Source: Tsukamurella conjunctivitidis (GTDB lineage Bacteria > Actinomycetota > Actinomycetes > Mycobacteriales > Mycobacteriaceae). From it: a stretch of DNA of 64,000 bases. The stretch spans positions 1 through 64,000 of the forward strand of contig NZ_VIGX01000019.1 of NCBI RefSeq assembly GCF_007858475.1. The letters run 5' to 3'. The notes beneath the pieces were generated by a model that made no database searches, was not told the DNA's origin, and worked only from the letters and a program-made list of their open reading frames with translations. Positions 1 to 64,000 of this stretch are shown here, piece by piece. How positions within the stretch are numbered: the stretch's first letter is position 1; the number at the start of each line of letters is the position of its first letter. Position numbers and translations under genes: made by a program.

Positions 1-227
1 TGCCGGAGGTGCGTAGTCAGTTGGCGTTGTCGTGGGGGACGGAGACCTTCCTGGTGGACGGCGCGGACAGTACTGACGCGATGATCAAGCAGGTCGACCA
101 CTCGTTGGAAGGCATCGGCCGGTACTCCAAGGGCGATCAGGTCGTCATCGTCGCGGGTGCGCCTCCCGGGACGATCGGCTCGACCAACCTGATCCAGGTG
201 CACCGGATCGGCGAGGACGACCACTGA
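1..227 (+). CDS. pyk: Pyruvate kinase, C-terminal end (partial)
   Basis: The last ~75 codons of pyruvate kinase, which converts phosphoenolpyruvate and ADP to pyruvate and ATP; the gene begins upstream of the window. The reading frame is open from base 3 to a TGA at 225. The visible part is the C-terminal regulatory domain, with the family-typical stretch VVIVAGAPPGTIGSTN and the ending LIQVHRIGEDD, which closely resembles mycobacterial PykA as I remember it. GAPDH follows 87 bp downstream on the same strand, so two glycolytic genes are adjacent. The catalytic barrel is not visible. Confidence 0.93.
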   Translation, partial: PEVRSQLALSWGTETFLVDGADSTDAMIKQVDHSLEGIGRYSKGDQVVIVAGAPPGTIGSTNLIQVHRIGEDDH

Positions 228-1334
<1,107 letters not shown>

Positions 1335-1343
1335 GAGCGCCGA

Positions 1344-2501
1344 TCACAGCGCCGTCGACAGCCTGCGGACGGCCTCGCGGAGATCGTCCGGCGACGAGGT
1401 CGTGAAGCACAGGCGCAGTGCGGTGCCCAGATCCCGCTGCACGGCGAAGGCGGATCCGGGGACGTAGGCGACACCCGCGTCGACAGCCCCGGCGAGCGGC
1501 GCGGACGTCCGGGTCCCGTCGGCGAACTCGCCCCACACGAACATGCCGCCCTCGGGCGTCGTCAGGCGCAGCCGGTCACCGAAGGCGTCGATGAGCGCGG
1601 CGTGCAGGGCGAGCGCCCGCTCGGCGTACACCGAGCGGATCCCTGCGACGTGCCCGTCGAGCCACACGGAGTCCGCGAGCAGCTCCGCCGCGATGGCCTG
1701 AGTGAGGCTCGAACCGCACAGGTCCGCCCCCTGTTTGAGGCGTTCGACGAGCGCGAGCACCGCGGGGTCGCCGTGCATCCAGCCGACGCGGAGCCCGGGT
1801 GCGACGATCTTCGAGGCGCTCGACAGGCGCAGCACCCGGTCGGAGTACGCGGCGACGGGCGGCACCGTCGACCCCGCGAACCGCAGATCGCCGTACGGGT
1901 CGTCCTCGATGATCCAGAAGCCGAACTCGTCGGCGAGACGGGCGAGTTCGCGTCGGCGTTCCTCGGCCAGGGTCGCGCCGCCCGGGTTGTGGAAGTTCGA
2001 GACCGTGTGCACGATCCGGATGCGTTCGCGCTCCAGGATCGGGCGGAGTTCATCCACGCGCATGCCGCCGGCGTCCATCGGCACACCGATGACGCGGGCC
2101 CGCGTCGTATCGAAGGCCTGCAGCGCCCCGATGTAGCCGGGGTCCTCGACGATCACCACGTCGCCGGGATCGAGGAGCGCCTGCGCCAGGAGGGAGAGCG
2201 CCTGCTGCGAGCCGTGGGTGATCACCACGGCGCCCGCGTCGCGCCCCAGCTTCGCCGACTCGCGGGCGTGCACCACCTCGCGGAGGGGGAGCGCGCCCGT
2301 CGTCACGCCGTACTGGAGCGCTGCGGGGGAGGTCAATGCCGCCTGGACGGCGCGGGCCACGCGATCGGTCGGGAGCAGCTCCGGCGCGGGGAGGCCGCCG
2401 GCGAGGGAGAGCACTCCCGGGCGATCGACGACGGAGAGCAGGTCGCGGATCGCCGAGCCGCGGACGGCGCGAACGGACAGGGAACCGATTTCCTGGGACA
2501 T
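1344..2501 (-). CDS. PLP-dependent aminotransferase, class I/II
   Basis: A 385-aa fold-type I aminotransferase. The segment GVLSLAGGLPAPELLP, then LQYGVTTGALPLREVV, is typical of the 2-aminoadipate/valine-pyruvate transaminase subgroup that also forms the C-terminal half of MocR regulators; no DNA-binding half is present. The PLP lysine is in SSASKIVAPGLRVGW (about residue 230) and the aspartate in IIEDDPYGDLRF. The substrate cannot be read from the sequence. It is convergent with gap and lies downstream of glpK on the same strand, separated from it by nested inverted repeats and a lower-GC promoter-like stretch (about 2502-2560), so it probably has its own promoter. Confidence 0.88.
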   Translation of the reverse strand: MSQEIGSLSVRAVRGSAIRDLLSVVDRPGVLSLAGGLPAPELLPTDRVARAVQAALTSPAALQYGVTTGALPLREVVHARESAKLGRDAGAVVITHGSQQALSLLAQALLDPGDVVIVEDPGYIGALQAFDTTRARVIGVPMDAGGMRVDELRPILERERIRIVHTVSNFHNPGGATLAEERRRELARLADEFGFWIIEDDPYGDLRFAGSTVPPVAAYSDRVLRLSSASKIVAPGLRVGWMHGDPAVLALVERLKQGADLCGSSLTQAIAAELLADSVWLDGHVAGIRSVYAERALALHAALIDAFGDRLRLTTPEGGMFVWGEFADGTRTSAPLAGAVDAGVAYVPGSAFAVQRDLGTALRLCFTTSSPDDLREAVRRLSTAL

Positions 2502-2589
2502 GCGTGGAGCATCTCAGAAGTACTCTCACATATCGAAACCAATTTCCCATCCAGTGAGAAGGCACCCGCTGCGGCGGCTCGCTCGCATC

Positions 2590-2672
2590 TCCCTAGCGGG
2601 GCGGCGTGCGCCTCCGCGTGTCGTGCATTCCCCAGGTCCATGGACCTGGGGAGGCGGCCGTCCCGCTAGGGA
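2590..2672 (-). terminator. Nested inverted repeats after glpK, probable terminator
   Basis: Between the glpK stop and the aminotransferase promoter. A perfect 24-bp palindrome (2629-2652, core CCAGGTCCATGGACCTGG) is enclosed by a second pair of 11-bp perfect arms, TCCCTAGCGGG at 2590-2600 and CCCGCTAGGGA at 2662-2672. Either could form a strong hairpin in the glpK transcript. There is no clear U-tract. The position at a transcript end fits a terminator; a protein-binding site or small dispersed element is the alternative. Confidence 0.55.
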
Positions 2673-2687
2673 GCGGTGCCCGGGCGG

Positions 2688-4256
2688 TCAGGCCCAGTTC
2701 AGCGTCCGCTCCACTGCGCGGTTCCACTCGGTGTAGAGGTGCTCGCGCTCGTCGGACGGCATCGTCGGCAGCCACCGAGCGTCCTCCGCCCAGTTGGTGC
2801 GGATCTCGTCCAGCGTCCACACACCGGTGGCGTACCCGGCGGCGTAGGCGGCGCCGAGCGCCGTGGTCTCGATGATCCGGGGCCGGATCACCGGCACGTC
2901 CAGCACGTCGGCCTGGAACTGCATCAGCGTGTCGTTGACGACCATCCCCCCGTCGACCCGCAGCTCCGTGAGCGGGATCCCGCTGTCGGCGTTCATCGCC
3001 TCGATCACTTCGCGGGACTGGTAGGCGGTCGCCTCCAGTGCGGCGCGGGCGATGTGCCGCTTGTCGGAGAAGCGCGTGAGGCCGACGATCACGCCGCGCG
3101 CGTCCGGCCGCCAGCGCGGCGCGAACAGCCCGGAGAAGGCGGGGACCACGTACACGCCGCCGTTGTCGGGGACGCCGGTGGCGAGCTCCTCGACCTCCGG
3201 GGCCGCCGAGATGATGCCGAGGTTGTCGCGGAGCCACTGCACCAGCGAGCCGCTCACGGCTACCGAGCCCTCGAGCGCGTAGACGGTGGCCTCGTCGCCG
3301 AGTTTGTAGCAGACCGTCGTCAGGAGCCCGTGCTCGCTGAAGATCGGGCGTTCGCCCGTGTTCAGGAGCAGGAAGTTGCCCGTGCCGTAGGTGTTCTTGG
3401 CGGAGCCCTCGTCGAGCGCCGCCTGCCCGAACATCGCGGCCTGCTGGTCGCCCAGGATGCCGGCGATCGGCACGCCGCCGAAGACGCCGCGCTCGCGGAC
3501 GGTGCCGTAGACCTCGGCGCTGGAACGGATCTCGGGCAGCATCGCCATGGGGATGCCCATCGCCGCGCAGGTCGCCGGGTCCCAGGCGCCGTCCGCGAGG
3601 TTCATCAGCATGGTCCGCGAGGCGTTGGTGATGTCGGTGACGTGCAGGGGTCGCGCGGTGTCGGTCCGGTCGCTCCCGCTCCCGAAGTCGTCGTCGGTGG
3701 TCAGGTTCCAGACCAGCCAGGAGTCGATCGTGCCCGCGCACAGCTCGCCCCGCTCGGCGCGCTCGCGCGCACCCTCGACGTGATCGAGGATCCAGGCGAT
3801 CTTCGGCCCCGAGAAGTAGGTCGACAGTGGCAGGCCGCACGAAGTGTGGAAGCGATCGCGGTCCGGCTCGTCGAGGCCGACGGAGGCGAGCTCCTCGCAG
3901 AGGGCGTCGGTGCGGGTGTCCTGCCAGACGATGGCGTTGTGGATCGGCTCGCCGGTGGCGCGATCCCACACCACGACCGTCTCGCGTTGGTTGGTGATGC
4001 CGACCGCCGCGATGTCACCGGCGGTGAGGTCGGACGCCGCGAGGGCCTCCGCGCACACCAGGCGCGTGTTCACCCATATCTGCGTGGCGTCGTGCTCCAC
4101 CCACCCGCCGCGTGGGAAGATCTGGTCGTGTTCCCGTTGTTCGGAGGCCACGATGGTCCCGCGCCGATCGAAGATGATGCACCGCGTCGAGCTGGTGCCC
4201 TGATCGATCGCGGCGACGAACTGCGGATCGCGAGATGTACGAGAATCAACGGCCAC
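2688..4256 (-). CDS. glpK: Glycerol kinase
   Basis: A 522-aa FGGY-family kinase that phosphorylates glycerol to glycerol-3-phosphate, feeding the divergently transcribed GlpD. Visible signatures: N-terminal phosphate loop [12 protein letters not shown], the middle [12 protein letters not shown], the helix [12 protein letters not shown] and the C-terminal [15 protein letters not shown] nucleotide site. Length is slightly above the usual ~500 aa because of a short N-terminal extension. Only one ATG is available before the phosphate loop. No glycerol facilitator gene is nearby. Only 27 bp separate its start from glpD, so the two promoters must overlap or one mRNA lacks a leader. Confidence 0.96.
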
Positions 4257-4283
4257 GCCCGAATACTGACATGGTGATCACTG
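4257..4283. promoter_or_regulatory. Very short divergent glpK/glpD control region
   Basis: The 27 bp between the two divergent start codons. It contains the 8-bp palindrome GTGATCAC at 4274-4281, touching the glpD start. No Shine-Dalgarno sequence is evident for either gene. Promoter elements must extend into the opposing coding sequences, or the messages are leaderless. A glycerol-responsive regulator binding here would affect both genes; that is inference. Confidence 0.45.
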
Positions 4284-6098
4284 ATGAACGCTGCCAACCC
4301 TGAAACAGCCACCACTCCGGGTCTTTCCGGTGCGGCCTCCGCGGGTGTCGCCACCACCGCCTCGCTGCTCTCGCCGGAGTACCGGTCCCGGGCCTGGGAC
4401 CTGCTCGGTTCCGAGGAGTACGACGTCGTCGTGATCGGTGGCGGCATCGTCGGCGTGGGCTCGGCGCTCGACGCCGCGACCCGCGGCCTCAAGGTCGCCC
4501 TGGTGGAGGCGCGCGACTTCGCGTCCGGCACCAGCTCGCGCAGCTCGAAGATGTTCCACGGCGGCCTGCGCTACCTCGAACAGCTGGAGTTCGGCCTGGT
4601 CCGCGAGGCGCTGCACGAGCGCGAGCTCTCCCTCTCGACGCTCGCCCCGCACCTGGTCAAGCCGTTGCCCTTCCTCGCGCCGCTGACCAAGCGCGTCTTC
4701 GAGCGGCCGTACATGGCCGCAGGCATGTTCCTCTACGACACCATGGGCGGCGCGAAGTCGGTGCCGGCGCAGAAGCACCTCACCCGCGCCGGGGCGCTGC
4801 GGCTCGCGCCCGGACTCAAGCGCGGCGCCCTCGTCGGCGGCATCCGCTACTTCGACACCGTGGTCGACGACGCCCGGCACACCATGACCGTGGCGCGCAC
4901 GGCCGCGCACTACGGCGCCGTGGTCCGCACCTCGACGCAGGTCGTCGACTTCCTCCGGGAGGCGGACCGGGTCTCGGGCGTGGTGGTCCGCGACAGCGAG
5001 ACCGGCGCCACCACGGAGGTCCGCTCGACCGTCGTCATCAACGCCACGGGCGTGTGGACCGACGAGCTGCAGGCCCTCTCGCACCAGAAGGGCCGTTTCC
5101 GGGTCCGGGCGAGCAAGGGCGTGCACATCCTGGTGCCGCGCGACCGCATCGTCAGCGACGTCGCGCTGATCCTGCGCACGGAGAAGAGTGTGCTGTTCGT
5201 GATCCCGTGGGGCATCCACTGGATCATCGGCACCACCGACACCGACTGGAACCTCGATCTGGCGCACCCCGCGGCCACGGCGACGGACATCGATTACATC
5301 CTCGGCCACGTCAACAAGGTGCTCATCACCGAGCTGACCCGCGACGACATCACCGGCGTCTACGCGGGGCTGCGTCCGCTGCTGGCGGGGGAGTCGGACG
5401 AGACCAGCAAGCTCTCGCGCGAGCACGCCGTCGCCGCGATCGCACCGGGCCTGGTCACCATCGCGGGCGGCAAGTACACCACCTACCGGGTGATGGGCTC
5501 GGACGCCGTGGACGCCGCGGAGGCCTACCTGCCGCACAAGATCCCCGCCTCGTGCACGGAGAAGGTGCCGTTGCTCGGCGCCGACGGCTACTACGCCCTG
5601 ACCAACCAGACGACGTCGATCGCGGCGGAGCACGACGTGCACCCGCACCGCGTGACGCACCTGCTGAACCGGTACGGCTCACTCATCGGCGACGTGCTCG
5701 CGCTGGCCGAGCGCGACCGCGGGCTCCTGGAGCCGCTGGCCGGCGCCCCGCAGTACCTCCGGGTGGAGGCCCTGTACGCCGCCAAGGCCGAGGGCGCGCT
5801 GCACCTGGAGGACGTGCTCGCCCGCCGGACCCGCATCTCCATCGAGTACCCGGACCGCGGGCTCGAGGCCGCCGCCGAGGTCGCCGACCTCATCGCGCCG
5901 GTGCTGGGCTGGTCGGCCGCGGACATCGCGCGGGAGCTGGAGAACTACGGGGCGCGCGTGGCCGCGGAGATCGAATCACAGAACATGCCCGACGACGAGA
6001 CCGCCGACGCGCTGCGCGCCGCAGCGCCCGAGGCGCGGGGCGAGATCCTCGAGCCCGTGCCGGTCCCCGGCGTCGAGCACAGGGCGTCCCGGCCGTAG
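4284..6098 (+). CDS. glpD: Glycerol-3-phosphate dehydrogenase (FAD, respiratory)
   Basis: A 604-aa FAD-dependent GlpD: oxidises glycerol-3-phosphate to dihydroxyacetone phosphate and passes electrons to quinone at the membrane face. The dinucleotide-binding motif is DVVVIGGGIVGVGSALDAA (about residues 49-67), preceded by an Ala/Thr-rich N-terminal extension of ~45 residues. Other signatures are SSRSSKMFHGGLRYLEQ and IIGTTDTDWN, followed by a C-terminal helical DAO_C-type domain. The outermost ATG is the only start codon in frame before the FAD motif. It is divergent from glpK and together they form a compact glycerol catabolic pair. Confidence 0.95.
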   Translation: MNAANPETATTPGLSGAASAGVATTASLLSPEYRSRAWDLLGSEEYDVVVIGGGIVGVGSALDAATRGLKVALVEARDFASGTSSRSSKMFHGGLRYLEQLEFGLVREALHERELSLSTLAPHLVKPLPFLAPLTKRVFERPYMAAGMFLYDTMGGAKSVPAQKHLTRAGALRLAPGLKRGALVGGIRYFDTVVDDARHTMTVARTAAHYGAVVRTSTQVVDFLREADRVSGVVVRDSETGATTEVRSTVVINATGVWTDELQALSHQKGRFRVRASKGVHILVPRDRIVSDVALILRTEKSVLFVIPWGIHWIIGTTDTDWNLDLAHPAATATDIDYILGHVNKVLITELTRDDITGVYAGLRPLLAGESDETSKLSREHAVAAIAPGLVTIAGGKYTTYRVMGSDAVDAAEAYLPHKIPASCTEKVPLLGADGYYALTNQTTSIAAEHDVHPHRVTHLLNRYGSLIGDVLALAERDRGLLEPLAGAPQYLRVEALYAAKAEGALHLEDVLARRTRISIEYPDRGLEAAAEVADLIAPVLGWSAADIARELENYGARVAAEIESQNMPDDETADALRAAAPEARGEILEPVPVPGVEHRASRP

Positions 6099-6205
6099 CG
6101 GTGCGTCGCCCGACCGTCCCCGCTCGGCCGAAGGGCACAGACGCCGTGCGACGTTTCCTACCTTCGGTGGAGTCGGCGTCGCCCGCACTGCGGCAGAGTC
6201 GCGTC

Positions 6206-7348
6206 ATGATCATGACGCCCGCGGATCGGGTCATGCTCGCCGTGGTCCTCACCGGAGGGTGGGCGATCGGAACGATGATCTCCCTCATCGTCGACTCGTC
6301 GCCCCTGTCCCTGGTCCTGAACGCGGTGGCGTCCCTGGGGGGTGCCGTCACCGTGTGGGCGGAGATCCGTGGAGCGAACGCGGCATGGTCATGGGGCGGG
6401 GCGGCGGTCGCCGCCGTGGCGTTCACGGTGGCGGCCGCACAGCCGCTCGACGCCCCGATCTGGCTCGCCGGGGCCAGCTGGATCTTCGTGATCGTCGCCG
6501 GGATCACGGCGTCGTACGCGGACACCTCGCTCGACGGGGTCCTCGAACTCGTGGCGGGTGTCCTCGCGGTTCTCCCCGTCATTCCGCTGGCGGTGGACGA
6601 CCCGCGGCTCCTGGTCCTCGCCTTCCTCCTGGCCGGCGCCGTCAACGCGGCCGTCATGTTCGGGCATCGCCACCGGACCGCGGAGCGACGACTCGAGGAG
6701 ACCCGCGTGGAGGTGCAGCTCGCGGAGCGCACGGCGATGGCACGGGAACTGCACGACGTCATCGCCCATGAGGTGACGGGGATCGTGGTGCTGGCCCAGG
6801 CGGGGATCGCCGCGGGTGCGGACTCCAGCGGCACGCTCGCCCGGATCGAACGCAGCGGAGCCCGCGCCCTCGCGGACATCCGGGCCATGGTCGGGACCCT
6901 GCGGGAACCCACGGACGTACCCGCGCCGCTCGCCCCGTCGGCGTCCGACTCGTTCGGGTTGCAGGCCGCGCTCGCGGAACTCTCCCGGGACACCGAGGGG
7001 GAGCGGATCACGGTGACGGTCGACCCCGCGGCCGACGGGGAGGACGTCCCCGACCTCGTCCGACTGGTCGCGCACCGCGTGGTCAGCGAGGGGGTGACCA
7101 ACGCCCGCCGACACGCGCCGGGCGGGAGCGTGCGGATCACCGTCGGGCGGAACGCGCGCGAGATCCGGGTCGACGTGGCCGATGACGGTCCGGCCGACGG
7201 GGGCGTGCCGGGGCCCGGGCCCGGCGGAGGTACGGGGCTGGCGGGCCTGATGGAGCGGGCGGCCACCGTCGGGGGCCACGTCACGTACGGACCCGACGGC
7301 CGCGGTTGGCGTCTCGCCGCGACCCTGCCGATGCACGGGGTGCGCTGA
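6206..7348 (+). CDS. Sensor histidine kinase, NarL/DesK type
   Basis: About 380 aa. Start chosen at the first ATG of ATGATCATG, where the hydrophobic N-terminus begins; the open frame upstream is antisense to glpD. Roughly five to six membrane segments occupy residues 8-155 with no large external domain. Next is a HisKA_3 phospho-acceptor box with the histidine near residue 183 (ARELHDVIAHEVTG), then an HATPase with VVSEGVTNARRHA, DVADDGPADGG and a GTGLAGLMERA glycine box. The response regulator follows after 1 bp, so they are translationally coupled. Such multi-TM DesK-like kinases often sense membrane state; the signal here is unknown. Confidence 0.9.
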   Translation: MIMTPADRVMLAVVLTGGWAIGTMISLIVDSSPLSLVLNAVASLGGAVTVWAEIRGANAAWSWGGAAVAAVAFTVAAAQPLDAPIWLAGASWIFVIVAGITASYADTSLDGVLELVAGVLAVLPVIPLAVDDPRLLVLAFLLAGAVNAAVMFGHRHRTAERRLEETRVEVQLAERTAMARELHDVIAHEVTGIVVLAQAGIAAGADSSGTLARIERSGARALADIRAMVGTLREPTDVPAPLAPSASDSFGLQAALAELSRDTEGERITVTVDPAADGEDVPDLVRLVAHRVVSEGVTNARRHAPGGSVRITVGRNAREIRVDVADDGPADGGVPGPGPGGGTGLAGLMERAATVGGHVTYGPDGRGWRLAATLPMHGVR

Positions 7349-7349
7349 C

Positions 7350-7994
7350 GTGACGATCAGGGTGGTGCTGGCCGACGACCAGGAGATGGTCCGGATCGGG
7401 TTCGCGATGATCCTCGGCGCCGCGCCCGACATGGAGGTGGTGGGGCAGGCGTCCGACGGCGTCGAGGCGGTCTCGGTGATCGCCGAGACCCGCCCCGACG
7501 TGGCCCTGCTCGACATCCGGATGCCTCGGCTCGACGGCATCGAGGTGGGCCGGCGCGTCGCCGAGTCGTCGACCCGGGTCGTGATCGTCACGACCTTCGG
7601 TGAGCCCGACTACGTCGATGCGGCGCTGGGCGCGGGCGCCTCGGGCTTCCTGCTCAAGGACGCCGGCCCGGACCTGCTCATCGCCGCGGTCCGCGCCGCC
7701 GCGACCGGAGACGCCCTGATCAGCCCGGAACTGACCGTCGACCTGTTGGCGAGGAGCCGGGCGTCCGGTCGCCGGGACGCCGCGGCCGCGGTGGCACTCG
7801 CGGAGTTGACCGTGCGGGAGCGGGAGGTGGCGCAGTGCGTGGCGCGCGGTCGCACGAACGCCGAGATCGCCGACGAACTGGTGATCAGCCTGGGCACGGT
7901 GAAAACCCACCTCGGGGCGATCACCCGCCGACTCGGGGCGCGCAATCGTGTCGAGGTCGCCGCCGCGATGTGGGCAGCGGGAGAGATGGACTGA
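7350..7994 (+). CDS. Response regulator, NarL/LuxR family
   Basis: A 214-aa response regulator starting at a GTG 1 bp after the kinase stop. The receiver domain (1-120) has the acidic pair ADDQEM, phospho-acceptor aspartate near residue 54 in LLDIRMPRLDG, and the conserved lysine in FLLKDAGPD. The GerE-type helix-turn-helix is at about 150-205 (LTVREREVAQCVARGRTNAEIADEL split across the recognition helices, then SLGTVKTHLGAI). It is the evident partner of the preceding kinase. Its targets are unknown; the adjacent lipoprotein and MFS genes are possible but no shared site was identified. Confidence 0.93.
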   Translation: MTIRVVLADDQEMVRIGFAMILGAAPDMEVVGQASDGVEAVSVIAETRPDVALLDIRMPRLDGIEVGRRVAESSTRVVIVTTFGEPDYVDAALGAGASGFLLKDAGPDLLIAAVRAAATGDALISPELTVDLLARSRASGRRDAAAAVALAELTVREREVAQCVARGRTNAEIADELVISLGTVKTHLGAITRRLGARNRVEVAAAMWAAGEMD

Positions 7995-8003
7995 CGCCGC
8001 TGA

Positions 8004-8561
8004 TCAGCGGGTGCCCGGCGTCCCGGAAGGGGTGGCGCTCGTCGAGGCGGCCGCGCTCGAGGCGGGGACGGGGCCCGTGGTGGGGACCGCGCTCGACGGG
8101 GCGCCGGCGGGCGTGAGGACGAAGGTCCACGACCGGTTGTTGTCCGGATCGGTGAGCACCATCTCGGCGCCGGTGCGCGACCAGATCCGCTCGCCCTTGA
8201 GGGCCTCGCTGATCGCGGTCTGCGTGCCCTTGGGGTCCGGGCAGTACCGCGTCGTCGCCGCGAGGCCGGCACCGAAGTCGACGCGGTCGGGGGTGGCCAG
8301 CGACGTGCCCGTGCCGGTGAGGGCGTTGCACGAGTCGTTGCCGGTGATGTTCGAGCCCTGCACCCAGAACCAGGCGGCGGGGTCGGACTTCAGCCGCCAC
8401 TGGGAGCCCACGAGGGCGGGCTTCGACGGTGCCGACGACGCGGACGCCGAGGCGCTCGTCGAGGCGGCGGGATCGGCACCCGCGGATGCGGCGCACCCGG
8501 CCGTGAGGACGGCGGCACCCGCGAGCAGAGGAAGGACGAGGGAGGCGGACTTACGCATCAT
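8004..8561 (-). CDS. META/HslJ-domain lipoprotein
   Basis: A 185-aa exported lipoprotein. Signal peptide with lipobox LTAGC (acylated Cys near residue 23), then an Ala/Ser-rich linker to about residue 45, then a small domain starting LVGSQWRL and including NSCNALTG-like DSCNALTG and DFGAGLAATTRYCPD, which is the META/HslJ pattern, and a Pro/Ala/Ser-rich tail. Domain function is not established; HslJ in E. coli is linked to novobiocin resistance. CATAAT ends 7 bp before the outer ATG, the spacing of a leaderless promoter. It is convergent with the response regulator (9 bp between stops). Confidence 0.75.
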   Translation of the reverse strand: MMRKSASLVLPLLAGAAVLTAGCAASAGADPAASTSASASASSAPSKPALVGSQWRLKSDPAAWFWVQGSNITGNDSCNALTGTGTSLATPDRVDFGAGLAATTRYCPDPKGTQTAISEALKGERIWSRTGAEMVLTDPDNNRSWTFVLTPAGAPSSAVPTTGPVPASSAAASTSATPSGTPGTR

Positions 8562-8612
8562 GTCTGCGATTATGCCGCCTCCCCCGTCACAGGGGAAACT
8601 CCAGCAACAACC

Positions 8613-10229
8613 CTAGTGGGTCTTACCGATGTCCACCCGCTCCTTCTCGGCTCCCTCGCGGAGCTGCTGCGCAGCGTCCGTACCGTCGACCGCGGTGCCC
8701 TGGTCCGCGCTCGCGTCCGCGGCCGGGCCCAGGTCGAGCGTGGTCCGCAGCGGCTTGTTCGGCAGCAGCGCAACGGCGATCAGGGTGACGATCGCGCAGG
8801 CCGTCGAGACCAGGAAGATCCGGCCGGTCGCATCGCCGAAGGCGGCGTTGGTGATCTCCACGAACAGCGGGTTGTGGGGGTCGGGGAGCACGCGGTGCTC
8901 GATCGCGCCGGCCTTCACCAGCTCCGTGACGCGCGCGGTGAGGACCGCGCCGAGCGCGGAGACGCCGATCGCGCCGCCGAAGGTGCGGAAGAAGGCGACC
9001 GAGCTCGACGCCGCGCCGATGTTCTGCACGCTGACCGTGTTCTGCACGGCGAGCACCAGGTTCTGCATGAGCGCGCCGACGCCGAAGCCCATGATCGCGA
9101 TGTACACCTGCACCTGCCAGATCGGCGTGAGGTGATCGATCGTGCTGAGCAGGGCGAAACCGGCGACCATGACGATCGCGCCGCCCACGACGAACTGCTT
9201 CCACTTGCCGAACCGGGTGATCAGCTGGCCCGATGCGACGGACGAGAAGAGCATGCCGACCACCATGGGGATGGTGAGGACGCCGGCCATCGTCGGGCTG
9301 TAGCCGCGCGAGTTCTGGAAGTACAGACCCAGGAAGGACATGGCGCCGAACATGCCGACGCCGACGGCGATCGAGGCGATGATCGCGAGCGCGGTGGTGC
9401 GCTCGGTGATGATGCTGATCGGGATGATCGGATCCTTGGCGCGCAGCTCGACGAGGACCGTCGCGATGAGCAGGCCGATGCCGGTGATCAGGTACACCGC
9501 GGACGACGTGGAGACCCAGCCGTAGTTCTTACCCGCGAACGAGACCCAGATCAGCAGCACGGAGACGCCCGCGGTCAGCAGCATCGCGCCGAGCCAGTCG
9601 ATGGAGACGTCGTTCTTGCGGGTCGACGGCAGGTGCAGCGTGCGCTGGATGAGGATCAGCGCGGCCACCGCGAGCGGAACGCTGACGTAGAAGCACCAGC
9701 GCCAGCCGATGTGATCGGTGATGACGCCGCCCAGGATCGGGCCGCCGGCCATCGAGACACCCATGACGGCGCCCATGTAGCCGGAGTACCGGCCGCGCTC
9801 GCGCGGCGGGACGATGCTGCCGATGATCGCGACGACGAGCGCGGTGAGGCCGCCCATGCCGATGCCCTGGATCACGCGGGCGACCATCAGTACCTCGACG
9901 TTCGGCGTCGCGCCGGCGAGGACGGAGCCGATCACGAAGATGATGATCGCGGACTGGACCAGGACCTTCTTGTTGAACAGGTCGGCCAGCTTGCCCCAGA
10001 TCGGGGTGGAGGCGGCGTTCGCCAGCAGGGCGGTGGTGATCACCCACGAGAACGCGGTGGTCGAGGCGCCGAGGTCGGCGATGATCCGCGGCAGCGCGGT
10101 CGACACGACGGTGGTGCTGAGCAGTGCGGTGAAGAGGGCGGCGAGCAGGCCCGCCATGACCTCGAGGATCTCCCGATGGGTCATGGGGGCTGAGGACTGG
10201 GGTGGCGTATCCGCCGTGGTCTCGGACAT
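8613..10229 (-). CDS. MFS drug-efflux transporter, 14-TM DHA2 (EmrB/QacA) family
   Basis: About 538 aa with some 14 predicted membrane segments, matching DHA2 proton-driven exporters. The segment TALLSTTVVSTALPRIIADLG is the TM1 signature, and RVIQGIGMGGLTALVVAIIG and GPILGGVITDHIGWRWCFYVS are motif-C-like regions. Start placed at the ATG preceded by AAAGAAGGTCCG, a good ribosome site; a longer frame upstream has no such site. An upstream TTGCAC / TAGATC pair (spacer 16) is a plausible sigma-70-type promoter in a locally AT-richer stretch. The substrate is not predictable. The acidic C-terminal tail is cytoplasmic. Confidence 0.92.
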   Translation of the reverse strand: MSETTADTPPQSSAPMTHREILEVMAGLLAALFTALLSTTVVSTALPRIIADLGASTTAFSWVITTALLANAASTPIWGKLADLFNKKVLVQSAIIIFVIGSVLAGATPNVEVLMVARVIQGIGMGGLTALVVAIIGSIVPPRERGRYSGYMGAVMGVSMAGGPILGGVITDHIGWRWCFYVSVPLAVAALILIQRTLHLPSTRKNDVSIDWLGAMLLTAGVSVLLIWVSFAGKNYGWVSTSSAVYLITGIGLLIATVLVELRAKDPIIPISIITERTTALAIIASIAVGVGMFGAMSFLGLYFQNSRGYSPTMAGVLTIPMVVGMLFSSVASGQLITRFGKWKQFVVGGAIVMVAGFALLSTIDHLTPIWQVQVYIAIMGFGVGALMQNLVLAVQNTVSVQNIGAASSSVAFFRTFGGAIGVSALGAVLTARVTELVKAGAIEHRVLPDPHNPLFVEITNAAFGDATGRIFLVSTACAIVTLIAVALLPNKPLRTTLDLGPAADASADQGTAVDGTDAAQQLREGAEKERVDIGKTH

Positions 10230-10357
10230 CGGACCTTCTTTCAAAGATCTAAGCAATAACGTGCAGGGTGCAACTGTAACGTCGGCGAAGATATTCCGCC
10301 ACCTCATTACCGTGTGATGCGGCTCGCAGTGGGTGGAACATGTTCTACCGTGATGGC
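10230..10357. promoter_or_regulatory. Divergent promoter region, MFS exporter / SRPBCC gene
   Basis: This 128-bp region is AT-richer than its surroundings. Toward the left, on the minus strand, TTGCAC and TAGATC with a 16-bp spacer precede the MFS ribosome site. Toward the right, TACCGT (10346-10351) ends 6 bp before the ATG at 10358, a leaderless arrangement. Immediately before that -10 lies the perfect palindrome GAACATGTTC (10336-10345), a possible operator for the SRPBCC gene. Confidence 0.5.
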
Positions 10358-10801
10358 ATGGCCTTCACCATCGATCACAGCCGCGAGATCGCGGCGCCGC
10401 CCGCGCTCGTCTGGCAGGCGCTCACCGACTTCGCCTCCTACTCGCAGTGGAACCCCTTCGCGGTCGAGGCGAGCTGCGACCTGCGCCCCGGAGCGCCCAT
10501 CACCATGCGCGTGGCGCTGCGCCCCCCGAAGGTGATGACGCAGAAGGAGTACATCGTCTCCGTCGACGAGGGCCGCGGATTCGCCTACGCCATGAAGCCC
10601 GCCCCCGCCGGCCTGCTGCGCAGCATCCGCGAGCAGGACATCGTCGACCTGGGCGACGGTCGGTCGCGGTACACCTCGCACTTCCAGCTCGACGGTCCGC
10701 TCTCGCCCGTCGTCGGTGCCCTCCTCGGCGCGAACCTGCGGCGCGGCTTCGACGGCAACGTCGACGGCCTCGTCCGGCGCGCCGAGTTCCTCGCGCGCTG
10801 A
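10358..10801 (+). CDS. SRPBCC (START-like) family protein
   Basis: A 147-aa polyketide cyclase/Bet v1-like protein. The opening MAFTIDHSREIAAPPALVW followed by QALTDFASYSQWNPF is the usual SRPBCC N-terminus (first strand and helix, with the conserved W-NPF). The single domain fills the protein, giving a hydrophobic cavity for a small lipid or aromatic ligand. I prefer the ATG at 10358 to the one at 10340 because homologs begin directly with the first strand and a TACCGT element lies 6 bp upstream. Ligand unknown. Confidence 0.82.
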   Translation: MAFTIDHSREIAAPPALVWQALTDFASYSQWNPFAVEASCDLRPGAPITMRVALRPPKVMTQKEYIVSVDEGRGFAYAMKPAPAGLLRSIREQDIVDLGDGRSRYTSHFQLDGPLSPVVGALLGANLRRGFDGNVDGLVRRAEFLAR

Positions 10802-10825
10802 TCCGCGCCGCGCACGGCGCCGCGG

Positions 10826-11035
10826 TCAGCCGTCCATGCGGAAGCCGATCTTGAGCGTCACCTGGGTGTGCGCCACCGCGCCGTTCTCGATGTGCCCGCG
10901 CGTGGACACCACCTCGAACCACTCCAGATTCCGCATCGTCTGCGCGGCGCGGTCGACCGCGTTCGCGATGGCCGCGTCGAAGCCCTCCGTGGAGGTCCCG
11001 ACGACTTCGATCACTCGGTACACGTTGTTCGTCAT
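10826..11035 (-). CDS. Dodecin family flavin-binding protein
   Basis: A 69-aa dodecin: small beta-alpha-beta-beta subunits form a hollow dodecamer that stores or buffers FMN/riboflavin (CoA in some actinobacteria). The family pattern is complete: NVYRVIEVVGTSTEGFDAAI at the N-terminus, NAVDRAAQTMRNLEWFEV with the flavin-stacking tryptophan, and TRGHIENGAVAHTQVTLKIGF at the end. It lies between convergent and same-strand genes without overlap, so it is probably monocistronic. Confidence 0.93.
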   Translation of the reverse strand: MTNNVYRVIEVVGTSTEGFDAAIANAVDRAAQTMRNLEWFEVVSTRGHIENGAVAHTQVTLKIGFRMDG

Positions 11036-11098
11036 ACCTGTCCATGTTCCGCTTCTCCGGCGATCGGGGTGGCGGAACGGGCAGGACGACGGTCCGCG

Positions 11099-11488
11099 CT
11101 ACCGCGCGCGGGCGCGGCGGGTGAACCGAGCGGTCGCGCGGGCGACGACCCGGTCGTCGGCGTCGGTGACCCGGATGACGAACAGGTCCTCCTTGGGAAG
11201 ACGCTCGCCGATGCTCGCCTCCGCGCGCAGGACGTCGCCGCGGCGCGTCGGGCGCAGGTAGTCGATGTGGATCGCGCTGGCGACGCCGGTGTGCTCGTCG
11301 TCGTTCGCCGCTGCCGCCACCGCCGTGCCCGCCATCGCGAAGACGAAGGCGCCGTGGGTGGTGTCGTGCGGGTTGAGGTGGTCCTCGGTGACCGTCGCCG
11401 TCGCCACCGCGCGGCCGCCGCCGTGCCCCGTCACCTCGATCCCGAGGAACTTCGCGTAGCGATCGACGGGCTGCTGCGGGCTGCTCAT
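11099..11488 (-). CDS. PaaI-type hotdog-fold thioesterase
   Basis: A 129-aa acyl-CoA thioesterase of the PaaI/4HBT group. The segment NPHDTTHGAFVFAMAGTAVA carries the central helix and HGG-like motif (HGA) used by this family, with DYLRPTRRGDVLRAEA in the following strands. It is the last gene of the malonate operon: its ATG overlaps the stop of the MatB fusion gene by 4 bp (ATGA). It may recycle CoA from dead-end malonyl- or acyl-CoA esters; that role is inference from context. No phenylacetate genes are nearby. Confidence 0.85.
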   Translation of the reverse strand: MSSPQQPVDRYAKFLGIEVTGHGGGRAVATATVTEDHLNPHDTTHGAFVFAMAGTAVAAAANDDEHTGVASAIHIDYLRPTRRGDVLRAEASIGERLPKEDLFVIRVTDADDRVVARATARFTRRARAR

Positions 11489-13635
11489 CGGTCCATCCTC
11501 TCCGATCGCGCATCCGCCGCCGCGAGGGCGTCACGCATCGCCGCGCGCTCGGCCTCCGGCCACGGGCCGGACTCGGCGAGCGGGATCTCGGTCATGAAGC
11601 GCCGCTGGGCCTCCGGGATCCGCGTCACGAACCCGTCGGGGTCGCGGCCCGCCGTCGCGTAGAGGTCGGGGCCGTCGGCGTAGTACGGATCGATGAGGAC
11701 TGCAGTGCCGTCGGCGCGGCGCATGACGTTCGACGGGTTGGTGTCCAGCGGCCCGCACCACGGCAGCTCCCGGAGTGCCTTCGCGTGGATCCGGGCGACG
11801 ATCGCCGCCAGCTCCGCGACGGGCTCCGCACGGGTCTCGAGCGAGCGGTGGAAGGACTCCGCCACCTCCTGCGGGGCGTCTTCGAGCCGCTCCAGGACCT
11901 GCAGGTCGCCGCCGCCCGCGAGCCGGCGGTGCGCGTGCAACGCCGGAACCCGACCCGTGCCCACCGCCTCCCGGTAGAGGGCCGCGGTGTACGGGCCGAC
12001 GGGGTCGAACGGGCTGATCCGTGCGACGAGCGCACCGTCGGGCGAGGCCAGGACGATCGCCCAGTCCCCGGCACCACAGCGCGTCCACCCCGCCGCGGTG
12101 AACGCAGCCTGGGCGGCACGGTGGTCGGCCTCGGGCGGCAGGTCGACGGGGAGCGCATCCATCCGCCCAGTCTGCCCGGCGGGGGCGCACGCGGGGCCGT
12201 CCGCGGTGCCGCGGATCAGGGCGGCCTTCTGCACCTTGCCCATGGCGTTGCGGGGCAGGGCGTCGACGAAACGGACCTCGCGCGGCCGTTTGTGCCACGA
12301 CAGCTCGTGGGCGACGTGCGCGGTGAGCTTCTCGGCCGCCGCATCGTTGCCGCTCCCGAAGGCGGCAACCACGTACGCGACGATCCGCTGCCCGAGGTCG
12401 GCGTCCGGCACGCCGACGACGGCGACCTCCCGGACCTCGGGGTGTGCCAGCAGCGAGGTCTCGATCTCGCCCGCCCCGATCCGGTAGCCGCCGGACTTGA
12501 TGAGGTCGACGGATTCCCGCCCGACGATGCGATGGAACCCGGCCGCGTCCTTGATCGCGACATCGCCTGTGACGAACCATCCGTCGTCGGTCCAGGACGC
12601 TGCGGTCGCCTCCGGTCGGCCGAGGTAGCCCGCGAACAGCATGGGGCCGCGCACCTCGAGCCGGCCGACGCTCTCGCCGTCGGCGGGCACCTCGGTGCCG
12701 TCCTCGTTGCGCAATCGCGTCCGCACACCGTCGACCGTGGAGCCGACCCACCCGGGACGGCGCTCCCCGTCGGCACGGGTGCTGAGCGTGATCATGGTCT
12801 CCGTCATCCCGTACCGCTCGATCGGTGCGTGGCCGGTGAGCGCGTGCAGCCGCTCGAAGACCGGTGCGGGGAGCGGCGCGCTGCCGGAGACGAGCAGCCG
12901 AGCGCCGGCCAGCGCTCGGGCGCTCGTCTCGTCCGCGGCGATCCGCCCCCACACCGTCGGCACCCCGAAGTACATGGTGGCGGGGGTCGCGGCGTACCGC
13001 TCAGGCGTCGCCTTCCCGGTGTGCACCACGCGCGAGCCGATGTGCAGCGACCCGAGGACGCCGAGGATGAGGCCGTGGGTGTGGAACAGCGGAAGCCCGT
13101 GCGCGACGGTGTCGCGGTCGGTCCAGTCCCACGCCTCGGCGAGCGCGTCGAGGCCCGCCGCGATCGCGCGGCGACTGAGCAGTACGCCCTTCGGTGCACC
13201 CGTGGTGCCCGACGTGTAGAGGATCATCGCGATGGAGTCGTCCTCCCCCGTGCGGACCACCGGGGCGAGGCTCTCGGCCTCCGCTCCTACGGTGAGGCCG
13301 ACCGAGTGGACGGGCAGACGGGCGGGCTCGCGCGTCTCGCCGACCCACGCGGTCGCCGCTGAGTCCGCGACGATGTGGGACACCTCGGCAGGCCCGGCGT
13401 CCGGCGGGACGGGCACCACCGTGATGCCGGTGAGCAGGCATCCGGTGACCGCCACGACGGTCTCGAGAGTCGGTGTGGCGCAGACCGCGACCGGACCGCG
13501 GGTGTTCAGAGAAGCGGCGAAGGACAGCGCGGCGGAGCGCAGTCCGGCGCGCGAGATGCTGCGGCTGTCGACGGTCACGGCTCGCGGATCGTCGGAACGC
13601 GTGGGATCGAGGAGCGCGGAGAGCAGGGCAGTCAT
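11485..13635 (-). CDS. matB: Malonyl-CoA synthetase (MatB-like) fused to a kinase-like domain
   Basis: A 716-aa protein. Residues 1-~485 match MatB, which makes malonyl-CoA from malonate, ATP and CoA: the P-loop LYTSGTTGAPKG, ERYGMTET, the hinge TGDVAIKDAAGFHRIVGR and the catalytic lysine in PRNAMGKVQK. After a linker (486-~505) comes ~210 aa with aminoglycoside-phosphotransferase-like features: LVARIS, a YREA helix, catalytic-loop-like GPLDTNPSNVM and LIDPYY. No stop lies between the parts. An internal ATG at 12162 marks where a separate gene could have begun. ATGA overlaps with matC upstream and the thioesterase downstream show one operon. The fusion is unusual for MatB, normally ~500 aa. 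Confidence 0.88.
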   Translation of the reverse strand: MTALLSALLDPTRSDDPRAVTVDSRSISRAGLRSAALSFAASLNTRGPVAVCATPTLETVVAVTGCLLTGITVVPVPPDAGPAEVSHIVADSAATAWVGETREPARLPVHSVGLTVGAEAESLAPVVRTGEDDSIAMILYTSGTTGAPKGVLLSRRAIAAGLDALAEAWDWTDRDTVAHGLPLFHTHGLILGVLGSLHIGSRVVHTGKATPERYAATPATMYFGVPTVWGRIAADETSARALAGARLLVSGSAPLPAPVFERLHALTGHAPIERYGMTETMITLSTRADGERRPGWVGSTVDGVRTRLRNEDGTEVPADGESVGRLEVRGPMLFAGYLGRPEATAASWTDDGWFVTGDVAIKDAAGFHRIVGRESVDLIKSGGYRIGAGEIETSLLAHPEVREVAVVGVPDADLGQRIVAYVVAAFGSGNDAAAEKLTAHVAHELSWHKRPREVRFVDALPRNAMGKVQKAALIRGTADGPACAPAGQTGRMDALPVDLPPEADHRAAQAAFTAAGWTRCGAGDWAIVLASPDGALVARISPFDPVGPYTAALYREAVGTGRVPALHAHRRLAGGGDLQVLERLEDAPQEVAESFHRSLETRAEPVAELAAIVARIHAKALRELPWCGPLDTNPSNVMRRADGTAVLIDPYYADGPDLYATAGRDPDGFVTRIPEAQRRFMTEIPLAESGPWPEAERAAMRDALAAADARSERMDR

Positions 13636-14972
13636 GAGAACACCATTCCGGGGACGATGAGGGTGAGGGTGAGAGCGATCGGGCCGACGACCACCATGGA
13701 CAGGCCCCAGCGCGTGAGCATTCGGGTCATCCGCGGTCGCTCGGCCTCGTCGACCGTCGTGGCGACGTACGTGGCGCCGACGGTCGAGAACGGCGAGACA
13801 TCGACGATCGAGGAGCACACACCGATGGCGCAGATCAGTGCCCATCCGGGAATGCCGCCGTCGGCGATGAGCGGGAGCGCGAGGGGTACGAGCGCGGCGA
13901 GCATCCCGGTGGTGGAGGCGAACGCCGAGATCAGCGCGGCAGCTGCGCACAGCAGGAGCGCGGCGACGAGCGGCGAACCGAGGTGGACCGCCTGCCGGCC
14001 GAGCATGTCCACCACGCCGAGCTCGGTGAGCACGCCGACGAACGTGATGATTCCGCCGACGAGAAGGACCGAGCCCCAGTCGATCCTGGTCATCGCCTGC
14101 TTACCCGCGGCGGGGTCGACGAGGGCGAGGACGGCGCCGAGCGCGAAACCGAGGACACCGATGTCGGGTTCCAGGCCGCTGACCGAGAGCGCGATCACGG
14201 TGCCCACCAGGCCGGCCATGGCGACGATGGTGAGGGTCTGGATCGGCGTCGGTCGGCCGGGCCTCGCCGGCTCGGCGGCCGGGCCGTCGTCGTCGACAGT
14301 GAGGGTCGACTGGCCCGATTCGGAGAGTGCGGCTCCCCGGGCGACCATGGCCTCCGCGAACGCGGGGGTGCGACGTTCCACGCGGGAGCGCCCGAAGAGG
14401 GCGTAGGCGACGGCGACCAGCACCACGTTCACGGCGACGGCGACGCCGAACAGGAGGAGCGGGCTCAGGGTGATGCCCGCCGCGTCGGCCGTGCCCCAGG
14501 TGATGATCCCGAACAGACTGGTCGGCGCGAAGGCGCCCGCGCTGAGCCCGGCGCCCATGGACAGCGCCATCAGCATCGGATCGATGCCGCGGCGGTGCGC
14601 GATGCTCATACCCATCGGCGCCATCACCAGGCCTCCGAGCGGCGCGCCCATCGCCGAGAGCCCGGCGGTCAGCACGAAGAAGGCGGCGGGGAAGAGCTTG
14701 TCGCGCCCGCCGACTCGGGCGAGCGAGGACTCGATGAGCCAGTCGACGGTGCCGTTGGCGTGGGCGACGCCGAAGAAGTAGGTCACCCCGACGAGGAGCA
14801 CCAGGATCGACAGGGGGAACTCCGCGACGACGTCCTTGAGCGCCATGTCCGCGACCCACAGTCCCACGCCGCATGCGGCGGGGAACATGACGATCCCGAT
14901 GTTGACGTTCCGCGCTGCGGAGAGCGCGAAGACCGCGATGAACACTCCCAGCGCTATCAGTTGTGCTGACAC
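13632..14972 (-). CDS. matC: Malonate/dicarboxylate transporter, MatC family
   Basis: A 446-aa membrane carrier with about 12 hydrophobic segments. The N-terminal ~150 residues resemble the MatC_N domain (SLC13-like ion transporter superfamily), with NVNIGIVMFPAACGVGLWV and LLVGVTYFFGVAHANGTVDW; the C-terminal half has SAFASTTGMLAALVPLALP. The likely role is malonate uptake for the adjacent MatB. The start is a GTG preceded by AGAGGG with 5 bp spacing; the longer frame has no ribosome site. The stop overlaps the matB start (ATGA). A palindromic operator lies 21 bp upstream, between this gene and the IclR regulator. Confidence 0.87.
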   Translation of the reverse strand: MSAQLIALGVFIAVFALSAARNVNIGIVMFPAACGVGLWVADMALKDVVAEFPLSILVLLVGVTYFFGVAHANGTVDWLIESSLARVGGRDKLFPAAFFVLTAGLSAMGAPLGGLVMAPMGMSIAHRRGIDPMLMALSMGAGLSAGAFAPTSLFGIITWGTADAAGITLSPLLLFGVAVAVNVVLVAVAYALFGRSRVERRTPAFAEAMVARGAALSESGQSTLTVDDDGPAAEPARPGRPTPIQTLTIVAMAGLVGTVIALSVSGLEPDIGVLGFALGAVLALVDPAAGKQAMTRIDWGSVLLVGGIITFVGVLTELGVVDMLGRQAVHLGSPLVAALLLCAAAALISAFASTTGMLAALVPLALPLIADGGIPGWALICAIGVCSSIVDVSPFSTVGATYVATTVDEAERPRMTRMLTRWGLSMVVVGPIALTLTLIVPGMVFS

Positions 14973-14992
14973 GGGACCCTCTTTTCCTATCG

Positions 14993-15015
14993 GTCCACTG
15001 TGTAGCACAATGGAC
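14993..15015. promoter_or_regulatory. IclR-type operator between matC and the regulator gene
   Basis: A 23-bp dyad: half-sites GTCCA-N-TGTG and CACA-N-TGGAC around a 3-bp centre. Nine of ten positions in each arm pair perfectly. A third half-site-like ATGGACC follows at 15022-15028. It sits in the 100-bp divergent region, 21 bp upstream of the matC GTG and 58 bp from the regulator ATG, where a regulator could control both promoters. IclR proteins bind palindromes of this size. Confidence 0.72.
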
Positions 15016-15072
15016 TACTGAATGGACCAGCGGGATGTAATGTAGATCACGGCCGAGGAGGAGGGCAAGGGA

Positions 15073-15816
15073 ATGGCCACGAACAGTGTGGTTTCTGCGT
15101 TCAAGGTGCTCGAAGCGGTGGCGCGGATGCAGCCGGTGGGGTTGTCCGAACTCGCGCGTGCGGTGGATCTGCCCAAGAGCACGACGCAACGGTGCCTGCT
15201 CACGCTGCACGAGGTGGGGTGGCTGGCGCCGACCGAGAGCAGTCCGCCGCGCTGGCAGATGACCTACCGGGCGATCGCGGTGTGCGGTCGGGCCGGCGTG
15301 GGGCGCGGACTGCGCGACGTGGCGATCGCCACGATGAACGAGCTGCAGCTCGCGACGACGGAGACCGTGCATCTGTGCGCACCCGACGGCGATTCGCTGG
15401 TGCTCATCGAGCGTCTCGACACCTCGCACCCGCTCCGCGCGTTCCTGCCGCTGGGCGAGCGGATCTCCTTGCACGCCAGCGCTACCGGGCTCGCCTACCT
15501 GTCCGCGTGCGCCCCGGAGACCGTCGACGCGTATCTGGCCGGCCCGCTCGTCGCGTCGACTCCGGACTCGATCACCGATCCCGCGCGGCTGCGTACCGTC
15601 CTCGCCGGGGTGACCGAGCGGGGGTACTCGACGAACGTCGGCGGGTTGTCCGTGGGGATCAGCTCGATCGGCGCCCCGATCCTCGACCACGGCGGCACGC
15701 CGGTGGGTGCGATCTCGGTCTCCGGGCCGAGCAGCCGGCTCGTCGAGGACCGCTTCGACGAGCTGGGACCGCAGGTCGCGGGAGCCGCCGCCCGCATCGG
15801 ACAGCTCCTCCACTGA
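15073..15816 (+). CDS. IclR family transcriptional regulator of the malonate genes
   Basis: A 247-aa IclR regulator. Winged helix-turn-helix at residues 5-65 (SAFKVLEAVARMQPVGLSEL, then LPKSTTQRCLLTLHEVGWL); ligand-binding IclR domain at 75-245 with HLCAPDGDSLVLIERLD, LPLGERISLHASATGLAYL and RGYSTNVGGLSVGISSIGAPI. Strong ribosome site GAGGAGGAGGGCAAGGGA before the ATG. It is divergent from matC and faces a matching operator, so malonate or malonyl-CoA is the likely effector (inference; other actinobacterial mat loci use GntR-type regulators). It is convergent with lhr. Confidence 0.92.
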   Translation: MATNSVVSAFKVLEAVARMQPVGLSELARAVDLPKSTTQRCLLTLHEVGWLAPTESSPPRWQMTYRAIAVCGRAGVGRGLRDVAIATMNELQLATTETVHLCAPDGDSLVLIERLDTSHPLRAFLPLGERISLHASATGLAYLSACAPETVDAYLAGPLVASTPDSITDPARLRTVLAGVTERGYSTNVGGLSVGISSIGAPILDHGGTPVGAISVSGPSSRLVEDRFDELGPQVAGAAARIGQLLH

Positions 15817-15856
15817 CCGGTGGTCCGTCCCGGCCGGATCGCACCCGGGAGGCGGC

Positions 15857-18800
15857 TCAGCGGACGCGAAGGCCTTTCGGGGTGCGCGCGAAGCCCGCGG
15901 CGGTGAGTGCCCCGGCCAGCGGGGACGTCAGGGCGGGGGCGCCGTCGATCTTCTCGACGGTCAGGCCGCCGAGCCGCGGCGCGGCACTCGCCAGCGCAGC
16001 GAGCGCGGGTTCCGGTGCGTCCGTGAAGGTCAGGAGGGTGCGGCCGCCCCGCTCGACGAAGAGGGCGAGTGCGCCGTCGACCAGAACGACGAGTGCCCCG
16101 GCCTTGCGCCCGGGACGCGCACCGTCGTCGCCGCGGTCGGGCCAGGGCAGCGCCGCGCCGTACGGGTTGGCGGGGTCGGTGGCGGCGAGCACGAACGCGG
16201 AGGTCTCGCCGCGCTGCTCGGCCCGCTCGAGCGCGGTCGCCGCGTCGCGCAGCGCGTCGACGGTGCCGCCCCGCGCGAACTGGGCCGCACCGAGCCGCTC
16301 GATGAAGTAGCCGCGGCGCGCCTTCCCGGACTCCTCGAAGGCGGCAAGGGTGCGGTAGATCCGCGCGAAGCCGCCCTCGACGTGCTCGGCCATCACCGCG
16401 CCGCGGGTCACCACGCCGTACCTCTCCAGCAGTTGCTCTGCCAGCGCGGCGGACTGCTCCGTGGCGCTCGCCTCCGCCGGCGCGGGAGGCAACGACCATC
16501 GCCCTGCGACCATCGGCGGCGCCTGGTCCACCGCCACGCGGAAGCGCGCGCGGGGCGCGCGCCGTGGGGTGCGGTGTGCGGTCGCGCGCCGGCCTCCGGC
16601 GAGCAGCGCCCGTACCGGCGCGAAGGTGTCGCCCGTGAGCCGGCCCGCCCACACCAGATCCCACAGCGCCTCCGGGGTGGCGCCGGTGAGCTGGCGGTAG
16701 AAGTACGCGCCGCCGCCGCGGACCACGTCCTCGATCGCTGCGTGTGCGTCGGTGGTGTCGAGCGGTCCGGGCGGCGGCAGAGTGAGCGGTGCGAGATCCG
16801 CGGGGTGGAAGGCGATCCAGCCGTCCTGCGCGCCGATCGCGCCGTGCCCGGTCCACACCACCTCGCCGGTGCCGGTGAGCTCGTCGAGCATCGCGGGGGA
16901 GTAGTCGGTGACGCGCTGCGGCAGCACCACGGACTCCCACGCGGAGGCGGGGATCGGGACTCCGGCGAGCTGGTCGACCACGGCAGCGACACCGTCGATG
17001 CCGCGCAGCGGGGCCGTGAGGTGGTGCCAGCCCGCGAGGAACTCGGCGTAGGCGCGCTCGGGCACCGGCTCCACGTCCTGCCGGAGCCGGGCGAGGCTGC
17101 GCTGGCGGATCCGGCGCAAGACGTCCGTCTCGCAGAACTGCGGCACACCGTCGACGCCCGCGTCGGCCCCCTCCGGGACGAACCGGCCCTCGATCACGCG
17201 GCGCGCCGCGACCAGTTCGGCGAGCGGGCGCTGCACCACCGCGACGCCCAGGCCGTAGCGTGCGGCGACCTCGGCGGCGGTGAACGGGCCGTGCCGGCGG
17301 GCGTACCGGGCGACCAGGTCCCCGACGGGATCGGGCACGGCGGCGGTGAACGCCGATGCGATGCCCGGCTGCAGGGGCACGCCCAGGCCGTCGCGCAGCC
17401 GCGCCGCATCCTCGACGGCGGCGATCCACCCGTCGCCGTACTCGAAGACGCGGCCGGCGGCGAGCAGCTCGTCCACAGCGGTGGGCGCGTCGTCGGACCG
17501 TTCGTCGATCTCGGCCCGGGTGAGCGGGCCCAGCTCCCGGATGAGGTCCGACACCTGCTCGACGGTGCGTGCCCGGTAGCCCGGTGCCGTGCGCTGCACC
17601 TGCGCGGCGATCTCCTGCAGGATCTCGGCGTCGAGCAATTCGGTCAGCTCGACCCTGCCGAGAAGCTGGGAGAGCACCGCCGGATCCAGGCTGAGCACCG
17701 CCGCGCGCCGCTCGGCGAGCGGCGCATCGCCCTCGTACATGAACGCGCCGACGTAACTGAACAGGAGCGACGCCGCGAACGGCGACGGTGCGGGTGTCTC
17801 GACCTCGGCGAGGCGGACGGAGCGGGAGTCGAGGGCGCGGTGCACGGCGATCAGCTCCGGCACGTCGTAGACGTCCTGCAGGCACTCGCGGACGGCCTCG
17901 AGCACGATCGGGAACTGCGGGTAGCCCCGCGCCACCTCGAGCAACTGGCTCGCGCGCTGGCGCTGCTGCCACAGCGGGGCGCGCTTGCCCGGGTCCCGGC
18001 GGGGCAGGAGCAGGGCGCGCGCGGCGCACTCGCGGAACCGGGAGGCGAACAGCGCGCTGGACCCGACGGCGTCGGTGACCAGCGCGTCGATCTCGTCGGG
18101 CTCGAACCGGAAGAGCTCGGCGCCGGGCGGGGTGTCGTCGGTGTCGGGCAGGCGGACCAGGATCCCGTCGTCCGTGGCGGTGACGGCGCCGGACAGCCCG
18201 AGGGTGGCGTTCAGGCGGGCGCCGATCGCGAGAGCCCAGGGCGCGTGCACCTTCATGCCGAGGGGCGAGTGCAGGGCGATCCGCCAGTCGCCGAGCTCGT
18301 CGCGGAACCGCTCGACGACCAGCGTGCGGTCGGTGGGGAGCACGCCGGTGGCCCGCTGCTGCTCGTCGAGGAGGGCGACGAGGTTGTCGCCGGCCCACTC
18401 GCCGAGACCCACCGCCTGCGCCCGCGCGCGCTGGGCCGGTCCGTCGAGCGCCGTGAACTCGCGCGTGAACCGGCCGATGGCGCGGCCCAGCTCGGCGGGG
18501 CGACCCACGGTGTCGCCGATCCAGAAGGGCAGGCGCCCGGGCTGCCCGAACGCGGGGGAGACGAGCACGCGGTCGTGCGTGATCTCCTCGATCCTCCAAC
18601 TGGTGGCGCCGAGGGCGAAGACATCGCCCACACGGGACTCGTAGACCATCTCCTCGTCGAGTTCGCCGACGCGGGAGGCCTTCTCGCCCACCATGAAGAC
18701 ACCGAACAGGCCGCGGTCGGGGATGGCGCCGCCGGAGGTGACGGCGAGCCGTCCCGCGCCGGGCCGACCGGTGAGCGTGCCGGCGTCCCGGTCCCAGACC

Positions 18801-20326
18801 ACGCGCGGCCGCAGCTCGCCGAAGTCCTCCGCGGGGTAGCGGCCGGAGATCAGGTCGAGCACGGCCTCGTACGCCGAATCCGGCAGTGCCGCATAGGGAT
18901 GGGCGCGGCGCACCAGGGCGAGCCAGTCGTGCACATCGAGTTGATCCATGGCCGCGGCGGCGATGGTCTGCTGGGCCAGCACGTCGAGCGGATTGCGGGG
19001 CACCACCAGCTTCTCGATCGCGCCCTCGCGCATGCGCTGCACGGTGACGGTGCTGTGCAGCAGGTCGGTGCGGTGCTTCGGGAAGAAGACGCCGCGGCTG
19101 GGCTCGCCCACCTGGTGGCCGGCGCGGCCCACGCGCTGCAGCCCCGCGGCCACCGACGGCGGCGCCTCCACCTGGATCACCAGATCCACCGCGCCCATGT
19201 CGATCCCGAGCTCCAGGCTGGACGTGGCGACCACGCAGCGGAGCCGGCCCGACTTCAGGTCGTCCTCGATGATCGCGCGCTGCTCCTTGCTCACGGAGCC
19301 GTGATGCGCCCGCGCGAGCACGGCCTCCGCGCCGTGCGTCTGGCCGCTGGCCAACAGCTGAGCCGGGGCGCCGCCCGCGACGGCGGGGTTCGGCGGGCCG
19401 GAGTGCACTGCGGCCGCGAGCTCGTTGATCCGGGCGGTGAGCCGCTCCGCGAGCCGGCGGGAGTTGGCGAAGACGATGGTGGAGCGGTGCTGCTCGATCA
19501 GTTCGACGATCGACGACTCGACGTGCGGCCACAGTGACCCCTGCTGCACCGGCTCGTCGGGATCGTCGGACACCACGTCCAGCTCCGTCATGTCCGGCAC
19601 GGGCACCGTGACGGTGAGCTCGAACTCCTTCTGCGAGGGCGGGCGCACCACCGTGGCGGGGCGTGGCCCGCCCAGGAAGGCCGCGACCTCCGCCGCCGGT
19701 TCGACGGTGGCCGACAGCCCGATCCGCTGGGCCGGCTCGTCCAGCAGCTCGTCGAGCCGCTCGAGCGAGAGTGCCAGGTGCGTGCCGCGCTTGGTGCCGG
19801 CGACGGCGTGCACCTCGTCGACGATCACGGTGTGCACCTGCGCCAGGGTCTCGCGGGCCTGCGAGGTGAGCATGAGGAACAGCGACTCGGGCGTGGTGAT
19901 GAGGATGTCCGGCGGCGTGCGGACGAGTTGCCGCCGCTGCTGGGCGGGGGTATCGCCGGAGCGCACGCCGACGGTGACGGCGGGGGCCGGGTCGCCGCGC
20001 CGCTCGCGCACGCGGGCGATCCCGGCGAGCGGCGCGCGCAGGTTGCGCTCCACGTCGACCGCGAGGGCCTTGAGCGGGGAGACGTAGAGGACGGACGTGC
20101 CCCGCGGACCGTCGGAGTCCGACGGCGCGGGGCGGTCCGCGAGCCGGTCCAGGGCCCAGAGGAACGCCGAGAGCGTCTTGCCCGAGCCGGTGGGGGCGAC
20201 GACCAGGGTGTTGTTCCCCTGCGCGATCGAGCGCCAGGCGCCGGCCTGCGCCGCGGTGGGTGCGGTGAAGGACGCGGTGAACCATTCGGCGGTGGCGGGC
20301 GTGAACGCCCGGAGGGCGTCCGGCAT
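15857..20326 (-). CDS. lhr: ATP-dependent DNA helicase Lhr
   Basis: About 1489 aa, the length of the long actinobacterial Lhr DNA-repair helicases (3'-5' translocation). Superfamily 2 motifs: Walker A APTGSGKTLSAFLWALDRL, DEVH box VIVDEVHAVAGTKRG, motif III GLSATVEP, and motif VI LQRVGRAGHQVG in the second RecA lobe; then a winged-helix and Lhr-core module (~residues 500-850) and a long C-terminal domain. Start chosen at the ATG giving MPDALRAFTPATAEWF, where homologs begin; 20 further codons are open upstream. A very long open frame on the opposite strand is a GC-driven shadow. In mycobacteria lhr is induced by DNA damage; no SOS box is seen here. Confidence 0.95.
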   Translation of the reverse strand: MPDALRAFTPATAEWFTASFTAPTAAQAGAWRSIAQGNNTLVVAPTGSGKTLSAFLWALDRLADRPAPSDSDGPRGTSVLYVSPLKALAVDVERNLRAPLAGIARVRERRGDPAPAVTVGVRSGDTPAQQRRQLVRTPPDILITTPESLFLMLTSQARETLAQVHTVIVDEVHAVAGTKRGTHLALSLERLDELLDEPAQRIGLSATVEPAAEVAAFLGGPRPATVVRPPSQKEFELTVTVPVPDMTELDVVSDDPDEPVQQGSLWPHVESSIVELIEQHRSTIVFANSRRLAERLTARINELAAAVHSGPPNPAVAGGAPAQLLASGQTHGAEAVLARAHHGSVSKEQRAIIEDDLKSGRLRCVVATSSLELGIDMGAVDLVIQVEAPPSVAAGLQRVGRAGHQVGEPSRGVFFPKHRTDLLHSTVTVQRMREGAIEKLVVPRNPLDVLAQQTIAAAAMDQLDVHDWLALVRRAHPYAALPDSAYEAVLDLISGRYPAEDFGELRPRVVWDRDAGTLTGRPGAGRLAVTSGGAIPDRGLFGVFMVGEKASRVGELDEEMVYESRVGDVFALGATSWRIEEITHDRVLVSPAFGQPGRLPFWIGDTVGRPAELGRAIGRFTREFTALDGPAQRARAQAVGLGEWAGDNLVALLDEQQRATGVLPTDRTLVVERFRDELGDWRIALHSPLGMKVHAPWALAIGARLNATLGLSGAVTATDDGILVRLPDTDDTPPGAELFRFEPDEIDALVTDAVGSSALFASRFRECAARALLLPRRDPGKRAPLWQQRQRASQLLEVARGYPQFPIVLEAVRECLQDVYDVPELIAVHRALDSRSVRLAEVETPAPSPFAASLLFSYVGAFMYEGDAPLAERRAAVLSLDPAVLSQLLGRVELTELLDAEILQEIAAQVQRTAPGYRARTVEQVSDLIRELGPLTRAEIDERSDDAPTAVDELLAAGRVFEYGDGWIAAVEDAARLRDGLGVPLQPGIASAFTAAVPDPVGDLVARYARRHGPFTAAEVAARYGLGVAVVQRPLAELVAARRVIEGRFVPEGADAGVDGVPQFCETDVLRRIRQRSLARLRQDVEPVPERAYAEFLAGWHHLTAPLRGIDGVAAVVDQLAGVPIPASAWESVVLPQRVTDYSPAMLDELTGTGEVVWTGHGAIGAQDGWIAFHPADLAPLTLPPPGPLDTTDAHAAIEDVVRGGGAYFYRQLTGATPEALWDLVWAGRLTGDTFAPVRALLAGGRRATAHRTPRRAPRARFRVAVDQAPPMVAGRWSLPPAPAEASATEQSAALAEQLLERYGVVTRGAVMAEHVEGGFARIYRTLAAFEESGKARRGYFIERLGAAQFARGGTVDALRDAATALERAEQRGETSAFVLAATDPANPYGAALPWPDRGDDGARPGRKAGALVVLVDGALALFVERGGRTLLTFTDAPEPALAALASAAPRLGGLTVEKIDGAPALTSPLAGALTAAGFARTPKGLRVR

Positions 20327-20400
20327 GGGTTCATCATGGCTCAGACCACCGACACCGGGAGTGCCGCGGAGGTCGCACCGCGACACGCCAGTGGCTGTTG

Positions 20401-20429
20401 TTGTCTGTGTGACTCCTGTGATTCATGAT
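20401..20429 (+). promoter_or_regulatory. Promoter of the LGFP-protein gene
   Basis: TTGTCT (20401-20406) and CATGAT (20424-20429) with a 17-bp spacer form a consensus-like promoter in a local AT-rich pocket. The predicted start near 20436 leaves a short leader holding the ribosome site AAGGAG 6 bp before the ATG. This is one of the few genes in the window with both a canonical promoter and a canonical ribosome site. Confidence 0.55.
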
Positions 20430-20458
20430 GTTTGGAGGTACGGACCTAAGGAGCACGA

Positions 20459-21076
20459 ATGATCACGCACGTCTCGTCGAACAGCCACCGTCGCGCCTGG
20501 TTCCGGGGCGCCGTCGCCGCGGCGGCCGTCGCGGTGGGGATCAGCGGCGCCATGACCGCCGTCGCCAAGGCCGACCAGCAGGTGGGCCGCTTCCTCGTCA
20601 AGGGGCAGATCGAGGTCTCCTACTTCGCGACCGGCGGGGCCCCCACGTGGGGCGTACCCCTCATCCCCGAGAGCAACGCCGGGCGTGGTGGCAAGTTCCA
20701 GACGTTCAAGAACCAGGCCTCGTTCTACTGGCACCCCAGCGCCGACGGCGGCAATGCGCATCAGATCGGCGGCGCGATCCGCGCCAAGTGGGGGGAGAAC
20801 CGCTGGGAGAACGGCCCGCTCGGCTACCCGATCACCGATGAGCTGCAGTCCCGTGGCACCTTCAACGCCGTCACCGGCGCGATGAACGCCTTCCAGGGCG
20901 GCGTGATCTACTGGTCGCCCGCGTCCGGCGCGTGGCCGGTGTGGGGCGAGATCCTGGTGAAGTGGAGCGCCGACAAGCGCGAGTCCGGCAAGTACGGCTA
21001 CCCGACGGGGCCCGAGGTCCGTACCGGCAGCTCCTTCTCGCAGACCTTCCAGCGCGGCGTGATCACCTGGCCGTGA
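20459..21076 (+). CDS. Secreted LGFP-repeat cell-wall protein
   Basis: A 205-aa exported protein: basic N-terminus, hydrophobic core and an AxA-type cleavage site before DQQVG (about residue 38). The mature part holds LGFP-type repeats, seen as IGGAIRAKWGE ... GPLGYPITDE and WGEILVKWSAD ... GKYGYPTGPE, plus a degenerate earlier copy around GAPTWGVPLIPESN. LGFP repeats in corynebacterial mycolyltransferases and related proteins are thought to anchor proteins in the mycolate-arabinogalactan envelope. No catalytic domain accompanies them here. Monocistronic between lhr and mftM. Confidence 0.85.
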   Translation: MITHVSSNSHRRAWFRGAVAAAAVAVGISGAMTAVAKADQQVGRFLVKGQIEVSYFATGGAPTWGVPLIPESNAGRGGKFQTFKNQASFYWHPSADGGNAHQIGGAIRAKWGENRWENGPLGYPITDELQSRGTFNAVTGAMNAFQGGVIYWSPASGAWPVWGEILVKWSADKRESGKYGYPTGPEVRTGSSFSQTFQRGVITWP

Positions 21077-21086
21077 CGGCGGGGGC

Positions 21087-21108
21087 CACCCCTCCGACCG
21101 GATAGGCC
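21087..21108 (+). promoter_or_regulatory. Candidate MnoR-type site upstream of mftM
   Basis: Core CCGACCGGATAGG at 21094-21106. It aligns with the sites at 25271-25292 and 29257-29278 (14 and 15 of 22 positions identical). Its centre is 66 bp from the mftM ATG, which appears leaderless (TACGCT ends 6 bp before the ATG), so the site sits near -66. Confidence 0.45.
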
Positions 21109-21163
21109 GCGGCCCGTTCGTCGGCCCGGCGCGGGGCCGCGCGGGCGTTCCTACGCTCGGAGG

Positions 21164-21970
21164 ATGATCGATGTGCTCGCCCCGCAGCGGCCCGGAACCT
21201 GGTCGGAAGGAACGGTGACCGTCTCCCGTTCGGGCCGACCCGACGGTGCCCTCCTCGCCGTCGAGCGCGCCGGCGGGCGGGTGCACCTGCGGCACCGGCT
21301 CCGGCCCGAGCACCTGCGCGACTCCCTCGCGGCACGCCTCGCCGCGATCGCGGCACCCCCCACCGTCGACGAGTTCGAGCGACTCGTGGTCGGGGCCGTG
21401 CGCAGCACCGTCGACGTGCCGCACGAGGCCTGGCTGACGTACTACCGCAACTCCCTCGCCGACCTCGAATCCGGCTGCACCCCTTTCGCTCCCGTCCACG
21501 AGCGCGCTGAGGAGCTACTCGTGGGCGAGTCGTTGCTCGATCTCGGCTCCTGCTTCGGCTTCTTCGCGCTGCGCGCCGCCCGCCGCGGGTGGCGCGTCAC
21601 GGCCTCGGACCTGTGCCCCGGCACCATGGCGCTGCTCGCGCGGGTCGCGCCCGACCTGGGCGCACCGCTGCGCACCGTCGCCGGAGACGCGGCCGCGACC
21701 GGCCTGCCCGACGGTTACGCGGACACCGTCACCGCCCTGCACCTCCTCGAACACGTGCCGCCCGCGGCCGGGCGCGCGATCCTCGCCGAGGCGGTGCGGC
21801 TGACCCGTCGCCGGGTGATCGTCGCTGTGCCCTACGAGGACGAGCCCGACGCGCGGTACGGGCACGTGCGGACCTTCACGGCGACGACGCTGCGTGAGCT
21901 CGGCGCCGCGACCGGCCTCGCCTTCGCGGTCACCGAGCACCACGGCGGGTGGCTCGTGGTCGACCGGTGA
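21164..21970 (+). CDS. mftM: SAM-dependent methyltransferase, probable mycofactocin oligosaccharide methyltransferase
   Basis: A 268-aa class I methyltransferase. SAM-binding motif I is LLDLGSCFGFFALRAARRG, then VTASDLCPGTM and HLLEHVPPAAGR; a ~110-aa N-terminal region ending in DVPHEAWLTYYRNSLADLE is specific to a mycofactocin-linked subgroup as I recall it. MftM O-methylates the oligoglucose chain of mycofactocin. Context supports this: the MnoSR-like system follows tail-to-tail (6 bp), with NDMA-methanol dehydrogenase nearby, and in M. smegmatis mftM also lies by mnoRS. The core mftA-F genes are not in the window. Family assignment is likely, not certain. Confidence 0.72.
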   Translation: MIDVLAPQRPGTWSEGTVTVSRSGRPDGALLAVERAGGRVHLRHRLRPEHLRDSLAARLAAIAAPPTVDEFERLVVGAVRSTVDVPHEAWLTYYRNSLADLESGCTPFAPVHERAEELLVGESLLDLGSCFGFFALRAARRGWRVTASDLCPGTMALLARVAPDLGAPLRTVAGDAAATGLPDGYADTVTALHLLEHVPPAAGRAILAEAVRLTRRRVIVAVPYEDEPDARYGHVRTFTATTLRELGAATGLAFAVTEHHGGWLVVDR

Positions 21971-21976
21971 CGCCGC

Positions 21977-22636
21977 CTAGATGATCCCGCGCTTGCTGGC
22001 CTCGTACGCGGCCTCGGTGCGGCGGCTCACGCCCAGCTTGCGCAGCAGATTGCTCACGTGGAACTTCACGGTCGTGGGAGAGATGAACAGCTGCTCGCCG
22101 ATCCGGGTGTTGGAGTGGCCCTTCGCCAGCAGGCGCAGCACCTCCAGCTCGCGAGCGGTGAGCGTGTCGTCGGGCGCTCCACCCGCCAGCGTCCTCACCA
22201 CGGCGACCGCGGTGCGCGAGTCGAAGGCGCTCTGCCCCCGGGTCACCGAACGGATGGCGCTCACCAGCTCCGTGGTGTCCACGTCCTTGACGACGTAGCC
22301 GCGCGCGCCGGCCTGGACCGCCTCGACCACGAGCCGCTCGTCGAGGAAGGTCGTGAGCACGAGCAGCCCGATCTCCGGGTGCGCGGCCGTGAGATCCCGG
22401 CACAGGCTCAGGCCCTCCAGCTCCGAGCCGCCCGATAGCTTCAGGTCGATCACCATCACGTCGGGCCGCACGTGCTCCGCCACCGCGCGGGCCTCGGCGC
22501 GCGACACCGCCTCCCCCACGACTTCCAGATCGGGCTCGCGCTCCAGCACCGACCGCAGCCCTTGCCGCAGGATCGCGTGGTCGTCGACCAGCACCAGCCG
22601 CGACCGCTCCGCCGTCCGCTCCCGGGTCTCCGTCAC
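21977..22636 (-). CDS. mnoR: Response regulator, LuxR family (MnoR-like)
   Basis: A 219-aa regulator starting at a GTG with GGAGGAG just upstream; the GTGA overlaps the kinase stop by 4 bp. Receiver domain: VDDHAILRQGL, phospho-acceptor aspartate in VIDLKLSGGSELEG, lysine in YVVKDVDTTE. GerE helix-turn-helix at the C-terminus: LTARELEVLRLLAKGHSNTR and SPTTVKFHVSNLL. By position it matches MnoR of M. smegmatis, which with MnoS controls alcohol-oxidation genes. Three similar palindromic sites upstream of mftM, the adh operon and mno are its probable targets (inference). Confidence 0.85.
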   Translation of the reverse strand: MTETRERTAERSRLVLVDDHAILRQGLRSVLEREPDLEVVGEAVSRAEARAVAEHVRPDVMVIDLKLSGGSELEGLSLCRDLTAAHPEIGLLVLTTFLDERLVVEAVQAGARGYVVKDVDTTELVSAIRSVTRGQSAFDSRTAVAVVRTLAGGAPDDTLTARELEVLRLLAKGHSNTRIGEQLFISPTTVKFHVSNLLRKLGVSRRTEAAYEASKRGII

Positions 22637-23967
22637 GACTCCTCCTCCGCCGGTAGTGCCACCTGTACGCGGACCCCGCCGATCCGCGACCGCCGGATCG
22701 ACAGCCGCCCACCGCATTCGGCGGCGCGCGCCGCCATGTTCGCGAGCCCGCGACCGTGGCCGTCGAGATCGCGCTCCCGGCTGGCCGCGAGCGCGGTGCG
22801 CAGGGCGGCGGGATCGCCGGTGCCGTCGTCGTCGACGGCGAGCTCGACGACGTCCGGTCCGTAGCGCAGCGAGACCACAGCGCGGCTCGCGCCCGCGTGG
22901 ACCGCGACGTTGAAGAGGGCCTCGCCCGCGATCCGCAGCAGCGCGTGCTCGACGGCCGCGCGCAACTCCCGGGCCTCGCCGCGCACCCGGACCGAAACGG
23001 TCAGCTCGTCGGGCTCGTGCACCACGCCGAGGCGGCGCAGCATCTCGGGCAGCGCCGCGTCCTCGTGGTCGTGGCTGTTGCCCAGCGTGTAGATCGCGGC
23101 GCGCAGCTGCTCCACGCCGCGCCGCGTCATCTCCTTGGCGAGGTCGAGCCGCTCGGCGCGTTCGGCAGCCGGGATGTCGCTGCGGCACACCTCGATCTGC
23201 ATGCCCGCGGAGAGCACGGCCTGGGTGACGCTGTCGTGGAGTTCGCGGGCGATGCGGTGGCGCTCGTCGTCGAGGACGCGCTGCCGCTGGGCCACGCCGA
23301 GCTCGCGCTGCGTGCTGACGAGCTCGGCGTTGCGCACCGCGAGGTCGGCGGCGGTCCGGCGGGCCTGGGCGTGCGCCTGCTCCGACCGCGTCAGCAGCGT
23401 CGCGATGCCCTCGTACAGCGCCGCGTTGTGCAGTGCGACCGCGGTCTGGCTCGCCAGGATGCTCAGCACGGCGGCGTCGGTGCCGTCCAGCTCGCGTCCC
23501 TCGGGCACCCAGGCGGCGATCGCGCCGACCACGGCACCGTCGAGCACGAGGGGCACGAAGGCGTGCCGGCCCTCGAGCGACGTGCGGTCCGAGACCGTGG
23601 CGGGGTCCCGGATCCGTTCGAGGCAGTCGACCACCTCGTACGGGAGGGGCGGGCCGGTCACCCGGTCCACGAGGTAGGGGATGCCGTCCGGGCCGAGCAC
23701 GAGGCGCCGCATGCCCGCGGCTGTGAGGCGGCCGTCGGTGAGCGCGAAGACCACCCAGTCGGCACGCAGGTGCTCCCGCGCCACCTCCGCGACCGAGCAC
23801 ACCAGTGTCTCCGGCCCCTCGACGGTCCGCACCAGGGCGCCCGCGATGAGGTCCAGCGCGTGCAGGACGCGCTCCGCGCGCTCGACCGCTCCCCGGTACT
23901 GCGGGTAGTAGCTGCTCTTGCCCGACCGGAGCCCGGTGAGCGCGGCGAGGTCCGACTCGGCGGTCAC
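22633..23967 (-). CDS. mnoS: GAF-domain sensor histidine kinase (MnoS-like)
   Basis: A 444-aa soluble kinase without membrane segments. Residues ~40-190 form a GAF sensor domain (ending in FVPLVLDGAVVGAIAAWVPE and LASQTAVALHNAALYE); a coiled coil follows at ~195-245; the HisKA_3 histidine is in HRIARELHDSVTQAVLSAG; the HATPase has a short N-box region (AGEALFNVAVHA), LAVDDDGTG and GRGLANMAARA. Starts at GTG overlapping the alcohol dehydrogenase stop (GTGA), so adh-mnoS-mnoR is one translationally coupled unit. A cytosolic GAF domain suggests an intracellular signal such as a small alcohol, aldehyde or redox state; the ligand is unknown. Confidence 0.85.
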   Translation of the reverse strand: MTAESDLAALTGLRSGKSSYYPQYRGAVERAERVLHALDLIAGALVRTVEGPETLVCSVAEVAREHLRADWVVFALTDGRLTAAGMRRLVLGPDGIPYLVDRVTGPPLPYEVVDCLERIRDPATVSDRTSLEGRHAFVPLVLDGAVVGAIAAWVPEGRELDGTDAAVLSILASQTAVALHNAALYEGIATLLTRSEQAHAQARRTAADLAVRNAELVSTQRELGVAQRQRVLDDERHRIARELHDSVTQAVLSAGMQIEVCRSDIPAAERAERLDLAKEMTRRGVEQLRAAIYTLGNSHDHEDAALPEMLRRLGVVHEPDELTVSVRVRGEARELRAAVEHALLRIAGEALFNVAVHAGASRAVVSLRYGPDVVELAVDDDGTGDPAALRTALAASRERDLDGHGRGLANMAARAAECGGRLSIRRSRIGGVRVQVALPAEEES

Positions 23968-25190
23968 ATCGCCGCCCGGAACAGCTCGGTGATCTCGCCG
24001 ACCGTCGCGGCCCGCGGGTTCGTGGTCATGCACGAGTCCTCGAGGCTCTGCGCCGCCAGCCGGGGGAGGACGTCCTCGGGGACGCCCAGTTCCGACAGTC
24101 CCCGCGGGACGCCGACCTCCCGCGCCAGCTCCTCCACCCGGTCGGCCACGGCGGCGGCCGCCTCCACGGGCGGCGCGTGCTGCGCGTCGAGGCCCATCCC
24201 GGCGGCGATCGCCACGTAGGGCGCGGGGTCGGCGGCCGCGTTGAACCGCACGACGTGCGGCAACAGGATGCCGTTGATCACCCCGTGCGGCTTGTCCAAC
24301 AGCCCGCCCACCTGGTGGCTCATCGCGTGCGCGGCCCCGAGGATCGCGTTGGTGAAGGCCATCCCCGCCTCCAGGCTGGCCTGCGCCATCACCAGGCGGG
24401 CGGAGATGCTGCGGGGGTCCGCCATGCTGGCGGTGAGCGACTCGGAGACCAGGCCCACTGCCCGCAGCGCGTGGTGATCGGTGAGCGGGTTGTGGGCCAG
24501 TGAGACGTACGCCTCCACGCCGTGCGTGAGCGCGTCGAGGCCGCTCGCGGCGCCCAGCCACTCCGGCATCGTGGTCAGCAGCCGCGGGTCGATGACGGTG
24601 ACGTCGGGCACCAGGGCCCGGCCCAGGATGGTGACCTTGGTGGCCCGCTCGGTGTCGGTGACGATGCAGAACTGGGAGACGTCGGCGCCGGTGCCCGCGG
24701 TCGTGGGCACCATGACGGTCGGCGGGATGGGGCGGGTCACCCGGTCCACGCCCACATAGTCCAGGATTCCTCCGCCGTTGGTGGCGAGGATCGCCACGCC
24801 CTTCGCCGCGTCCATGACCGAGCCGCCGCCGATCCCGAGCACCACGTCGCAGCCGGCCTCGGCATATCGCTCGAAGGCCGCGGCGACCTCGTGGTCCTTC
24901 GGATTCGGCGTCACGGCGCTGAAGACCTCGGGCCGCAGGCAAGCGTCGCGCAGGTGCCCGAGGAGCTCGTCGACCCAGCCGGCCTCGATCAGCCCCGGGT
25001 CGGTCACCAGCAGTGGGCGGACCGCGCCGAGGCGGACCGCCGCGTGCGCGGCCTCGCCGAGGGAGTCGACGCCGAAGACGATCTCCGGGGCGTGGAACTT
25101 GACGGTCCGCGGCACCTCGCGCGAGACCAACGGCACCATCGCGGTGCGGTGATCGAGATCGTTCGCGGCGCGATCATCGAGGTGGGTCAC
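23964..25190 (-). CDS. Iron-containing alcohol dehydrogenase
   Basis: A 408-aa group III (iron-type) alcohol dehydrogenase. NAD-binding GIGGGSVMDAAKG and TTAGTGADVS; metal ligands expected from the Asp/His in SGLDALTHGVEAYVS, the His in AHAMSHQVGG and in DKPHGVINGILLPH. Start set at a GTG with GAGGAG 8 bp upstream; a TAACAT -10 (25227-25222) predicts a transcript starting near 25214. The M. smegmatis counterpart in the mno locus acts on 1,3-propanediol-type substrates. First gene of the adh-mnoS-mnoR operon, with a palindromic site centred about 67 bp upstream of the predicted transcript start. Confidence 0.9.
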   Translation of the reverse strand: MTHLDDRAANDLDHRTAMVPLVSREVPRTVKFHAPEIVFGVDSLGEAAHAAVRLGAVRPLLVTDPGLIEAGWVDELLGHLRDACLRPEVFSAVTPNPKDHEVAAAFERYAEAGCDVVLGIGGGSVMDAAKGVAILATNGGGILDYVGVDRVTRPIPPTVMVPTTAGTGADVSQFCIVTDTERATKVTILGRALVPDVTVIDPRLLTTMPEWLGAASGLDALTHGVEAYVSLAHNPLTDHHALRAVGLVSESLTASMADPRSISARLVMAQASLEAGMAFTNAILGAAHAMSHQVGGLLDKPHGVINGILLPHVVRFNAAADPAPYVAIAAGMGLDAQHAPPVEAAAAVADRVEELAREVGVPRGLSELGVPEDVLPRLAAQSLEDSCMTTNPRAATVGEITELFRAAM

Positions 25191-25270
25191 GGGGCTGCTC
25201 CTCACCGGATCGATGTGACCCATGTTACGTCAGCCCGGGAGGCCGGCGGCGGGCCGTTCGCAGGGGCGGG

Positions 25271-25292
25271 TACCTGCCCGATCGGGTAGGTA
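25271..25292. promoter_or_regulatory. 22-bp near-perfect palindrome upstream of adh-mnoS-mnoR
   Basis: Arms TACCT and AGGTA flank the 10-bp palindrome CCCGATCGGG, with one mismatched position on each side; 20 of 22 positions pair. It lies in the gap between the VWA gene stop and the adh promoter, centred about -67 from the predicted adh transcript start. It shares the core CCGRYCGGRTAGG with sites upstream of mftM and mno. Probable activator site for the LuxR-type regulator in the same operon. Confidence 0.65.
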
Positions 25293-25297
25293 GGCCG

Positions 25298-26794
25298 TCA
25301 GCGCAGCGCGTTCCCGAGCTCCGCCGCCCGCTCGATCAGCTGGTCCGCGTCGCGCGCCGTGACCACTGCGTCGCAGTGCTCGCGGTACGCGGGCATCGCG
25401 CACGTCGCCTGCGCCCAGTACCGCTCCGGCTCCGGTGTGATCCACGCCAGCCGGTGCACGCGTCGCCGCAGCTCCGCGAGGTCGCCGGCGCCGTCGGGCA
25501 GGCCGCCCGAGCGCCCGTCGCCGACGATGAGGACCGACGTGCGCCGGGTGAGGCCGGCGGGCGCCGCGAGGAGCTCCGCGAAGACCCGCCCGTAGTCGCT
25601 GGACGCCTCGAGGTCGATCTCCGGGTCGGCCAGGACCTGCGCGAGGGCGTCGTCGCCCGCGCCGGGCAGCAGGGCCTCGGTCACGTTCACGGGGCGGTCG
25701 ACGAAGCCGTAGACCTCGCACCGGGCGGTGCGCCGCCGGATCGACTGCGCGAGGCGCAGGACGAACGCGGTCACCGGGCGCACCGACAGCGAGACGTCCG
25801 CGAGGATCAGCAGGCGCAGCCGGTCGGGGCGGGGCACGCGGGTCGCGAGGCGGAACGGGACGCCGTCCGTGCGCTGCGCCGTCCGGGCGGTCGCGCGCAG
25901 GTCGAGCCGCCCGTGGCCGTGGTAGCGCACCCGCTCCCGCGGCGCCCCGCGCATGCGGCGCAGCACCTCGTGCACCGCGAGCTCCAGCTCGGCGTGGGGC
26001 CGCGATTCGACCTCGCCCGGCGGCCCGGGCGGGACCGGGCCCGCCGCGGCCAGGGCCTCGACGAAGGCGCTCAGCGCCGCCGCCAGCCGGTCGGCGGTGG
26101 CCTGCGTCAGCTCCTGCTCCGGCCCGGCGTCGGCGTACACCCGGCTCGGGTCGTGGCGGTCCAGCCACGCCAGGATCGCCGCCGGATCGTCCCAGCGCAG
26201 CGTGCCGGACGCGGCCATCGCGGCACCGTCGGACAGCGCCCCGACCTCGGCGGTCCCGGCCCGCGCCACGTCGAGGGTGTAGTTCACGCCGCGGCGACCC
26301 CCGTCCTCCCCGGAGACGGCGAGCTCGCCGTCCGCCGCCGACGTCACCGAGAAGTCGTCGTCGTCCTTGTGCGGGTTGAAGCCCTCCTCGGCCTCCGGGG
26401 TGTCCACGACGAGATCCCCGACCTCCGCCGCCCGCTCGTTGTAGTCGGCGTAGCGGCCCACCTCCCCGTCGGGATCGAGGACGAGGTCGTCGGGCAGGTC
26501 GCCCGTCAGCGCGGCGGGCGCCGGCGTCCGGTCCGGGGCGTCGACGGTGCCGGGGGCGGCGGCGAAGAGCTCGGCGAAGGCCGCATCGAACCCGGCGTCC
26601 TCGTGCGCGTACTTGACGCAGGTCGCGCGAAGCCCCGCGCCGAGCCGCGCCCGGTCGCGCGCCCCGTACAGCGCGAGCACGCGGCGCACCTCGATCACCT
26701 CGGCGGGGGAGGCGCCGACGCCGTGCGCGCGCAGCCGCGCGCCGAAGGCCGCGGCGACGACGTCGAGCAGGCCCGCCGTCTCAGTTGCCGCCAC
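25298..26794 (-). CDS. VWA-domain (CoxE-like) protein
   Basis: A 498-aa cytoplasmic protein with a von Willebrand A-like domain in the C-terminal 190 residues: degenerate MIDAS DVSLSV (DxSxS) within RLLILADVSLSVRPVTAF and a downstream VLIVGDGRS. The N-terminal 280 residues are acidic and Ala-rich. VWA proteins encoded with MoxR ATPases form two-part chaperones that insert cofactors or metals or remodel enzymes, as in CO dehydrogenase (CoxDE) and methanol dehydrogenase systems. It overlaps the MoxR gene by 14 bp, both downstream of mno, so maturation or repair of an alcohol dehydrogenase is the likely job (inference). Confidence 0.85.
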   Translation of the reverse strand: MAATETAGLLDVVAAAFGARLRAHGVGASPAEVIEVRRVLALYGARDRARLGAGLRATCVKYAHEDAGFDAAFAELFAAAPGTVDAPDRTPAPAALTGDLPDDLVLDPDGEVGRYADYNERAAEVGDLVVDTPEAEEGFNPHKDDDDFSVTSAADGELAVSGEDGGRRGVNYTLDVARAGTAEVGALSDGAAMAASGTLRWDDPAAILAWLDRHDPSRVYADAGPEQELTQATADRLAAALSAFVEALAAAGPVPPGPPGEVESRPHAELELAVHEVLRRMRGAPRERVRYHGHGRLDLRATARTAQRTDGVPFRLATRVPRPDRLRLLILADVSLSVRPVTAFVLRLAQSIRRRTARCEVYGFVDRPVNVTEALLPGAGDDALAQVLADPEIDLEASSDYGRVFAELLAAPAGLTRRTSVLIVGDGRSGGLPDGAGDLAELRRRVHRLAWITPEPERYWAQATCAMPAYREHCDAVVTARDADQLIERAAELGNALR

Positions 26795-27842
26795 GGCCCC
26801 GGCCCCCGTGCCCCCGGAAGACGGCGGTCGTGGTGTTGGCGGGATTGGCCGCCACCGTCGTCCGGTCCGGCCGGCCGGTCGCCTCCGCCGGACCCGACGG
26901 TGCGTCGCCGTTCCGCGTGCGCACCAGCTCCACGTCCGTCGAGTACTTCAGGAGCGCGGCGTAGAGCAGCTCGGGGCGCTCGGCGGCCGTGGTGCCGGTG
27001 CCGGCCAGGACAGCGGCGATCCGGGCCGCGTCTATCACCTCCGAGATCGACGGGCTCTTGCGCAGCGGCAGGTCCCGCAGCTCGCCCGCGAGCGCGACCA
27101 CCTCGGCGATCGCGGCGGGTTCCACCTCGGGCGCGCGGGCGGCGACGATGTCGCGCTCGCGCCCGGCGGCGGGGTAGCCGAGGTGGTAGTGCAGGCAGCG
27201 GCGCTTGAGGGCGGCGCTGAGTTCGCGGGTATCGTTGGAGGTCAACACGACCCACGGCCGGGTGCGCGCGGTGAAGGTGCCGATCTCCGGCACCGTCACC
27301 TGGTTCTCCGCCAGCACCTCGAGCAGCAGTGCCTCCATCGACTCCTCGGTGCGGTCCACCTCGTCGACCAGCAGCACCACCGGCTCCTCGGAGAGGATCG
27401 CGGCGAGCAGCGGCCGCGCGGCGAGGAAGGTCTCCGAGTAGAGCCCGAAGTCCTTGGCGACCAGGTGCGCCGACGCCTCCTCCAGGGTGTCGAAGGCCGC
27501 CAGTTCGGTACCGATCCGGTCCCGCAGCATCTGCACGTGCAGCAGCTGTCGCGCGTAGTCCCACTCGTAGAGGGCACGGCTGTCGTCGAGGCCCTCGTGG
27601 CACTGCAGCCGGATCAGGCGGCGGCCGCCGACCTCCGCCAGGGCCTTCGCCAGCTCGGTCTTGCCGACGCCCGCCGGCCCCTCCAGGAGCAGGGGCCGGC
27701 CGAGCACCGTCGCCAGGTGGACCACGGTGGCCAGATCGGGGTCCGCGATGTAGTCCGCGCCGCGCAGCGCCGCCCGCAGCGCGGGCCCATCGGCGAATCC
27801 CTTCTCCTCCGTAGGTTTCTCGATCATGGTCACCGTGGTCAT
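26781..27842 (-). CDS. MoxR-family AAA+ ATPase
   Basis: A 353-aa AAA+ ATPase of the MoxR/CoxD group. Walker A LLLEGPAGVGKTELAKAL (residues ~51-68), Walker B VVLLVDEVDR, sensor 1 VVLTSNDTRELS, and an arginine-finger region AALKRRCLHYHL; a lid domain follows, and the last ~50 residues are disordered and Gly/Arg-rich. GGAGGAG precedes the first ATG at 7 bp. It starts only 22 bp after the mno stop and overlaps the VWA gene, so mno-moxR-VWA form one transcript. MoxR ATPases act with VWA partners to activate metalloenzymes. Confidence 0.9.
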   Translation of the reverse strand: MTTVTMIEKPTEEKGFADGPALRAALRGADYIADPDLATVVHLATVLGRPLLLEGPAGVGKTELAKALAEVGGRRLIRLQCHEGLDDSRALYEWDYARQLLHVQMLRDRIGTELAAFDTLEEASAHLVAKDFGLYSETFLAARPLLAAILSEEPVVLLVDEVDRTEESMEALLLEVLAENQVTVPEIGTFTARTRPWVVLTSNDTRELSAALKRRCLHYHLGYPAAGRERDIVAARAPEVEPAAIAEVVALAGELRDLPLRKSPSISEVIDAARIAAVLAGTGTTAAERPELLYAALLKYSTDVELVRTRNGDAPSGPAEATGRPDRTTVAANPANTTTAVFRGHGGRGRGGN

Positions 27843-27864
27843 GGCCGTCTCCTCCCTGGTGGCG

Positions 27865-29136
27865 TCAGTACGTGCCGTTGATGCAGTGGTCCACGACGGG
27901 GATCATCGAGGAGACCGTGACCTCGCGCGGATTGCCCGGCGTGCACCAGTCGTCCTGGATGTGCTCCGAGATCGCCAGCACCGACTTCTCGTCGCCCTTG
28001 ATCACCTCGCCGCGGCCGGCGTACTTGCCCGAGTTCATCTGGTTCTTGTCGTACGAGTCGGTGCGGATCTGCCCGAAGTTGTCGGGGATGCCGACGTCCT
28101 TCGCGAGCCGGATCGCCGCCTCCACCGCGGCGTCCGCGGCCTGCACCGTGGTCATGTTGCGGGTGTCGACGCCCATCGCGACGGCGATCTCGGCGTACCG
28201 CTCGTAGCGCGAGGGCAGGTTGTACTCCCACACACGGGGCAGCGCGATCGCGTTGTTGAGGCCGTGGTGGCTGTCGAAGAAGGCGGAGACGGCGTGCGAG
28301 ATCGAGTGCACGATGCCCAGACCGCCCGAGTTGAAGGCCTGCGCCGAGATGTACTGCGCGTTCATCATGCCCTCGCGGGCCTTGAGGTTGCGCGGCTCGA
28401 ACGTGGCCTCGCGCAGGTTCTTCGCGACCAGCTCGATCGAGTACAGGGCGTTGCCCAGCGACGGCGCGAAGTCCAGCCGCGAGACGTAGGGCTCGCTGCC
28501 GTGCGCCAGCACGTCGAAGCCGCAGTACGCCGTGAAGTGCTGGGGGCACGAGTAGTACAGCAGCGGGTCGTCGATCGCGAGCGTCACGATGGAGGCCTCG
28601 TCGAAGGCCACCCACTTGTGCGGCTTGTCCATGTCGGACGTGTCGGTGATGACGTACGCCCACGAGGTCTCCGAGCCGGTGCCGGCGGTGGTGGAGACGG
28701 CGATGTGCGGCGGGTTCTTCTTGTTGGTGGACTTGGCGAAGCCCTCGAACTCGTTGATGTTGCGACCGTCGTGCGCGATGACCACGCGGGCGCCCTTGGC
28801 GGCGTCGTGGCTGGAGCCGCCGCCGACGGAGATGATGCTGTCGCACTTCTCCTTCTCGTACATCGCCGCGGCCTCCATGACGTTGTAGTCCTTGGGGTTC
28901 GACTCCACCTTGTCGAACAGGACCACCTCGACGCCCTGGTACTCGATCTTGCCGATGAGCTCCTCGATGATGCCCGAGCCGCGGAGGCCGGTGGTCACCA
29001 GCAGGGCGCGCTTGAAGCCGAGGTTCTTGGCCTCCACGCCGATGATGTCGTGCGCGCCGACGCCCATCAGCGCGCGGGGGAAGGGGTGGAACTCCTTGAT
29101 CGGGAAGTCCCAGATCTGGTTCAGCTCGATGGCCAT
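27865..29136 (-). CDS. mno: NDMA-dependent methanol dehydrogenase
   Basis: A 423-aa iron-type (group III) alcohol dehydrogenase of the decameric Mno/Mdo family, which oxidises methanol and other primary alcohols with bound NAD(P); in vivo turnover is tied to mycofactocin, with NDMA as artificial acceptor. Signatures: ELNQIWDFPIKEFHPFPRAL, SVGGGSSHDAAKGARVV, TTAGTGSETS, the metal region GFDVLAHGSEPYVS, VHSISHAVSAFFDSHHG. Start at the ATG after GGAGAG; the longer open frame upstream is antisense noise. Neighbours (MoxR, VWA, MnoSR-like, mftM) fit a mycofactocin-dependent alcohol pathway. First gene of mno-moxR-VWA. Confidence 0.93.
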   Translation of the reverse strand: MAIELNQIWDFPIKEFHPFPRALMGVGAHDIIGVEAKNLGFKRALLVTTGLRGSGIIEELIGKIEYQGVEVVLFDKVESNPKDYNVMEAAAMYEKEKCDSIISVGGGSSHDAAKGARVVIAHDGRNINEFEGFAKSTNKKNPPHIAVSTTAGTGSETSWAYVITDTSDMDKPHKWVAFDEASIVTLAIDDPLLYYSCPQHFTAYCGFDVLAHGSEPYVSRLDFAPSLGNALYSIELVAKNLREATFEPRNLKAREGMMNAQYISAQAFNSGGLGIVHSISHAVSAFFDSHHGLNNAIALPRVWEYNLPSRYERYAEIAVAMGVDTRNMTTVQAADAAVEAAIRLAKDVGIPDNFGQIRTDSYDKNQMNSGKYAGRGEVIKGDEKSVLAISEHIQDDWCTPGNPREVTVSSMIPVVDHCINGTY

Positions 29137-29256
29137 GTCGTCTCTCCTGCGTCTGCGGTCCGGCGAGATGGCGTGATCCATCTCACAGACACACTGTGGG
29201 CGCGGAAAGGAGTGGGTGGGAGGGCTTGTGGGCGAAACCGTACGGTCGCCGGTCCC

Positions 29257-29278
29257 GACCCGTCCGGTCGGGTAGGTG
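29257..29278. promoter_or_regulatory. Candidate MnoR-type site upstream of mno
   Basis: Core CCGGTCGGGTAGG (29264-29276) matches the palindrome upstream of adh at 17 of 22 positions. It lies in the 164-bp gap between the amidohydrolase stop and the mno ATG, centred ~131 bp upstream of the ATG. A weak -10 (CACAGT, 29198-29193) would place the site near -80. Several other GC-rich inverted repeats overlap it, so a terminator function for the amidohydrolase transcript is also possible. Confidence 0.5.
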
Positions 29279-29300
29279 CGCGACCGGCCCGACCGGCGGG

Positions 29301-31061
29301 CTAGCGTGCGCCGGCGCGGAGGTAGTGGCCCGTCTGCTGATCGCGGCCGTAGCCGGGGACGAACTCGCCGAGCCGGAAGACGACGCGGCCGCCGATGCCG
29401 GTGGCGACCACGGTCGCGTCGTTGCGGTTGACCATGCGGGAGAGGTCGTCGAAGAAGGGCGCCTCCGCCTCGTTGTAGGCGTCGACGGTGTCGTCGAGCC
29501 GCTCCGGATCGACGATGACGAAATCGGCGCGGTCGCCCTCGCGGAGGAATCCGGCGTCGAGCCCGAACCAGGTCGCGAGCTCGCCGGTGAGCCGGTGGAC
29601 GGCACGGCCCAGCGGGAGCACCGTGCGGCCCGCTTCCTCGGCGTCGCGCATCCGCTTGAGGAAGCGCAGCGGGAAGTTGTAGAAGGCCATGTTGCGCAGG
29701 TGCGCCCCCGCGTCGGAGAAGCCGAGTTGGAAGTTCGGGTCCGCCGCCATCTCGTCGAGCACGGCGGGGCGGTGGTTGCCGACCGTGGTGGTCCAGCGGA
29801 CGTTCTTCTCGCCGTTCTCGACCAGGACGTCGAGGAAGGCGTCGAGCGGGGCGACGCCCCGCTCCTCGGCGATGTCCGCGAAGTTCCGGCCGATCAGCGA
29901 GGCGTCCGGGCACTCGACGATGACGGCCTCGCGGAAGTCCTTGTGCCACAGTCCGGGCTTGTGCTTCTTGAGGGCGAACTCGCGCCGGAACCGCCGCCGG
30001 TAGTCGGTGTCGGCCATGAGCGCGTTGCGCTCGAGCTGGTCCCGGATGTGCAACGCGGCGGTACCCGCGCCGAACTCCTCGAAGACGGGCAGATCGATGC
30101 CGTCCGAGTAGAGGGTGAAGGGCAGGGGGAGGTGTTGGAAGGAGACTCGGGACCGGAAGATCCGGTTGCCCAGCGCGGCGGCGCGGCTGAGGAATCGGTG
30201 CGCGCCGGGGGCGGACTTCGAATCCGCGGCGACCAGCAGCGACGTCCGGACGGGGCGTCCCGGCGACAGGCGGTCGCCGGAGGCGAGGAAGAACATCACG
30301 GCCGTGAGCGGATTGTTGATGTTCGGCGCGCTCTGCAGGATCCGGCCGCGCTTGCGCAGGACGTTGATGAGGTGCCACCGCTCGTGCCACCAGGCGTAGG
30401 TCGACGGCAGTGCGCGGGAGCGGTAGCGGTCACCGTCGAGCTTGTCGATGGGCGCGTCCATCCCGGACATGCCCAGCATGCCGGCGTCGAGGGCGCGGTC
30501 GAGCATCTCGGCCATCCGGCGCAGTTCCGCGCGGGACGGGAACGACCAGGTGTCCGTGGCGCGGCGCAGGCCCATCACCGCGGTGCGCAGGCCCGAGTGG
30601 CCCAGGAAGGAGGCGACGTTGGGGCCCAGGGGCAGCGAATCGAGGCGTTTGACGTACCCCTCGGGCTCGGTCCAGTCCTGGAAGTCCTCCAGGGCCGCGA
30701 TGACGTGCTTGCGGGGCACGGCCTCGACGCGGCTGAACAGGTCGGCGGCGTCCTCGGCGCGGGAGTAGACCGTCGACATCGAGCAGCAGCCCAGGACGGC
30801 GGTGGTGACGCCGTGCCGGACGGACTCGCTGAGGCCGGGATTGAGGAGGATCTCGGCGTCGTAGTGCGTGTGGATGTCGACGAAGCCGGGGAGGACCCAT
30901 TTCCCGCGGGCGTCGATCACCTCGGGGCAGCCGGCCTCGTCGAGCGGCTCGCGCGCGACGGTGGCGACGCGGTCGCCGATGATGCCGAGGTGGGCCGGCC
31001 GCGGCTCCGCACCGGTGCCGTCGAACCACAGTCCGTCGCGGATGATGAGGTCGTAGCGCAT
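29301..31061 (-). CDS. Amidohydrolase, N-acyl-D-amino-acid deacylase family
   Basis: A 586-aa metal-dependent amidohydrolase. Starts DLIIRDGLWFDGTG, typical of D-aminoacylases; metal-binding HxH in PGFVDIHTHYDAE (about residues 57-70); further His/Asp in FLGHSGLR and FSDAGAHLRN; C-terminal beta-sandwich GDRADFVIVDPE. The family removes acyl groups from N-acyl-D-amino acids, but many actinobacterial members have unknown substrates. GGGGAG lies 4 bp before the ATG. It reads toward mno with a 164-bp gap, so it is probably a separate transcript. No obvious link to alcohol oxidation. Confidence 0.85.
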   Translation of the reverse strand: MRYDLIIRDGLWFDGTGAEPRPAHLGIIGDRVATVAREPLDEAGCPEVIDARGKWVLPGFVDIHTHYDAEILLNPGLSESVRHGVTTAVLGCCSMSTVYSRAEDAADLFSRVEAVPRKHVIAALEDFQDWTEPEGYVKRLDSLPLGPNVASFLGHSGLRTAVMGLRRATDTWSFPSRAELRRMAEMLDRALDAGMLGMSGMDAPIDKLDGDRYRSRALPSTYAWWHERWHLINVLRKRGRILQSAPNINNPLTAVMFFLASGDRLSPGRPVRTSLLVAADSKSAPGAHRFLSRAAALGNRIFRSRVSFQHLPLPFTLYSDGIDLPVFEEFGAGTAALHIRDQLERNALMADTDYRRRFRREFALKKHKPGLWHKDFREAVIVECPDASLIGRNFADIAEERGVAPLDAFLDVLVENGEKNVRWTTTVGNHRPAVLDEMAADPNFQLGFSDAGAHLRNMAFYNFPLRFLKRMRDAEEAGRTVLPLGRAVHRLTGELATWFGLDAGFLREGDRADFVIVDPERLDDTVDAYNEAEAPFFDDLSRMVNRNDATVVATGIGGRVVFRLGEFVPGYGRDQQTGHYLRAGAR

Positions 31062-31155
31062 GGGGCTCCCCGCTCGTCGTGTGACGATTGCGAGCCTAAT
31101 CGATTCGGCGCTCGCGCGCCGGGCCCCGGCGGGATCGGGCCCGGCGCGGGGGAGG

Positions 31156-31716
31156 TCAGCGGGCGGCGACCAGGTGACGCTCGGTGGTGGCGGTCAGCTC
31201 GTCGAGCAGCGCGGCGAGCTCGGCCGGGCGGCGGTCGATCGGGGCGAACGCGCCCTCGCCGTCGAAGTCGGTGAACAGGCCGAGGCTGACCTGGGCGCGG
31301 GCGTCGACCATGGAGAAGTTCGCGGTGATCTGGCGCCAGTGCTCCACGGCGCGCACGCCGCCGTCAGCGCCGTAGGCGACGAAGCCGACCGTCTTGCCCG
31401 CCCACTCCGGGCCGATGGAGTCGAAGGCGTTCTTGAACGCGCCCGGGATGGAGTGGTTGTACTCGGGGGTGACGAAGACGAAGCCGTCCTGGGCGTCGAC
31501 GGCCTCGCCCCACGCGGTGACCGCGGCGCTGTCGTACTGCCGGTTCGCGGCGCCCGGCACGGTGGCGGAGGTCAGCAGCGGGACGTCGAACTCCTTGAGG
31601 TCCAGCACGGTGACCTCGACGCCGTCGCGCGCCGCGGCGGCCGCGGCGACCCACTGGCCGACCTGCTCGGCCTTGCGGCCGTCGCGGATGGAGCCGAGGA
31701 TGATGCCGATCTTCAT
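31156..31716 (-). CDS. NADPH-dependent FMN reductase
   Basis: A 186-aa flavodoxin-fold flavoprotein: FMN phosphate loop GIILGSIRDGRKAEQVGQW, and VFVTPEYNHSIPGAFKNAFD, the hallmark of NAD(P)H:FMN/quinone/azo reductases (SsuE/ArsH-like group). Start at the ATG with GAAAGGA 5 bp upstream; the open frame continues further but only as antisense to the next gene. A strong 22-bp palindrome lies 54 bp upstream, overlapping its probable promoter and shared with the divergent regulator gene. Likely role: quinone or flavin reduction in redox stress (inference). Confidence 0.92.
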   Translation of the reverse strand: MKIGIILGSIRDGRKAEQVGQWVAAAAAARDGVEVTVLDLKEFDVPLLTSATVPGAANRQYDSAAVTAWGEAVDAQDGFVFVTPEYNHSIPGAFKNAFDSIGPEWAGKTVGFVAYGADGGVRAVEHWRQITANFSMVDARAQVSLGLFTDFDGEGAFAPIDRRPAELAALLDELTATTERHLVAAR

Positions 31717-31769
31717 GGGGGTCCTTTCGACGGGGTTGCCGCCCGCTCGGGCGTCGACCCCACCGTAAC

Positions 31770-31791
31770 GTAGCGGACCGTGGTCCGCTAC
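31770..31791. promoter_or_regulatory. 22-bp palindromic operator, FMN reductase / HTH-cupin intergenic region
   Basis: Perfect 10-bp arms GTAGCGGACC and GGTCCGCTAC separated by 2 bp. It lies between the divergent reductase and HTH-cupin genes; the reductase -10 candidate TACGTT overlaps its edge, so binding should repress. The form resembles TetR-family operators. No TetR gene is adjacent; the HTH-cupin protein or a distant TetR regulator are the candidates. Confidence 0.65.
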
Positions 31792-31861
31792 CAGGACGGT
31801 CGGTCCGGCCCGTTCGGCGGCGCACTCGTTGCCCCCTGCGCGTGACGGCACAATGGCGGTC

Positions 31862-32449
31862 ATGAACGACGACGATCCGGTACTGGCCCACGTCGGCCCC
31901 CGGCTGCGGGCGATCCGGCAGGAGCGGGACATCACCCTCACAGCGGTGGCGGAGGCCACGGGCATCTCGGTGAGCACCCTGTCTCGGCTCGAGGGCGGCA
32001 CCCGCAAGCCCACCCTCGAGCTCCTCCTGCCGCTCGCGCGCACCTACGGCCTGCCGCTCGACGAGCTCGTCGACGCGCCCGAGACCGGTGACCCGCGCGT
32101 GCGACTGAAGCCGGTCCGACACGGCGACCGCACCGTCGTGCCGCTCACCCGGCGGGCGGGCGGGCTGCGCACGTTCAAGGAGGTCATCCGGCCGCGACCG
32201 GGCGAGGGGGTCGCGCCGACGCCGGTCTCGCACCCGGGCTACCACTGGGTGTACGTGCTCGACGGCGCTCTGCGCCTGATCCTCGGCGAGAAGGAGATGG
32301 TCGTCAAGCCCGGCGAGGTGATCGAGTTCGACACCCGGTTGCCGCACTGGTTCGGCAGCGCCGACGGGCAGCCGGTGGAATACCTCGGCATCTACGGCCC
32401 GCAGGGCGAACGCGCGCACCACGTGAGCAGGGCCGGCGGACCGGAGTGA
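31862..32449 (+). CDS. XRE-type HTH regulator with cupin sensor domain
   Basis: A 195-aa regulator: helix-turn-helix at ~10-65 (RLRAIRQERDITLTAVAEAT, then SVSTLSRLEGGTRKPTLELL), cupin_2 at ~115-185 (HPGYHWVYVLDGALRLILGE, then VVKPGEVIEFDTRLPHWFG with the metal/ligand histidines). HTH-cupin proteins bind a small ligand or metal in the cupin barrel. CACAAT ends 7 bp before this ATG, supporting a leaderless start here rather than 11 codons upstream. It is divergent from the FMN reductase, with a palindrome between them. Confidence 0.9.
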   Translation: MNDDDPVLAHVGPRLRAIRQERDITLTAVAEATGISVSTLSRLEGGTRKPTLELLLPLARTYGLPLDELVDAPETGDPRVRLKPVRHGDRTVVPLTRRAGGLRTFKEVIRPRPGEGVAPTPVSHPGYHWVYVLDGALRLILGEKEMVVKPGEVIEFDTRLPHWFGSADGQPVEYLGIYGPQGERAHHVSRAGGPE

Positions 32450-32458
32450 GCCTCCAGG

Positions 32459-32863
32459 TCACTCGTTGCTGAGGCCGGTGGCCTTGCGGAGGTGACTGAC
32501 GCCCGGCAGCTTGTTGACGCCGCGCTGCACGTCGCTGAGTTTGTTGGTCACGTCGACGAGGGGCGGCAACACGGCGTCGAGCGTGTTGAGGGCCGGATCG
32601 GCGACGGCGGTGAGCCGCTCGACCCGGTCGATGACGTTGTTGGCGCGCTCGATCATGTCGGCCATCGCGAGCATCACCTTCGGCAGCTCGGCGATCAGCT
32701 CGATCGTGTCGGGCGGGATGGTACTGAGCTTGCCGACGCTGGTGACGGTGCGCCCGGTGTTGTCCATCGCCTTGCCGGCGGCCGCGCGGACGGAGTCGAC
32801 CAGGTCGTTGACCGATTCGCTGATGCTGGGTGGGGCCTTCGGGGGCTCCGGCTTTCTCGCCAT
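32459..32863 (-). CDS. Small helical protein of unknown function
   Basis: A 134-aa protein I do not recognise. Basic, Pro-rich N-terminus (MARKPEPPKAPP), then continuous amphipathic helices with many Val/Leu/Asp/Asn and no Cys or membrane segment; the pattern (VNDLVDSVRAAAGKAMDNTG, IERANNVIDRVERLTAV) recalls phasin-like or membrane-surface helical proteins. Start chosen at this ATG because GATGAT ends 6 bp upstream (leaderless spacing); 11 further codons are open upstream. It is convergent with the HTH-cupin gene and downstream of a 75-aa unknown gene. Confidence 0.65.
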   Translation of the reverse strand: MARKPEPPKAPPSISESVNDLVDSVRAAAGKAMDNTGRTVTSVGKLSTIPPDTIELIAELPKVMLAMADMIERANNVIDRVERLTAVADPALNTLDAVLPPLVDVTNKLSDVQRGVNKLPGVSHLRKATGLSNE

Positions 32864-32906
32864 GCGTCGATCATCGCCCGTCGCGCGCGCCCGCACCGGG
32901 ATTTCG

Positions 32907-33134
32907 CTAGAGCGACGCGCCGAACCGCTCCACCGCGGCGCGTGCGGTGCGCAGGCCCTCGCTGTCCGGTCCGTCGACGGTGACCGCCCCGGACGGGTGC
33001 AGGACGACCTCGCCGATCGAGTCGCCGGTGGTGTTCACGCGCACCGCCCAGGCGTAGGCCTCGTCGGCCAGCCAGGCGTCGGGGCGCAGTTCCGTGAGGT
33101 ACCACGCCCCGACGTTCAGGCCGACCGGATCCAC
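32907..33134 (-). CDS. Small protein of unknown function downstream of accA3
   Basis: A 75-aa unknown. It starts at a GTG 4 bp after the accA3 stop, so translational coupling is likely. Composition is that of a real protein (LNVGAWYLTELRPDAWLADE, VRVNTTGDSIGEVVLHPSG), with three Trp/Tyr-rich strands and a C-terminal helix. No known domain is recognised. Tight linkage suggests it is co-expressed with the carboxylase subunit, though it may only share the transcript. Confidence 0.6.
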   Translation of the reverse strand: MDPVGLNVGAWYLTELRPDAWLADEAYAWAVRVNTTGDSIGEVVLHPSGAVTVDGPDSEGLRTARAAVERFGASL

Positions 33135-33138
33135 GTGA

Positions 33139-34950
<1,812 letters not shown>

Positions 34951-35078
34951 TCAAGTCTCCTCGTTCCGTTGCGGCGCGCAGCGGCGCGCCGCCCTTACAT
35001 GTCCCGTCCGGGCGCAACTCCTGACGAGTGTATGCCTACTCACTTGTGGCGCAGCCGACAGTCCCCTCGCGGGTTCGG
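34951..35078 (-). promoter_or_regulatory. accA3 promoter and leader with hairpin
   Basis: On the minus strand, TACACT (35033-35028) is a -10 candidate giving a leader of ~70 nt. The leader contains arms GGCGCGC at both ends of a short loop (34973-34990) and a ribosome site GAGGAG before the GTG. The hairpin could affect accA3 translation; no known riboswitch is recognised. The upstream PapA-like gene ends at 35079. Confidence 0.45.
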
Positions 35079-36539
35079 TTACCCACGAGTAACCGTCGCA
35101 TCGCCTATTTCGGTCACCAACGAACGTAGCGCGCCGAGGTACAGGGTGACACTCCGGCGTGCCGTGTCGAAGCCGGGGAACCGCGCCGCCACGTGCAGAC
35201 CGGACGGAGTGCGCAGCATCCACAGGTAGACGTCGTCGATCGAGTAGTCGCGCGAGCGCAGCGCCGCGGCGCCGCCCATGTCGTTGACGTCCGAGCCCGG
35301 AGCGGAGCGGGTGTCCATGAAGGAGACGACGAAGCGCGGCGGCGGCGCCTGGGAGCGGCCCGGCTCGTCCGCGAGCACCTCGCCGATGCGCAGGTAGGGC
35401 AGGGTGCTGCCGATCTTGGAGTGCTTCCATGCCGCCTGCGCCCGCTGCGCCAGCTCGCCGAAGGTGCGCGTGCCGGTGGTGTCGAGCCGGAACGGCGCGA
35501 TGCCCACGAACCAGCCCAAGGCCGCGATCCACTGCTCGGCGTCCCGCGTGTGGCGCGTGACGGCGCACCGGAAGACGGGGCCGAAGCCCAGGTCCGTGTT
35601 GATCTTCGCCATGCAGGCGAGGACGCCCGTCACGAGCGAGGCGCCCGATTCCGAGCAGACGCGGGTGAAGTTGTTGGACCGGTCGTCGTCGAGCAGGTGG
35701 AAGTTCAGCGCCCCCTGCGGCAGGCGCGGCACCCCGTCGGGGTCGCGGCTCAGCGCCGCCCGGGTCTCGTCGGCGAGCACCTTCGCGCTGAGCGGGAGCA
35801 GCGGCATCGGGAACGGATCGGGCTTGAAGCCGGTCTCGCTGAGGTACTCGTCCCACATCTGCGCCGCGGGGTGGCTCGCGCCGGCCCGGTCCGCCGACTG
35901 CCGGTCGGTGTCCGAGTAGTTGACGTAACTGCCGGTGGGCAGTAGGCGCGGCGCATCGGCGTGCACCGCCTCCCGGTAGAACTCCCGCAGCTCGTACGGG
36001 CTCAGGATCAGCGAGTAGCCGTCGAGCAGGGAGTGATCCGCGGCGAAGAACAGCGTGAAGGAGTCCTCCCGCGCCACCGTCGAGAACATGTAGGCGGGCC
36101 AGGTCAGCGGCGCGGTGGCCCGGTCGAACTCGCCGAGCAGCTGCTCGGCGAGGGGCCCCGTCGACCGGTAGGTGCCGATCACCTTGACCCGCAGGTCGAC
36201 GGTGGCGGTCTGCGCGCTCCGGCGCCGCGGCCGGCCGTCCTCGAGGAAGACGTGCGTCCGGAGCACCTCGTGGCGGTCGATCCACGCCCGGAGCGCGGTC
36301 CGCAGCCCCGGGATCGAGAGCGGCTCGTCGAACTCGACGCCGAGGCCCAGCCACGACTCGCGGCCGCCGTCGATGTGCCGGCGTCGCAGCACCGCCTGCG
36401 CGCCCCGCAGGTGGGCCTCGTGGACGTGCGACGTGGCGCGCGGGTCGTCGCGCCACCGCGCCGCCGGGCCCGTCGTGGGGATCCAGTTGCGCAGTTCACC
36501 CGGGCGCAGCGGGTACGCGTCCAGCTCGGTGAATTGCAT
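35079..36539 (-). CDS. PapA-like condensation-domain acyltransferase
   Basis: A 486-aa protein of the condensation/PapA superfamily, which moves acyl groups onto hydroxyls of sugars or diols. Active-site HxxxDG is HSLLDG in FFAADHSLLDGYSLI (about residue 165); other fold markers are LRAWIDRHEVLRTHVF near the N-terminus, NNFTRVCSESGASLVTGVLA and ALGWFVGIAPFRL. Length and layout match PapA1-PapA3-type acyltransferases and differ from the four ~415-aa relatives at 38-45 kb. It begins 25 bp after the sufE stop, so it is likely on the sseA-sufE transcript. No polyketide synthase is adjacent. Confidence 0.82.
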   Translation of the reverse strand: MQFTELDAYPLRPGELRNWIPTTGPAARWRDDPRATSHVHEAHLRGAQAVLRRRHIDGGRESWLGLGVEFDEPLSIPGLRTALRAWIDRHEVLRTHVFLEDGRPRRRSAQTATVDLRVKVIGTYRSTGPLAEQLLGEFDRATAPLTWPAYMFSTVAREDSFTLFFAADHSLLDGYSLILSPYELREFYREAVHADAPRLLPTGSYVNYSDTDRQSADRAGASHPAAQMWDEYLSETGFKPDPFPMPLLPLSAKVLADETRAALSRDPDGVPRLPQGALNFHLLDDDRSNNFTRVCSESGASLVTGVLACMAKINTDLGFGPVFRCAVTRHTRDAEQWIAALGWFVGIAPFRLDTTGTRTFGELAQRAQAAWKHSKIGSTLPYLRIGEVLADEPGRSQAPPPRFVVSFMDTRSAPGSDVNDMGGAAALRSRDYSIDDVYLWMLRTPSGLHVAARFPGFDTARRSVTLYLGALRSLVTEIGDATVTRG

Positions 36540-36564
36540 TGGCGGGCTCGCTCGAAGGGCCGGG

Positions 36565-36984
36565 TTATCCGGCGAGCCGGCGCTTGATGCGGGCGAGCAT
36601 CGCCGACATGCCGCGCAGCCGCAGCGGGCTGACCACGGAGTCGAGGCCGAGGGCGTGGTGGAAGTCGTCCGGCACGGCGATGATCGCCGCGGCCGGCTGC
36701 CCGTCGAGGCCCTGCGCCAGGATCGACGCGAAGCCGCGAGTGGTCGGCGCCTCGGGCGGCGCGCTGAAGTACAGCCGCACCGACTCGGGATCCGAAGCGT
36801 CGACGTCGAGGAACAGCGGCGACTGGCACTCCGGAACCGGCTCCATCGCCGCCGCCGTCAGATGCTCGGGGAGCTCGGGCAGCTCGCGCGAGAACTCCAG
36901 CAGCAGTTCGAGGCGGTCCTGCTCACCGACGCCCGCGAAGTCGTCGACGATCTCCGCCAGCGGCGCGGGGAGGCCGGCCGTCAT
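36565..36984 (-). CDS. sufE: SufE-family sulfur acceptor
   Basis: A 139-aa SufE-like protein. The conserved cysteine is in [12 protein letters not shown] (about residue 55), where SufE accepts persulfide sulfur from a cysteine desulfurase; the C-terminal [15 protein letters not shown] is also typical. Its ATG overlaps the sulfurtransferase stop by 4 bp (ATGA). The sseA-sufE pair has the same order in M. tuberculosis (Rv3283-Rv3284). The partner here may be the adjacent rhodanese rather than SufS; that is inference. Confidence 0.92.
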
Positions 36985-37886
36985 GAGGTCGACGCCGCGC
37001 CCGGCACAGCGCCGGGGTCTTCGCCGCGCGCGATGGGCGCGCGGACGGTGTTGCCCCACTCCGTCCAGGATCCGTCGTAGTTGCGGACGTCCGAGAAACC
37101 CAGCAGGTGGGTGAGCACGAACCACGTGTGACTCGAGCGCTCGCCGATGCGGCAGTACGCCGTGACCGGCGCCTGCGGGTCCAGGCCGCCGTAGACCTCG
37201 AGGAGGTCGGCGTGCGGGAGGAACCGGCCGTCCTGCCGGGCCGCCTTCGCCCACGGGATCGACACCGCGGTGGGGATGTGGCCCCCGCGCAGGGCCCCCT
37301 CCTCCGGGTAGTCGGGCATGTGCGTGCGCTCGCCCGTGTACTCCTGCGGCGACCGTACGTCGACGAGCGCGCGGCGCCCGATGTCGGCGCGCACCTCATC
37401 GGCGAAGGCGCGGATCACCGAGTCGTCGCGTTCGACGACGGGGTAGTCGCTGCGCGGGTACTCCGGCTGCTCCAGCGAGACGTCGCGGGCGTCGCTGATC
37501 CACTTGTCGCGGCCGCCGTCGAGCAGGCGCACGTCCGGGTGCCCGAAGAGGGTGAACACCCACAGCGCGTAGGCGGCCCACCAGTTGGACTTGTCGCCGT
37601 AGATCACCACGGTGTCGTCGCGGCTGATGCCCTTGGCGCGCATCAGTTCCGCGAACTGCTCACCGGTGATGTAGTCGCGGGTCACCGGGTCGTTCAGGTG
37701 CAGGTGCCAGTCCACCTTCTGCGCCGTCGGGATGTGCCCGATGTCGTAGAGGAGCACGTCCTCGTCGGACTCGATCACCTTCAGGCCGGGGACACCGAGG
37801 TGCCCGCTCAGCCAGTCCGCGGTGACGAGGCGCTCGGGGTGTGCGTAGTCCTGCAGTTCCGCGCTCGGATCGGTCTCGATAGCCAC
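36981..37886 (-). CDS. sseA: Thiosulfate/3-mercaptopyruvate sulfurtransferase
   Basis: A 301-aa double rhodanese. The inactive N-terminal domain spans ~20-140 ([33 protein letters not shown]), the active domain ~160-290 with the catalytic cysteine in [18 protein letters not shown]. It transfers sulfane sulfur to cyanide or protein thiols. I chose the GTG at 37886 over the ATG 7 codons upstream because TAGGCT ends exactly 7 bp before it. Coupled to sufE. Upstream is the foreign-looking acyltransferase operon, 70 bp away. Confidence 0.92.
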
Positions 37887-37956
37887 GTCCGCCAGCCTAG
37901 CCTCCACACGCTCCGGGCGCGCCGCGGCGACCCCGTCGGGCGGTGTGCGCCCGGCC

Positions 37957-39231
37957 TCAGCGGACGGCGTACTCGTGGACCGCCTCCTCGACCACCCCGC
38001 GCAGGTCCGCGGCGGCGGCGAGGTTGGTCGCGGCGAACAGCGACATCTCCGACTCGGTGCCGGTCCACCCGACGTACAGGTACGGGGGCCGCGGCCCCGG
38101 CACCCGGCCGGGCAGCGACGACCACGCCAGGCGGAACCACGTGCGGTCCGCCGGGGTGCCGTCGGGGGCGCGGACCGGCGCGGGCAGGGCGCCGACGCCC
38201 GCGCAGGTCGTCACCGGGTGCGCCGGATCGGGCGGCGCGTCGATGAGCGCCGCCAGCGTGCGACGGGGGAGCAGCGTCAGGAGCGGGCCGAAGGCGTCGT
38301 AGCGCCCGGCGTCCGGGAGCGCGCCCAGGACCCCTTTGACGTCGGCGCGCAGAGCCACCACTCCCTCGGGGCCCGCCGTGGGATCGACGAGGAGTTCGGC
38401 GTCGACGATCGCGTTGCCGCGCAGGTCGCCCTCCTCGCGCCGGTTCACCGACAGGCCCAGCGCGGCCCGCCCGTCGGGCCGCACCCAGCCGAGGGCGGCG
38501 GCGATCCGTGCGGTGGCCCGGAACAGCAGGGTCGATTCGGTGCCGCCGGACTCGGCGGCGCGGGCCGCGAGGCCCTCGCGGTCGAGGTGCACGGCGGTCC
38601 AGCGATCCGGGCCGACGGGGTACGCGCGGGGCGGCCCGTCGTGCTCGAGGCGCCCGCGGGCGAGGCGGGCCGCCGTCGCCGCCGCGCGCGCCGCGGCCGG
38701 CAGTTCGCGCGCCGCCAGTGCGGCGTCGCGCCGTGCGGCACGAAGCGGGGGAGCGGCCTCCCGCGGGTAGGGCAGCTCGCGCGAGGCGCCCAGCGCCGCC
38801 TCGGCGACGGCGGTCGCGGTGCCCACGCCGTCGGCGAGGACGTGCGAGACCACCAGCGTGACAGCGGAACCGCCGTCGGTCAGGGGCAGCACCCCGAGAT
38901 GCCAGCCCGGCCCCGACCACGGGTCGATCGGCGCGGCGGCCCGTTCGTCGAGCCAGTCGTCGATCGCCGCCCGCGGCCGCGGAGAGGCCTCGACGGCGAT
39001 CCGCGGCGCGGCCGTCGTGGCCACCCAGCGGTCCCGTCCGAAGGGCAGCGGTGAGTGCGCGATCCGCCGCCCCAACAGCCCGCTCGTGAGGGCGGTGCGG
39101 AACCGCTCGAGGCCCGCGGCGTCGACCCCGTCGTCGTAGACCCAGACCACCTGGATGAGCGAATTGCGGCCGGTCGCACGGGTACCGGAGGCCGCGCCCT
39201 GGTCGACGAAGGCGAGCAGGTCGGCCGTCAT
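37957..39231 (-). CDS. Condensation-fold acyltransferase (last gene of glycolipid-type operon)
   Basis: A 424-aa condensation-superfamily protein. The HxxxDG motif is SHVLADGVG near residue 130; [18 protein letters not shown] and [12 protein letters not shown] occupy the positions of the second-half strands. It is more divergent than its three operon relatives and contains WES/DGAT-like features (short N-terminal region, Ala/Arg-rich central helix [18 protein letters not shown]). Its ATG overlaps the previous gene's stop (ATGA). Acyl donor and acceptor are unknown; the operon context suggests acylation of a glycoside. Confidence 0.75.
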
Positions 39232-40475
39232 GCGGCCGCTCCGGCGCCGACGAGGCCGGATTCGATCCGGTCCCGGATCCGGCGGGCGGCCGCGGGCGCC
39301 AGGGTGCCCGGGGCGTGCCGCAGCTCGATCGAGAGCCGTCCGTCGAAGGTCAAGGCGTGGTGATGCAGCCCGACCAGCGGGGCGAGGGCCTCGGGCGGGG
39401 CGTTCCGGACCAGGACGCGGACCCGGTCTATGTCGACCTCCGAGCTGGTGTGGAAGTCCACGGCGGTGACCCCGTCCGGCGTCGACGGCGCAGGGATCGC
39501 CCCGATGTTGCTCAGCCGCACCGGGACCCCGCCGCTCACCGTCACCGGCGCGGAGCCGGCGAGCGCGGCGGCGACCGTGCCGTCCGCGAGGTCGGTACGG
39601 AGCCGGTCGAGGACCGCGCGGCCGATCTCCTCGGGAGCGGAGTCGCCCCGCACCGCGACGGGCACGGTCGACGAGCCGGCGAAGTTCGTGACCGCCGCGG
39701 CGGGGACGGCGGGCTCCGCGCGGGCCCGCAGGTCGACCGGGCTGAAGACGGCCAGCGGTACCGCCTCGTCGGTGGGGCGGTCGAGTTCGGCCCGCTCCGC
39801 GGCGACGATGATCCCGGCGAGCAGGCCGTGGACGCTCAGACCCGCCTCCTTCGCCCGGCGCCGCAGGGCATCGGTCGTGGCGGCGTCGAGCCGGATCCGG
39901 TCGAAGGCGAAGTCGCCGGCGTCGACGTCGGCGGGCGTCGGCACCGACGCGGTCGGGACGACCTCCACCACGGACGGCGCCGGCGAGGAGGCCGCCGCGA
40001 GGCGATCCGCCAGGTCCGTCGGCGCGGCCGGGAGCCCGGCGGGGGCCGCGGCCTCGGCGCCCGAGTACAGCTCCCACAGACGCAGATTGAGGTACAGCGC
40101 ATGTGCGCCGTCGGCGACCGCGTGACTCACACCGAGGGTCACCCGGTGCAGCTCGCCGTCCGAGACGAGCTGCACGGCGGAAACGGCGTTCTCGACGTCG
40201 ACGCCGAGCCGGACGTCGCCCGGGACGAAGGGGCGCAGCTCCACCTGGATCGCGGCGGCGTCCTGCTCGGGCGGGGAGTCCGGGGCGACGAGGTCGAATC
40301 CGAAGGCGTGCGCCTCGATCCGGCCCGCGAGGACCGGGTACTCGCGGCGCAGCGAGGCGAAGGCCCCGGCCAGGCGGTCCGCCACCACCGGGCCGCGGAC
40401 CACGAAGCTGCCGCTGGAGGTGGTTCCCGTGAGCACGTAGGGGATCTCGAGCGGGGTCAGGGCGCGTCGGGGCAT
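39228..40475 (-). CDS. PapA5-like acyltransferase paralog
   Basis: A 415-aa member of the condensation superfamily, paralogous to the genes at 42571 and 43891. HxxxDG is SHAVADGAH (about residue 130); shared blocks are SPVDLRARAEPAVP, VTNFAGSSTV, RLSNIGAIPAP and the C-terminal ALTFDGRLSIELRH. Start chosen at MPRRALTPLEIPYV, right after the glycosyltransferase stop (TGAGATG), with GGAGGT as ribosome site; the extra codons upstream belong to a shadow frame. Predicted cytoplasmic, using acyl-CoA donors; substrate unknown. Confidence 0.82.
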   Translation of the reverse strand: MPRRALTPLEIPYVLTGTTSSGSFVVRGPVVADRLAGAFASLRREYPVLAGRIEAHAFGFDLVAPDSPPEQDAAAIQVELRPFVPGDVRLGVDVENAVSAVQLVSDGELHRVTLGVSHAVADGAHALYLNLRLWELYSGAEAAAPAGLPAAPTDLADRLAAASSPAPSVVEVVPTASVPTPADVDAGDFAFDRIRLDAATTDALRRRAKEAGLSVHGLLAGIIVAAERAELDRPTDEAVPLAVFSPVDLRARAEPAVPAAAVTNFAGSSTVPVAVRGDSAPEEIGRAVLDRLRTDLADGTVAAALAGSAPVTVSGGVPVRLSNIGAIPAPSTPDGVTAVDFHTSSEVDIDRVRVLVRNAPPEALAPLVGLHHHALTFDGRLSIELRHAPGTLAPAAARRIRDRIESGLVGAGAAA

Positions 40476-40476
40476 C

Positions 40477-41859
40477 TCACACCTCCAGTCCGGCGAGCGA
40501 GACCACCGAGGCGGTGTCGAAGTCGACGGTGTCGGGCGCCGTGACCGGCGCGATCGTCCGCACATCGACCCCGTCGTCCTCGGCGATCGACTCGATGATC
40601 GTCGCGGCGCGCCGAGCGGGGATGTCGCCCAGGTCGATCAGGGACGAGATCCGCTGGGCGCGGCGGCGGGTGGCCGGGGCGAGCAGCAGGTCGAAGGCGG
40701 CGTGCAGCCGTTCGGCGGTGACGTTGCGCATCGGCAGGCACGCGCCGACGCCGAGGTCGGTGACGCGCGCGCCCCAGAAGGGCTGGTCCGCGAGCACCGG
40801 GCAGATCAGCGTGGGCAGGCCCGCCCGCAGCGATGCGGCGGTGGTGCCGGCCCCGCCGTGGTGGACGGCGGCGGCGCAGTGCGGCAGCACCTCCGCGTGC
40901 ACCACCTCGTCGACGACGCGGATGTGCTCGCCCAGGTCGGCGCCGACCAGATCGCTCCACCCGGCGACGATGAGGCCGCGGCGGCCGCGCTCGGCGCAGA
41001 CCCGGGCGAAGGTGCGCGCCATGCCGTCGGGGTCCGCGATGCGCATGCTGCCGAAGCCCCAGTAGATGGGGGCGTCGCCCTCCGTGAGCCAGGCCATGAG
41101 GTCGGCGTCCGTGCGCTTCTGCTCACCCTGGCGCAGCCAGGCGTCGGCCGGGACCTCGAGGAAGCCGAGCATCGGCCGGGTCCGGCTGAACTCGGGGACC
41201 AGGTCGGGGGTGAGCGCGGGGTCGTAGAGCTGCAGGTCGACGATCTCGTTGGCGTCGCGGTTCTTCGCGCGGCGCGACCGGTAGGGGGCCTCGCCGACCG
41301 ACATCCGATGGAAGTTCACGGCGGCCCGGACGTGCGTCCAGGTGAACGAGTCGCCGAGGGCCCAGGTCGCGCGCTTGACCATCCGGGGCGAGCGGGAGAG
41401 CACGTCGCTGGTCAGGCCCGCCGGCGTGTACTGCGTCATCGGGTAGACGCTGTTCGTGGTGCCGGGGAAGAACCGGTAGCTGATGATGCTCGCGCCGCTG
41501 CGCCGGCTGATCGGGAGCGCGAAATCGACGGCGTCCGAATGGGTCAGCACCACATCGGCGTCACGGCAGACGATCTCCGTCTCGCGCGAGATGGTGGCGA
41601 TGTTGCGGATCAGCCAGCGCCCGTAAGCCCGCATCCGTTCGACGGGCCGGTGGATCACGTCGCGGTAGTCGTCGTCGTAGTCCGGCACGAAGTCGTTGAG
41701 CCGGTGCGCGTCGAGCCCGGCCGAACGGATGAGGCGCACCAGGGGGTCGCCCATCGCGGCGATGGTCACGTCGTGCCCGCGGGCGCGCAGCGCCAACCCG
41801 ATCGCGATCGTCGGCTGGACGTCGCCGCGGCTCCCCATGGCGAGGATGCAGACCTTCAT
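40477..41859 (-). CDS. Glycosyltransferase, GT1 family (GtfA/UGT-like)
   Basis: A 460-aa GT-B glycosyltransferase. N-terminal acceptor domain begins MKVCILAMGSRGDVQPTIAI, the signature of sterol/glycopeptidolipid/PGL glycosyltransferases; the donor site HCAAAVHHGGAGTTAASLRAG is in the C-terminal half (about residues 325-345), followed by PVLADQPFWGARVTDLGVG. It transfers a sugar from an NDP-sugar to a lipid or small-molecule hydroxyl. Start at the ATG with AAAGGACGAACTGAC upstream. As the only glycosyltransferase in an operon of four acyltransferases, it probably makes the glycoside they acylate. Confidence 0.9.
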   Translation of the reverse strand: MKVCILAMGSRGDVQPTIAIGLALRARGHDVTIAAMGDPLVRLIRSAGLDAHRLNDFVPDYDDDYRDVIHRPVERMRAYGRWLIRNIATISRETEIVCRDADVVLTHSDAVDFALPISRRSGASIISYRFFPGTTNSVYPMTQYTPAGLTSDVLSRSPRMVKRATWALGDSFTWTHVRAAVNFHRMSVGEAPYRSRRAKNRDANEIVDLQLYDPALTPDLVPEFSRTRPMLGFLEVPADAWLRQGEQKRTDADLMAWLTEGDAPIYWGFGSMRIADPDGMARTFARVCAERGRRGLIVAGWSDLVGADLGEHIRVVDEVVHAEVLPHCAAAVHHGGAGTTAASLRAGLPTLICPVLADQPFWGARVTDLGVGACLPMRNVTAERLHAAFDLLLAPATRRRAQRISSLIDLGDIPARRAATIIESIAEDDGVDVRTIAPVTAPDTVDFDTASVVSLAGLEV

Positions 41860-41860
41860 G

Positions 41861-42574
41861 TCAGTTCGTCCTTTCGACGGTCGGGTGGAGCTCGGTTCGA
41901 GGGGGCACGGGGGCCGGGACGGCACCCTCCGGGGCGGCGGCGAGCGCGTTCCGGACGGGGCGCAGGAGCAGCAGCGTGAGCGGCAGCACGGGCAGGGCGA
42001 CGAGCAGTGGGATCACCTGACAGGCGACCACGGCGTAATCGATCGGCAGGCCGAGCGCCGCGGTGATCGAGGCGGTGGTACTGAGCACGACCGCCACGAG
42101 CCACAGCGGGTCGACGGCGCGGAGCGCCCGGACGCAGCGGCGTTCGGTCCGGACGCGGCGGTTCCATCGCTGGGCCCGGGCCGTCTCGCCGCGCACCGTG
42201 AGCCGCATCATGAGGGTCGCGACGGCCGGCCGCCGCAGGACCAGCCCGGCGGCGATCGCGACGGCCATGAGCGCGCCGATGGCCGTCTCCACCAACAGGA
42301 TCACCCGCGGGCTGCCCGAGATCGCGGCGGCGGTGATCGAGGCGGCCAGCAGGGTGAGCGTGAACAGCTCCAGCGGGTCGGTCGCGCGGCGCACCAGGGT
42401 CCGGAGGAGGATCCGCAGGGCGACGAGGGTGGTGCCGACGACCAGCGCGACGAGTTGGCCGGTGCCGACCAGGTAGCGCAGCGAGAAGTACACGCCCAGT
42501 TGGAGCGCGACGTCGACGAGCAGCGCCACCGGCGGGGCGGGTGGCGATTCGGTGTCGGCGAGGGGGACCGTCAT
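41861..42574 (-). CDS. VC0807-type integral membrane protein
   Basis: A 237-aa membrane protein with about six hydrophobic segments. The layout (LLVDVALQLGVYFSLRYLVG, then TTLVALRILLRTLVRR, then ISGSPRVILLVETAIGALMA) matches the VC0807/septation-A-like family, whose function is not established. It ends with a Pro-rich cytoplasmic tail. Its start overlaps the upstream acyltransferase stop by 4 bp and the glycosyltransferase starts 1 bp after its stop, so it is a fixed part of the operon. It may anchor the enzymes or help move product across the membrane; both are inference. Confidence 0.78.
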   Translation of the reverse strand: MTVPLADTESPPAPPVALLVDVALQLGVYFSLRYLVGTGQLVALVVGTTLVALRILLRTLVRRATDPLELFTLTLLAASITAAAISGSPRVILLVETAIGALMAVAIAAGLVLRRPAVATLMMRLTVRGETARAQRWNRRVRTERRCVRALRAVDPLWLVAVVLSTTASITAALGLPIDYAVVACQVIPLLVALPVLPLTLLLLRPVRNALAAAPEGAVPAPVPPRTELHPTVERTN

Positions 42575-43857
42575 GCGGCGGTTCCGATCGCCACCAGCCG
42601 GTGCGCGCCGTCCTCGATCCGCTCGAGGAGCCGGCGCCGCACCGCCCCGTCGAGCGTGCCGGGGAGCACCCGCAGCTCGACCGACAACCGGTCGCCGAAG
42701 GTGGAGACGAGGTAGGAGGAGCCGATCGGCGCGGCCGGAACGCCGTCCCCGTCGTGGCCCTTCGCGTACTCGCGGATCCCGGACGCGCTGCGGACGATCT
42801 GCGCGTGGAAGTCGAGGACGTCGAGGCCCGCCGGGGTGACCGGTGCGGGTACCTCGCCCAGGTTGCTGATGAGGACGGGCGGCCCGTGGCGCCGGGTCCG
42901 CGGATCCGGCATCGGGCTCACCGCGGTCCGCAGCACCGTGCCGTCGCGGACGTCCGCGCGGATCCGGTCGGCGACGGTGCGCGCGATCTCCTCGGTCGGG
43001 GCGTCGCCGACCGCCACGTAGGAGAAGCCGCAGAGCGCGGTCACCGAGCGCAGCGGGATCGGCGGGTCGATCCGGCCGCGGAAGTCGACCGGGGTCAGCA
43101 GGGCGACCGCCGCTCCCTCCGCGCACTCGCCGAGCTCGGCCCGCGCGATGAGACCGCTCACCAGCGCGTGCGGTGAGACGCCGTGGGCACGCGCCGCGGC
43201 GGCCAGCGCCGCGGTCTCGGACGCACCGAACCGGACGCGCAGCGCGTCGTCCACGTCCGGGCCCGGCTCCGCGGGGAACTCCGTCGGTACCGCGCCGTGC
43301 CAGACGGTACCCGCCAGCCGTTCCTCGTAATCGAGCTCCTCCGGCAGATGCCCGCGCGCCGCCATCACCAGGTGCGGCTCCGCCGGGAAGTCGTTGGCGC
43401 GCCGGATGATCGGCGTCGCACCGCTGGCGAGCGCGGTGTACAGCTCGAACAGCCGGGCCGCGATCGCGACGATGCCGGACCCGTCCGTCGCCGCGTGGCT
43501 GGCCCACAGGGTCAGGCGGTGGCGCTCGCCGATCCCGGTGAGCGACAGGGCCGCCAGTTGCTCGGAGCCGACGAACCACGGCGGCGTCTGCTCGTAGCCG
43601 GTCCACGGCGCGGTGCTGTCGCGGAAGCCGATCGCGGCGGCGACGGCGGCGTCGCCCGGGGCGAAGTGCGGGCGGCCCTTGACGTGCACGATGCGCGCCG
43701 CGAGCACGGGGTACTCCTCGAGCAGGGCGCTGAAGGCGGACCGCAGTGCGGTGCCGTCGACGACGCCCCGCAACTCGAACGACGTGCCGATCACCTCGCG
43801 CGAGGTGGGGCGCACGAAGGAGGCCTCGGAGAAGGTGAGTGCGCGGTGGTTCTGCAT
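42571..43857 (-). CDS. PapA5-like acyltransferase paralog
   Basis: A 428-aa condensation-superfamily acyltransferase, second gene of the operon. Catalytic HxxxDG is SHAATDGSG (about residue 126). Shared blocks with its paralogs: ALLEEYPVLAARI near the N-terminus, TPVDFRGRIDPPIP, VTALCGFSYV, VLISNLGEVPAP, STFGDRLSVELRVLPG. It lacks the first His of the HHxxxDG form, as do all five relatives here, but keeps the catalytic one. A 33-bp gap separates it from the first gene. Acyl donor unknown. Confidence 0.82.
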   Translation of the reverse strand: MQNHRALTFSEASFVRPTSREVIGTSFELRGVVDGTALRSAFSALLEEYPVLAARIVHVKGRPHFAPGDAAVAAAIGFRDSTAPWTGYEQTPPWFVGSEQLAALSLTGIGERHRLTLWASHAATDGSGIVAIAARLFELYTALASGATPIIRRANDFPAEPHLVMAARGHLPEELDYEERLAGTVWHGAVPTEFPAEPGPDVDDALRVRFGASETAALAAAARAHGVSPHALVSGLIARAELGECAEGAAVALLTPVDFRGRIDPPIPLRSVTALCGFSYVAVGDAPTEEIARTVADRIRADVRDGTVLRTAVSPMPDPRTRRHGPPVLISNLGEVPAPVTPAGLDVLDFHAQIVRSASGIREYAKGHDGDGVPAAPIGSSYLVSTFGDRLSVELRVLPGTLDGAVRRRLLERIEDGAHRLVAIGTAA

Positions 43858-43890
43858 GAGCGGCTCCTGTTCGGACGGCGGGGCGGCGGA

Positions 43891-45132
43891 TCAGGCCGCG
43901 GGGGCGCGGCGGGCGGCGGCGTGGACGAGGGCGTCGATGCGGTCGGCGACGGCGGTGCGTGCCGCAGCGGAGGCGGTGCCGCCGAGGGTGATCGCCTCGA
44001 TCCCGAGGCGGCCGCGGAAGGTCGAGACCTGGTGGATCGTGGCCGACGGGGCGGGGCGCCGCGGACCGTCGGGCACGTGGAGCGCCGAGGAGTCCATCGA
44101 CAGGACGGGGCGCAGGTCCTCGGCGACCAGCCCGTCGGGCAGCTCCACGTCGAGCGGGCCCAGGTTGCTGAGCACCACCGGCGGCTCGGGCACTTCGCCC
44201 GCTCCGGCGGCGCGCGCCAGCGCCGTGAGGGCGCGCCCGCCCCGGACGTCCCGGCGCACCGTGCGGGCGAGGTCCTCGCCGACGACGGCGGGGTCGGAGG
44301 CGGCGGTCAGTTCGACGGCGGCGTACGACGCGCCGACGAAGTTGGTCACCTCGGTGGGATCGAGCATCGGGCGCACCCGGCGACGGAGATCGACGAGCGT
44401 CATCGCGCCGATCCGCACGGGCGCCGCCGGATCCTCGTCGAGGAAGCCGGCCCGCTCGGCGGTGAGCAGGATCCCGGAGAGCAGCGCGTTCAGGCCGATG
44501 CCCTCGGCGGCCGCGAGCAGCCCCGCGGTGGTGTCGGGGGAGAAGCGCAGCGAGACGGTCTCGGGGAGCACCGCGTCGCCGGCGCGCGGGCCGAGGACGG
44601 GCGCGCTGCCGTACCACCGCGCACCGTCGAGGCGGGCGCGGCCGGTGCTGACCTTCGGCACGTCGAGGTCGGCGAGGATCCGCTGCGCCGACCGGGGGAA
44701 GGGCTGCGGCGTCCCCGGGTCCGTGGCGCCGGTGCGCACCAGCGCTGTGTAGTGCGACCAGAGCCGCGTGAGGAGGGCGTACAGGTGGGTGCCGTCGGCG
44801 AGGGCGTGGTTGACGGCGAGCGCGACGCGGTGCCGGTCGCCGAACGAGGTGACGTGCAGACGGGCGAGCGCCGCGGTGGGGTCGACCAGGGGGTCGCCGG
44901 GACCGTCGGTGCGGGTGGCACCGCCGACGGGCGGGACGAAGGCGTGGCCGTCGGCGGTGGGTGCGACCGCGGCGTCGAGCGCGGGGTGCTCGGCGCGCAG
45001 CGCGGCGAAGGCGTCGGACAATGCGTCGGAGTCCAGCGGGCCGCGCACGGTCAGCTCGAAGGCGCACGTGGTGGGATGCGGGCCCACGAACCCGATCTCG
45101 GACGAGGCGAGGGGACGAAGCGTCGTGGTCAT
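43891..45132 (-). CDS. PapA5-like acyltransferase paralog (first gene of operon)
   Basis: A 413-aa condensation-superfamily acyltransferase. HxxxDG is NHALADGTH (about residue 119); shared blocks are ALRAEHPALDAAV, MTLVDLRRRVRPMLD, VTNFVGASYAA, VVLSNLGPLDV and STFRGRLGIEAI. The ATG is 6 bp after TAGCGT (45144-45139), a leaderless promoter; an inverted repeat sits at the -35 position. This promoter likely serves all six genes down to 37957, since four of the five later junctions are overlaps or 1-bp gaps. Confidence 0.83.
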   Translation of the reverse strand: MTTTLRPLASSEIGFVGPHPTTCAFELTVRGPLDSDALSDAFAALRAEHPALDAAVAPTADGHAFVPPVGGATRTDGPGDPLVDPTAALARLHVTSFGDRHRVALAVNHALADGTHLYALLTRLWSHYTALVRTGATDPGTPQPFPRSAQRILADLDVPKVSTGRARLDGARWYGSAPVLGPRAGDAVLPETVSLRFSPDTTAGLLAAAEGIGLNALLSGILLTAERAGFLDEDPAAPVRIGAMTLVDLRRRVRPMLDPTEVTNFVGASYAAVELTAASDPAVVGEDLARTVRRDVRGGRALTALARAAGAGEVPEPPVVLSNLGPLDVELPDGLVAEDLRPVLSMDSSALHVPDGPRRPAPSATIHQVSTFRGRLGIEAITLGGTASAAARTAVADRIDALVHAAARRAPAA

Positions 45133-45176
45133 GGGAAGACGCTAAGACGCCGTCCATTCCCTTCGCGAGGCGAAGG
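45133..45176 (-). promoter_or_regulatory. Operon promoter with inverted repeat at -35
   Basis: Reading leftward: -10 TAGCGT at 45144-45139 with 6 bp to the ATG at 45132. Perfect 7-bp arms CCTTCGC (45160-45166) and GCGAAGG (45170-45176) with loop GAG are centred 36 bp upstream of the predicted transcript start. This overlaps the -35 position, where a repressor would block or an activator would contact RNA polymerase. Confidence 0.55.
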
Positions 45177-45397
45177 AGTGGTGTCGCTCGTCACGCTCCC
45201 GGACCCTTGACCAGGGTTGGCGGATGCCGTGCGGGGTGGATACTTCGGTGTTCTTGCAGCTCGAACGGCGTACGTGATGGAAACTTCGAGTGTGGCACCG
45301 AGCTGCGGAAACGCTGTGATTGCTCGCCGTTAACGAGATGATTACACGAACAGTGCACAGAATCCTGTGAAGTCCACCACGTCCGAGATGGTGAAGA
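45177..45397. other. Intergenic region between the acyltransferase operon and maf
   Basis: 221 bp with no convincing gene. It is lower in GC than the coding regions (for example around 45280-45360) and probably carries upstream control sequences of the acyltransferase operon and the 3' end of the maf transcript. No RNA gene was recognised. An open frame on the plus strand (44961-45341) runs antisense into the acyltransferase gene and looks like a shadow. Confidence 0.5.
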
Positions 45398-46045
45398 TCA
45401 GGCTCGGTCGGACCACAGCTCGACGGGCGAGACGCCCAGCTCGGCGAGCAGCTGCCGGGTCAACGGCAGCGAGATGCCGATCACCGAGCTCGGATCGCCC
45501 TCGAGGCCCTCGACGAACCAGCCGCCGAGCCCGTCGAGGGTGAAGCCCCCGGCCACCTCGAGCGGCTCGCCCGTCGCGACGTAGGCGTCGATCTCCGTGT
45601 CCGACGGTGCGCCGAACCGCAGCGTCGTGCCGCGCGTGCCGCTGACGGTGCTGCCGGGGCCGGCCACGGCACCGTCGTCGAGCCGGATGGCGCAGTGTCC
45701 CGTGAGGAGGCGGCCCGTGCGCCCGCGCATCGCGCGCCAGCGCGTGGCGGCCACCTCGGGGGTGTGCGGCTTGCCGACGAGCTCGCCGTCGATGGAGAGC
45801 ATCGAATCGCAGCCGATCACCACGGCACGGCCGGGCAGCGGCCCCTCGGCGATGATCCGGTCCACCACGTCCTGCGCCTTGGCCCGCGCGAGGGCCGCGA
45901 CGGCGTCCTCGTGCGCGACGTCCGGGCCCAGGTCGGCGAGGATCGCGTCCTCGTCGACCTGGGACACCGAGACCAACGGGGACGTCCCGGCGGCGCGCAG
46001 CACCGACAGCCGCGCCGGCGAGGCCGACGCGAGCACGAGGCGCAC
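45398..46045 (-). CDS. maf: Maf-family nucleoside triphosphate pyrophosphatase
   Basis: A 215-aa Maf protein: hydrolyses dTTP/UTP or modified nucleoside triphosphates to the monophosphate and PPi. Motifs: LVLASASPARLSVLRAAG at the N-terminus (SxSPxR), EDA in VDEDAILAD, and VIGCDSMLSIDGELVGKPHTPE. GTG start 15 bp after the accE stop, same strand, as in Rv3280-3282 of M. tuberculosis. A divergent or convergent neighbour at its 3' end is missing: sseA, expected next, is displaced 7.5 kb by the acyltransferase operon. Confidence 0.95.
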   Translation of the reverse strand: MRLVLASASPARLSVLRAAGTSPLVSVSQVDEDAILADLGPDVAHEDAVAALARAKAQDVVDRIIAEGPLPGRAVVIGCDSMLSIDGELVGKPHTPEVAATRWRAMRGRTGRLLTGHCAIRLDDGAVAGPGSTVSGTRGTTLRFGAPSDTEIDAYVATGEPLEVAGGFTLDGLGGWFVEGLEGDPSSVIGISLPLTRQLLAELGVSPVELWSDRA

Positions 46046-46060
46046 GGGAGCGGCGATGAG

Positions 46061-46333
46061 CTACGACCCCTTGGTCCAGAAGACCGGCGTCTGGCTGGTG
46101 AAGGCGTTGGGGCCGTTGAAGTACTGCGGGCGCATCCGATCGCGGACATCGCCCCACAACGACTTCGGGCCCTCGGGGCCCGTCTGCGGCGCCGAGCCGG
46201 TGGCCGCGGCGAGCACCGCGACCACGGCGGCGACATCCGCGTCCGAGGGGTTGCCCTTCTCGAACCGGATGGCGGCGCGCAGCTTCTCGACGTCGGCGGC
46301 GCTGGCCTCCACGGGCTTGTCGTTCGCGCTCAC
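46061..46333 (-). CDS. accE: Acyl-CoA carboxylase epsilon subunit
   Basis: A 90-aa AccE/AccE5-type protein, specific to actinobacterial carboxylases, which helps AccA3 and AccD5 assemble. The N-terminal half has [20 protein letters not shown], the VLxGxPxxEEVAA-like motif of the family; the C-terminal [11 protein letters not shown] is also typical. GTG start overlapping the accD5 stop (GTGA), so production is coupled 1:1. Too short for confident domain calling alone, but the position is diagnostic. Confidence 0.88.
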
Positions 46334-47985
46334 AGCGGGATGTTCCCGTGCTTCTTGGGCAGGGTGGCGACCACCTTGCGCTCGAGCATGTTCAGCGCCG
46401 TGACGATCTGGCCGCGGGTGTGCGAGGGCGGGATCACGGCGTCGACGTAGCCGCGCTCGGCCGCCACGTACGGGTTGACCAGGGTGTCCTCGTACTCCTG
46501 CTGCAGCGTCAGGCGCAGGGCCTCGACGTCCTCGCCCTTCTCGGCGGCCTCGGCCAGCTCCTTGCGGTAGACGAAGCCGACGGCGCCGCTCGCGCCCATC
46601 ACGGCGAACTGGGCGGTGGGCCACGCGAGGTTGATGTCGGCGCCCATGTCCTTGCTGCCCATGACGCAGTAAGCGCCGCCGTAGGCCTTGCGGGTCACGA
46701 CGGTGATCTTCGGGACCGTGGCCTCGCCGTAGGCGTAGAGCAGCTTCGCGCCGCGGCGGATGATGCCGTCGTACTCCTGGCCGGTGCCGGGCAGGAAGCC
46801 GGGCACGTCGACCAGGGTCACGATCGGGATGTTGAAGGCGTCGCAGAAGCGCACGAAGCGGGCGGCCTTCTCGGAGGCGTCGATGTCGAGGCAGCCGGCC
46901 AGCTGGGTGGGCTGGTTCGCGACGATGCCGACGCTGCGGCCGTCGACGCGGCCGAAGCCCACGATGATGTTCATCGCGCGCTGCGGCTGGATCTCGAGGA
47001 ACTCGTCGTCGTCGAGCAGGCGGCGGATGACCTCGTGCATGTCGTACGGCTGGTTCGGCGAGTCCGGGATCAGCGTGTCCAGCTCGCGGTCCTCGTCGTT
47101 CACCGAGTCCTCGATCGAGCCGGTGAGGGGGTCCGTCGGCACGAAGCGCGGGGCCTCGGCGCGGTTGTTCGAGGGCAGGTAGGTGAGCAGCTCGCGGACG
47201 TAGTCCAGCGCGTCCTGCTCGCCCGACGCGACGTAGTGCGCGGTGCCCGACTTGGTCATGTGGGTCTGGGCGCCGCCCAGCTCCTCCTTCGTGACCTCCT
47301 CGCCGGTCACGGACTTGATGACGTCCGGGCCGGTGATGAACATCTGGCTCTCGTGATCGACCATCACCACGAAGTCGGTCAGCGCGGGGGAGTAGACGTG
47401 GCCGCCGGCGGCCGCGCCCATCACCACGGAGATCTGCGGGATGACGCCCGAGGCCTGCGTGTTGCGGAAGAAGATCTGCGAGTACAGGGCGAGCGAGACG
47501 ACGCCCTCCTGGATGCGCGCGCCGGCACCGTCGATGATGCCGACCAGCGGGCGGCCCGTCTTGGTGGCCAGGTCCATGACCTTGACGATCTTCTCGCCGT
47601 AGACCTCGCCCAGCGAGCCGCCGAAGACGGTCGAGTCCTGGCTGAAGACGCACACCTCGCGGCCGTCGATGGTGCCGTAGCCGGCCACCACGCCGTCGCC
47701 GACGGGGCGCCGCGCCGCCATGCCAAAGTTGGTCGAGCGGTGCTGGGCCAGCTTGTCCAGCTCCACGAACGAACCCTCGTCGAGCAGCGCGAGCACGCGC
47801 TCGCGGGCCGTCAGGCGGCCCTTCTCGTGCACCTTCTCGATCGCCGCCGGGCCCATCGGGGCCATCGCCTCGGCGTCCTTCTTGCGGAAGGCCGCCAGCT
47901 TGCCGGCGGTGGTGTGGATGCTGGGCTCGGCGTCAGCGTTGTTGCCGGCGCCGGAGGCGCCGTCGGTGGTGGAGGCACTCGTCAT
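46330..47985 (-). CDS. accD5: Acyl-CoA (propionyl-CoA) carboxylase beta subunit
   Basis: A 551-aa carboxyltransferase. Signatures: [40 protein letters not shown], oxyanion-hole Gly-Ala [14 protein letters not shown] and [17 protein letters not shown], and in the second half [16 protein letters not shown] and [19 protein letters not shown]. Likely makes methylmalonyl-CoA (and malonyl-CoA) with AccA3. Start chosen at the ATG 7 bp after TAGAGT on the minus strand (leaderless); six more codons are open upstream. It is divergent from birA across a symmetric promoter. Confidence 0.96.
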
Positions 47986-47988
47986 AGA

Positions 47989-48013
47989 ACCGACTCTAAC
48001 CAATAGAGTCGGT
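47989..48013. promoter_or_regulatory. Symmetric back-to-back promoter, accD5/birA
   Basis: Perfect 10-bp arms ACCGACTCTA and TAGAGTCGGT separated by 5 bp. Each arm contains a -10 element TAGAGT pointing outward: 7 bp before the accD5 ATG on the minus strand, and at 48004-48009 on the plus strand for birA. The two promoters occupy one dyad, so a single regulator could control carboxylase and its biotin ligase together. The BirA here has no DNA-binding domain. Confidence 0.6.
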
Positions 48014-48049
48014 CCGGAACCGCACTGCCCATCGATGGAGGAGGTCGTG

Positions 48050-48853
48050 GTGCTCCCCGATCAAACGGTGATCGCCGATGCCGTGCGCGGCACGCGCTGG
48101 CACGAGGTGTCGGTGGTACCCACCACCGGCTCCACCAACGCCGACCTCGCGGACGGCGTCCGCGCCGGTGACGAGCCCGGGCGCGTGCTCATCGCCGACG
48201 TCCAGACCGCGGGCCGCGGCCGCCACCTGCGCCCCTGGTCGGCGCCGGCCGGCACCCAGCTGTCCCTCTCCGTGACGGTGGCGGTGCCCGCCGCCGCGGC
48301 GCCCCGCGCGGGCTGGCTGTCGCTGGTCACCGGCGTCGCCGCCGTCGCGGCCGTACGCGAGGTGACGGGCCTGCGCGCGGGCCTCAAGTGGCCGAACGAC
48401 GTGCTGCTCGAGGCCGAGCCCGGCAAGCGGGGCGGGAAGACGGCCGGCATCCTCTCCGAGCTCGCCACCGGGCCCGGCGGCGCGCTCGTCGCGGTGATCG
48501 GCACGGGCCTGAACACGACGCTTGCCGCGGCCGACGTCCCCGTCGAGACCGCCACCTCGCTGCAGCTGGCGGGCGCCGAGGACCCCGACCGCACCGCGCT
48601 CGCGATCGCCTACCTGCGGCACCTCGACGCCGGCCTCGCCGCCTGGACCGACGATCCCGCCGCGGCCCGCGCCGAGTACCTGGCCGCCTGCGTCACCGTC
48701 GGCCAGGCCGTGACGGTCTCGCTCCCCGCCGACGAGGTGCTGCGCGGCACCGCGGTCGACGTCGACGCCGAGGGCCGGATCGTGGTCGCGGACGAGGCGG
48801 GCGCGCGCCACGTGCTCTCGGCCGGCGACGTGACCCACCTGCGGCCGGCCTGA
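48050..48853 (+). CDS. birA: Biotin-[acetyl-CoA-carboxylase] ligase
   Basis: About 267 aa, a monofunctional (class I) biotin protein ligase that biotinylates the AccA3 BCCP lysine. Motifs: [16 protein letters not shown], biotinyl-AMP loop [44 protein letters not shown], and a C-terminal SH3-like part. No N-terminal helix-turn-helix, so it is not a repressor. I chose the GTG at 48050 because GGAGGAGG lies 5 bp before it; an in-frame ATG at 48035 overlaps that site and is the alternative. Divergent from accD5. Confidence 0.93.
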
Positions 48854-48856
48854 GGC

Positions 48857-49402
48857 GTGGGCTTCCCGGCGAAGGCCCTCGTCGACGACGAGCGGATCCT
48901 GCTCCACACGCGGCCGCACGCCACCCGGATGATCGTGCCGGTGCTGGTCCTGTTCGCCGCGTGCGCCGCGGCGGGCGTCGCGCTGGGCCTGCTCAGCCGC
49001 GCCAGGCTCGACGGGGCGCTGCCCGACTGGCTGTTGCTGGCGATCGTCGTGGTCTGGCTGGCGGTCGTCGGCTGGTGGACGGCCCGGCCGTGGGCGGTCT
49101 GGCGCGCGACGCATCTCGTGGTCACGGACCTGCGGATCATGTTCCGCTCGGGCATCCTGCGCCGGCGGGGCATCGACATCCCGCTGCGCCGCATCAACTC
49201 GGTGCAGTACCACCAGAGGCTGGTCGACCGCATGCTGCGCAGCGGCGTGCTCACCGTCGAATCCGCGGGCGAGGACCCGCTCGACTTCCCCGACGTGCCG
49301 CGGATCGCCGCCACGCACGCGCTGCTCGTGGACGCGCTGGACGACGCGGACGACGACCGGGGCCGCGGCGGCTACTCGGCGGAGTACCCTCGGCGGTCAT
49401 GA
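48857..49402 (+). CDS. Membrane protein with bacterial PH (bPH2) domain
   Basis: A 181-aa membrane protein: two membrane segments (~25-47 and ~58-77), then a bPH2 domain (RATHLVVTDLRIMFRSGILRR and IDIPLRRINSVQYHQRL split by short turns, then GVLTVESAGEDPLDFPDV), the YdbS/YdbT pattern. GTG start 3 bp after the birA stop. M. tuberculosis has the same gene beside birA (Rv3278c). Function is not established. Its stop overlaps the response regulator ATG (ATGA). Confidence 0.85.
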   Translation: MGFPAKALVDDERILLHTRPHATRMIVPVLVLFAACAAAGVALGLLSRARLDGALPDWLLLAIVVVWLAVVGWWTARPWAVWRATHLVVTDLRIMFRSGILRRRGIDIPLRRINSVQYHQRLVDRMLRSGVLTVESAGEDPLDFPDVPRIAATHALLVDALDDADDDRGRGGYSAEYPRRS

Positions 49403-50085
49403 CCACGCGGGTGCTCCTGGCCGAGGACGACGAGGCGATCGCATCGCCGCTGGCCCGCGCGCTCTCGCGCGAGGGCTACGAGGTGACCGTCGCCGATACG
49501 GGCACCGATGCCCTGCGGCGCGCTCTGGGCGAGGAGTACGCGCTGCTCATCCTGGACCTCGGATTGCCCGAGCTCGACGGGCTGGAGGTGTGCCGCGAGG
49601 TCCGCTCCGCCCGGCCCGAGCTCGCGGTGCTCATGCTGACGGCCCGCACCGATGAGATGGACTTCGTGGTGGGTCTCGACGCCGGCGCCGACGACTACGT
49701 CGGCAAGCCCTTCCGCATGTTCGAGCTGATGGCCCGCACGCGCGCGCTGCTGCGGCGCAGTTCCCCGGCGCAGGACGCGCCCGAGGTCGTGGAGGCCGGC
49801 GGCATCCGGCTGGACGCGACGGCACGGCGGGTCACCGTCGACGGCGCCGACGTCGCCCTCGCGAACAAGGAGTTCGAGCTGCTCCGCTTCCTCATGGAGC
49901 ACGCCGGGCGCCTCCTTTCCCGCGAGGAGATCCTCGCCGACGTCTGGGGCGACTCCGACCTGCGCGGCTCGAAGACCCTCGACATGCACATCTCCTGGTT
50001 GCGCCGCAAGATCGGCGACGACACCGGCGCGCAGCGCCGCATCGTCACCGTCCGCGGCGTGGGCTTCCGCTTCGACGCGGAGTAG
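49399..50085 (+). CDS. Response regulator, OmpR family
   Basis: A 228-aa OmpR/PhoB-type regulator. Receiver: AEDDEAIASPLARALSREG, phospho-acceptor in LILDLGLPELDGLEV, lysine in DYVGKPFRMFEL. Winged helix at ~130-225: KEFELLRFLMEHAGRLLSRE, KTLDMHISWLRRKIGDD, RIVTVRGVGFRF. The ATG overlaps the PH-domain gene stop, and TACCCT ends 8 bp upstream, so it may also have its own leaderless promoter. The probable partner kinase is encoded on the opposite strand 1.6 kb away, beyond the oxidase gene. Confidence 0.93.
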   Translation: MTTRVLLAEDDEAIASPLARALSREGYEVTVADTGTDALRRALGEEYALLILDLGLPELDGLEVCREVRSARPELAVLMLTARTDEMDFVVGLDAGADDYVGKPFRMFELMARTRALLRRSSPAQDAPEVVEAGGIRLDATARRVTVDGADVALANKEFELLRFLMEHAGRLLSREEILADVWGDSDLRGSKTLDMHISWLRRKIGDDTGAQRRIVTVRGVGFRFDAE

Positions 50086-50121
50086 GGATCGCGCGTTGCG
50101 ATCGCAACGTATGATCCGCGG

Positions 50122-51690
50122 GTGCGAAATGCAGCCGGCCCAGTTCTGAACCGTCGCGCCGCGCTTGCCGGCGCCGCCGCCGCGATCGCCGTGGCCGCCC
50201 TGCCCGGGCGCGCCGGCGCCGCTCCCGACCGGACCCACTACGCGGCCATTGTGATCGGCACCGGCTTCGGGGGCGCCGTCGCGGCGGCGCGCCTCGGCGC
50301 GGCCGGCGTCGACACACTCGTCCTCGAGCGGGGTCGGTCGTTCCCGCACGACGACCGTGCCGCGACCTTCGCGCCGGGGACGGACATCACCGACCCGCGG
50401 GCGCTGTGGGCGCCGCAGTTCGGCCGGACCGGAGTGCTCGAGACCAAGTTGCTCGGCTCGGTGGCCGAGGTGAACGGCGCTGTGGTGGGCGGCGGATCGG
50501 TGGTCTACTGCGGCGCCACCGTCGCGCCGCATCCGCGCTACTACGACAAGGTCTTCCGGGCGGGCCCGTCGTACCGGGAGCTGAGCGGCGAGTACGTGCC
50601 CCGCGCGCTGCGCAGGCTGCGGGCGGAACCGATCCCCGGCGATGTCCGGGCGAGCGCGCCGTTCGCCTCGGTCCGCGTCTTCGACGCCATGATGGCCCGC
50701 GCGGGCATGCCGTGTTCGCCCCTCGCGTCCACCTTCGACTGGGGCGTGGTGCGGCGCGAGCTCCGCGGGGAGGTCCGGGCGTCGGCGATCGCCGGCGAGT
50801 GCGGCTTCGGCAACAGCAACGGCAGCAAGCGCAGTCTCGACACCACCTACCTGCGGGACGCTCTCGCGGCAGGGGTGGCCCTGCGGACGTTGCACCGCGC
50901 CGTGGCCGTGCGGCAGGAGAGGGACCGGTTGGCCGTCGAGGTGGAGGTCCTTCGGCCCGACGGTGCCGTGGACCGGCGTCGCACGTTCACGTGCGGCGAG
51001 CTGTACCTGGGCGCCGGGGCGTACGGCACGACAGAACTGCTGCTCGCCTCCCGGCTCGCGGGCGGCCTGACCCGGATGAACGAGCACGTGGGCACCGGCG
51101 TGGGGGACAATTGCGATCAGTTCCTGGCGCGCGTGCCGGCGATCGTGCCGCAGCTCGATCCGATGGCGATCGTGTCCTCGGCGTTCGTCGACGACGACCC
51201 GAACTACCAGCCGATGCGTGTGGAGAACCTCGGCACCGGCATCCCCAGCGGGGCCGTCGGGGCGTTGCTGATCGGCGTCGACTGGGAGAACCGGACGAGG
51301 TGGAGCACCGCCTCGGGCCGCCCGGAACTCGTGGTGCCGCCCGGCGCGCTGACCCGCGATGCCGGACCCGCGGCCGCGCGGGTCGCCGAGCGGGTGACGG
51401 CGGCCAACGGCGGCGTCGCGCTCACCCCGCTGCCGGGTTCCGTGGTCCCCGGCCTCGCTCCGGCGATCGCGCTCTCCTCGGGGCGGCTCCCGGTCTCCCT
51501 CACCGCGCACCTGCTCGGCGGTGCCCCGATCGGGCTGGCGACGGACGCCGCCGGTCGCCTGCACGGCCATCCCGCGATCCGCATCGTCGACGGTGCGCTC
51601 AACCCCGGCAACGCCTGCGGCGCCAATCCGTCGCTGGTGATCACCGCGTTCGCGGAGTACGTGATGGACCGCGCCCGCCGCGCGGCGTGA
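50122..51690 (+). CDS. Tat-exported GMC oxidoreductase (cholesterol-oxidase-like)
   Basis: A 522-aa secreted flavoprotein. Twin-arginine signal VLNRRAALAGAAAAIAVAAL with cleavage near AGA-APD (~residue 34); FAD motif AAIVIGTGFGGAVAAARLG; GMC cholesterol-oxidase-type blocks GGGSVVYCGATV, GAGAYGTTELLL and VDGALNPGNACGANPSLVI. GTG start is leaderless: TATGAT at 50110-50115, 6 bp upstream. Cholesterol oxidases of this subgroup oxidise 3-beta-hydroxysterols; whether this enzyme uses sterols or another alcohol is unknown. It lies between an OmpR-type regulator and an opposing kinase, so two-component control is likely. Confidence 0.85.
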   Translation: MRNAAGPVLNRRAALAGAAAAIAVAALPGRAGAAPDRTHYAAIVIGTGFGGAVAAARLGAAGVDTLVLERGRSFPHDDRAATFAPGTDITDPRALWAPQFGRTGVLETKLLGSVAEVNGAVVGGGSVVYCGATVAPHPRYYDKVFRAGPSYRELSGEYVPRALRRLRAEPIPGDVRASAPFASVRVFDAMMARAGMPCSPLASTFDWGVVRRELRGEVRASAIAGECGFGNSNGSKRSLDTTYLRDALAAGVALRTLHRAVAVRQERDRLAVEVEVLRPDGAVDRRRTFTCGELYLGAGAYGTTELLLASRLAGGLTRMNEHVGTGVGDNCDQFLARVPAIVPQLDPMAIVSSAFVDDDPNYQPMRVENLGTGIPSGAVGALLIGVDWENRTRWSTASGRPELVVPPGALTRDAGPAAARVAERVTAANGGVALTPLPGSVVPGLAPAIALSSGRLPVSLTAHLLGGAPIGLATDAAGRLHGHPAIRIVDGALNPGNACGANPSLVITAFAEYVMDRARRAA

Positions 51691-51691
51691 G

Positions 51692-52996
51692 TCAGCGGGG
51701 CTCGGGCTCGCGCGCGACCCGGGGTTCCGCGGCGTCGTCGGGCCCTGCGGCCGGGAGGAACAGGGCGAAGGTCGTGGGCCTACGGCTCTGGAGCTGCAGT
51801 CGGCCCCCGTCGGCCTCGGCGAAGGCGCGGGCCAGGGCTAGGCCGACGCCCGTGCCGTCGCCCACCGAGTAGCCGCGCCGGAAGATGCGCTGCGCGTCAC
51901 CGTCGGAGATGCCCGAGCCCTCGTCGGCGACCGTGACGAGCACCGTGTGCGCCCCGACCGAGCCGAGCGTGACCGTGACCTCGCCGCGGCCGTGGACCAG
52001 CGCGTTGTCGACGAGGACCGCGACGGCCTCCCGCGTTCGGGTCGCGGTGGCCCGGGCGGTGAGCGGCGGACCGTCGGACGGGCGGACCGTGAGGCGGCGG
52101 CCGGCGCGAGTGAACGCCGGCTCCAGGTCGGCGAGGAGGGGGGTGAGCTCCCCCCGGACGTCGACGGTGCCCTGCGGCGACCGCTCGACCCGCGCCATCT
52201 TCACCATGTCGCCGACGGACGAGGTGAGCCGGTCGACCTGGTCGAGGGCGGCGCGCGCCTCGGAGACCACATCGGGATCCGGGTGCAGGGTGAGCTCGTC
52301 GAGCCGGATGTGGATCGCGGTGAGGCGGCTGCGCAGCTGGTGGGAGACGTCCCCGACGATCTGTCGCTCGCGCTGCAAGCGATCGGCGATCTCCACCGTC
52401 GCGGTGTCGAGCACGTCGAGCACCCGGTCGAGCTCCTCGATGCCGTGCCGGTGCGGATCGGGGCGGAAGTCGCCGTTCGCGAGGCGCTGCGCCCGGTTCG
52501 CGACCTCCTGCACGGGGTCGGCGACGCGGCTCGCGGTGACCGCGGCGACCACGACGCCCGCGGTCAGCGACAGCACCATCACGATCAACTCGATGCTGAG
52601 CGCGCGGAACTGATCGTCGCGCACGCCGGAGTAGTCCTGCTCGATCCGCAGCGTTCCGGCATCACCCAGCGAGGTGCCCTCGACCATCGCGTGCTCGATG
52701 GGCCCCCGCCCGACCGCGAGGTCGCGCTGGGCCCCGGTCCGATCGGTGTAGGTGAGCACCAGCCGGCCGTCGGACGGGACCAGCAGGCGGAGCGCCTCGA
52801 CCGGCGGTTCGTCGACCACGCCGGTGCGTTGCTCCTGGAGGAGGATCGCCGACGACGCCCGTTGCAGCCGGTGCTGGAGATCGGTGCGGGCCGTGTCGTC
52901 GAGCCAGCGCCACGTGTAGAACATGAGCGGGAGGCCGAGGAACAGTCCCGTGACCGCGACGACCGCGATGGTCGAGCGGAGGATCCGGTGCCGCAC
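51692..52996 (-). CDS. Membrane sensor histidine kinase (HAMP/HisKA)
   Basis: A 434-aa classical kinase: membrane segment ~6-26, extracytoplasmic sensor ~27-140, second segment ~142-165, HAMP ~165-215 (ASRVADPVQEVANRAQRLAN), H-box VGDVSHQLRSRLTAIH (~residue 235), N-box VLVDNALVHG, G1 VADEGSGIS, G2 GTGVGLALARAFAEADGG. GTG start 11 bp after the gtrA stop, so it is probably on the gtrA transcript. Stop lies 1 bp from the oxidase stop (convergent). The likely partner is the OmpR-type regulator at 49399. Confidence 0.9.
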   Translation of the reverse strand: MRHRILRSTIAVVAVTGLFLGLPLMFYTWRWLDDTARTDLQHRLQRASSAILLQEQRTGVVDEPPVEALRLLVPSDGRLVLTYTDRTGAQRDLAVGRGPIEHAMVEGTSLGDAGTLRIEQDYSGVRDDQFRALSIELIVMVLSLTAGVVVAAVTASRVADPVQEVANRAQRLANGDFRPDPHRHGIEELDRVLDVLDTATVEIADRLQRERQIVGDVSHQLRSRLTAIHIRLDELTLHPDPDVVSEARAALDQVDRLTSSVGDMVKMARVERSPQGTVDVRGELTPLLADLEPAFTRAGRRLTVRPSDGPPLTARATATRTREAVAVLVDNALVHGRGEVTVTLGSVGAHTVLVTVADEGSGISDGDAQRIFRRGYSVGDGTGVGLALARAFAEADGGRLQLQSRRPTTFALFLPAAGPDDAAEPRVAREPEPR

Positions 52997-53007
52997 GCCC
53001 GGGAGGC

Positions 53008-53553
53008 TCAGCGGTCGGCCGAGGCGCCGCGGGTCTCGTCGTCGGGGATCGACTCCTGATCCGGGGCGTCGCGCATGTCCTCGGGGAACGCCCAGCGGCG
53101 CAGCGCCCAGAAGCGGAAGGCCATCTGCAGCAGGTTGCCGACGATGTAGTTGAGTACGAAGTCGACGATGATCAGCGTGGTCTTGGAGTCGACGTTGCGC
53201 AGGTCGAAGAAGTTGTTCGCGATGAAGATGGGCGCCGCCATGATGAGCACGCCGATGCCCGAGATGGCGAAGAAGAGCAGCGCCTCGTGGTGCTTCTCGC
53301 GGCCGCCGCGGTGCTTGAAGCTCCACTCGCTGTTGAGGATGTACGACAGGATCACGGCGCAGACGCCGGAGAAGACCTTGGCGACGGTCGGCTTGTCGTC
53401 GAGGACCGTCAGCACGAGCCCGTAGAAGATGGCGAGGTCGAAGACCGCCGTCGTGCTGCCCACGATGGCGAACTTGATCAACTCGTGGTGCTGCATGACG
53501 AGCCCGCGGAGCGGTGCCGGGGTGCGATCCAGAATCGCCTCGATGAATGCCAC
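53008..53553 (-). CDS. GtrA-family membrane protein
   Basis: A 181-aa protein with four membrane segments: FAIVGSTTAVFDLAIFYGLV, VFSGVCAVILSYILNSEWSF, LFFAISGIGVLIMAAPIFIA, and IVDFVLNYIVGNLLQMAF. The N-SxWSF/R-W-type motifs at helix ends are typical of GtrA/DPMS-like flippases that assist lipid-linked sugar transfer to the envelope. GTG start 7 bp after TAGAGT (leaderless). Equivalent to Rv3277 next to purK; divergent from purK here too. The C-terminal tail is acidic and cytoplasmic. Confidence 0.9.
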   Translation of the reverse strand: MAFIEAILDRTPAPLRGLVMQHHELIKFAIVGSTTAVFDLAIFYGLVLTVLDDKPTVAKVFSGVCAVILSYILNSEWSFKHRGGREKHHEALLFFAISGIGVLIMAAPIFIANNFFDLRNVDSKTTLIIVDFVLNYIVGNLLQMAFRFWALRRWAFPEDMRDAPDQESIPDDETRGASADR

Positions 53554-53670
53554 GTGCGCCACTCTAACGGAACCGTGAATAGTACCGCGGAGAGTGTGAC
53601 GCGGTCGGTACCGGGGCCGCGCGCTGTGCCGGGCACCCGCGCACTGTCGAGGACCTGCGATTATGGACCG

Positions 53671-54889
53671 GTGAGTGATGTTCAATCGCGCCGATCGCGG
53701 CCCGTCGTGGCGATGGTCGGCGGAGGTCAGCTGGCCCGCATGACCCATCAGGCCGCGATCGCGCTGGGCCAGTCGCTGCGGGTCCTGGCCGCCGCGCCCG
53801 ACGAGCCCGCGCCGCAGGTGTGCGCCGATGTCGTGCTCGGCGACCACGACCGCATCGAGGACCTGCGCCGCGTCGCGACCGGGGCGCACGCCCTGACCTT
53901 CGACCACGAGGGCGTGCCCACCGAGCACCTGCTGCAGCTGCAGTCCGAGGGCGTGACGGTCAACCCGCCGCCGCAGGCGCTGCTGTACGCGCAGGACAAG
54001 CTCGCGATGCGGCACCGGCTGGCCGAGCTCGGCGCGCCCGTGCCGGGCTTCGCCGAGATCACCGCCGTCGCCGACGTCGAGGCCTTCTGGGAGCGGTTCG
54101 ACGGTGCCGTCGTGCTCAAGGCCGTCCGCGGCGGCTACGACGGACGCGGCGTGTGGCTGCCGGACACCCTGTCCGAGGCGCTCGCGGTCGCGGAGGAGCA
54201 GCTCGCGGCCGGCGTCCAGCTCCTGGCGGAGCAGCGCGTCGAGCTGGCGCGCGAGCTGTCGGCGATGGTCGCGCGGTCGCCCTTCGGCCAGGGCGCCACC
54301 TGGCCCGTCGTGGAGACCGTGCAGCGCAACGGGCAGTGCGCGGTGGTGCTGGCACCCGCGCCGAACCTCTCCGACGAGGACGCGTCCTTCGCCGAATCGC
54401 TCGCGCTGCGGCTGGCGAACGCCTTGGGCGTGGTCGGCGTGATGGCGGTCGAGCTGTTCCAGACCCCGTCGGGCGAGATGCTGGTCAACGAGCTCGCGAT
54501 GCGCCCCCACAACTCCGGGCACTGGTCGATGAACGGCTGCGTGACCAGCCAGTTCGAGCAGCACCTGCGGGCGGTGCTCGACTACCCGCTCGGCGACACC
54601 GCCGCGACCGCGCCGCTCACCGTCATGGCGAACGTGCTGGGCGCCCCGTCGGAGCCCGCGATGAGCGTCGACGAGCGCCTGCACCACCTCATGGCGCGGA
54701 TGCCCGACGTGCACGTGCACATGTACGGCAAGGAGGGGCGGCCCGACCGCAAGATCGGGCACGTGAACCTCGTCGGCGCCCGCGACGGCGACCGGAACGA
54801 CCCCGATCACGTGGCGGAGCTGCGGGAGCGGGCGGAACGCGCGGCGCACTGGATGGCGACCGCGGAGTGGACCGATGGATGGAGCGAGC

Positions 54890-54897
<8 letters not shown>
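53671..54897 (+). CDS. purK: N5-carboxyaminoimidazole ribonucleotide synthase
   Basis: A 408-aa ATP-grasp enzyme converting AIR, bicarbonate and ATP to N5-CAIR in purine synthesis. Motifs: [81 protein letters not shown] (ATP-grasp metal site, split over two strands). GTG start chosen at [13 protein letters not shown] with GATTAT 6 bp upstream; upstream open frame is antisense to gtrA. Its stop overlaps the purE start. Confidence 0.97.
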
Positions 54898-55396
<499 letters not shown>

Positions 55397-55416
55397 TCGG
55401 GGATAGTCTGATCCGC

Positions 55417-56070
55417 ATGAGCGGACAGGTGCGGGTGCACAACTTCGCGATCTCGCTGGACGGCTTCGGTACGGGCGCCGATCAATCCACAGACGCTCCC
55501 TTCGGCCATGCCGGCGGATCGCTGATGTCGTGGTTCTTCGGGACGCGGCGGGGCGCCGCGATCCACGGGCTGACCAGTGCGGCCCGGGGCGTCGACGACG
55601 CCTTCTCCGAGGCCTGGGACGAGGGCGTCGGGGTGGAGATCATGGGGCGCGGCAAGTTCGCGCCGACGCCCGAGGTCCTCGCCGATGAGTCCTGGCGCGG
55701 CTGGTGGGGCGAGGAGACGCCCTTCACGACGCCGATCATCGTGCTGACCCATCACCCCCGGCCCGCGTTCACCACCGGCGACGGCGTGGAGTTCCGCTTC
55801 CTCGACGCCTCACCCGCCGAGGCCGTCGCGGCCGCCCGGGAGATCGCCGGGGACAAGGACATCCGCATCGGCGGCGGACCGTCGACGGTGCGCGAATTCC
55901 TCGCCGCCGACCTGATCGATCACCTGCACGTGGTCGAGGTGCCGATCGTTCTCGGCCGCGGCGAGCGGCTGTGGGACGGGCTGGAGGGCCTGCAGGAGCG
56001 GTTCGCGATCGAATCCACCGCCAGCCCCAGCGGCGTCGTGCACCGCGTCCTCACCCGTCTGCCGCGCTGA
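55417..56070 (+). CDS. RibD C-terminal / dihydrofolate-reductase-like protein
   Basis: A 217-aa reductase-fold protein of the RibD_C family (bacterial bifunctional deaminase-reductase C-terminal). Begins VRVHNFAISLDGFGTG, has VEIMGRGKF and the NADPH phosphate site IRIGGGPSTVREFLAADLI, then VVEVPIVLGRGERLWDGL. Many stand-alone members are NADPH oxidoreductases of unknown substrate. Leaderless promoter: TAGTCT ends 7 bp before the ATG. Its last 20 bp overlap the 3' end of the convergent MBL-fold gene. Confidence 0.9.
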   Translation: MSGQVRVHNFAISLDGFGTGADQSTDAPFGHAGGSLMSWFFGTRRGAAIHGLTSAARGVDDAFSEAWDEGVGVEIMGRGKFAPTPEVLADESWRGWWGEETPFTTPIIVLTHHPRPAFTTGDGVEFRFLDASPAEAVAAAREIAGDKDIRIGGGPSTVREFLAADLIDHLHVVEVPIVLGRGERLWDGLEGLQERFAIESTASPSGVVHRVLTRLPR

Positions 56071-56980
56071 TCGCCGGGCGGTCGTCGGCGCCGATCGTCA
56101 CCCGGAAGGGCGCGTGCTCGGTGAAGTGCGCCGGCATCAGGAGCAGGCCCTCGTCGGCGCACCGTCGGAGGAGTTCCTGGCGGGTGGCCCGCGCCGTGCG
56201 AGGCTCCGCGTCGCCGCCCTGGACGAGGTCCGGGTGTCGCAGTTGGATCGGGTGGTGGATCGCATCGCCCGCGATGATCGCGCCGGCGTCCGCGGATCTG
56301 ATCTCGATCGCCAGGTGGCCGTCTGTGTGGCCGGGTGCGGCCAGCACGACGATCTCGGTGCCGTCGTGGGCGGCGATGACCTCGCCCTCGGTGACCGTGC
56401 GCCAGTGGCCGTCGCGCAGGACCGGGCCGACGCTGTCCGCGTAGGTGCGGGCGAGGTCGGCGAGGACTCCTGCATGACCGTCGCCCGCGGCGAGGGTGCG
56501 CAGCGCGTCCAGGTCCGTGTGCGCGAACAGGTAGGTGGCGTTCGGGAACGTCGGTCGCCACTGCCCGTCGACGAGGCGGGTGTTCCACCCGCAGTGGTCC
56601 GGGTGCAGGTGGGTGCTGATCACGAGGTCGACGTCGTCGGGCGCGACGCCGGTGCGGGCGAGGCGAGCGAGGAAATCGGTGTCGAACATGTGGTGTGCCA
56701 GCAGCACCGGGCGTTCCTTGGTGTTCCCGTTTCCCGTGTCCACGATGACGGTCGTGTCACCGAGCCGGATCACGTAGGTGTGGATCGCGAGTAGCAGGTC
56801 GCCGTTCTCCGGGTCGATGTATCCATCGCCGAGTTCCACTCCGGCGGCCTCGGCCGCGCCGTCCTCGATCGCGGGGAAGAGTTCGGCGGGCGGGAACGCC
56901 CACCGGTCCACCTCCGTCACCTGATCCACCCGTGCCGCGCCGATCGTCCTCGTGAAGGTCATGCTCCGATTCTCGTTCAC
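56051..56980 (-). CDS. MBL-fold metallo-hydrolase
   Basis: A 309-aa metallo-beta-lactamase-fold hydrolase. Metal site HLHPDHCGW (~residue 110), APGHTDGHLAIE and AGDAIHHPIQL supply the remaining ligands; VIVDTGNGN precedes the first. Resembles quorum-quenching lactonase/AttM-like proteins in layout, but substrate is unknown. The start is either this GTG (GATCCT 7 bp upstream) or the ATG 6 codons later. A perfect 16-bp palindrome lies 18 bp upstream of the GTG. Divergent from fadE25. Confidence 0.88.
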   Translation of the reverse strand: MNENRSMTFTRTIGAARVDQVTEVDRWAFPPAELFPAIEDGAAEAAGVELGDGYIDPENGDLLLAIHTYVIRLGDTTVIVDTGNGNTKERPVLLAHHMFDTDFLARLARTGVAPDDVDLVISTHLHPDHCGWNTRLVDGQWRPTFPNATYLFAHTDLDALRTLAAGDGHAGVLADLARTYADSVGPVLRDGHWRTVTEGEVIAAHDGTEIVVLAAPGHTDGHLAIEIRSADAGAIIAGDAIHHPIQLRHPDLVQGGDAEPRTARATRQELLRRCADEGLLLMPAHFTEHAPFRVTIGADDRPAISAADG

Positions 56981-56998
56981 ATGTCGAAGGATCGCCCG

Positions 56999-57014
56999 TT
57001 GTCCCCGGGGACAA
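56999..57014. promoter_or_regulatory. 16-bp perfect palindrome upstream of the MBL-fold gene
   Basis: TTGTCCCCGGGGACAA, centred 26 bp upstream of the MBL GTG and about 75 bp upstream of the predicted fadE25 transcript start. For a leaderless MBL transcript it would cover the -20 to -35 zone, so a bound repressor would block that promoter. The regulator is unknown. Confidence 0.55.
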
Positions 57015-57069
57015 GCACCCCGTCGAATATTGGTTACGTGCGACTAACTGACCCTGGAGGGGGCATGGA

Positions 57070-57075
57070 TACAAT
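57070..57075 (+). promoter_or_regulatory. -10 element of fadE25
   Basis: TACAAT, a near-consensus -10, in the divergent MBL/fadE25 region. It predicts a transcript start near 57082 and a leader of ~33 nt that includes the GGAGG ribosome site of fadE25. A -35 element is not obvious. Confidence 0.5.
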
Positions 57076-57114
57076 CAGCGCGGACCAAACACGTAGACGC
57101 TGATGGAGGCCCCT

Positions 57115-58275
57115 ATGGCTGGCAACCCCGACTTCGACCTGTTCCAGCTCCCCGAGGAGCACGAGGAACTGCGCGCCGCCATCCGGGCGCTCGCCGAGCG
57201 CGACATCGCGCCGCACGCCAAGGACGTCGACGAGAAGGAGCGGTTCCCGCAGGAGGCGCTCGACGCGCTGGTCGCCAGCGGCTTCAACGCCATCCACGTG
57301 CCCGAGGAGTACGAGGGCCAGGGCGCCGACTCCGTCGCCACCTGCATCGTCATCGAAGAGGTCGCCCGCGTCTGCGGCAGCTCCTCGCTGATCCCCGCCG
57401 TGAACAAGCTCGGCACCATGGGCCTGATCCTCAACGGCTCCGAGGAGCTCAAGCAGCACGTGCTGCCCTCGCTCGCCAACGGCGAGGCCATGGCCTCCTA
57501 CGCCCTGTCCGAGCGCGAGGCCGGCTCCGACGCCGCGTCGATGCGCACCCGCGCCCGCAAGGACGGCGACGACTGGGTCCTCAACGGCTCCAAGTGCTGG
57601 ATCACCAACGGCGGCAAGTCCACCTGGTACACCGTCATGGCCGTCACCGACCCGGAGAAGGGCGCCAACGGCATCAGCTCCTTCATCGTGCACAAGGACG
57701 ACCCCGGCTTCTCCGTGACCGGCTACGAGCACAAGCTCGGCATCAAGGGCAGCCCCACGGCCGAGCTGGCCTTCGAGGAGTGCCGCATCCCCGCGATGCG
57801 GATGATCGGCGAGGAGGGCACCGGCTTCAAGACCGCGCTGCAGACCCTCGACCACACCCGCCCCACCATCGGCGCGCAGGCCGTCGGCATCGCGCAGGGC
57901 GCGCTCGACGTCGCGATCGAGTACATCAAGGACCGCAAGCAGTTCGGCAAGTCCATCTCCGAGTTCCAGGGCGTGCAGTTCATGGTCGCCGACATGGCGA
58001 TGCGCCTCGAGGCCGCGCGCCTGATGGTCTACACCGCCGCCGCCCGCGCCGAGCGCGGCGAGAAGAACCTCGGTTTCATCAGCTCCGCGTCGAAGTGCTT
58101 CGCCTCCGACGTCGCGATGGACGTGACCACCGACGCCGTGCAGCTGCTCGGCGGTGCCGGCTACACCCGCGACTTCCCGGTCGAGCGCATGATGCGCGAC
58201 GCCAAGATCACCCAGATCTACGAGGGCACCAACCAGGTCCAGCGCCTCGTCATGTCGCGCCAGCTGCTGCGCTGA
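57115..58275 (+). CDS. fadE25: Acyl-CoA dehydrogenase
   Basis: A 386-aa acyl-CoA dehydrogenase, very similar to mycobacterial FadE25 throughout as I recall it: QLPEEHEELRAAIRALAERD, ASYALSEREAGSDAASMRTR (FAD/substrate loop), WITNGGKSTWYTVMAV, DHTRPTIGAQAVGIAQGAL, and the catalytic Glu in TQIYEGTNQVQR. It introduces the alpha-beta double bond in beta-oxidation, chain length unknown. ATG at 57115 chosen because GGAGG is 5 bp upstream; an ATG four codons earlier overlaps that site. Same neighbourhood as purE/purK in M. tuberculosis. Confidence 0.96.
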   Translation: MAGNPDFDLFQLPEEHEELRAAIRALAERDIAPHAKDVDEKERFPQEALDALVASGFNAIHVPEEYEGQGADSVATCIVIEEVARVCGSSSLIPAVNKLGTMGLILNGSEELKQHVLPSLANGEAMASYALSEREAGSDAASMRTRARKDGDDWVLNGSKCWITNGGKSTWYTVMAVTDPEKGANGISSFIVHKDDPGFSVTGYEHKLGIKGSPTAELAFEECRIPAMRMIGEEGTGFKTALQTLDHTRPTIGAQAVGIAQGALDVAIEYIKDRKQFGKSISEFQGVQFMVADMAMRLEAARLMVYTAAARAERGEKNLGFISSASKCFASDVAMDVTTDAVQLLGGAGYTRDFPVERMMRDAKITQIYEGTNQVQRLVMSRQLLR

Positions 58276-58320
58276 CCGCCGGACGGGCCGGTACCGGCTC
58301 GCCCACGGTTCGATAACGAT

Positions 58321-58371
58321 CCGCCCCTCCCGACCGATCCCCGCTTAGCCTGGATCGGACGAGAGGGGCGG
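58321..58371. promoter_or_regulatory. Nested dyad enclosing the promoter of the AMIN-like lipoprotein gene
   Basis: Outer perfect 9-bp arms CCGCCCCTC (58321-58329) and GAGGGGCGG (58363-58371), inner perfect 7-bp arms CCGATCC (58334-58340) and GGATCGG (58352-58358), with matched 4-nt spacers and an 11-nt loop holding the -10 TAGCCT (58346-58351). The right outer arm contains the ribosome site. In a read-through transcript from fadE25 it would form a hairpin hiding that site. Confidence 0.55.
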
Positions 58372-58373
58372 AC

Positions 58374-58970
58374 GTGCGTGCGAGGACTGTTCACCGGGCG
58401 CTCGCGGGGGCGGCCGTGCTCGCGGTGGGGGCAACGACGGCCGCGTGCGGCGCGAACGGGCCGGTCACGGCACCGTCGGGCGTCACCCGCCCCGCGGTGA
58501 CGACGGCGGCCGGCACGGCACCGTCGAGCGCTCCGGGGATGCCGAGCGCGCCCCGGACCGCGAGCGCCTCCGCGACACCCGGCACGACGATGCTCAGGGA
58601 CCTGCGGACCGGCCCGCGGGACGGCGCCGACCGCGTCGTGCTGGAGTTCACCGGCGCGGCTCCGCCCTACCGGGTCACGCGGGAGGCCGGGCCGGTCACC
58701 GACTGCGGCTCGGGCGCGGTGCTCGGCGGCCCGGGGGAGTACCTCGTGGTGCACGCCGAGCCCGTCGCGGCGTTCGACGACGCCGGGACCGCGGCCTACC
58801 GCGGCGAGCGGACCGTCGGCGGGCCGGGCCGAGCGGTCTCCCGCGCGATCATCACCTGCTCCTTCGAGGGGCAGCTGCAGGTGGCGCTGAAGCTCACCGG
58901 CAACGCGCAGCGCTACGCGGACTCGACGCTGACGGGGCCGGGGCGCATCGTCGTCGACGTGCAGCAGTAG
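58374..58970 (+). CDS. Lipoprotein with AMIN-like domain
   Basis: A 198-aa exported lipoprotein: signal peptide with lipobox-like ATTAAC (acylated Cys ~25), Thr/Ser/Pro/Ala-rich linker to ~70, then a beta-rich domain DRVVLEFTGAAPPYRV ... YLVVHAEPVAAF ... VDVQQ, like the AMIN-like domain of actinobacterial surface proteins (related AMIN domains bind peptidoglycan). Two Cys (~105, ~163) may form a disulfide. GTG start with GAGGGG upstream. Convergent with the next gene, 4 bp apart. Confidence 0.75.
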   Translation: MRARTVHRALAGAAVLAVGATTAACGANGPVTAPSGVTRPAVTTAAGTAPSSAPGMPSAPRTASASATPGTTMLRDLRTGPRDGADRVVLEFTGAAPPYRVTREAGPVTDCGSGAVLGGPGEYLVVHAEPVAAFDDAGTAAYRGERTVGGPGRAVSRAIITCSFEGQLQVALKLTGNAQRYADSTLTGPGRIVVDVQQ

Positions 58971-58974
58971 CGGC

Positions 58975-59679
58975 TCAGGCGACCCGCGCGGTGGCCTTCT
59001 CCGTGGCGAACTTGTCCATCAGCTTCGCCGGGTCCGGGTTGGACACGTGGATGACGGAGGCCGGGGCCGCGAGGGGCGCGAGCAGGCCGTCGTACAGGTC
59101 GTCGACGGTGCGCCACTCCCGCGTGGAGAGCACCCGGTCGCCCGCGGCGTAGCCGGCGGACGCCGCGAGGGCCGTCGAGCGGGCCAGCACGATCTCGGCC
59201 GTGTCACCGGCGAGGACGGGCGCGTCCTGGCCCGCGCCGCCCGGGGTGAAGGCGTCGGGGTGCACGCGCACCTCGGTGGTGTAGTCGTCGATGCCGGGCA
59301 CGAGATCGGGCACGGCCATCCCGAAGGCGTCCAGGCCCACGGCGAGCAGTTCGTCGGCTCCCAGATCGGTGGCCTCGTCGAGGCGGTCCGGGGCCGCGAA
59401 GGTCACGTCGCCGGGCTCGCCGAAACGCACCTCGCAGCCGGCCCACCACGCGCCGAAGAGGATCCCCGCGGTCTGCCAGTGCGCGGGCAGCAGCACCCCG
59501 ACGGGGTCGCCCGGGCCGAGCCCGTACTGATCGCGCAGCAGGTTCCCGCATTTGGCCGCCCAGTTGCCCAGCGTGATCGCCGACAGACCCATCCGGGCGC
59601 CGGTGGCATCGTCGTACCAGGTGAAGCGGGGCGCCGCGCCGTCGGCCTGCACGATGGGCACGAGCAGCCGGTCGGTCAC
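58975..59679 (-). CDS. TIGR03089-family protein (Rv3268-like)
   Basis: A 234-aa protein resembling the N-terminal part of acyl-adenylating enzymes (SAITLGNWAAKCGNLLRDQY, GPGDPVGVLLPAHWQTAGIL, FGAWWAGCEVRFG) but lacking the adenylation P-loop and catalytic lysine, so it is probably not an active ligase. This is the pattern of TIGR03089, found in mycolata beside the LCP-rmlD locus. GTG start 2 bp after the LCP stop, same operon. Function unknown; a regulatory or scaffold role in wall assembly is speculation. Confidence 0.82.
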   Translation of the reverse strand: MTDRLLVPIVQADGAAPRFTWYDDATGARMGLSAITLGNWAAKCGNLLRDQYGLGPGDPVGVLLPAHWQTAGILFGAWWAGCEVRFGEPGDVTFAAPDRLDEATDLGADELLAVGLDAFGMAVPDLVPGIDDYTTEVRVHPDAFTPGGAGQDAPVLAGDTAEIVLARSTALAASAGYAAGDRVLSTREWRTVDDLYDGLLAPLAAPASVIHVSNPDPAKLMDKFATEKATARVA

Positions 59680-59681
59680 CG

Positions 59682-61481
59682 TCAGTCCACGCACGGCACG
59701 CCCCCGTCCTGCTGGGCGGTGAAGCCGGGGCGGTTGAGCAGGGAGCTGATCCGCGCCGCCTCGCTGGGGTCGAGGGCCTCCGTCATCCCCGGCGGGACCG
59801 ACGTGGTCGTCGCCGCGGAGTCGGAACCGGAGCCGGAGTCGCTCGACGAACCCGGGCCGCTGTAGCCGTCCTGGATCAGGACCTTGACGTGCCCGGACTG
59901 CACCGTGCCGCTCGCCACCACCGGCAGGCCGCCGAGCAACGCCGCCACGGCCTTGGCGCCCTGATCGTTCGCCGAACTCGCCAGCACCGCGCTCCTGGAG
60001 CTCGACGAGGACTCGGACGACGAGGCGTTGCCCGTGGAGCCCTGGGCGAAGCCCTTGCCGCCGAGGAAGGTCGAGACGTTGCTCGCGAGGCCCGACGTGG
60101 TCCCGCCGTTCACCACGTCCACGGTGTAGGAGCCGCGGTTGACCGACGGCACCGCCGGCGACGAGCTGGACGTGGCCTTCGGCTTCGTCATCCCCGGCTT
60201 GTCGCCGAGGAGTCCGGCGACGTACGCCTGCACCTGCTTCGGGTCGACGACCACGACGGACTGCTGGCCGTCGTCGCTCCAGCCGTCGTCGCGGACCACC
60301 GGCACCGTCGAGAACTGCACGTTGCCCGCCGACAGGTTCGCGAGCTCTTTCGCGAAGCCCATCACGTCCCACTGCTGATCGAGCGTCACCGACGTGGACA
60401 GCGCGTCCTGCAGCTGGCTGAGCTTGCCGGGGCTGGTCAGGGTGCCGGTGGAAAGGATCTTGCTGGCCAGCGACGCCATGAAGACCTGCTGGCGGGTGAC
60501 GCGGTCGAGGTCGCCGCGGGGCAGGCCGTGCCGCTGCCGCACGAAGCTCAGCGCCTGCGGGCCCTTGAGCGTCTGCTTCCCGGCCTTGAAACGGGCGCCC
60601 GAGTACGGATCGTTCACCGGCTTCTTCAGGCAGACGTCGACGCCGCCCACCGCGTTGGTCAGGCGGGAGAAGCCGACGAGGCCGATCTCCGCGTACCGGT
60701 CGACCGAGACCCCGGTGAGGTTCGCGACCGTCTCGATGAGTGCCTTGCGGCCCTCCTCGTTGCCCTTCTGCACGGCGGTCTTCTCGTCGTCGCCGTTCGC
60801 CATCGCCTTGTCGCGGGTCACGTTGGCCGCACCGGCGAAGGCCGAATTGATCTTGCCCTTGCCCTGGTCCGGGATCGCGACGTAGGCGTCGCGGGGGATC
60901 GAGATCGCGGTGGCCGACTTCCCGTCGTTGGGGATGCGGATGAGGATGATGGTGTCGGTGTTGAGGGTGCCGTCGTCGACGCCCGCGTTGAGCCGCGCCA
61001 GCTCCTGCTTGGTCAGCGGGTTGCCCTTGGCGTCGGTGCGGGAGTCGGTGCCCACCAGCAGGATGTCCGTGGCGCCGTCGGGCTTGGCCGCGATGCTCGG
61101 GCCGCGCACGATGTCGCCGGCGAAGCGGGACCACCAGAACCAGGCGACGCCGGTCACCACGAGCACGATGGCCGTGATCAGCGCGACGAGCACCTTGCCG
61201 CTGCGCTGCAGCCGTTCGCGGGTGTCGACGGAGAGGTCGCCCGCGCGGGGTACGGGCCGGGCGCGCGGGCCCTGCGCGCCGTCGCCCTGGTTCTCGGCGC
61301 GCACGCTCCTGCGCCGCGCTCCCGCGCGCTCGCCGTCGGCCTGCGCACCGGTGCGTTCGGCGGCCGCACGCGCGGCGTCGGCGCCCCGGGAATGGCGCGC
61401 GCCGCGTCGACTCGGGCTGTCGGACACCCACCACTCCTCGTCGTCCGGGACCGGGCCATCTGCTCCGGCCCGCTTGATCAC
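59682..61481 (-). CDS. LytR-CpsA-Psr family wall-polymer ligase
   Basis: A 599-aa membrane-anchored LCP protein: ~90-aa basic cytoplasmic N-terminus, one membrane segment ~96-116 (VLVALITAIVLVVTGVAWFW), LCP domain ~140-330 (DILLVGTDSRTD, ISIPRDAYVAIP, KINSAFAGA, RQRHGLPRGDLDRVTRQQ), and LytR_C domain ~430-530 (SYTVDVVNGGTTSGLASNV). The LCP arginines and aspartates for pyrophosphate binding are present. In mycobacteria such ligases (Lcp1/Rv3267) attach arabinogalactan to peptidoglycan. GTG start; divergent from rmlD. Ser-rich linkers occur in the C-terminus. Confidence 0.94.
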   Translation of the reverse strand: MIKRAGADGPVPDDEEWWVSDSPSRRGARHSRGADAARAAAERTGAQADGERAGARRRSVRAENQGDGAQGPRARPVPRAGDLSVDTRERLQRSGKVLVALITAIVLVVTGVAWFWWSRFAGDIVRGPSIAAKPDGATDILLVGTDSRTDAKGNPLTKQELARLNAGVDDGTLNTDTIILIRIPNDGKSATAISIPRDAYVAIPDQGKGKINSAFAGAANVTRDKAMANGDDEKTAVQKGNEEGRKALIETVANLTGVSVDRYAEIGLVGFSRLTNAVGGVDVCLKKPVNDPYSGARFKAGKQTLKGPQALSFVRQRHGLPRGDLDRVTRQQVFMASLASKILSTGTLTSPGKLSQLQDALSTSVTLDQQWDVMGFAKELANLSAGNVQFSTVPVVRDDGWSDDGQQSVVVVDPKQVQAYVAGLLGDKPGMTKPKATSSSSPAVPSVNRGSYTVDVVNGGTTSGLASNVSTFLGGKGFAQGSTGNASSSESSSSSRSAVLASSANDQGAKAVAALLGGLPVVASGTVQSGHVKVLIQDGYSGPGSSSDSGSGSDSAATTTSVPPGMTEALDPSEAARISSLLNRPGFTAQQDGGVPCVD

Positions 61482-61550
61482 ATCTCCATAACGGTACCGA
61501 CTCGCGATGTGAACGCTCCGCAGACGCGGCCGTCACGTACCGTTCGCGGT

Positions 61551-62480
61551 GTGGAACTGGTGGTCACCGGCGCGGCCGGACAAGTGGGGTCGGCGCTGGT
61601 CGCGGCCGCCGCGTCGCGCGGAATCGCGACCCGTGGACTGCGGCACGCAGACCTCGATGTGACTTCGCCACAGTCCGTCGCCGGGCTCGCGATCGGGCCG
61701 TCGACGGTGCTCGTCAACTGCGCCGCGCACACCGCTGTCGACGCCGCCGAGTCCGAGCCGGGCGCCGCTGTGGCCCTCAACGCCGTCGCGCCCGGCCTGC
61801 TCGCCGAACGCTGCGCCGCCACCGGGGCGCGGCTGGTGCAGCTCTCCACGGACTACGTCTTCGGGACGCCGGCGGGCCGGCCATCGACGGAGACGGGGCC
61901 GCCGCGGCCCTGGGAGCCGGGCGACCCGACGGCACCGTCGAGCGTCTACGGGCTCACCAAGCTCGACGGGGAGCGCAACGCGGCCGCCGCGGACCCGCGC
62001 ACCGTCGTGGTGCGGACCGCGTGGGTCTACACGGGACGCTCGGCCGGCCCCGACGGGCACGCCGCCTGGGCGCGGGACTTCGTCGGGACGATGGGGCGGC
62101 TCGCCGACGAGGGCGTCGACCCGAAGGTCGTCGACGATCAGACCGGCTCGCCCACCTACGCGCCCGACCTGGCGGACGGCCTGCTCGACCTCGCGGTGCT
62201 CCTCGGGCGGGAGCCCGGGCGGCCCGGCGGCGTGCTGCACGCGGCCGGCGGCGGCTCGGCGACGTGGTTCGACGTGGCCCGCGCCGTCTTCGAGCGGGCC
62301 GGGGCCGACCCCGCGCGCGTCGCGCCGTGCACGACCGCCGAGTTCCCGCGGCCCGCGCCGCGCCCCGCGTACTCGGTGCTCTCGCCCGCCGCGTGGGCCG
62401 CGTGCGGCCTGCCGCCGTTGCCGCACTGGCGCGACGCACTGGACCGGGCGCTGACCGCACCCCCGGACCGCGCCCGGTAA
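61551..62480 (+). CDS. rmlD: dTDP-4-dehydrorhamnose reductase
   Basis: A 309-aa short-chain dehydrogenase-type reductase: NADPH motif VVTGAAGQVGSALVAAA, NCAAHTAVDAAESEP, catalytic region STDYVFGTP and SVYGLTKLDGE (YxxxK). Final step of dTDP-L-rhamnose synthesis for the Rha-GlcNAc linker of arabinogalactan. GTG start 7 bp after TACCGT (leaderless). Upstream open frame is antisense to the LCP gene. Stop TAA doubles as part of the wbbL -10 (TAACCT). Confidence 0.95.
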   Translation: MELVVTGAAGQVGSALVAAAASRGIATRGLRHADLDVTSPQSVAGLAIGPSTVLVNCAAHTAVDAAESEPGAAVALNAVAPGLLAERCAATGARLVQLSTDYVFGTPAGRPSTETGPPRPWEPGDPTAPSSVYGLTKLDGERNAAAADPRTVVVRTAWVYTGRSAGPDGHAAWARDFVGTMGRLADEGVDPKVVDDQTGSPTYAPDLADGLLDLAVLLGREPGRPGGVLHAAGGGSATWFDVARAVFERAGADPARVAPCTTAEFPRPAPRPAYSVLSPAAWAACGLPPLPHWRDALDRALTAPPDRAR

Positions 62481-62489
62481 CCTGACCGC

Positions 62490-63386
62490 GTGCCCGGAAC
62501 CGACACCTCGACCCCCGCGATCGCCGTGGTCACCGTCACCTATTCGCCGGGCGAGCACCTCGAGAACTTTCTGACCAGCATCGACGGCGCCTTCTCCGGT
62601 GCCGCGCCGCGGGTGCTCATGGCCGACAACGGATCGGTCGACGGTTCCCCCGAGGCCGCCGAGGCGGCGCATCCGGAGGCCGAGCTGCTCCGTACCGGCG
62701 CCAACCTCGGCTACGGCGGCGCGATCAACTACGCCGCCGCGCGCCTCGACCTCGCCGCGCTCGACTTCCTGTTGATCAGCAATCCCGACGTGGTCTTCGG
62801 GCCGGGCTCGATCGACGCCCTCATCGCGGCCGCCGGGCGGCATCCCGAGGCCGGCTCGCTCGGCCCGCTGATCCGCGACCCCGACGGCACCGTCTACCCG
62901 TCGGCGCGCAACGTCCCCAGCATCCGCTCCGGGATCGGGCACGCGCTGCTCGGCACCATCTGGAAGTCGAACCCGTGGACGCGGGCCTACCAGCAGTCGC
63001 AGGCCGAGGTCGCCGAGCGGGCCGCCGGCTGGCTGAGCGGCTCCTGCCTGCTCGTGCGGCCCGAGGCCTTCGCCGCGATCGGCGGCTTCGACGACCGCTA
63101 CTTCATGTACATGGAGGACGTCGACTTCGGCGACCGGCTCACCCGCGCCGGCTGGAGCAACGTCTACGTCCCGACGGCGGAGATCGTGCACGCCAAGGGG
63201 CACGCGGCGGGGAAGGTGCCGGAGCTCATGCTGCCCGCGCACCACGCGTCCGCGTACCGGTTCTTCGCCGACCGGCACCCCGGTCCGGCGGCCGCGCCCC
63301 TGCGCGCGGCGATGAAGGTGGGGCTGGCCGTGCGTTCGCGGGTCAGTGTTCTCGCGGCGACGCGGAAACGAAAAGGGGAGAAATGA
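62490..63386 (+). CDS. wbbL: GT2 rhamnosyltransferase of the arabinogalactan linker
   Basis: A 298-aa GT2 glycosyltransferase: N-terminal VVTVTYSPGEHLENFLTS, donor site VLMADNGSVDGS and ISNPDVVFGPGS (DxD-like), GGFDDRYFMYMEDVDFGDRL, which is the WbbL/rhamnosyltransferase signature. Transfers L-rhamnose to decaprenyl-PP-GlcNAc, priming arabinogalactan. GTG start 6 bp after TAACCT, a second leaderless promoter inside the rmlD-wbbL-manB cluster. Stop overlaps the manB ATG. Confidence 0.94.
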   Translation: MPGTDTSTPAIAVVTVTYSPGEHLENFLTSIDGAFSGAAPRVLMADNGSVDGSPEAAEAAHPEAELLRTGANLGYGGAINYAAARLDLAALDFLLISNPDVVFGPGSIDALIAAAGRHPEAGSLGPLIRDPDGTVYPSARNVPSIRSGIGHALLGTIWKSNPWTRAYQQSQAEVAERAAGWLSGSCLLVRPEAFAAIGGFDDRYFMYMEDVDFGDRLTRAGWSNVYVPTAEIVHAKGHAAGKVPELMLPAHHASAYRFFADRHPGPAAAPLRAAMKVGLAVRSRVSVLAATRKRKGEK

Positions 63387-64000
63387 CCTCGGTGGATCAG
63401 GACGCCGGTGTGGACCTCAGTGATGTGGAGGCCGTGATCCTGGTGGGCGGCAAGGGCACGCGCCTGCGGCCGCTCACCCTGTCGGCGCCCAAGCCGATGC
63501 TGCCCACGGCGGGCAAGCCCTTCCTCACCCACCTGCTCTCGCGGATCCGGGACGCCGGCATCCGCCGCGTGGTGCTCGGCACCTCGTTCAAGGCGGAGGT
63601 CTTCGAGGAGTACTTCGGCGACGGCTCCGAGCTGGGGCTCGAGCTGTCCTACGTGGTGGAGACCGAGCCGCTGGGCACCGGCGGCGGCATCCGCAACGTG
63701 CTGCCCGCGCTCACCGCCGACACCGTCCTCGTCTTCAACGGCGACGTTCTCGGCGGCTCCGACATCCGCGCCGTCGTGAACACCCACCGGGAGAAGGACG
63801 CGGACGTCACGATGCACCTCGTGCGCGTCCCCGACCCCCGCGCCTTCGGCTGCGTGCCGACCGACGCCTCGGGACGGGTCACGGCGTTCCTCGAGAAGAC
63901 ACAGGATCCGCCGACCGACCAGATCAACGCCGGCTGCTACGTCTTCCGGCGCTCGGTGATCGAGGAGATCCCCGCGGGCCGGCCGGTCTCGGTCGAGCGC
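63383..64000 (+). CDS. manB: NDP-sugar (mannose-1-phosphate) guanylyl/nucleotidyltransferase, partial
   Basis: The first 206 codons; the gene runs off the window. Nucleotidyltransferase N-terminus VEAVILVGGKGTRLRPLTLS with APKPMLPTAGKPFL, then ETEPLGTGGGIRNVLP and LVFNGDVLGG. This is the product known as ManB/RmlA2 (Rv3264c), making GDP-mannose or a related NDP-sugar for mannolipids. ATG overlaps the wbbL stop with AGGGGAG upstream. The symbol follows mycobacterial usage; the exact sugar is not provable from this part. Confidence 0.9.
   Translation, partial: MTSVDQDAGVDLSDVEAVILVGGKGTRLRPLTLSAPKPMLPTAGKPFLTHLLSRIRDAGIRRVVLGTSFKAEVFEEYFGDGSELGLELSYVVETEPLGTGGGIRNVLPALTADTVLVFNGDVLGGSDIRAVVNTHREKDADVTMHLVRVPDPRAFGCVPTDASGRVTAFLEKTQDPPTDQINAGCYVFRRSVIEEIPAGRPVSVER

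What the first reader, a model, noticed from the sequence alone, without database searches (positions are those of the whole stretch)
37957..45132. Six-gene operon of four condensation-fold acyltransferases, a GT1 glycosyltransferase and a VC0807 membrane protein
Seen: one strand, one strong promoter, junctions of -4, +1, +1, -4 and +33 bp; four proteins with HxxxDG motifs; a GtfA-like glycosyltransferase with HHGGAGTT; a ~6-TM protein. Known: PapA-type enzymes acylate sugar or diol hydroxyls, and GT1 enzymes of this type glycosylate lipids. Inference: the operon makes a glycoside carrying up to four acyl chains. Tsukamurella and relatives make such surfactant lipids, but I know of no described locus with this composition, and there is no PKS, FadD or MmpL.
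Basis: partly seen in the sequence, partly recalled or inferred. Interest (0 to 1): 0.82.

Follow-up and report, generated by a model that had tools for sequence, protein, structure and literature searches.

The report
Tsukamurella operon for a polyacylated glycolipid
A compact set of six genes in Tsukamurella bacteria very probably builds a sugar lipid carrying several fatty chains, and it sits at a chromosomal spot where related bacteria keep different sets of sugar-lipid genes.

Summary
The six-gene operon (37957-45132, minus strand) is real: junctions are as reported, 11 of 16 Tsukamurella genomes have it at the same place, and all six genes are under purifying selection. Three acyltransferases are PapA5-type (PF16911); the fourth has no Pfam match but folds as a condensation-type enzyme. 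The "strong promoter" was not confirmed.

New: (1) the maf-sseA site is variable: empty in 2 of 16 genomes; another four-acyltransferase cassette plus a decayed g2 in 2 of 16. Outside the genus 46 of 110 measured intervals exceed 4 kb; 12 of 17 examined held acyltransferases, 8 with GT1. (2) The three PapA5-type enzymes have one-to-one counterparts beside VC0807 in a Segniliparus-like genome. (3) T. tyrosinosolvens, reported to make tri/tetrasaccharide lipids with four acyl chains, carries the operon.

Best reading: a polyacylated glycoside, most likely an oligosaccharide ester on trehalose. The product is inferred, not shown. New variant of a known kind.

The parts
43891..45132 (-). g1, PapA5-type acyltransferase, 413 aa, HALADG
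   Evidence: PF16911 148.5 bits (cutoff 30); groups with S1 of the Segniliparus-like locus (99/94)
42571..43857 (-). g2, PapA5-type acyltransferase, 428 aa, HAATDG
   Evidence: PF16911 174.2 bits; PapA5 structure 1q9j E 1e-18; groups with S4 (97/95)
41861..42574 (-). g3, VC0807-family membrane protein, 237 aa
   Evidence: NF041646 96 bits (cutoff 65); helical model; overlaps g2 by 4 bp
40477..41859 (-). g4, GT1 glycosyltransferase (GtfA/sterol-GT type), 460 aa
   Evidence: PF06722, PF00201; 3h4i/1iir/5gl5 matches; strongest purifying selection (dN/dS 0.05-0.16 in genus)
39228..40475 (-). g5, PapA5-type acyltransferase, 415 aa, HAVADG
   Evidence: PF16911 195.5 bits; groups with S2 (100/97)
37957..39231 (-). 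g6, condensation-fold acyltransferase without a Pfam family, 424 aa, HVLADG
36981..37907 (-). sseA-like sulfurtransferase, downstream flank of the site, 49 bp after g6
   Evidence: annotated sulfurtransferase in T. tyrosinosolvens
35079..36539 (-). flanking PapA2-like condensation acyltransferase, 486 aa (fifth acyltransferase)
   Evidence: PF00668 63.9 bits; PapA2 structure 6aef E 2e-26; matched in 16 of 16 genus genomes
33139..34950 (-). acyl-CoA carboxylase alpha subunit (accA3-like), flank
   Evidence: annotated in T. tyrosinosolvens
45398..46045 (-). Maf family protein, upstream flank of the site
46330..48003 (-). acyl-CoA carboxylase beta subunit (accD5-like), upstream flank

Best explanation
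The operon is a biosynthetic unit for a polyacylated glycoside. The GT1 enzyme (g4) transfers one sugar, probably glucose from UDP-glucose, in an inverting (beta) reaction; three PapA5-type enzymes and g6 each ester-link an acyl chain from acyl-CoA to a particular hydroxyl of the sugar backbone; g3 is a membrane partner that may place or move the lipid. The most likely acceptor is trehalose, perhaps already acylated by the neighbouring PapA2-like enzyme, so the product would be an oligosaccharide ester such as the tetra-acylated tri/tetrasaccharide lipids reported for T. tyrosinosolvens. Shown: families, fold, motifs, conservation, site. Inferred: sugar donor, acceptor, number of chains, role of g3.
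For: Families and fold. Set kept together: 11 of 16 Tsukamurella genomes, W. maris (six genes), G. effusa (five, no g6). A Segniliparus-like genome has four PapA5-type genes (three by Pfam; the second by my own profile) plus a VC0807-like gene in a row, with the GT 6.4 kb away on the other strand and an MmpL between; g1, g5 and g2 each group with one of them (99/94, 100/97, 97/95), so the enzymes seem to have kept separate jobs. Site: the same maf-sseA interval held GT1 + g6-type + PapA2-type enzymes in 6 of 6 Rhodococcus/Rhodococcoides loci examined. Pap spacing in R. fascians A44A (1457, 1434, 2889, from tblastn starts) is close to that of the papA cluster of Rhodococcus sp. I2R (1478, 1434, 2911; PMC8396431 table), which makes succinoyl di/trisaccharide lipids; the related lipids of two other Rhodococcus strains have a third beta-glucose (figure legend). 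Species: T. tyrosinosolvens carries the operon and its reported trisaccharide lipids are acylated twice on each of two sugars: four esters plus one extra glycosyl transfer on trehalose.
Against: No enzyme assay or lipid data tie any gene to any product. The operon's GT clade (12 rows, 100), with the W. maris and Segniliparus-like GTs, lies outside the clade that holds the 27 island GTs (97, quick method), so same site does not mean same acceptor. W. maris (G129) has both a Rhodococcus-type island at maf-sseA and this operon elsewhere, so the two are not interchangeable. Two Gordonia loci and one Flexivirga locus have like GT/acyltransferase sets with no maf or sseA in the stretch, so the site is not required. 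T. pseudospumae JCM 13375 carries the operon, yet the lipids reported for other strains of the species are trehalose diesters (PMC4365757; PMC9321207), which need no extra sugar. The lipid-producing strain DSM 44370 itself was not examined. I do not know the anomeric form of the third sugar in the T. tyrosinosolvens lipid; if alpha, an inverting GT1 using UDP-glucose would not fit. No transporter of a known family and no acyl-CoA ligase is in the operon.
Confidence: 0.55

Rival explanations
1. Acylated lipid glycoside: the GT1 glucosylates a lipid aglycone (carotenoid, hopanoid/sterol-like alcohol, hydroxy-fatty acid or polyketide), and the acyltransferases esterify the sugar.
For: The GT matches GtfA/GtfB (aglycone GTs) and sterol 3-beta-glucosyltransferases in the PDB. 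GT1 enzymes of this type often act on lipids (general knowledge). PapA5-type enzymes are known for acylating lipid diols (recalled).
Against: I saw no aglycone gene among the annotated genes of the 24-kb T. tyrosinosolvens stretch. Four acyltransferases on one hexose would use all free hydroxyls. Rhodococcus islands at this site fit saccharide esters.
Confidence: 0.27
2. The operon makes the known trehalose diesters of Tsukamurella, and the GT is accessory.
For: T. pseudospumae JCM 13375 carries the operon, and strains of that species make 2,3-diacyl trehaloses.
Against: The PapA2-like neighbour, matched in 16 of 16 genomes, is the better candidate for that step. The GT is the most constrained gene, and three PapA5-type enzymes that group one-to-one with genes of a Segniliparus-like genome exceed what a diester needs.
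Confidence: 0.1
3. The acyltransferases do not acylate a glycolipid; they are condensation-fold relatives with other acceptors (for example wax, diol or peptide), and the GT inactivates a drug.
For: GT has a partial match to rifamycin-inactivating Rgt (125 bits, cutoff 800); NCBIfam PapA5 cutoffs are not reached.
Against: Far below the Rgt cutoff; co-conservation of the GT with four acyltransferases and g3 in two genera (Tsukamurella and Williamsia) is not expected of a resistance gene.
Confidence: 0.05

Closest known systems
Rhodococcus sp. I2R / R. fascians papA cluster linked to succinoyl trehalose and trisaccharide lipids (PMC8396431)
   Same: Same chromosomal interval (maf | cassette | sseA-sufE-PapA-accA3), GT1 plus several HxxxDG acyltransferases, g6-type enzymes
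   Different: There the main acyltransferases are PapA2/A3-type, here PapA5-type (PF16911); the GT belongs to another clade; no VC0807 match was found there; the paper lists the papA genes only, and the match of the two loci is my inference from spacing
PapA5 (phthiocerol dimycocerosyl transferase, PDB 1q9j)
   Same: PF16911, HxxxDG; g2 matches 1q9j by sequence, g6 by fold
   Different: No PKS/FadD in the operon; scores (157-172 bits) far below NCBIfam's PapA5 cutoff of 396
Tsukamurella tyrosinosolvens di/tri/tetrasaccharide lipids (Vollbrecht 1998, seen only via PMC4365757)
   Same: Species carries the operon; one extra glycosylation plus four esters fits one GT plus four acyltransferases
   Different: No gene has been linked to these lipids in what I could read; strain DSM 44370 not examined
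Fungal mannosylerythritol lipid cluster (one GT, several acyltransferases, a transporter; recalled)
   Same: Logic of one GT plus several acyltransferases making a polyacylated glycoside
   Different: Other enzymes and organisms; not tested here

Membership tests
PapA5-type acyltransferases (g1, g2, g5) | PF16911 above gathering score | tested here: met
   148.5, 174.2, 195.5 bits against 30
PapA5-type acyltransferases (g1, g2, g5) | Catalytic HxxxDG | tested here: met
   in the window and in 36 of 36 copies from 12 other loci; lost in the decayed g2 copies of G006 and G009
PapA5 proper (NCBIfam NF006787) | curated cutoff 396 bits | tested here: not met
   157.2, 170.9, 171.7 bits
Condensation/CoA-dependent acyltransferase fold (g6) | two-lobed fold with HxxxDG | tested here: met
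Condensation domain PF00668 (g6) | Pfam match | tested here: not met
   0 families up to E 1
GT1 / GtfA-sterol GT type (g4) | PF00201/PF06722 above cutoff and HHGGAGT donor motif | tested here: met
   23.6 vs 19.5 and 67.6 vs 31.7 bits; motif in 12 of 12 other loci
GT1 / GtfA-sterol GT type (g4) | inverting transfer from UDP-sugar | not testable with these tools
   needs an assay
Rifamycin-inactivating Rgt (g4) | NCBIfam cutoff 800 bits | tested here: not met
   125.4 bits
VC0807 family (g3) | NF041646 cutoff 65 bits | tested here: met
   96 bits
Rhodococcus-type saccharide-ester island | location between maf and sseA | tested here: met
Rhodococcus-type saccharide-ester island | PapA2/A3-type acyltransferases within the cassette | tested here: not met
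   PapA5-type instead; the PapA2-like gene lies outside, after sufE
Rhodococcus-type saccharide-ester island | GT within the island GT clade | tested here: not met
   separate clade
PDIM/PGL-type locus | PKS, FadD and MmpL with PapA5 | tested here: not met
   none among the operon's six genes
Locus of T. tyrosinosolvens oligosaccharide lipids | present in the producing species | tested here: met
   NCTC13231, 88.5% nucleotide identity over the queried 5905 bp (g1 to g5), g6 next to it
Locus of T. tyrosinosolvens oligosaccharide lipids | gene-product link | not testable with these tools
   needs mutants and lipid analysis

The most novel reading that the evidence does not exclude
The maf-sseA interval is a family-wide exchange site for surface-glycolipid cassettes in mycolic-acid bacteria, comparable to a serotype locus: lineages swap whole sets of acyltransferases, glycosyltransferases and transporters between the same two housekeeping genes, and so change their outer lipid. 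The Tsukamurella cassette is an old, separately evolved member that was lost and replaced in two lineages (relic g2) and also sits in other genomic places (Gordonia effusa, Williamsia maris).
Probability: 0.5. Interest if true: 0.7.

Novelty: new variant of a known kind. Interest (0 to 1): 0.55.

Why it matters
Genes for Tsukamurella's trehalose and oligosaccharide lipids are unassigned in everything I could read. This operon is a concrete candidate, with natural carriers and non-carriers in one genus, so gene-to-lipid tests are direct. The variable site offers a simple address (between maf and sseA) at which to look for glycolipid pathways in genomes of the family, and three acyltransferases kept apart since an early split offer a system for learning how PapA-type enzymes choose hydroxyls and chains.
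Full report

Host and distribution. The nearest named relatives are Tsukamurella. The GT ortholog (88% identity or more) is in 11 of 16 genomes of the genus, the window's own included; a twelfth genome, G009, had only a 36% relative. G011 has g6 and the end of g5 at a contig break. In a search of 401 family genomes, 16 matched at E 1e-75 or better: these 11, G. effusa (84%), W. maris (60%), a Segniliparus-like genome (53%; its name is recalled from the contig length of 3,157,527 bases and comes from no call) and two at 38-40%. G. effusa has five of the genes and W. maris six, in neither case with maf, sseA or the other flanks in the stretch I hold. The G. effusa GT lies inside the Tsukamurella clade (supports 85-89 in a quick tree), which suggests transfer. 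T. tyrosinosolvens NCTC13231 has all six, at the same site, annotated as hypothetical protein, acyltransferase, VC0807 family protein, glycosyltransferase, acyltransferase, hypothetical protein; the record is labelled 'plasmid 9' but carries purE and acyl-CoA carboxylase genes. G015 matches T. tyrosinosolvens (100% over 92% of 9 kb) and G003 T. paurometabola DSM 20162 (100% over 9 kb).

Selection. Between the window and ten other Tsukamurella loci, dN/dS was 0.05-0.16 for g4, 0.13-0.24 for g6, 0.13-0.27 for g2, 0.16-0.33 for g5, 0.15-0.33 for g3 and 0.17-0.55 for g1; no stops; HxxxDG kept in every copy. All six are maintained, the GT most strictly, g1 least.

The site. The order accD5, (epsilon subunit), maf, operon, sseA, sufE, PapA2-like, accA3 is all on one strand. 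The PapA2-like gene (35079-36539) is matched in 16 of 16 genus genomes (in G010 the match is in two pieces). In G012 and G010 the accD5-sseA interval is 985 and 1217 bp: empty. In G006 and G009 it holds another cassette: PapA2-type, PapA2-type, GDSL hydrolase, MFS transporter, g6-type, PapA2-type enzymes (the g6-type one has no Pfam match), preceded by a shortened g2-like gene that has lost HxxxDG. That remnant groups inside Tsukamurella g2 (95/92), so these two lineages, or their common ancestor, most likely had this operon and lost it.

Beyond the genus. Interval lengths were measured in 124 genomes; 58 exceed 4 kb, 12 of 14 in Tsukamurella and 46 of 110 outside it. I fetched 17 of these 46 (20 stretches), chosen to span genera and not at random. 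By my own profiles, built in part from such loci, 8 hold GT1 with PapA2-type and g6-type acyltransferases, 4 hold acyltransferases without GT (3 of those with an MFS), 1 has one giant frame with a condensation-type match, and 4 show none of these families inside the interval; one of the last holds sugar-nucleotide enzymes and a glycosyltransferase of another family. Six of six Rhodococcus/Rhodococcoides loci examined, among them R. fascians A44A, have GT1, g6-type and PapA2-type genes between maf and sseA; two Gordonia loci and a Flexivirga locus have like genes without maf or sseA in the stretch.

One-to-one enzymes. In the Segniliparus-like genome four PapA5-type genes (three by Pfam; the second by my profile) are followed by a VC0807-like gene (E 4.4e-30 with the g3 profile; below the DUF3159 cutoff in Pfam); the GT is 6.4 kb away on the other strand, with an MmpL and an alpha/beta-hydrolase between. 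In a tree of 29 rows, S1 groups with g1 (99/94), S2 with g5 (100/97), S4 with g2 (97/95); S3 is placed by g5 with weak support (91/47), and the four Segniliparus-like branches are long. The g2-g3 neighbourhood is kept. The three enzymes therefore probably separated before these lineages split and each has been kept, which argues for three distinct acylation steps.

What it makes. PMC4365757 (passages and section 8 read) reports trehalose diesters for T. pulmonis, T. spumae, T. pseudospumae and T. tyrosinosolvens, and for T. tyrosinosolvens DSM 44370 also tri- and tetrasaccharide esters, the trisaccharide with two sugars carrying two C8-C10 chains each and the third sugar linked at C2 of trehalose. 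PMC9321207 (passages) gives T. pseudospumae lipids with stearate at C2 and a short acid at C3 of trehalose. One GT and four acyltransferases fit the T. tyrosinosolvens trisaccharide by count; this is an inference from numbers and species, not a link. PMC8396431 (passages and section 16) describes succinoyl di- and trisaccharide lipids in Rhodococcus sp. I2R, a third beta-glucose in the lipids of two other strains, and four clustered papA genes whose spacing is close to that of the R. fascians island at this site. The original papers by Vollbrecht, Konishi, Esch and Inaba were not read.

Limits. The operon's GT is not nested in the clade of island GTs; W. maris has both systems; T. pseudospumae has the operon but in the papers seen is reported to make diesters only. 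So 'polyacylated glycoside' is likely (about 0.85, my judgement), 'trehalose-based oligosaccharide ester' is the best single guess (0.55), and the role of g3 is open.

Literature. Ten searches of the open-access library (three of them found nothing, and one search listed 20 of 47) listed no paper on this operon or on a maf-sseA glycolipid site; I went by titles, abstract starts and passages of the three papers named, so a mention deep in another paper is possible.

Noticed in passing
L084:4678-5610 and L085:5696-6553: Decayed copies of g2 beside a different cassette in two Tsukamurella genomes; HxxxDG is lost and the middle is missing.
   Followed up: yes
L128:1-10323 (own genome, contig C110): A PapA5-type gene follows PKS domains (KR, KS, AT, ACP, condensation) and a DrrA-like ABC transporter gene: a second, PKS-linked PapA5 locus in the same genome.
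   Followed up: partly
L104:9067-19480 and L127:1-3836: Segniliparus-like locus with GT, MmpL, alpha/beta-hydrolase, four PapA5-type genes and a VC0807-like gene.
   Followed up: yes
L120:1883-19900: An open frame of at least 6,000 codons with a condensation-type match fills much of the maf-sseA site in one genome of genus g22 and runs to the end of the stretch; possibly an NRPS.
   Followed up: no
L124:2140-9090: In one genome of genus g30 the site holds an epimerase, a UDP-glucose/GDP-mannose dehydrogenase and a glycosyltransferase of another family instead of acyltransferases.
   Followed up: partly
L141 (NZ_LR134451.1): T. tyrosinosolvens record labelled plasmid 9 carries purE and acyl-CoA carboxylase genes; it looks like a chromosomal piece.
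   Followed up: no
window 37908-37956: Only 49 bp separate g6 from sseA and the genes to accA3 run the same way, so the transcript may go on past the operon.
   Followed up: no
G000:C21:50237-50854 (L130): A second, distant VC0807-like protein in the same genome, with no acyltransferase or GT nearby that my profiles recognised.
   Followed up: partly
L018, L024 (Gordonia), L035 (Flexivirga): GT1 plus g6-type and PapA2-type acyltransferase sets that are not flanked by maf or sseA in the stretch held, so such sets also live at other places.
   Followed up: partly
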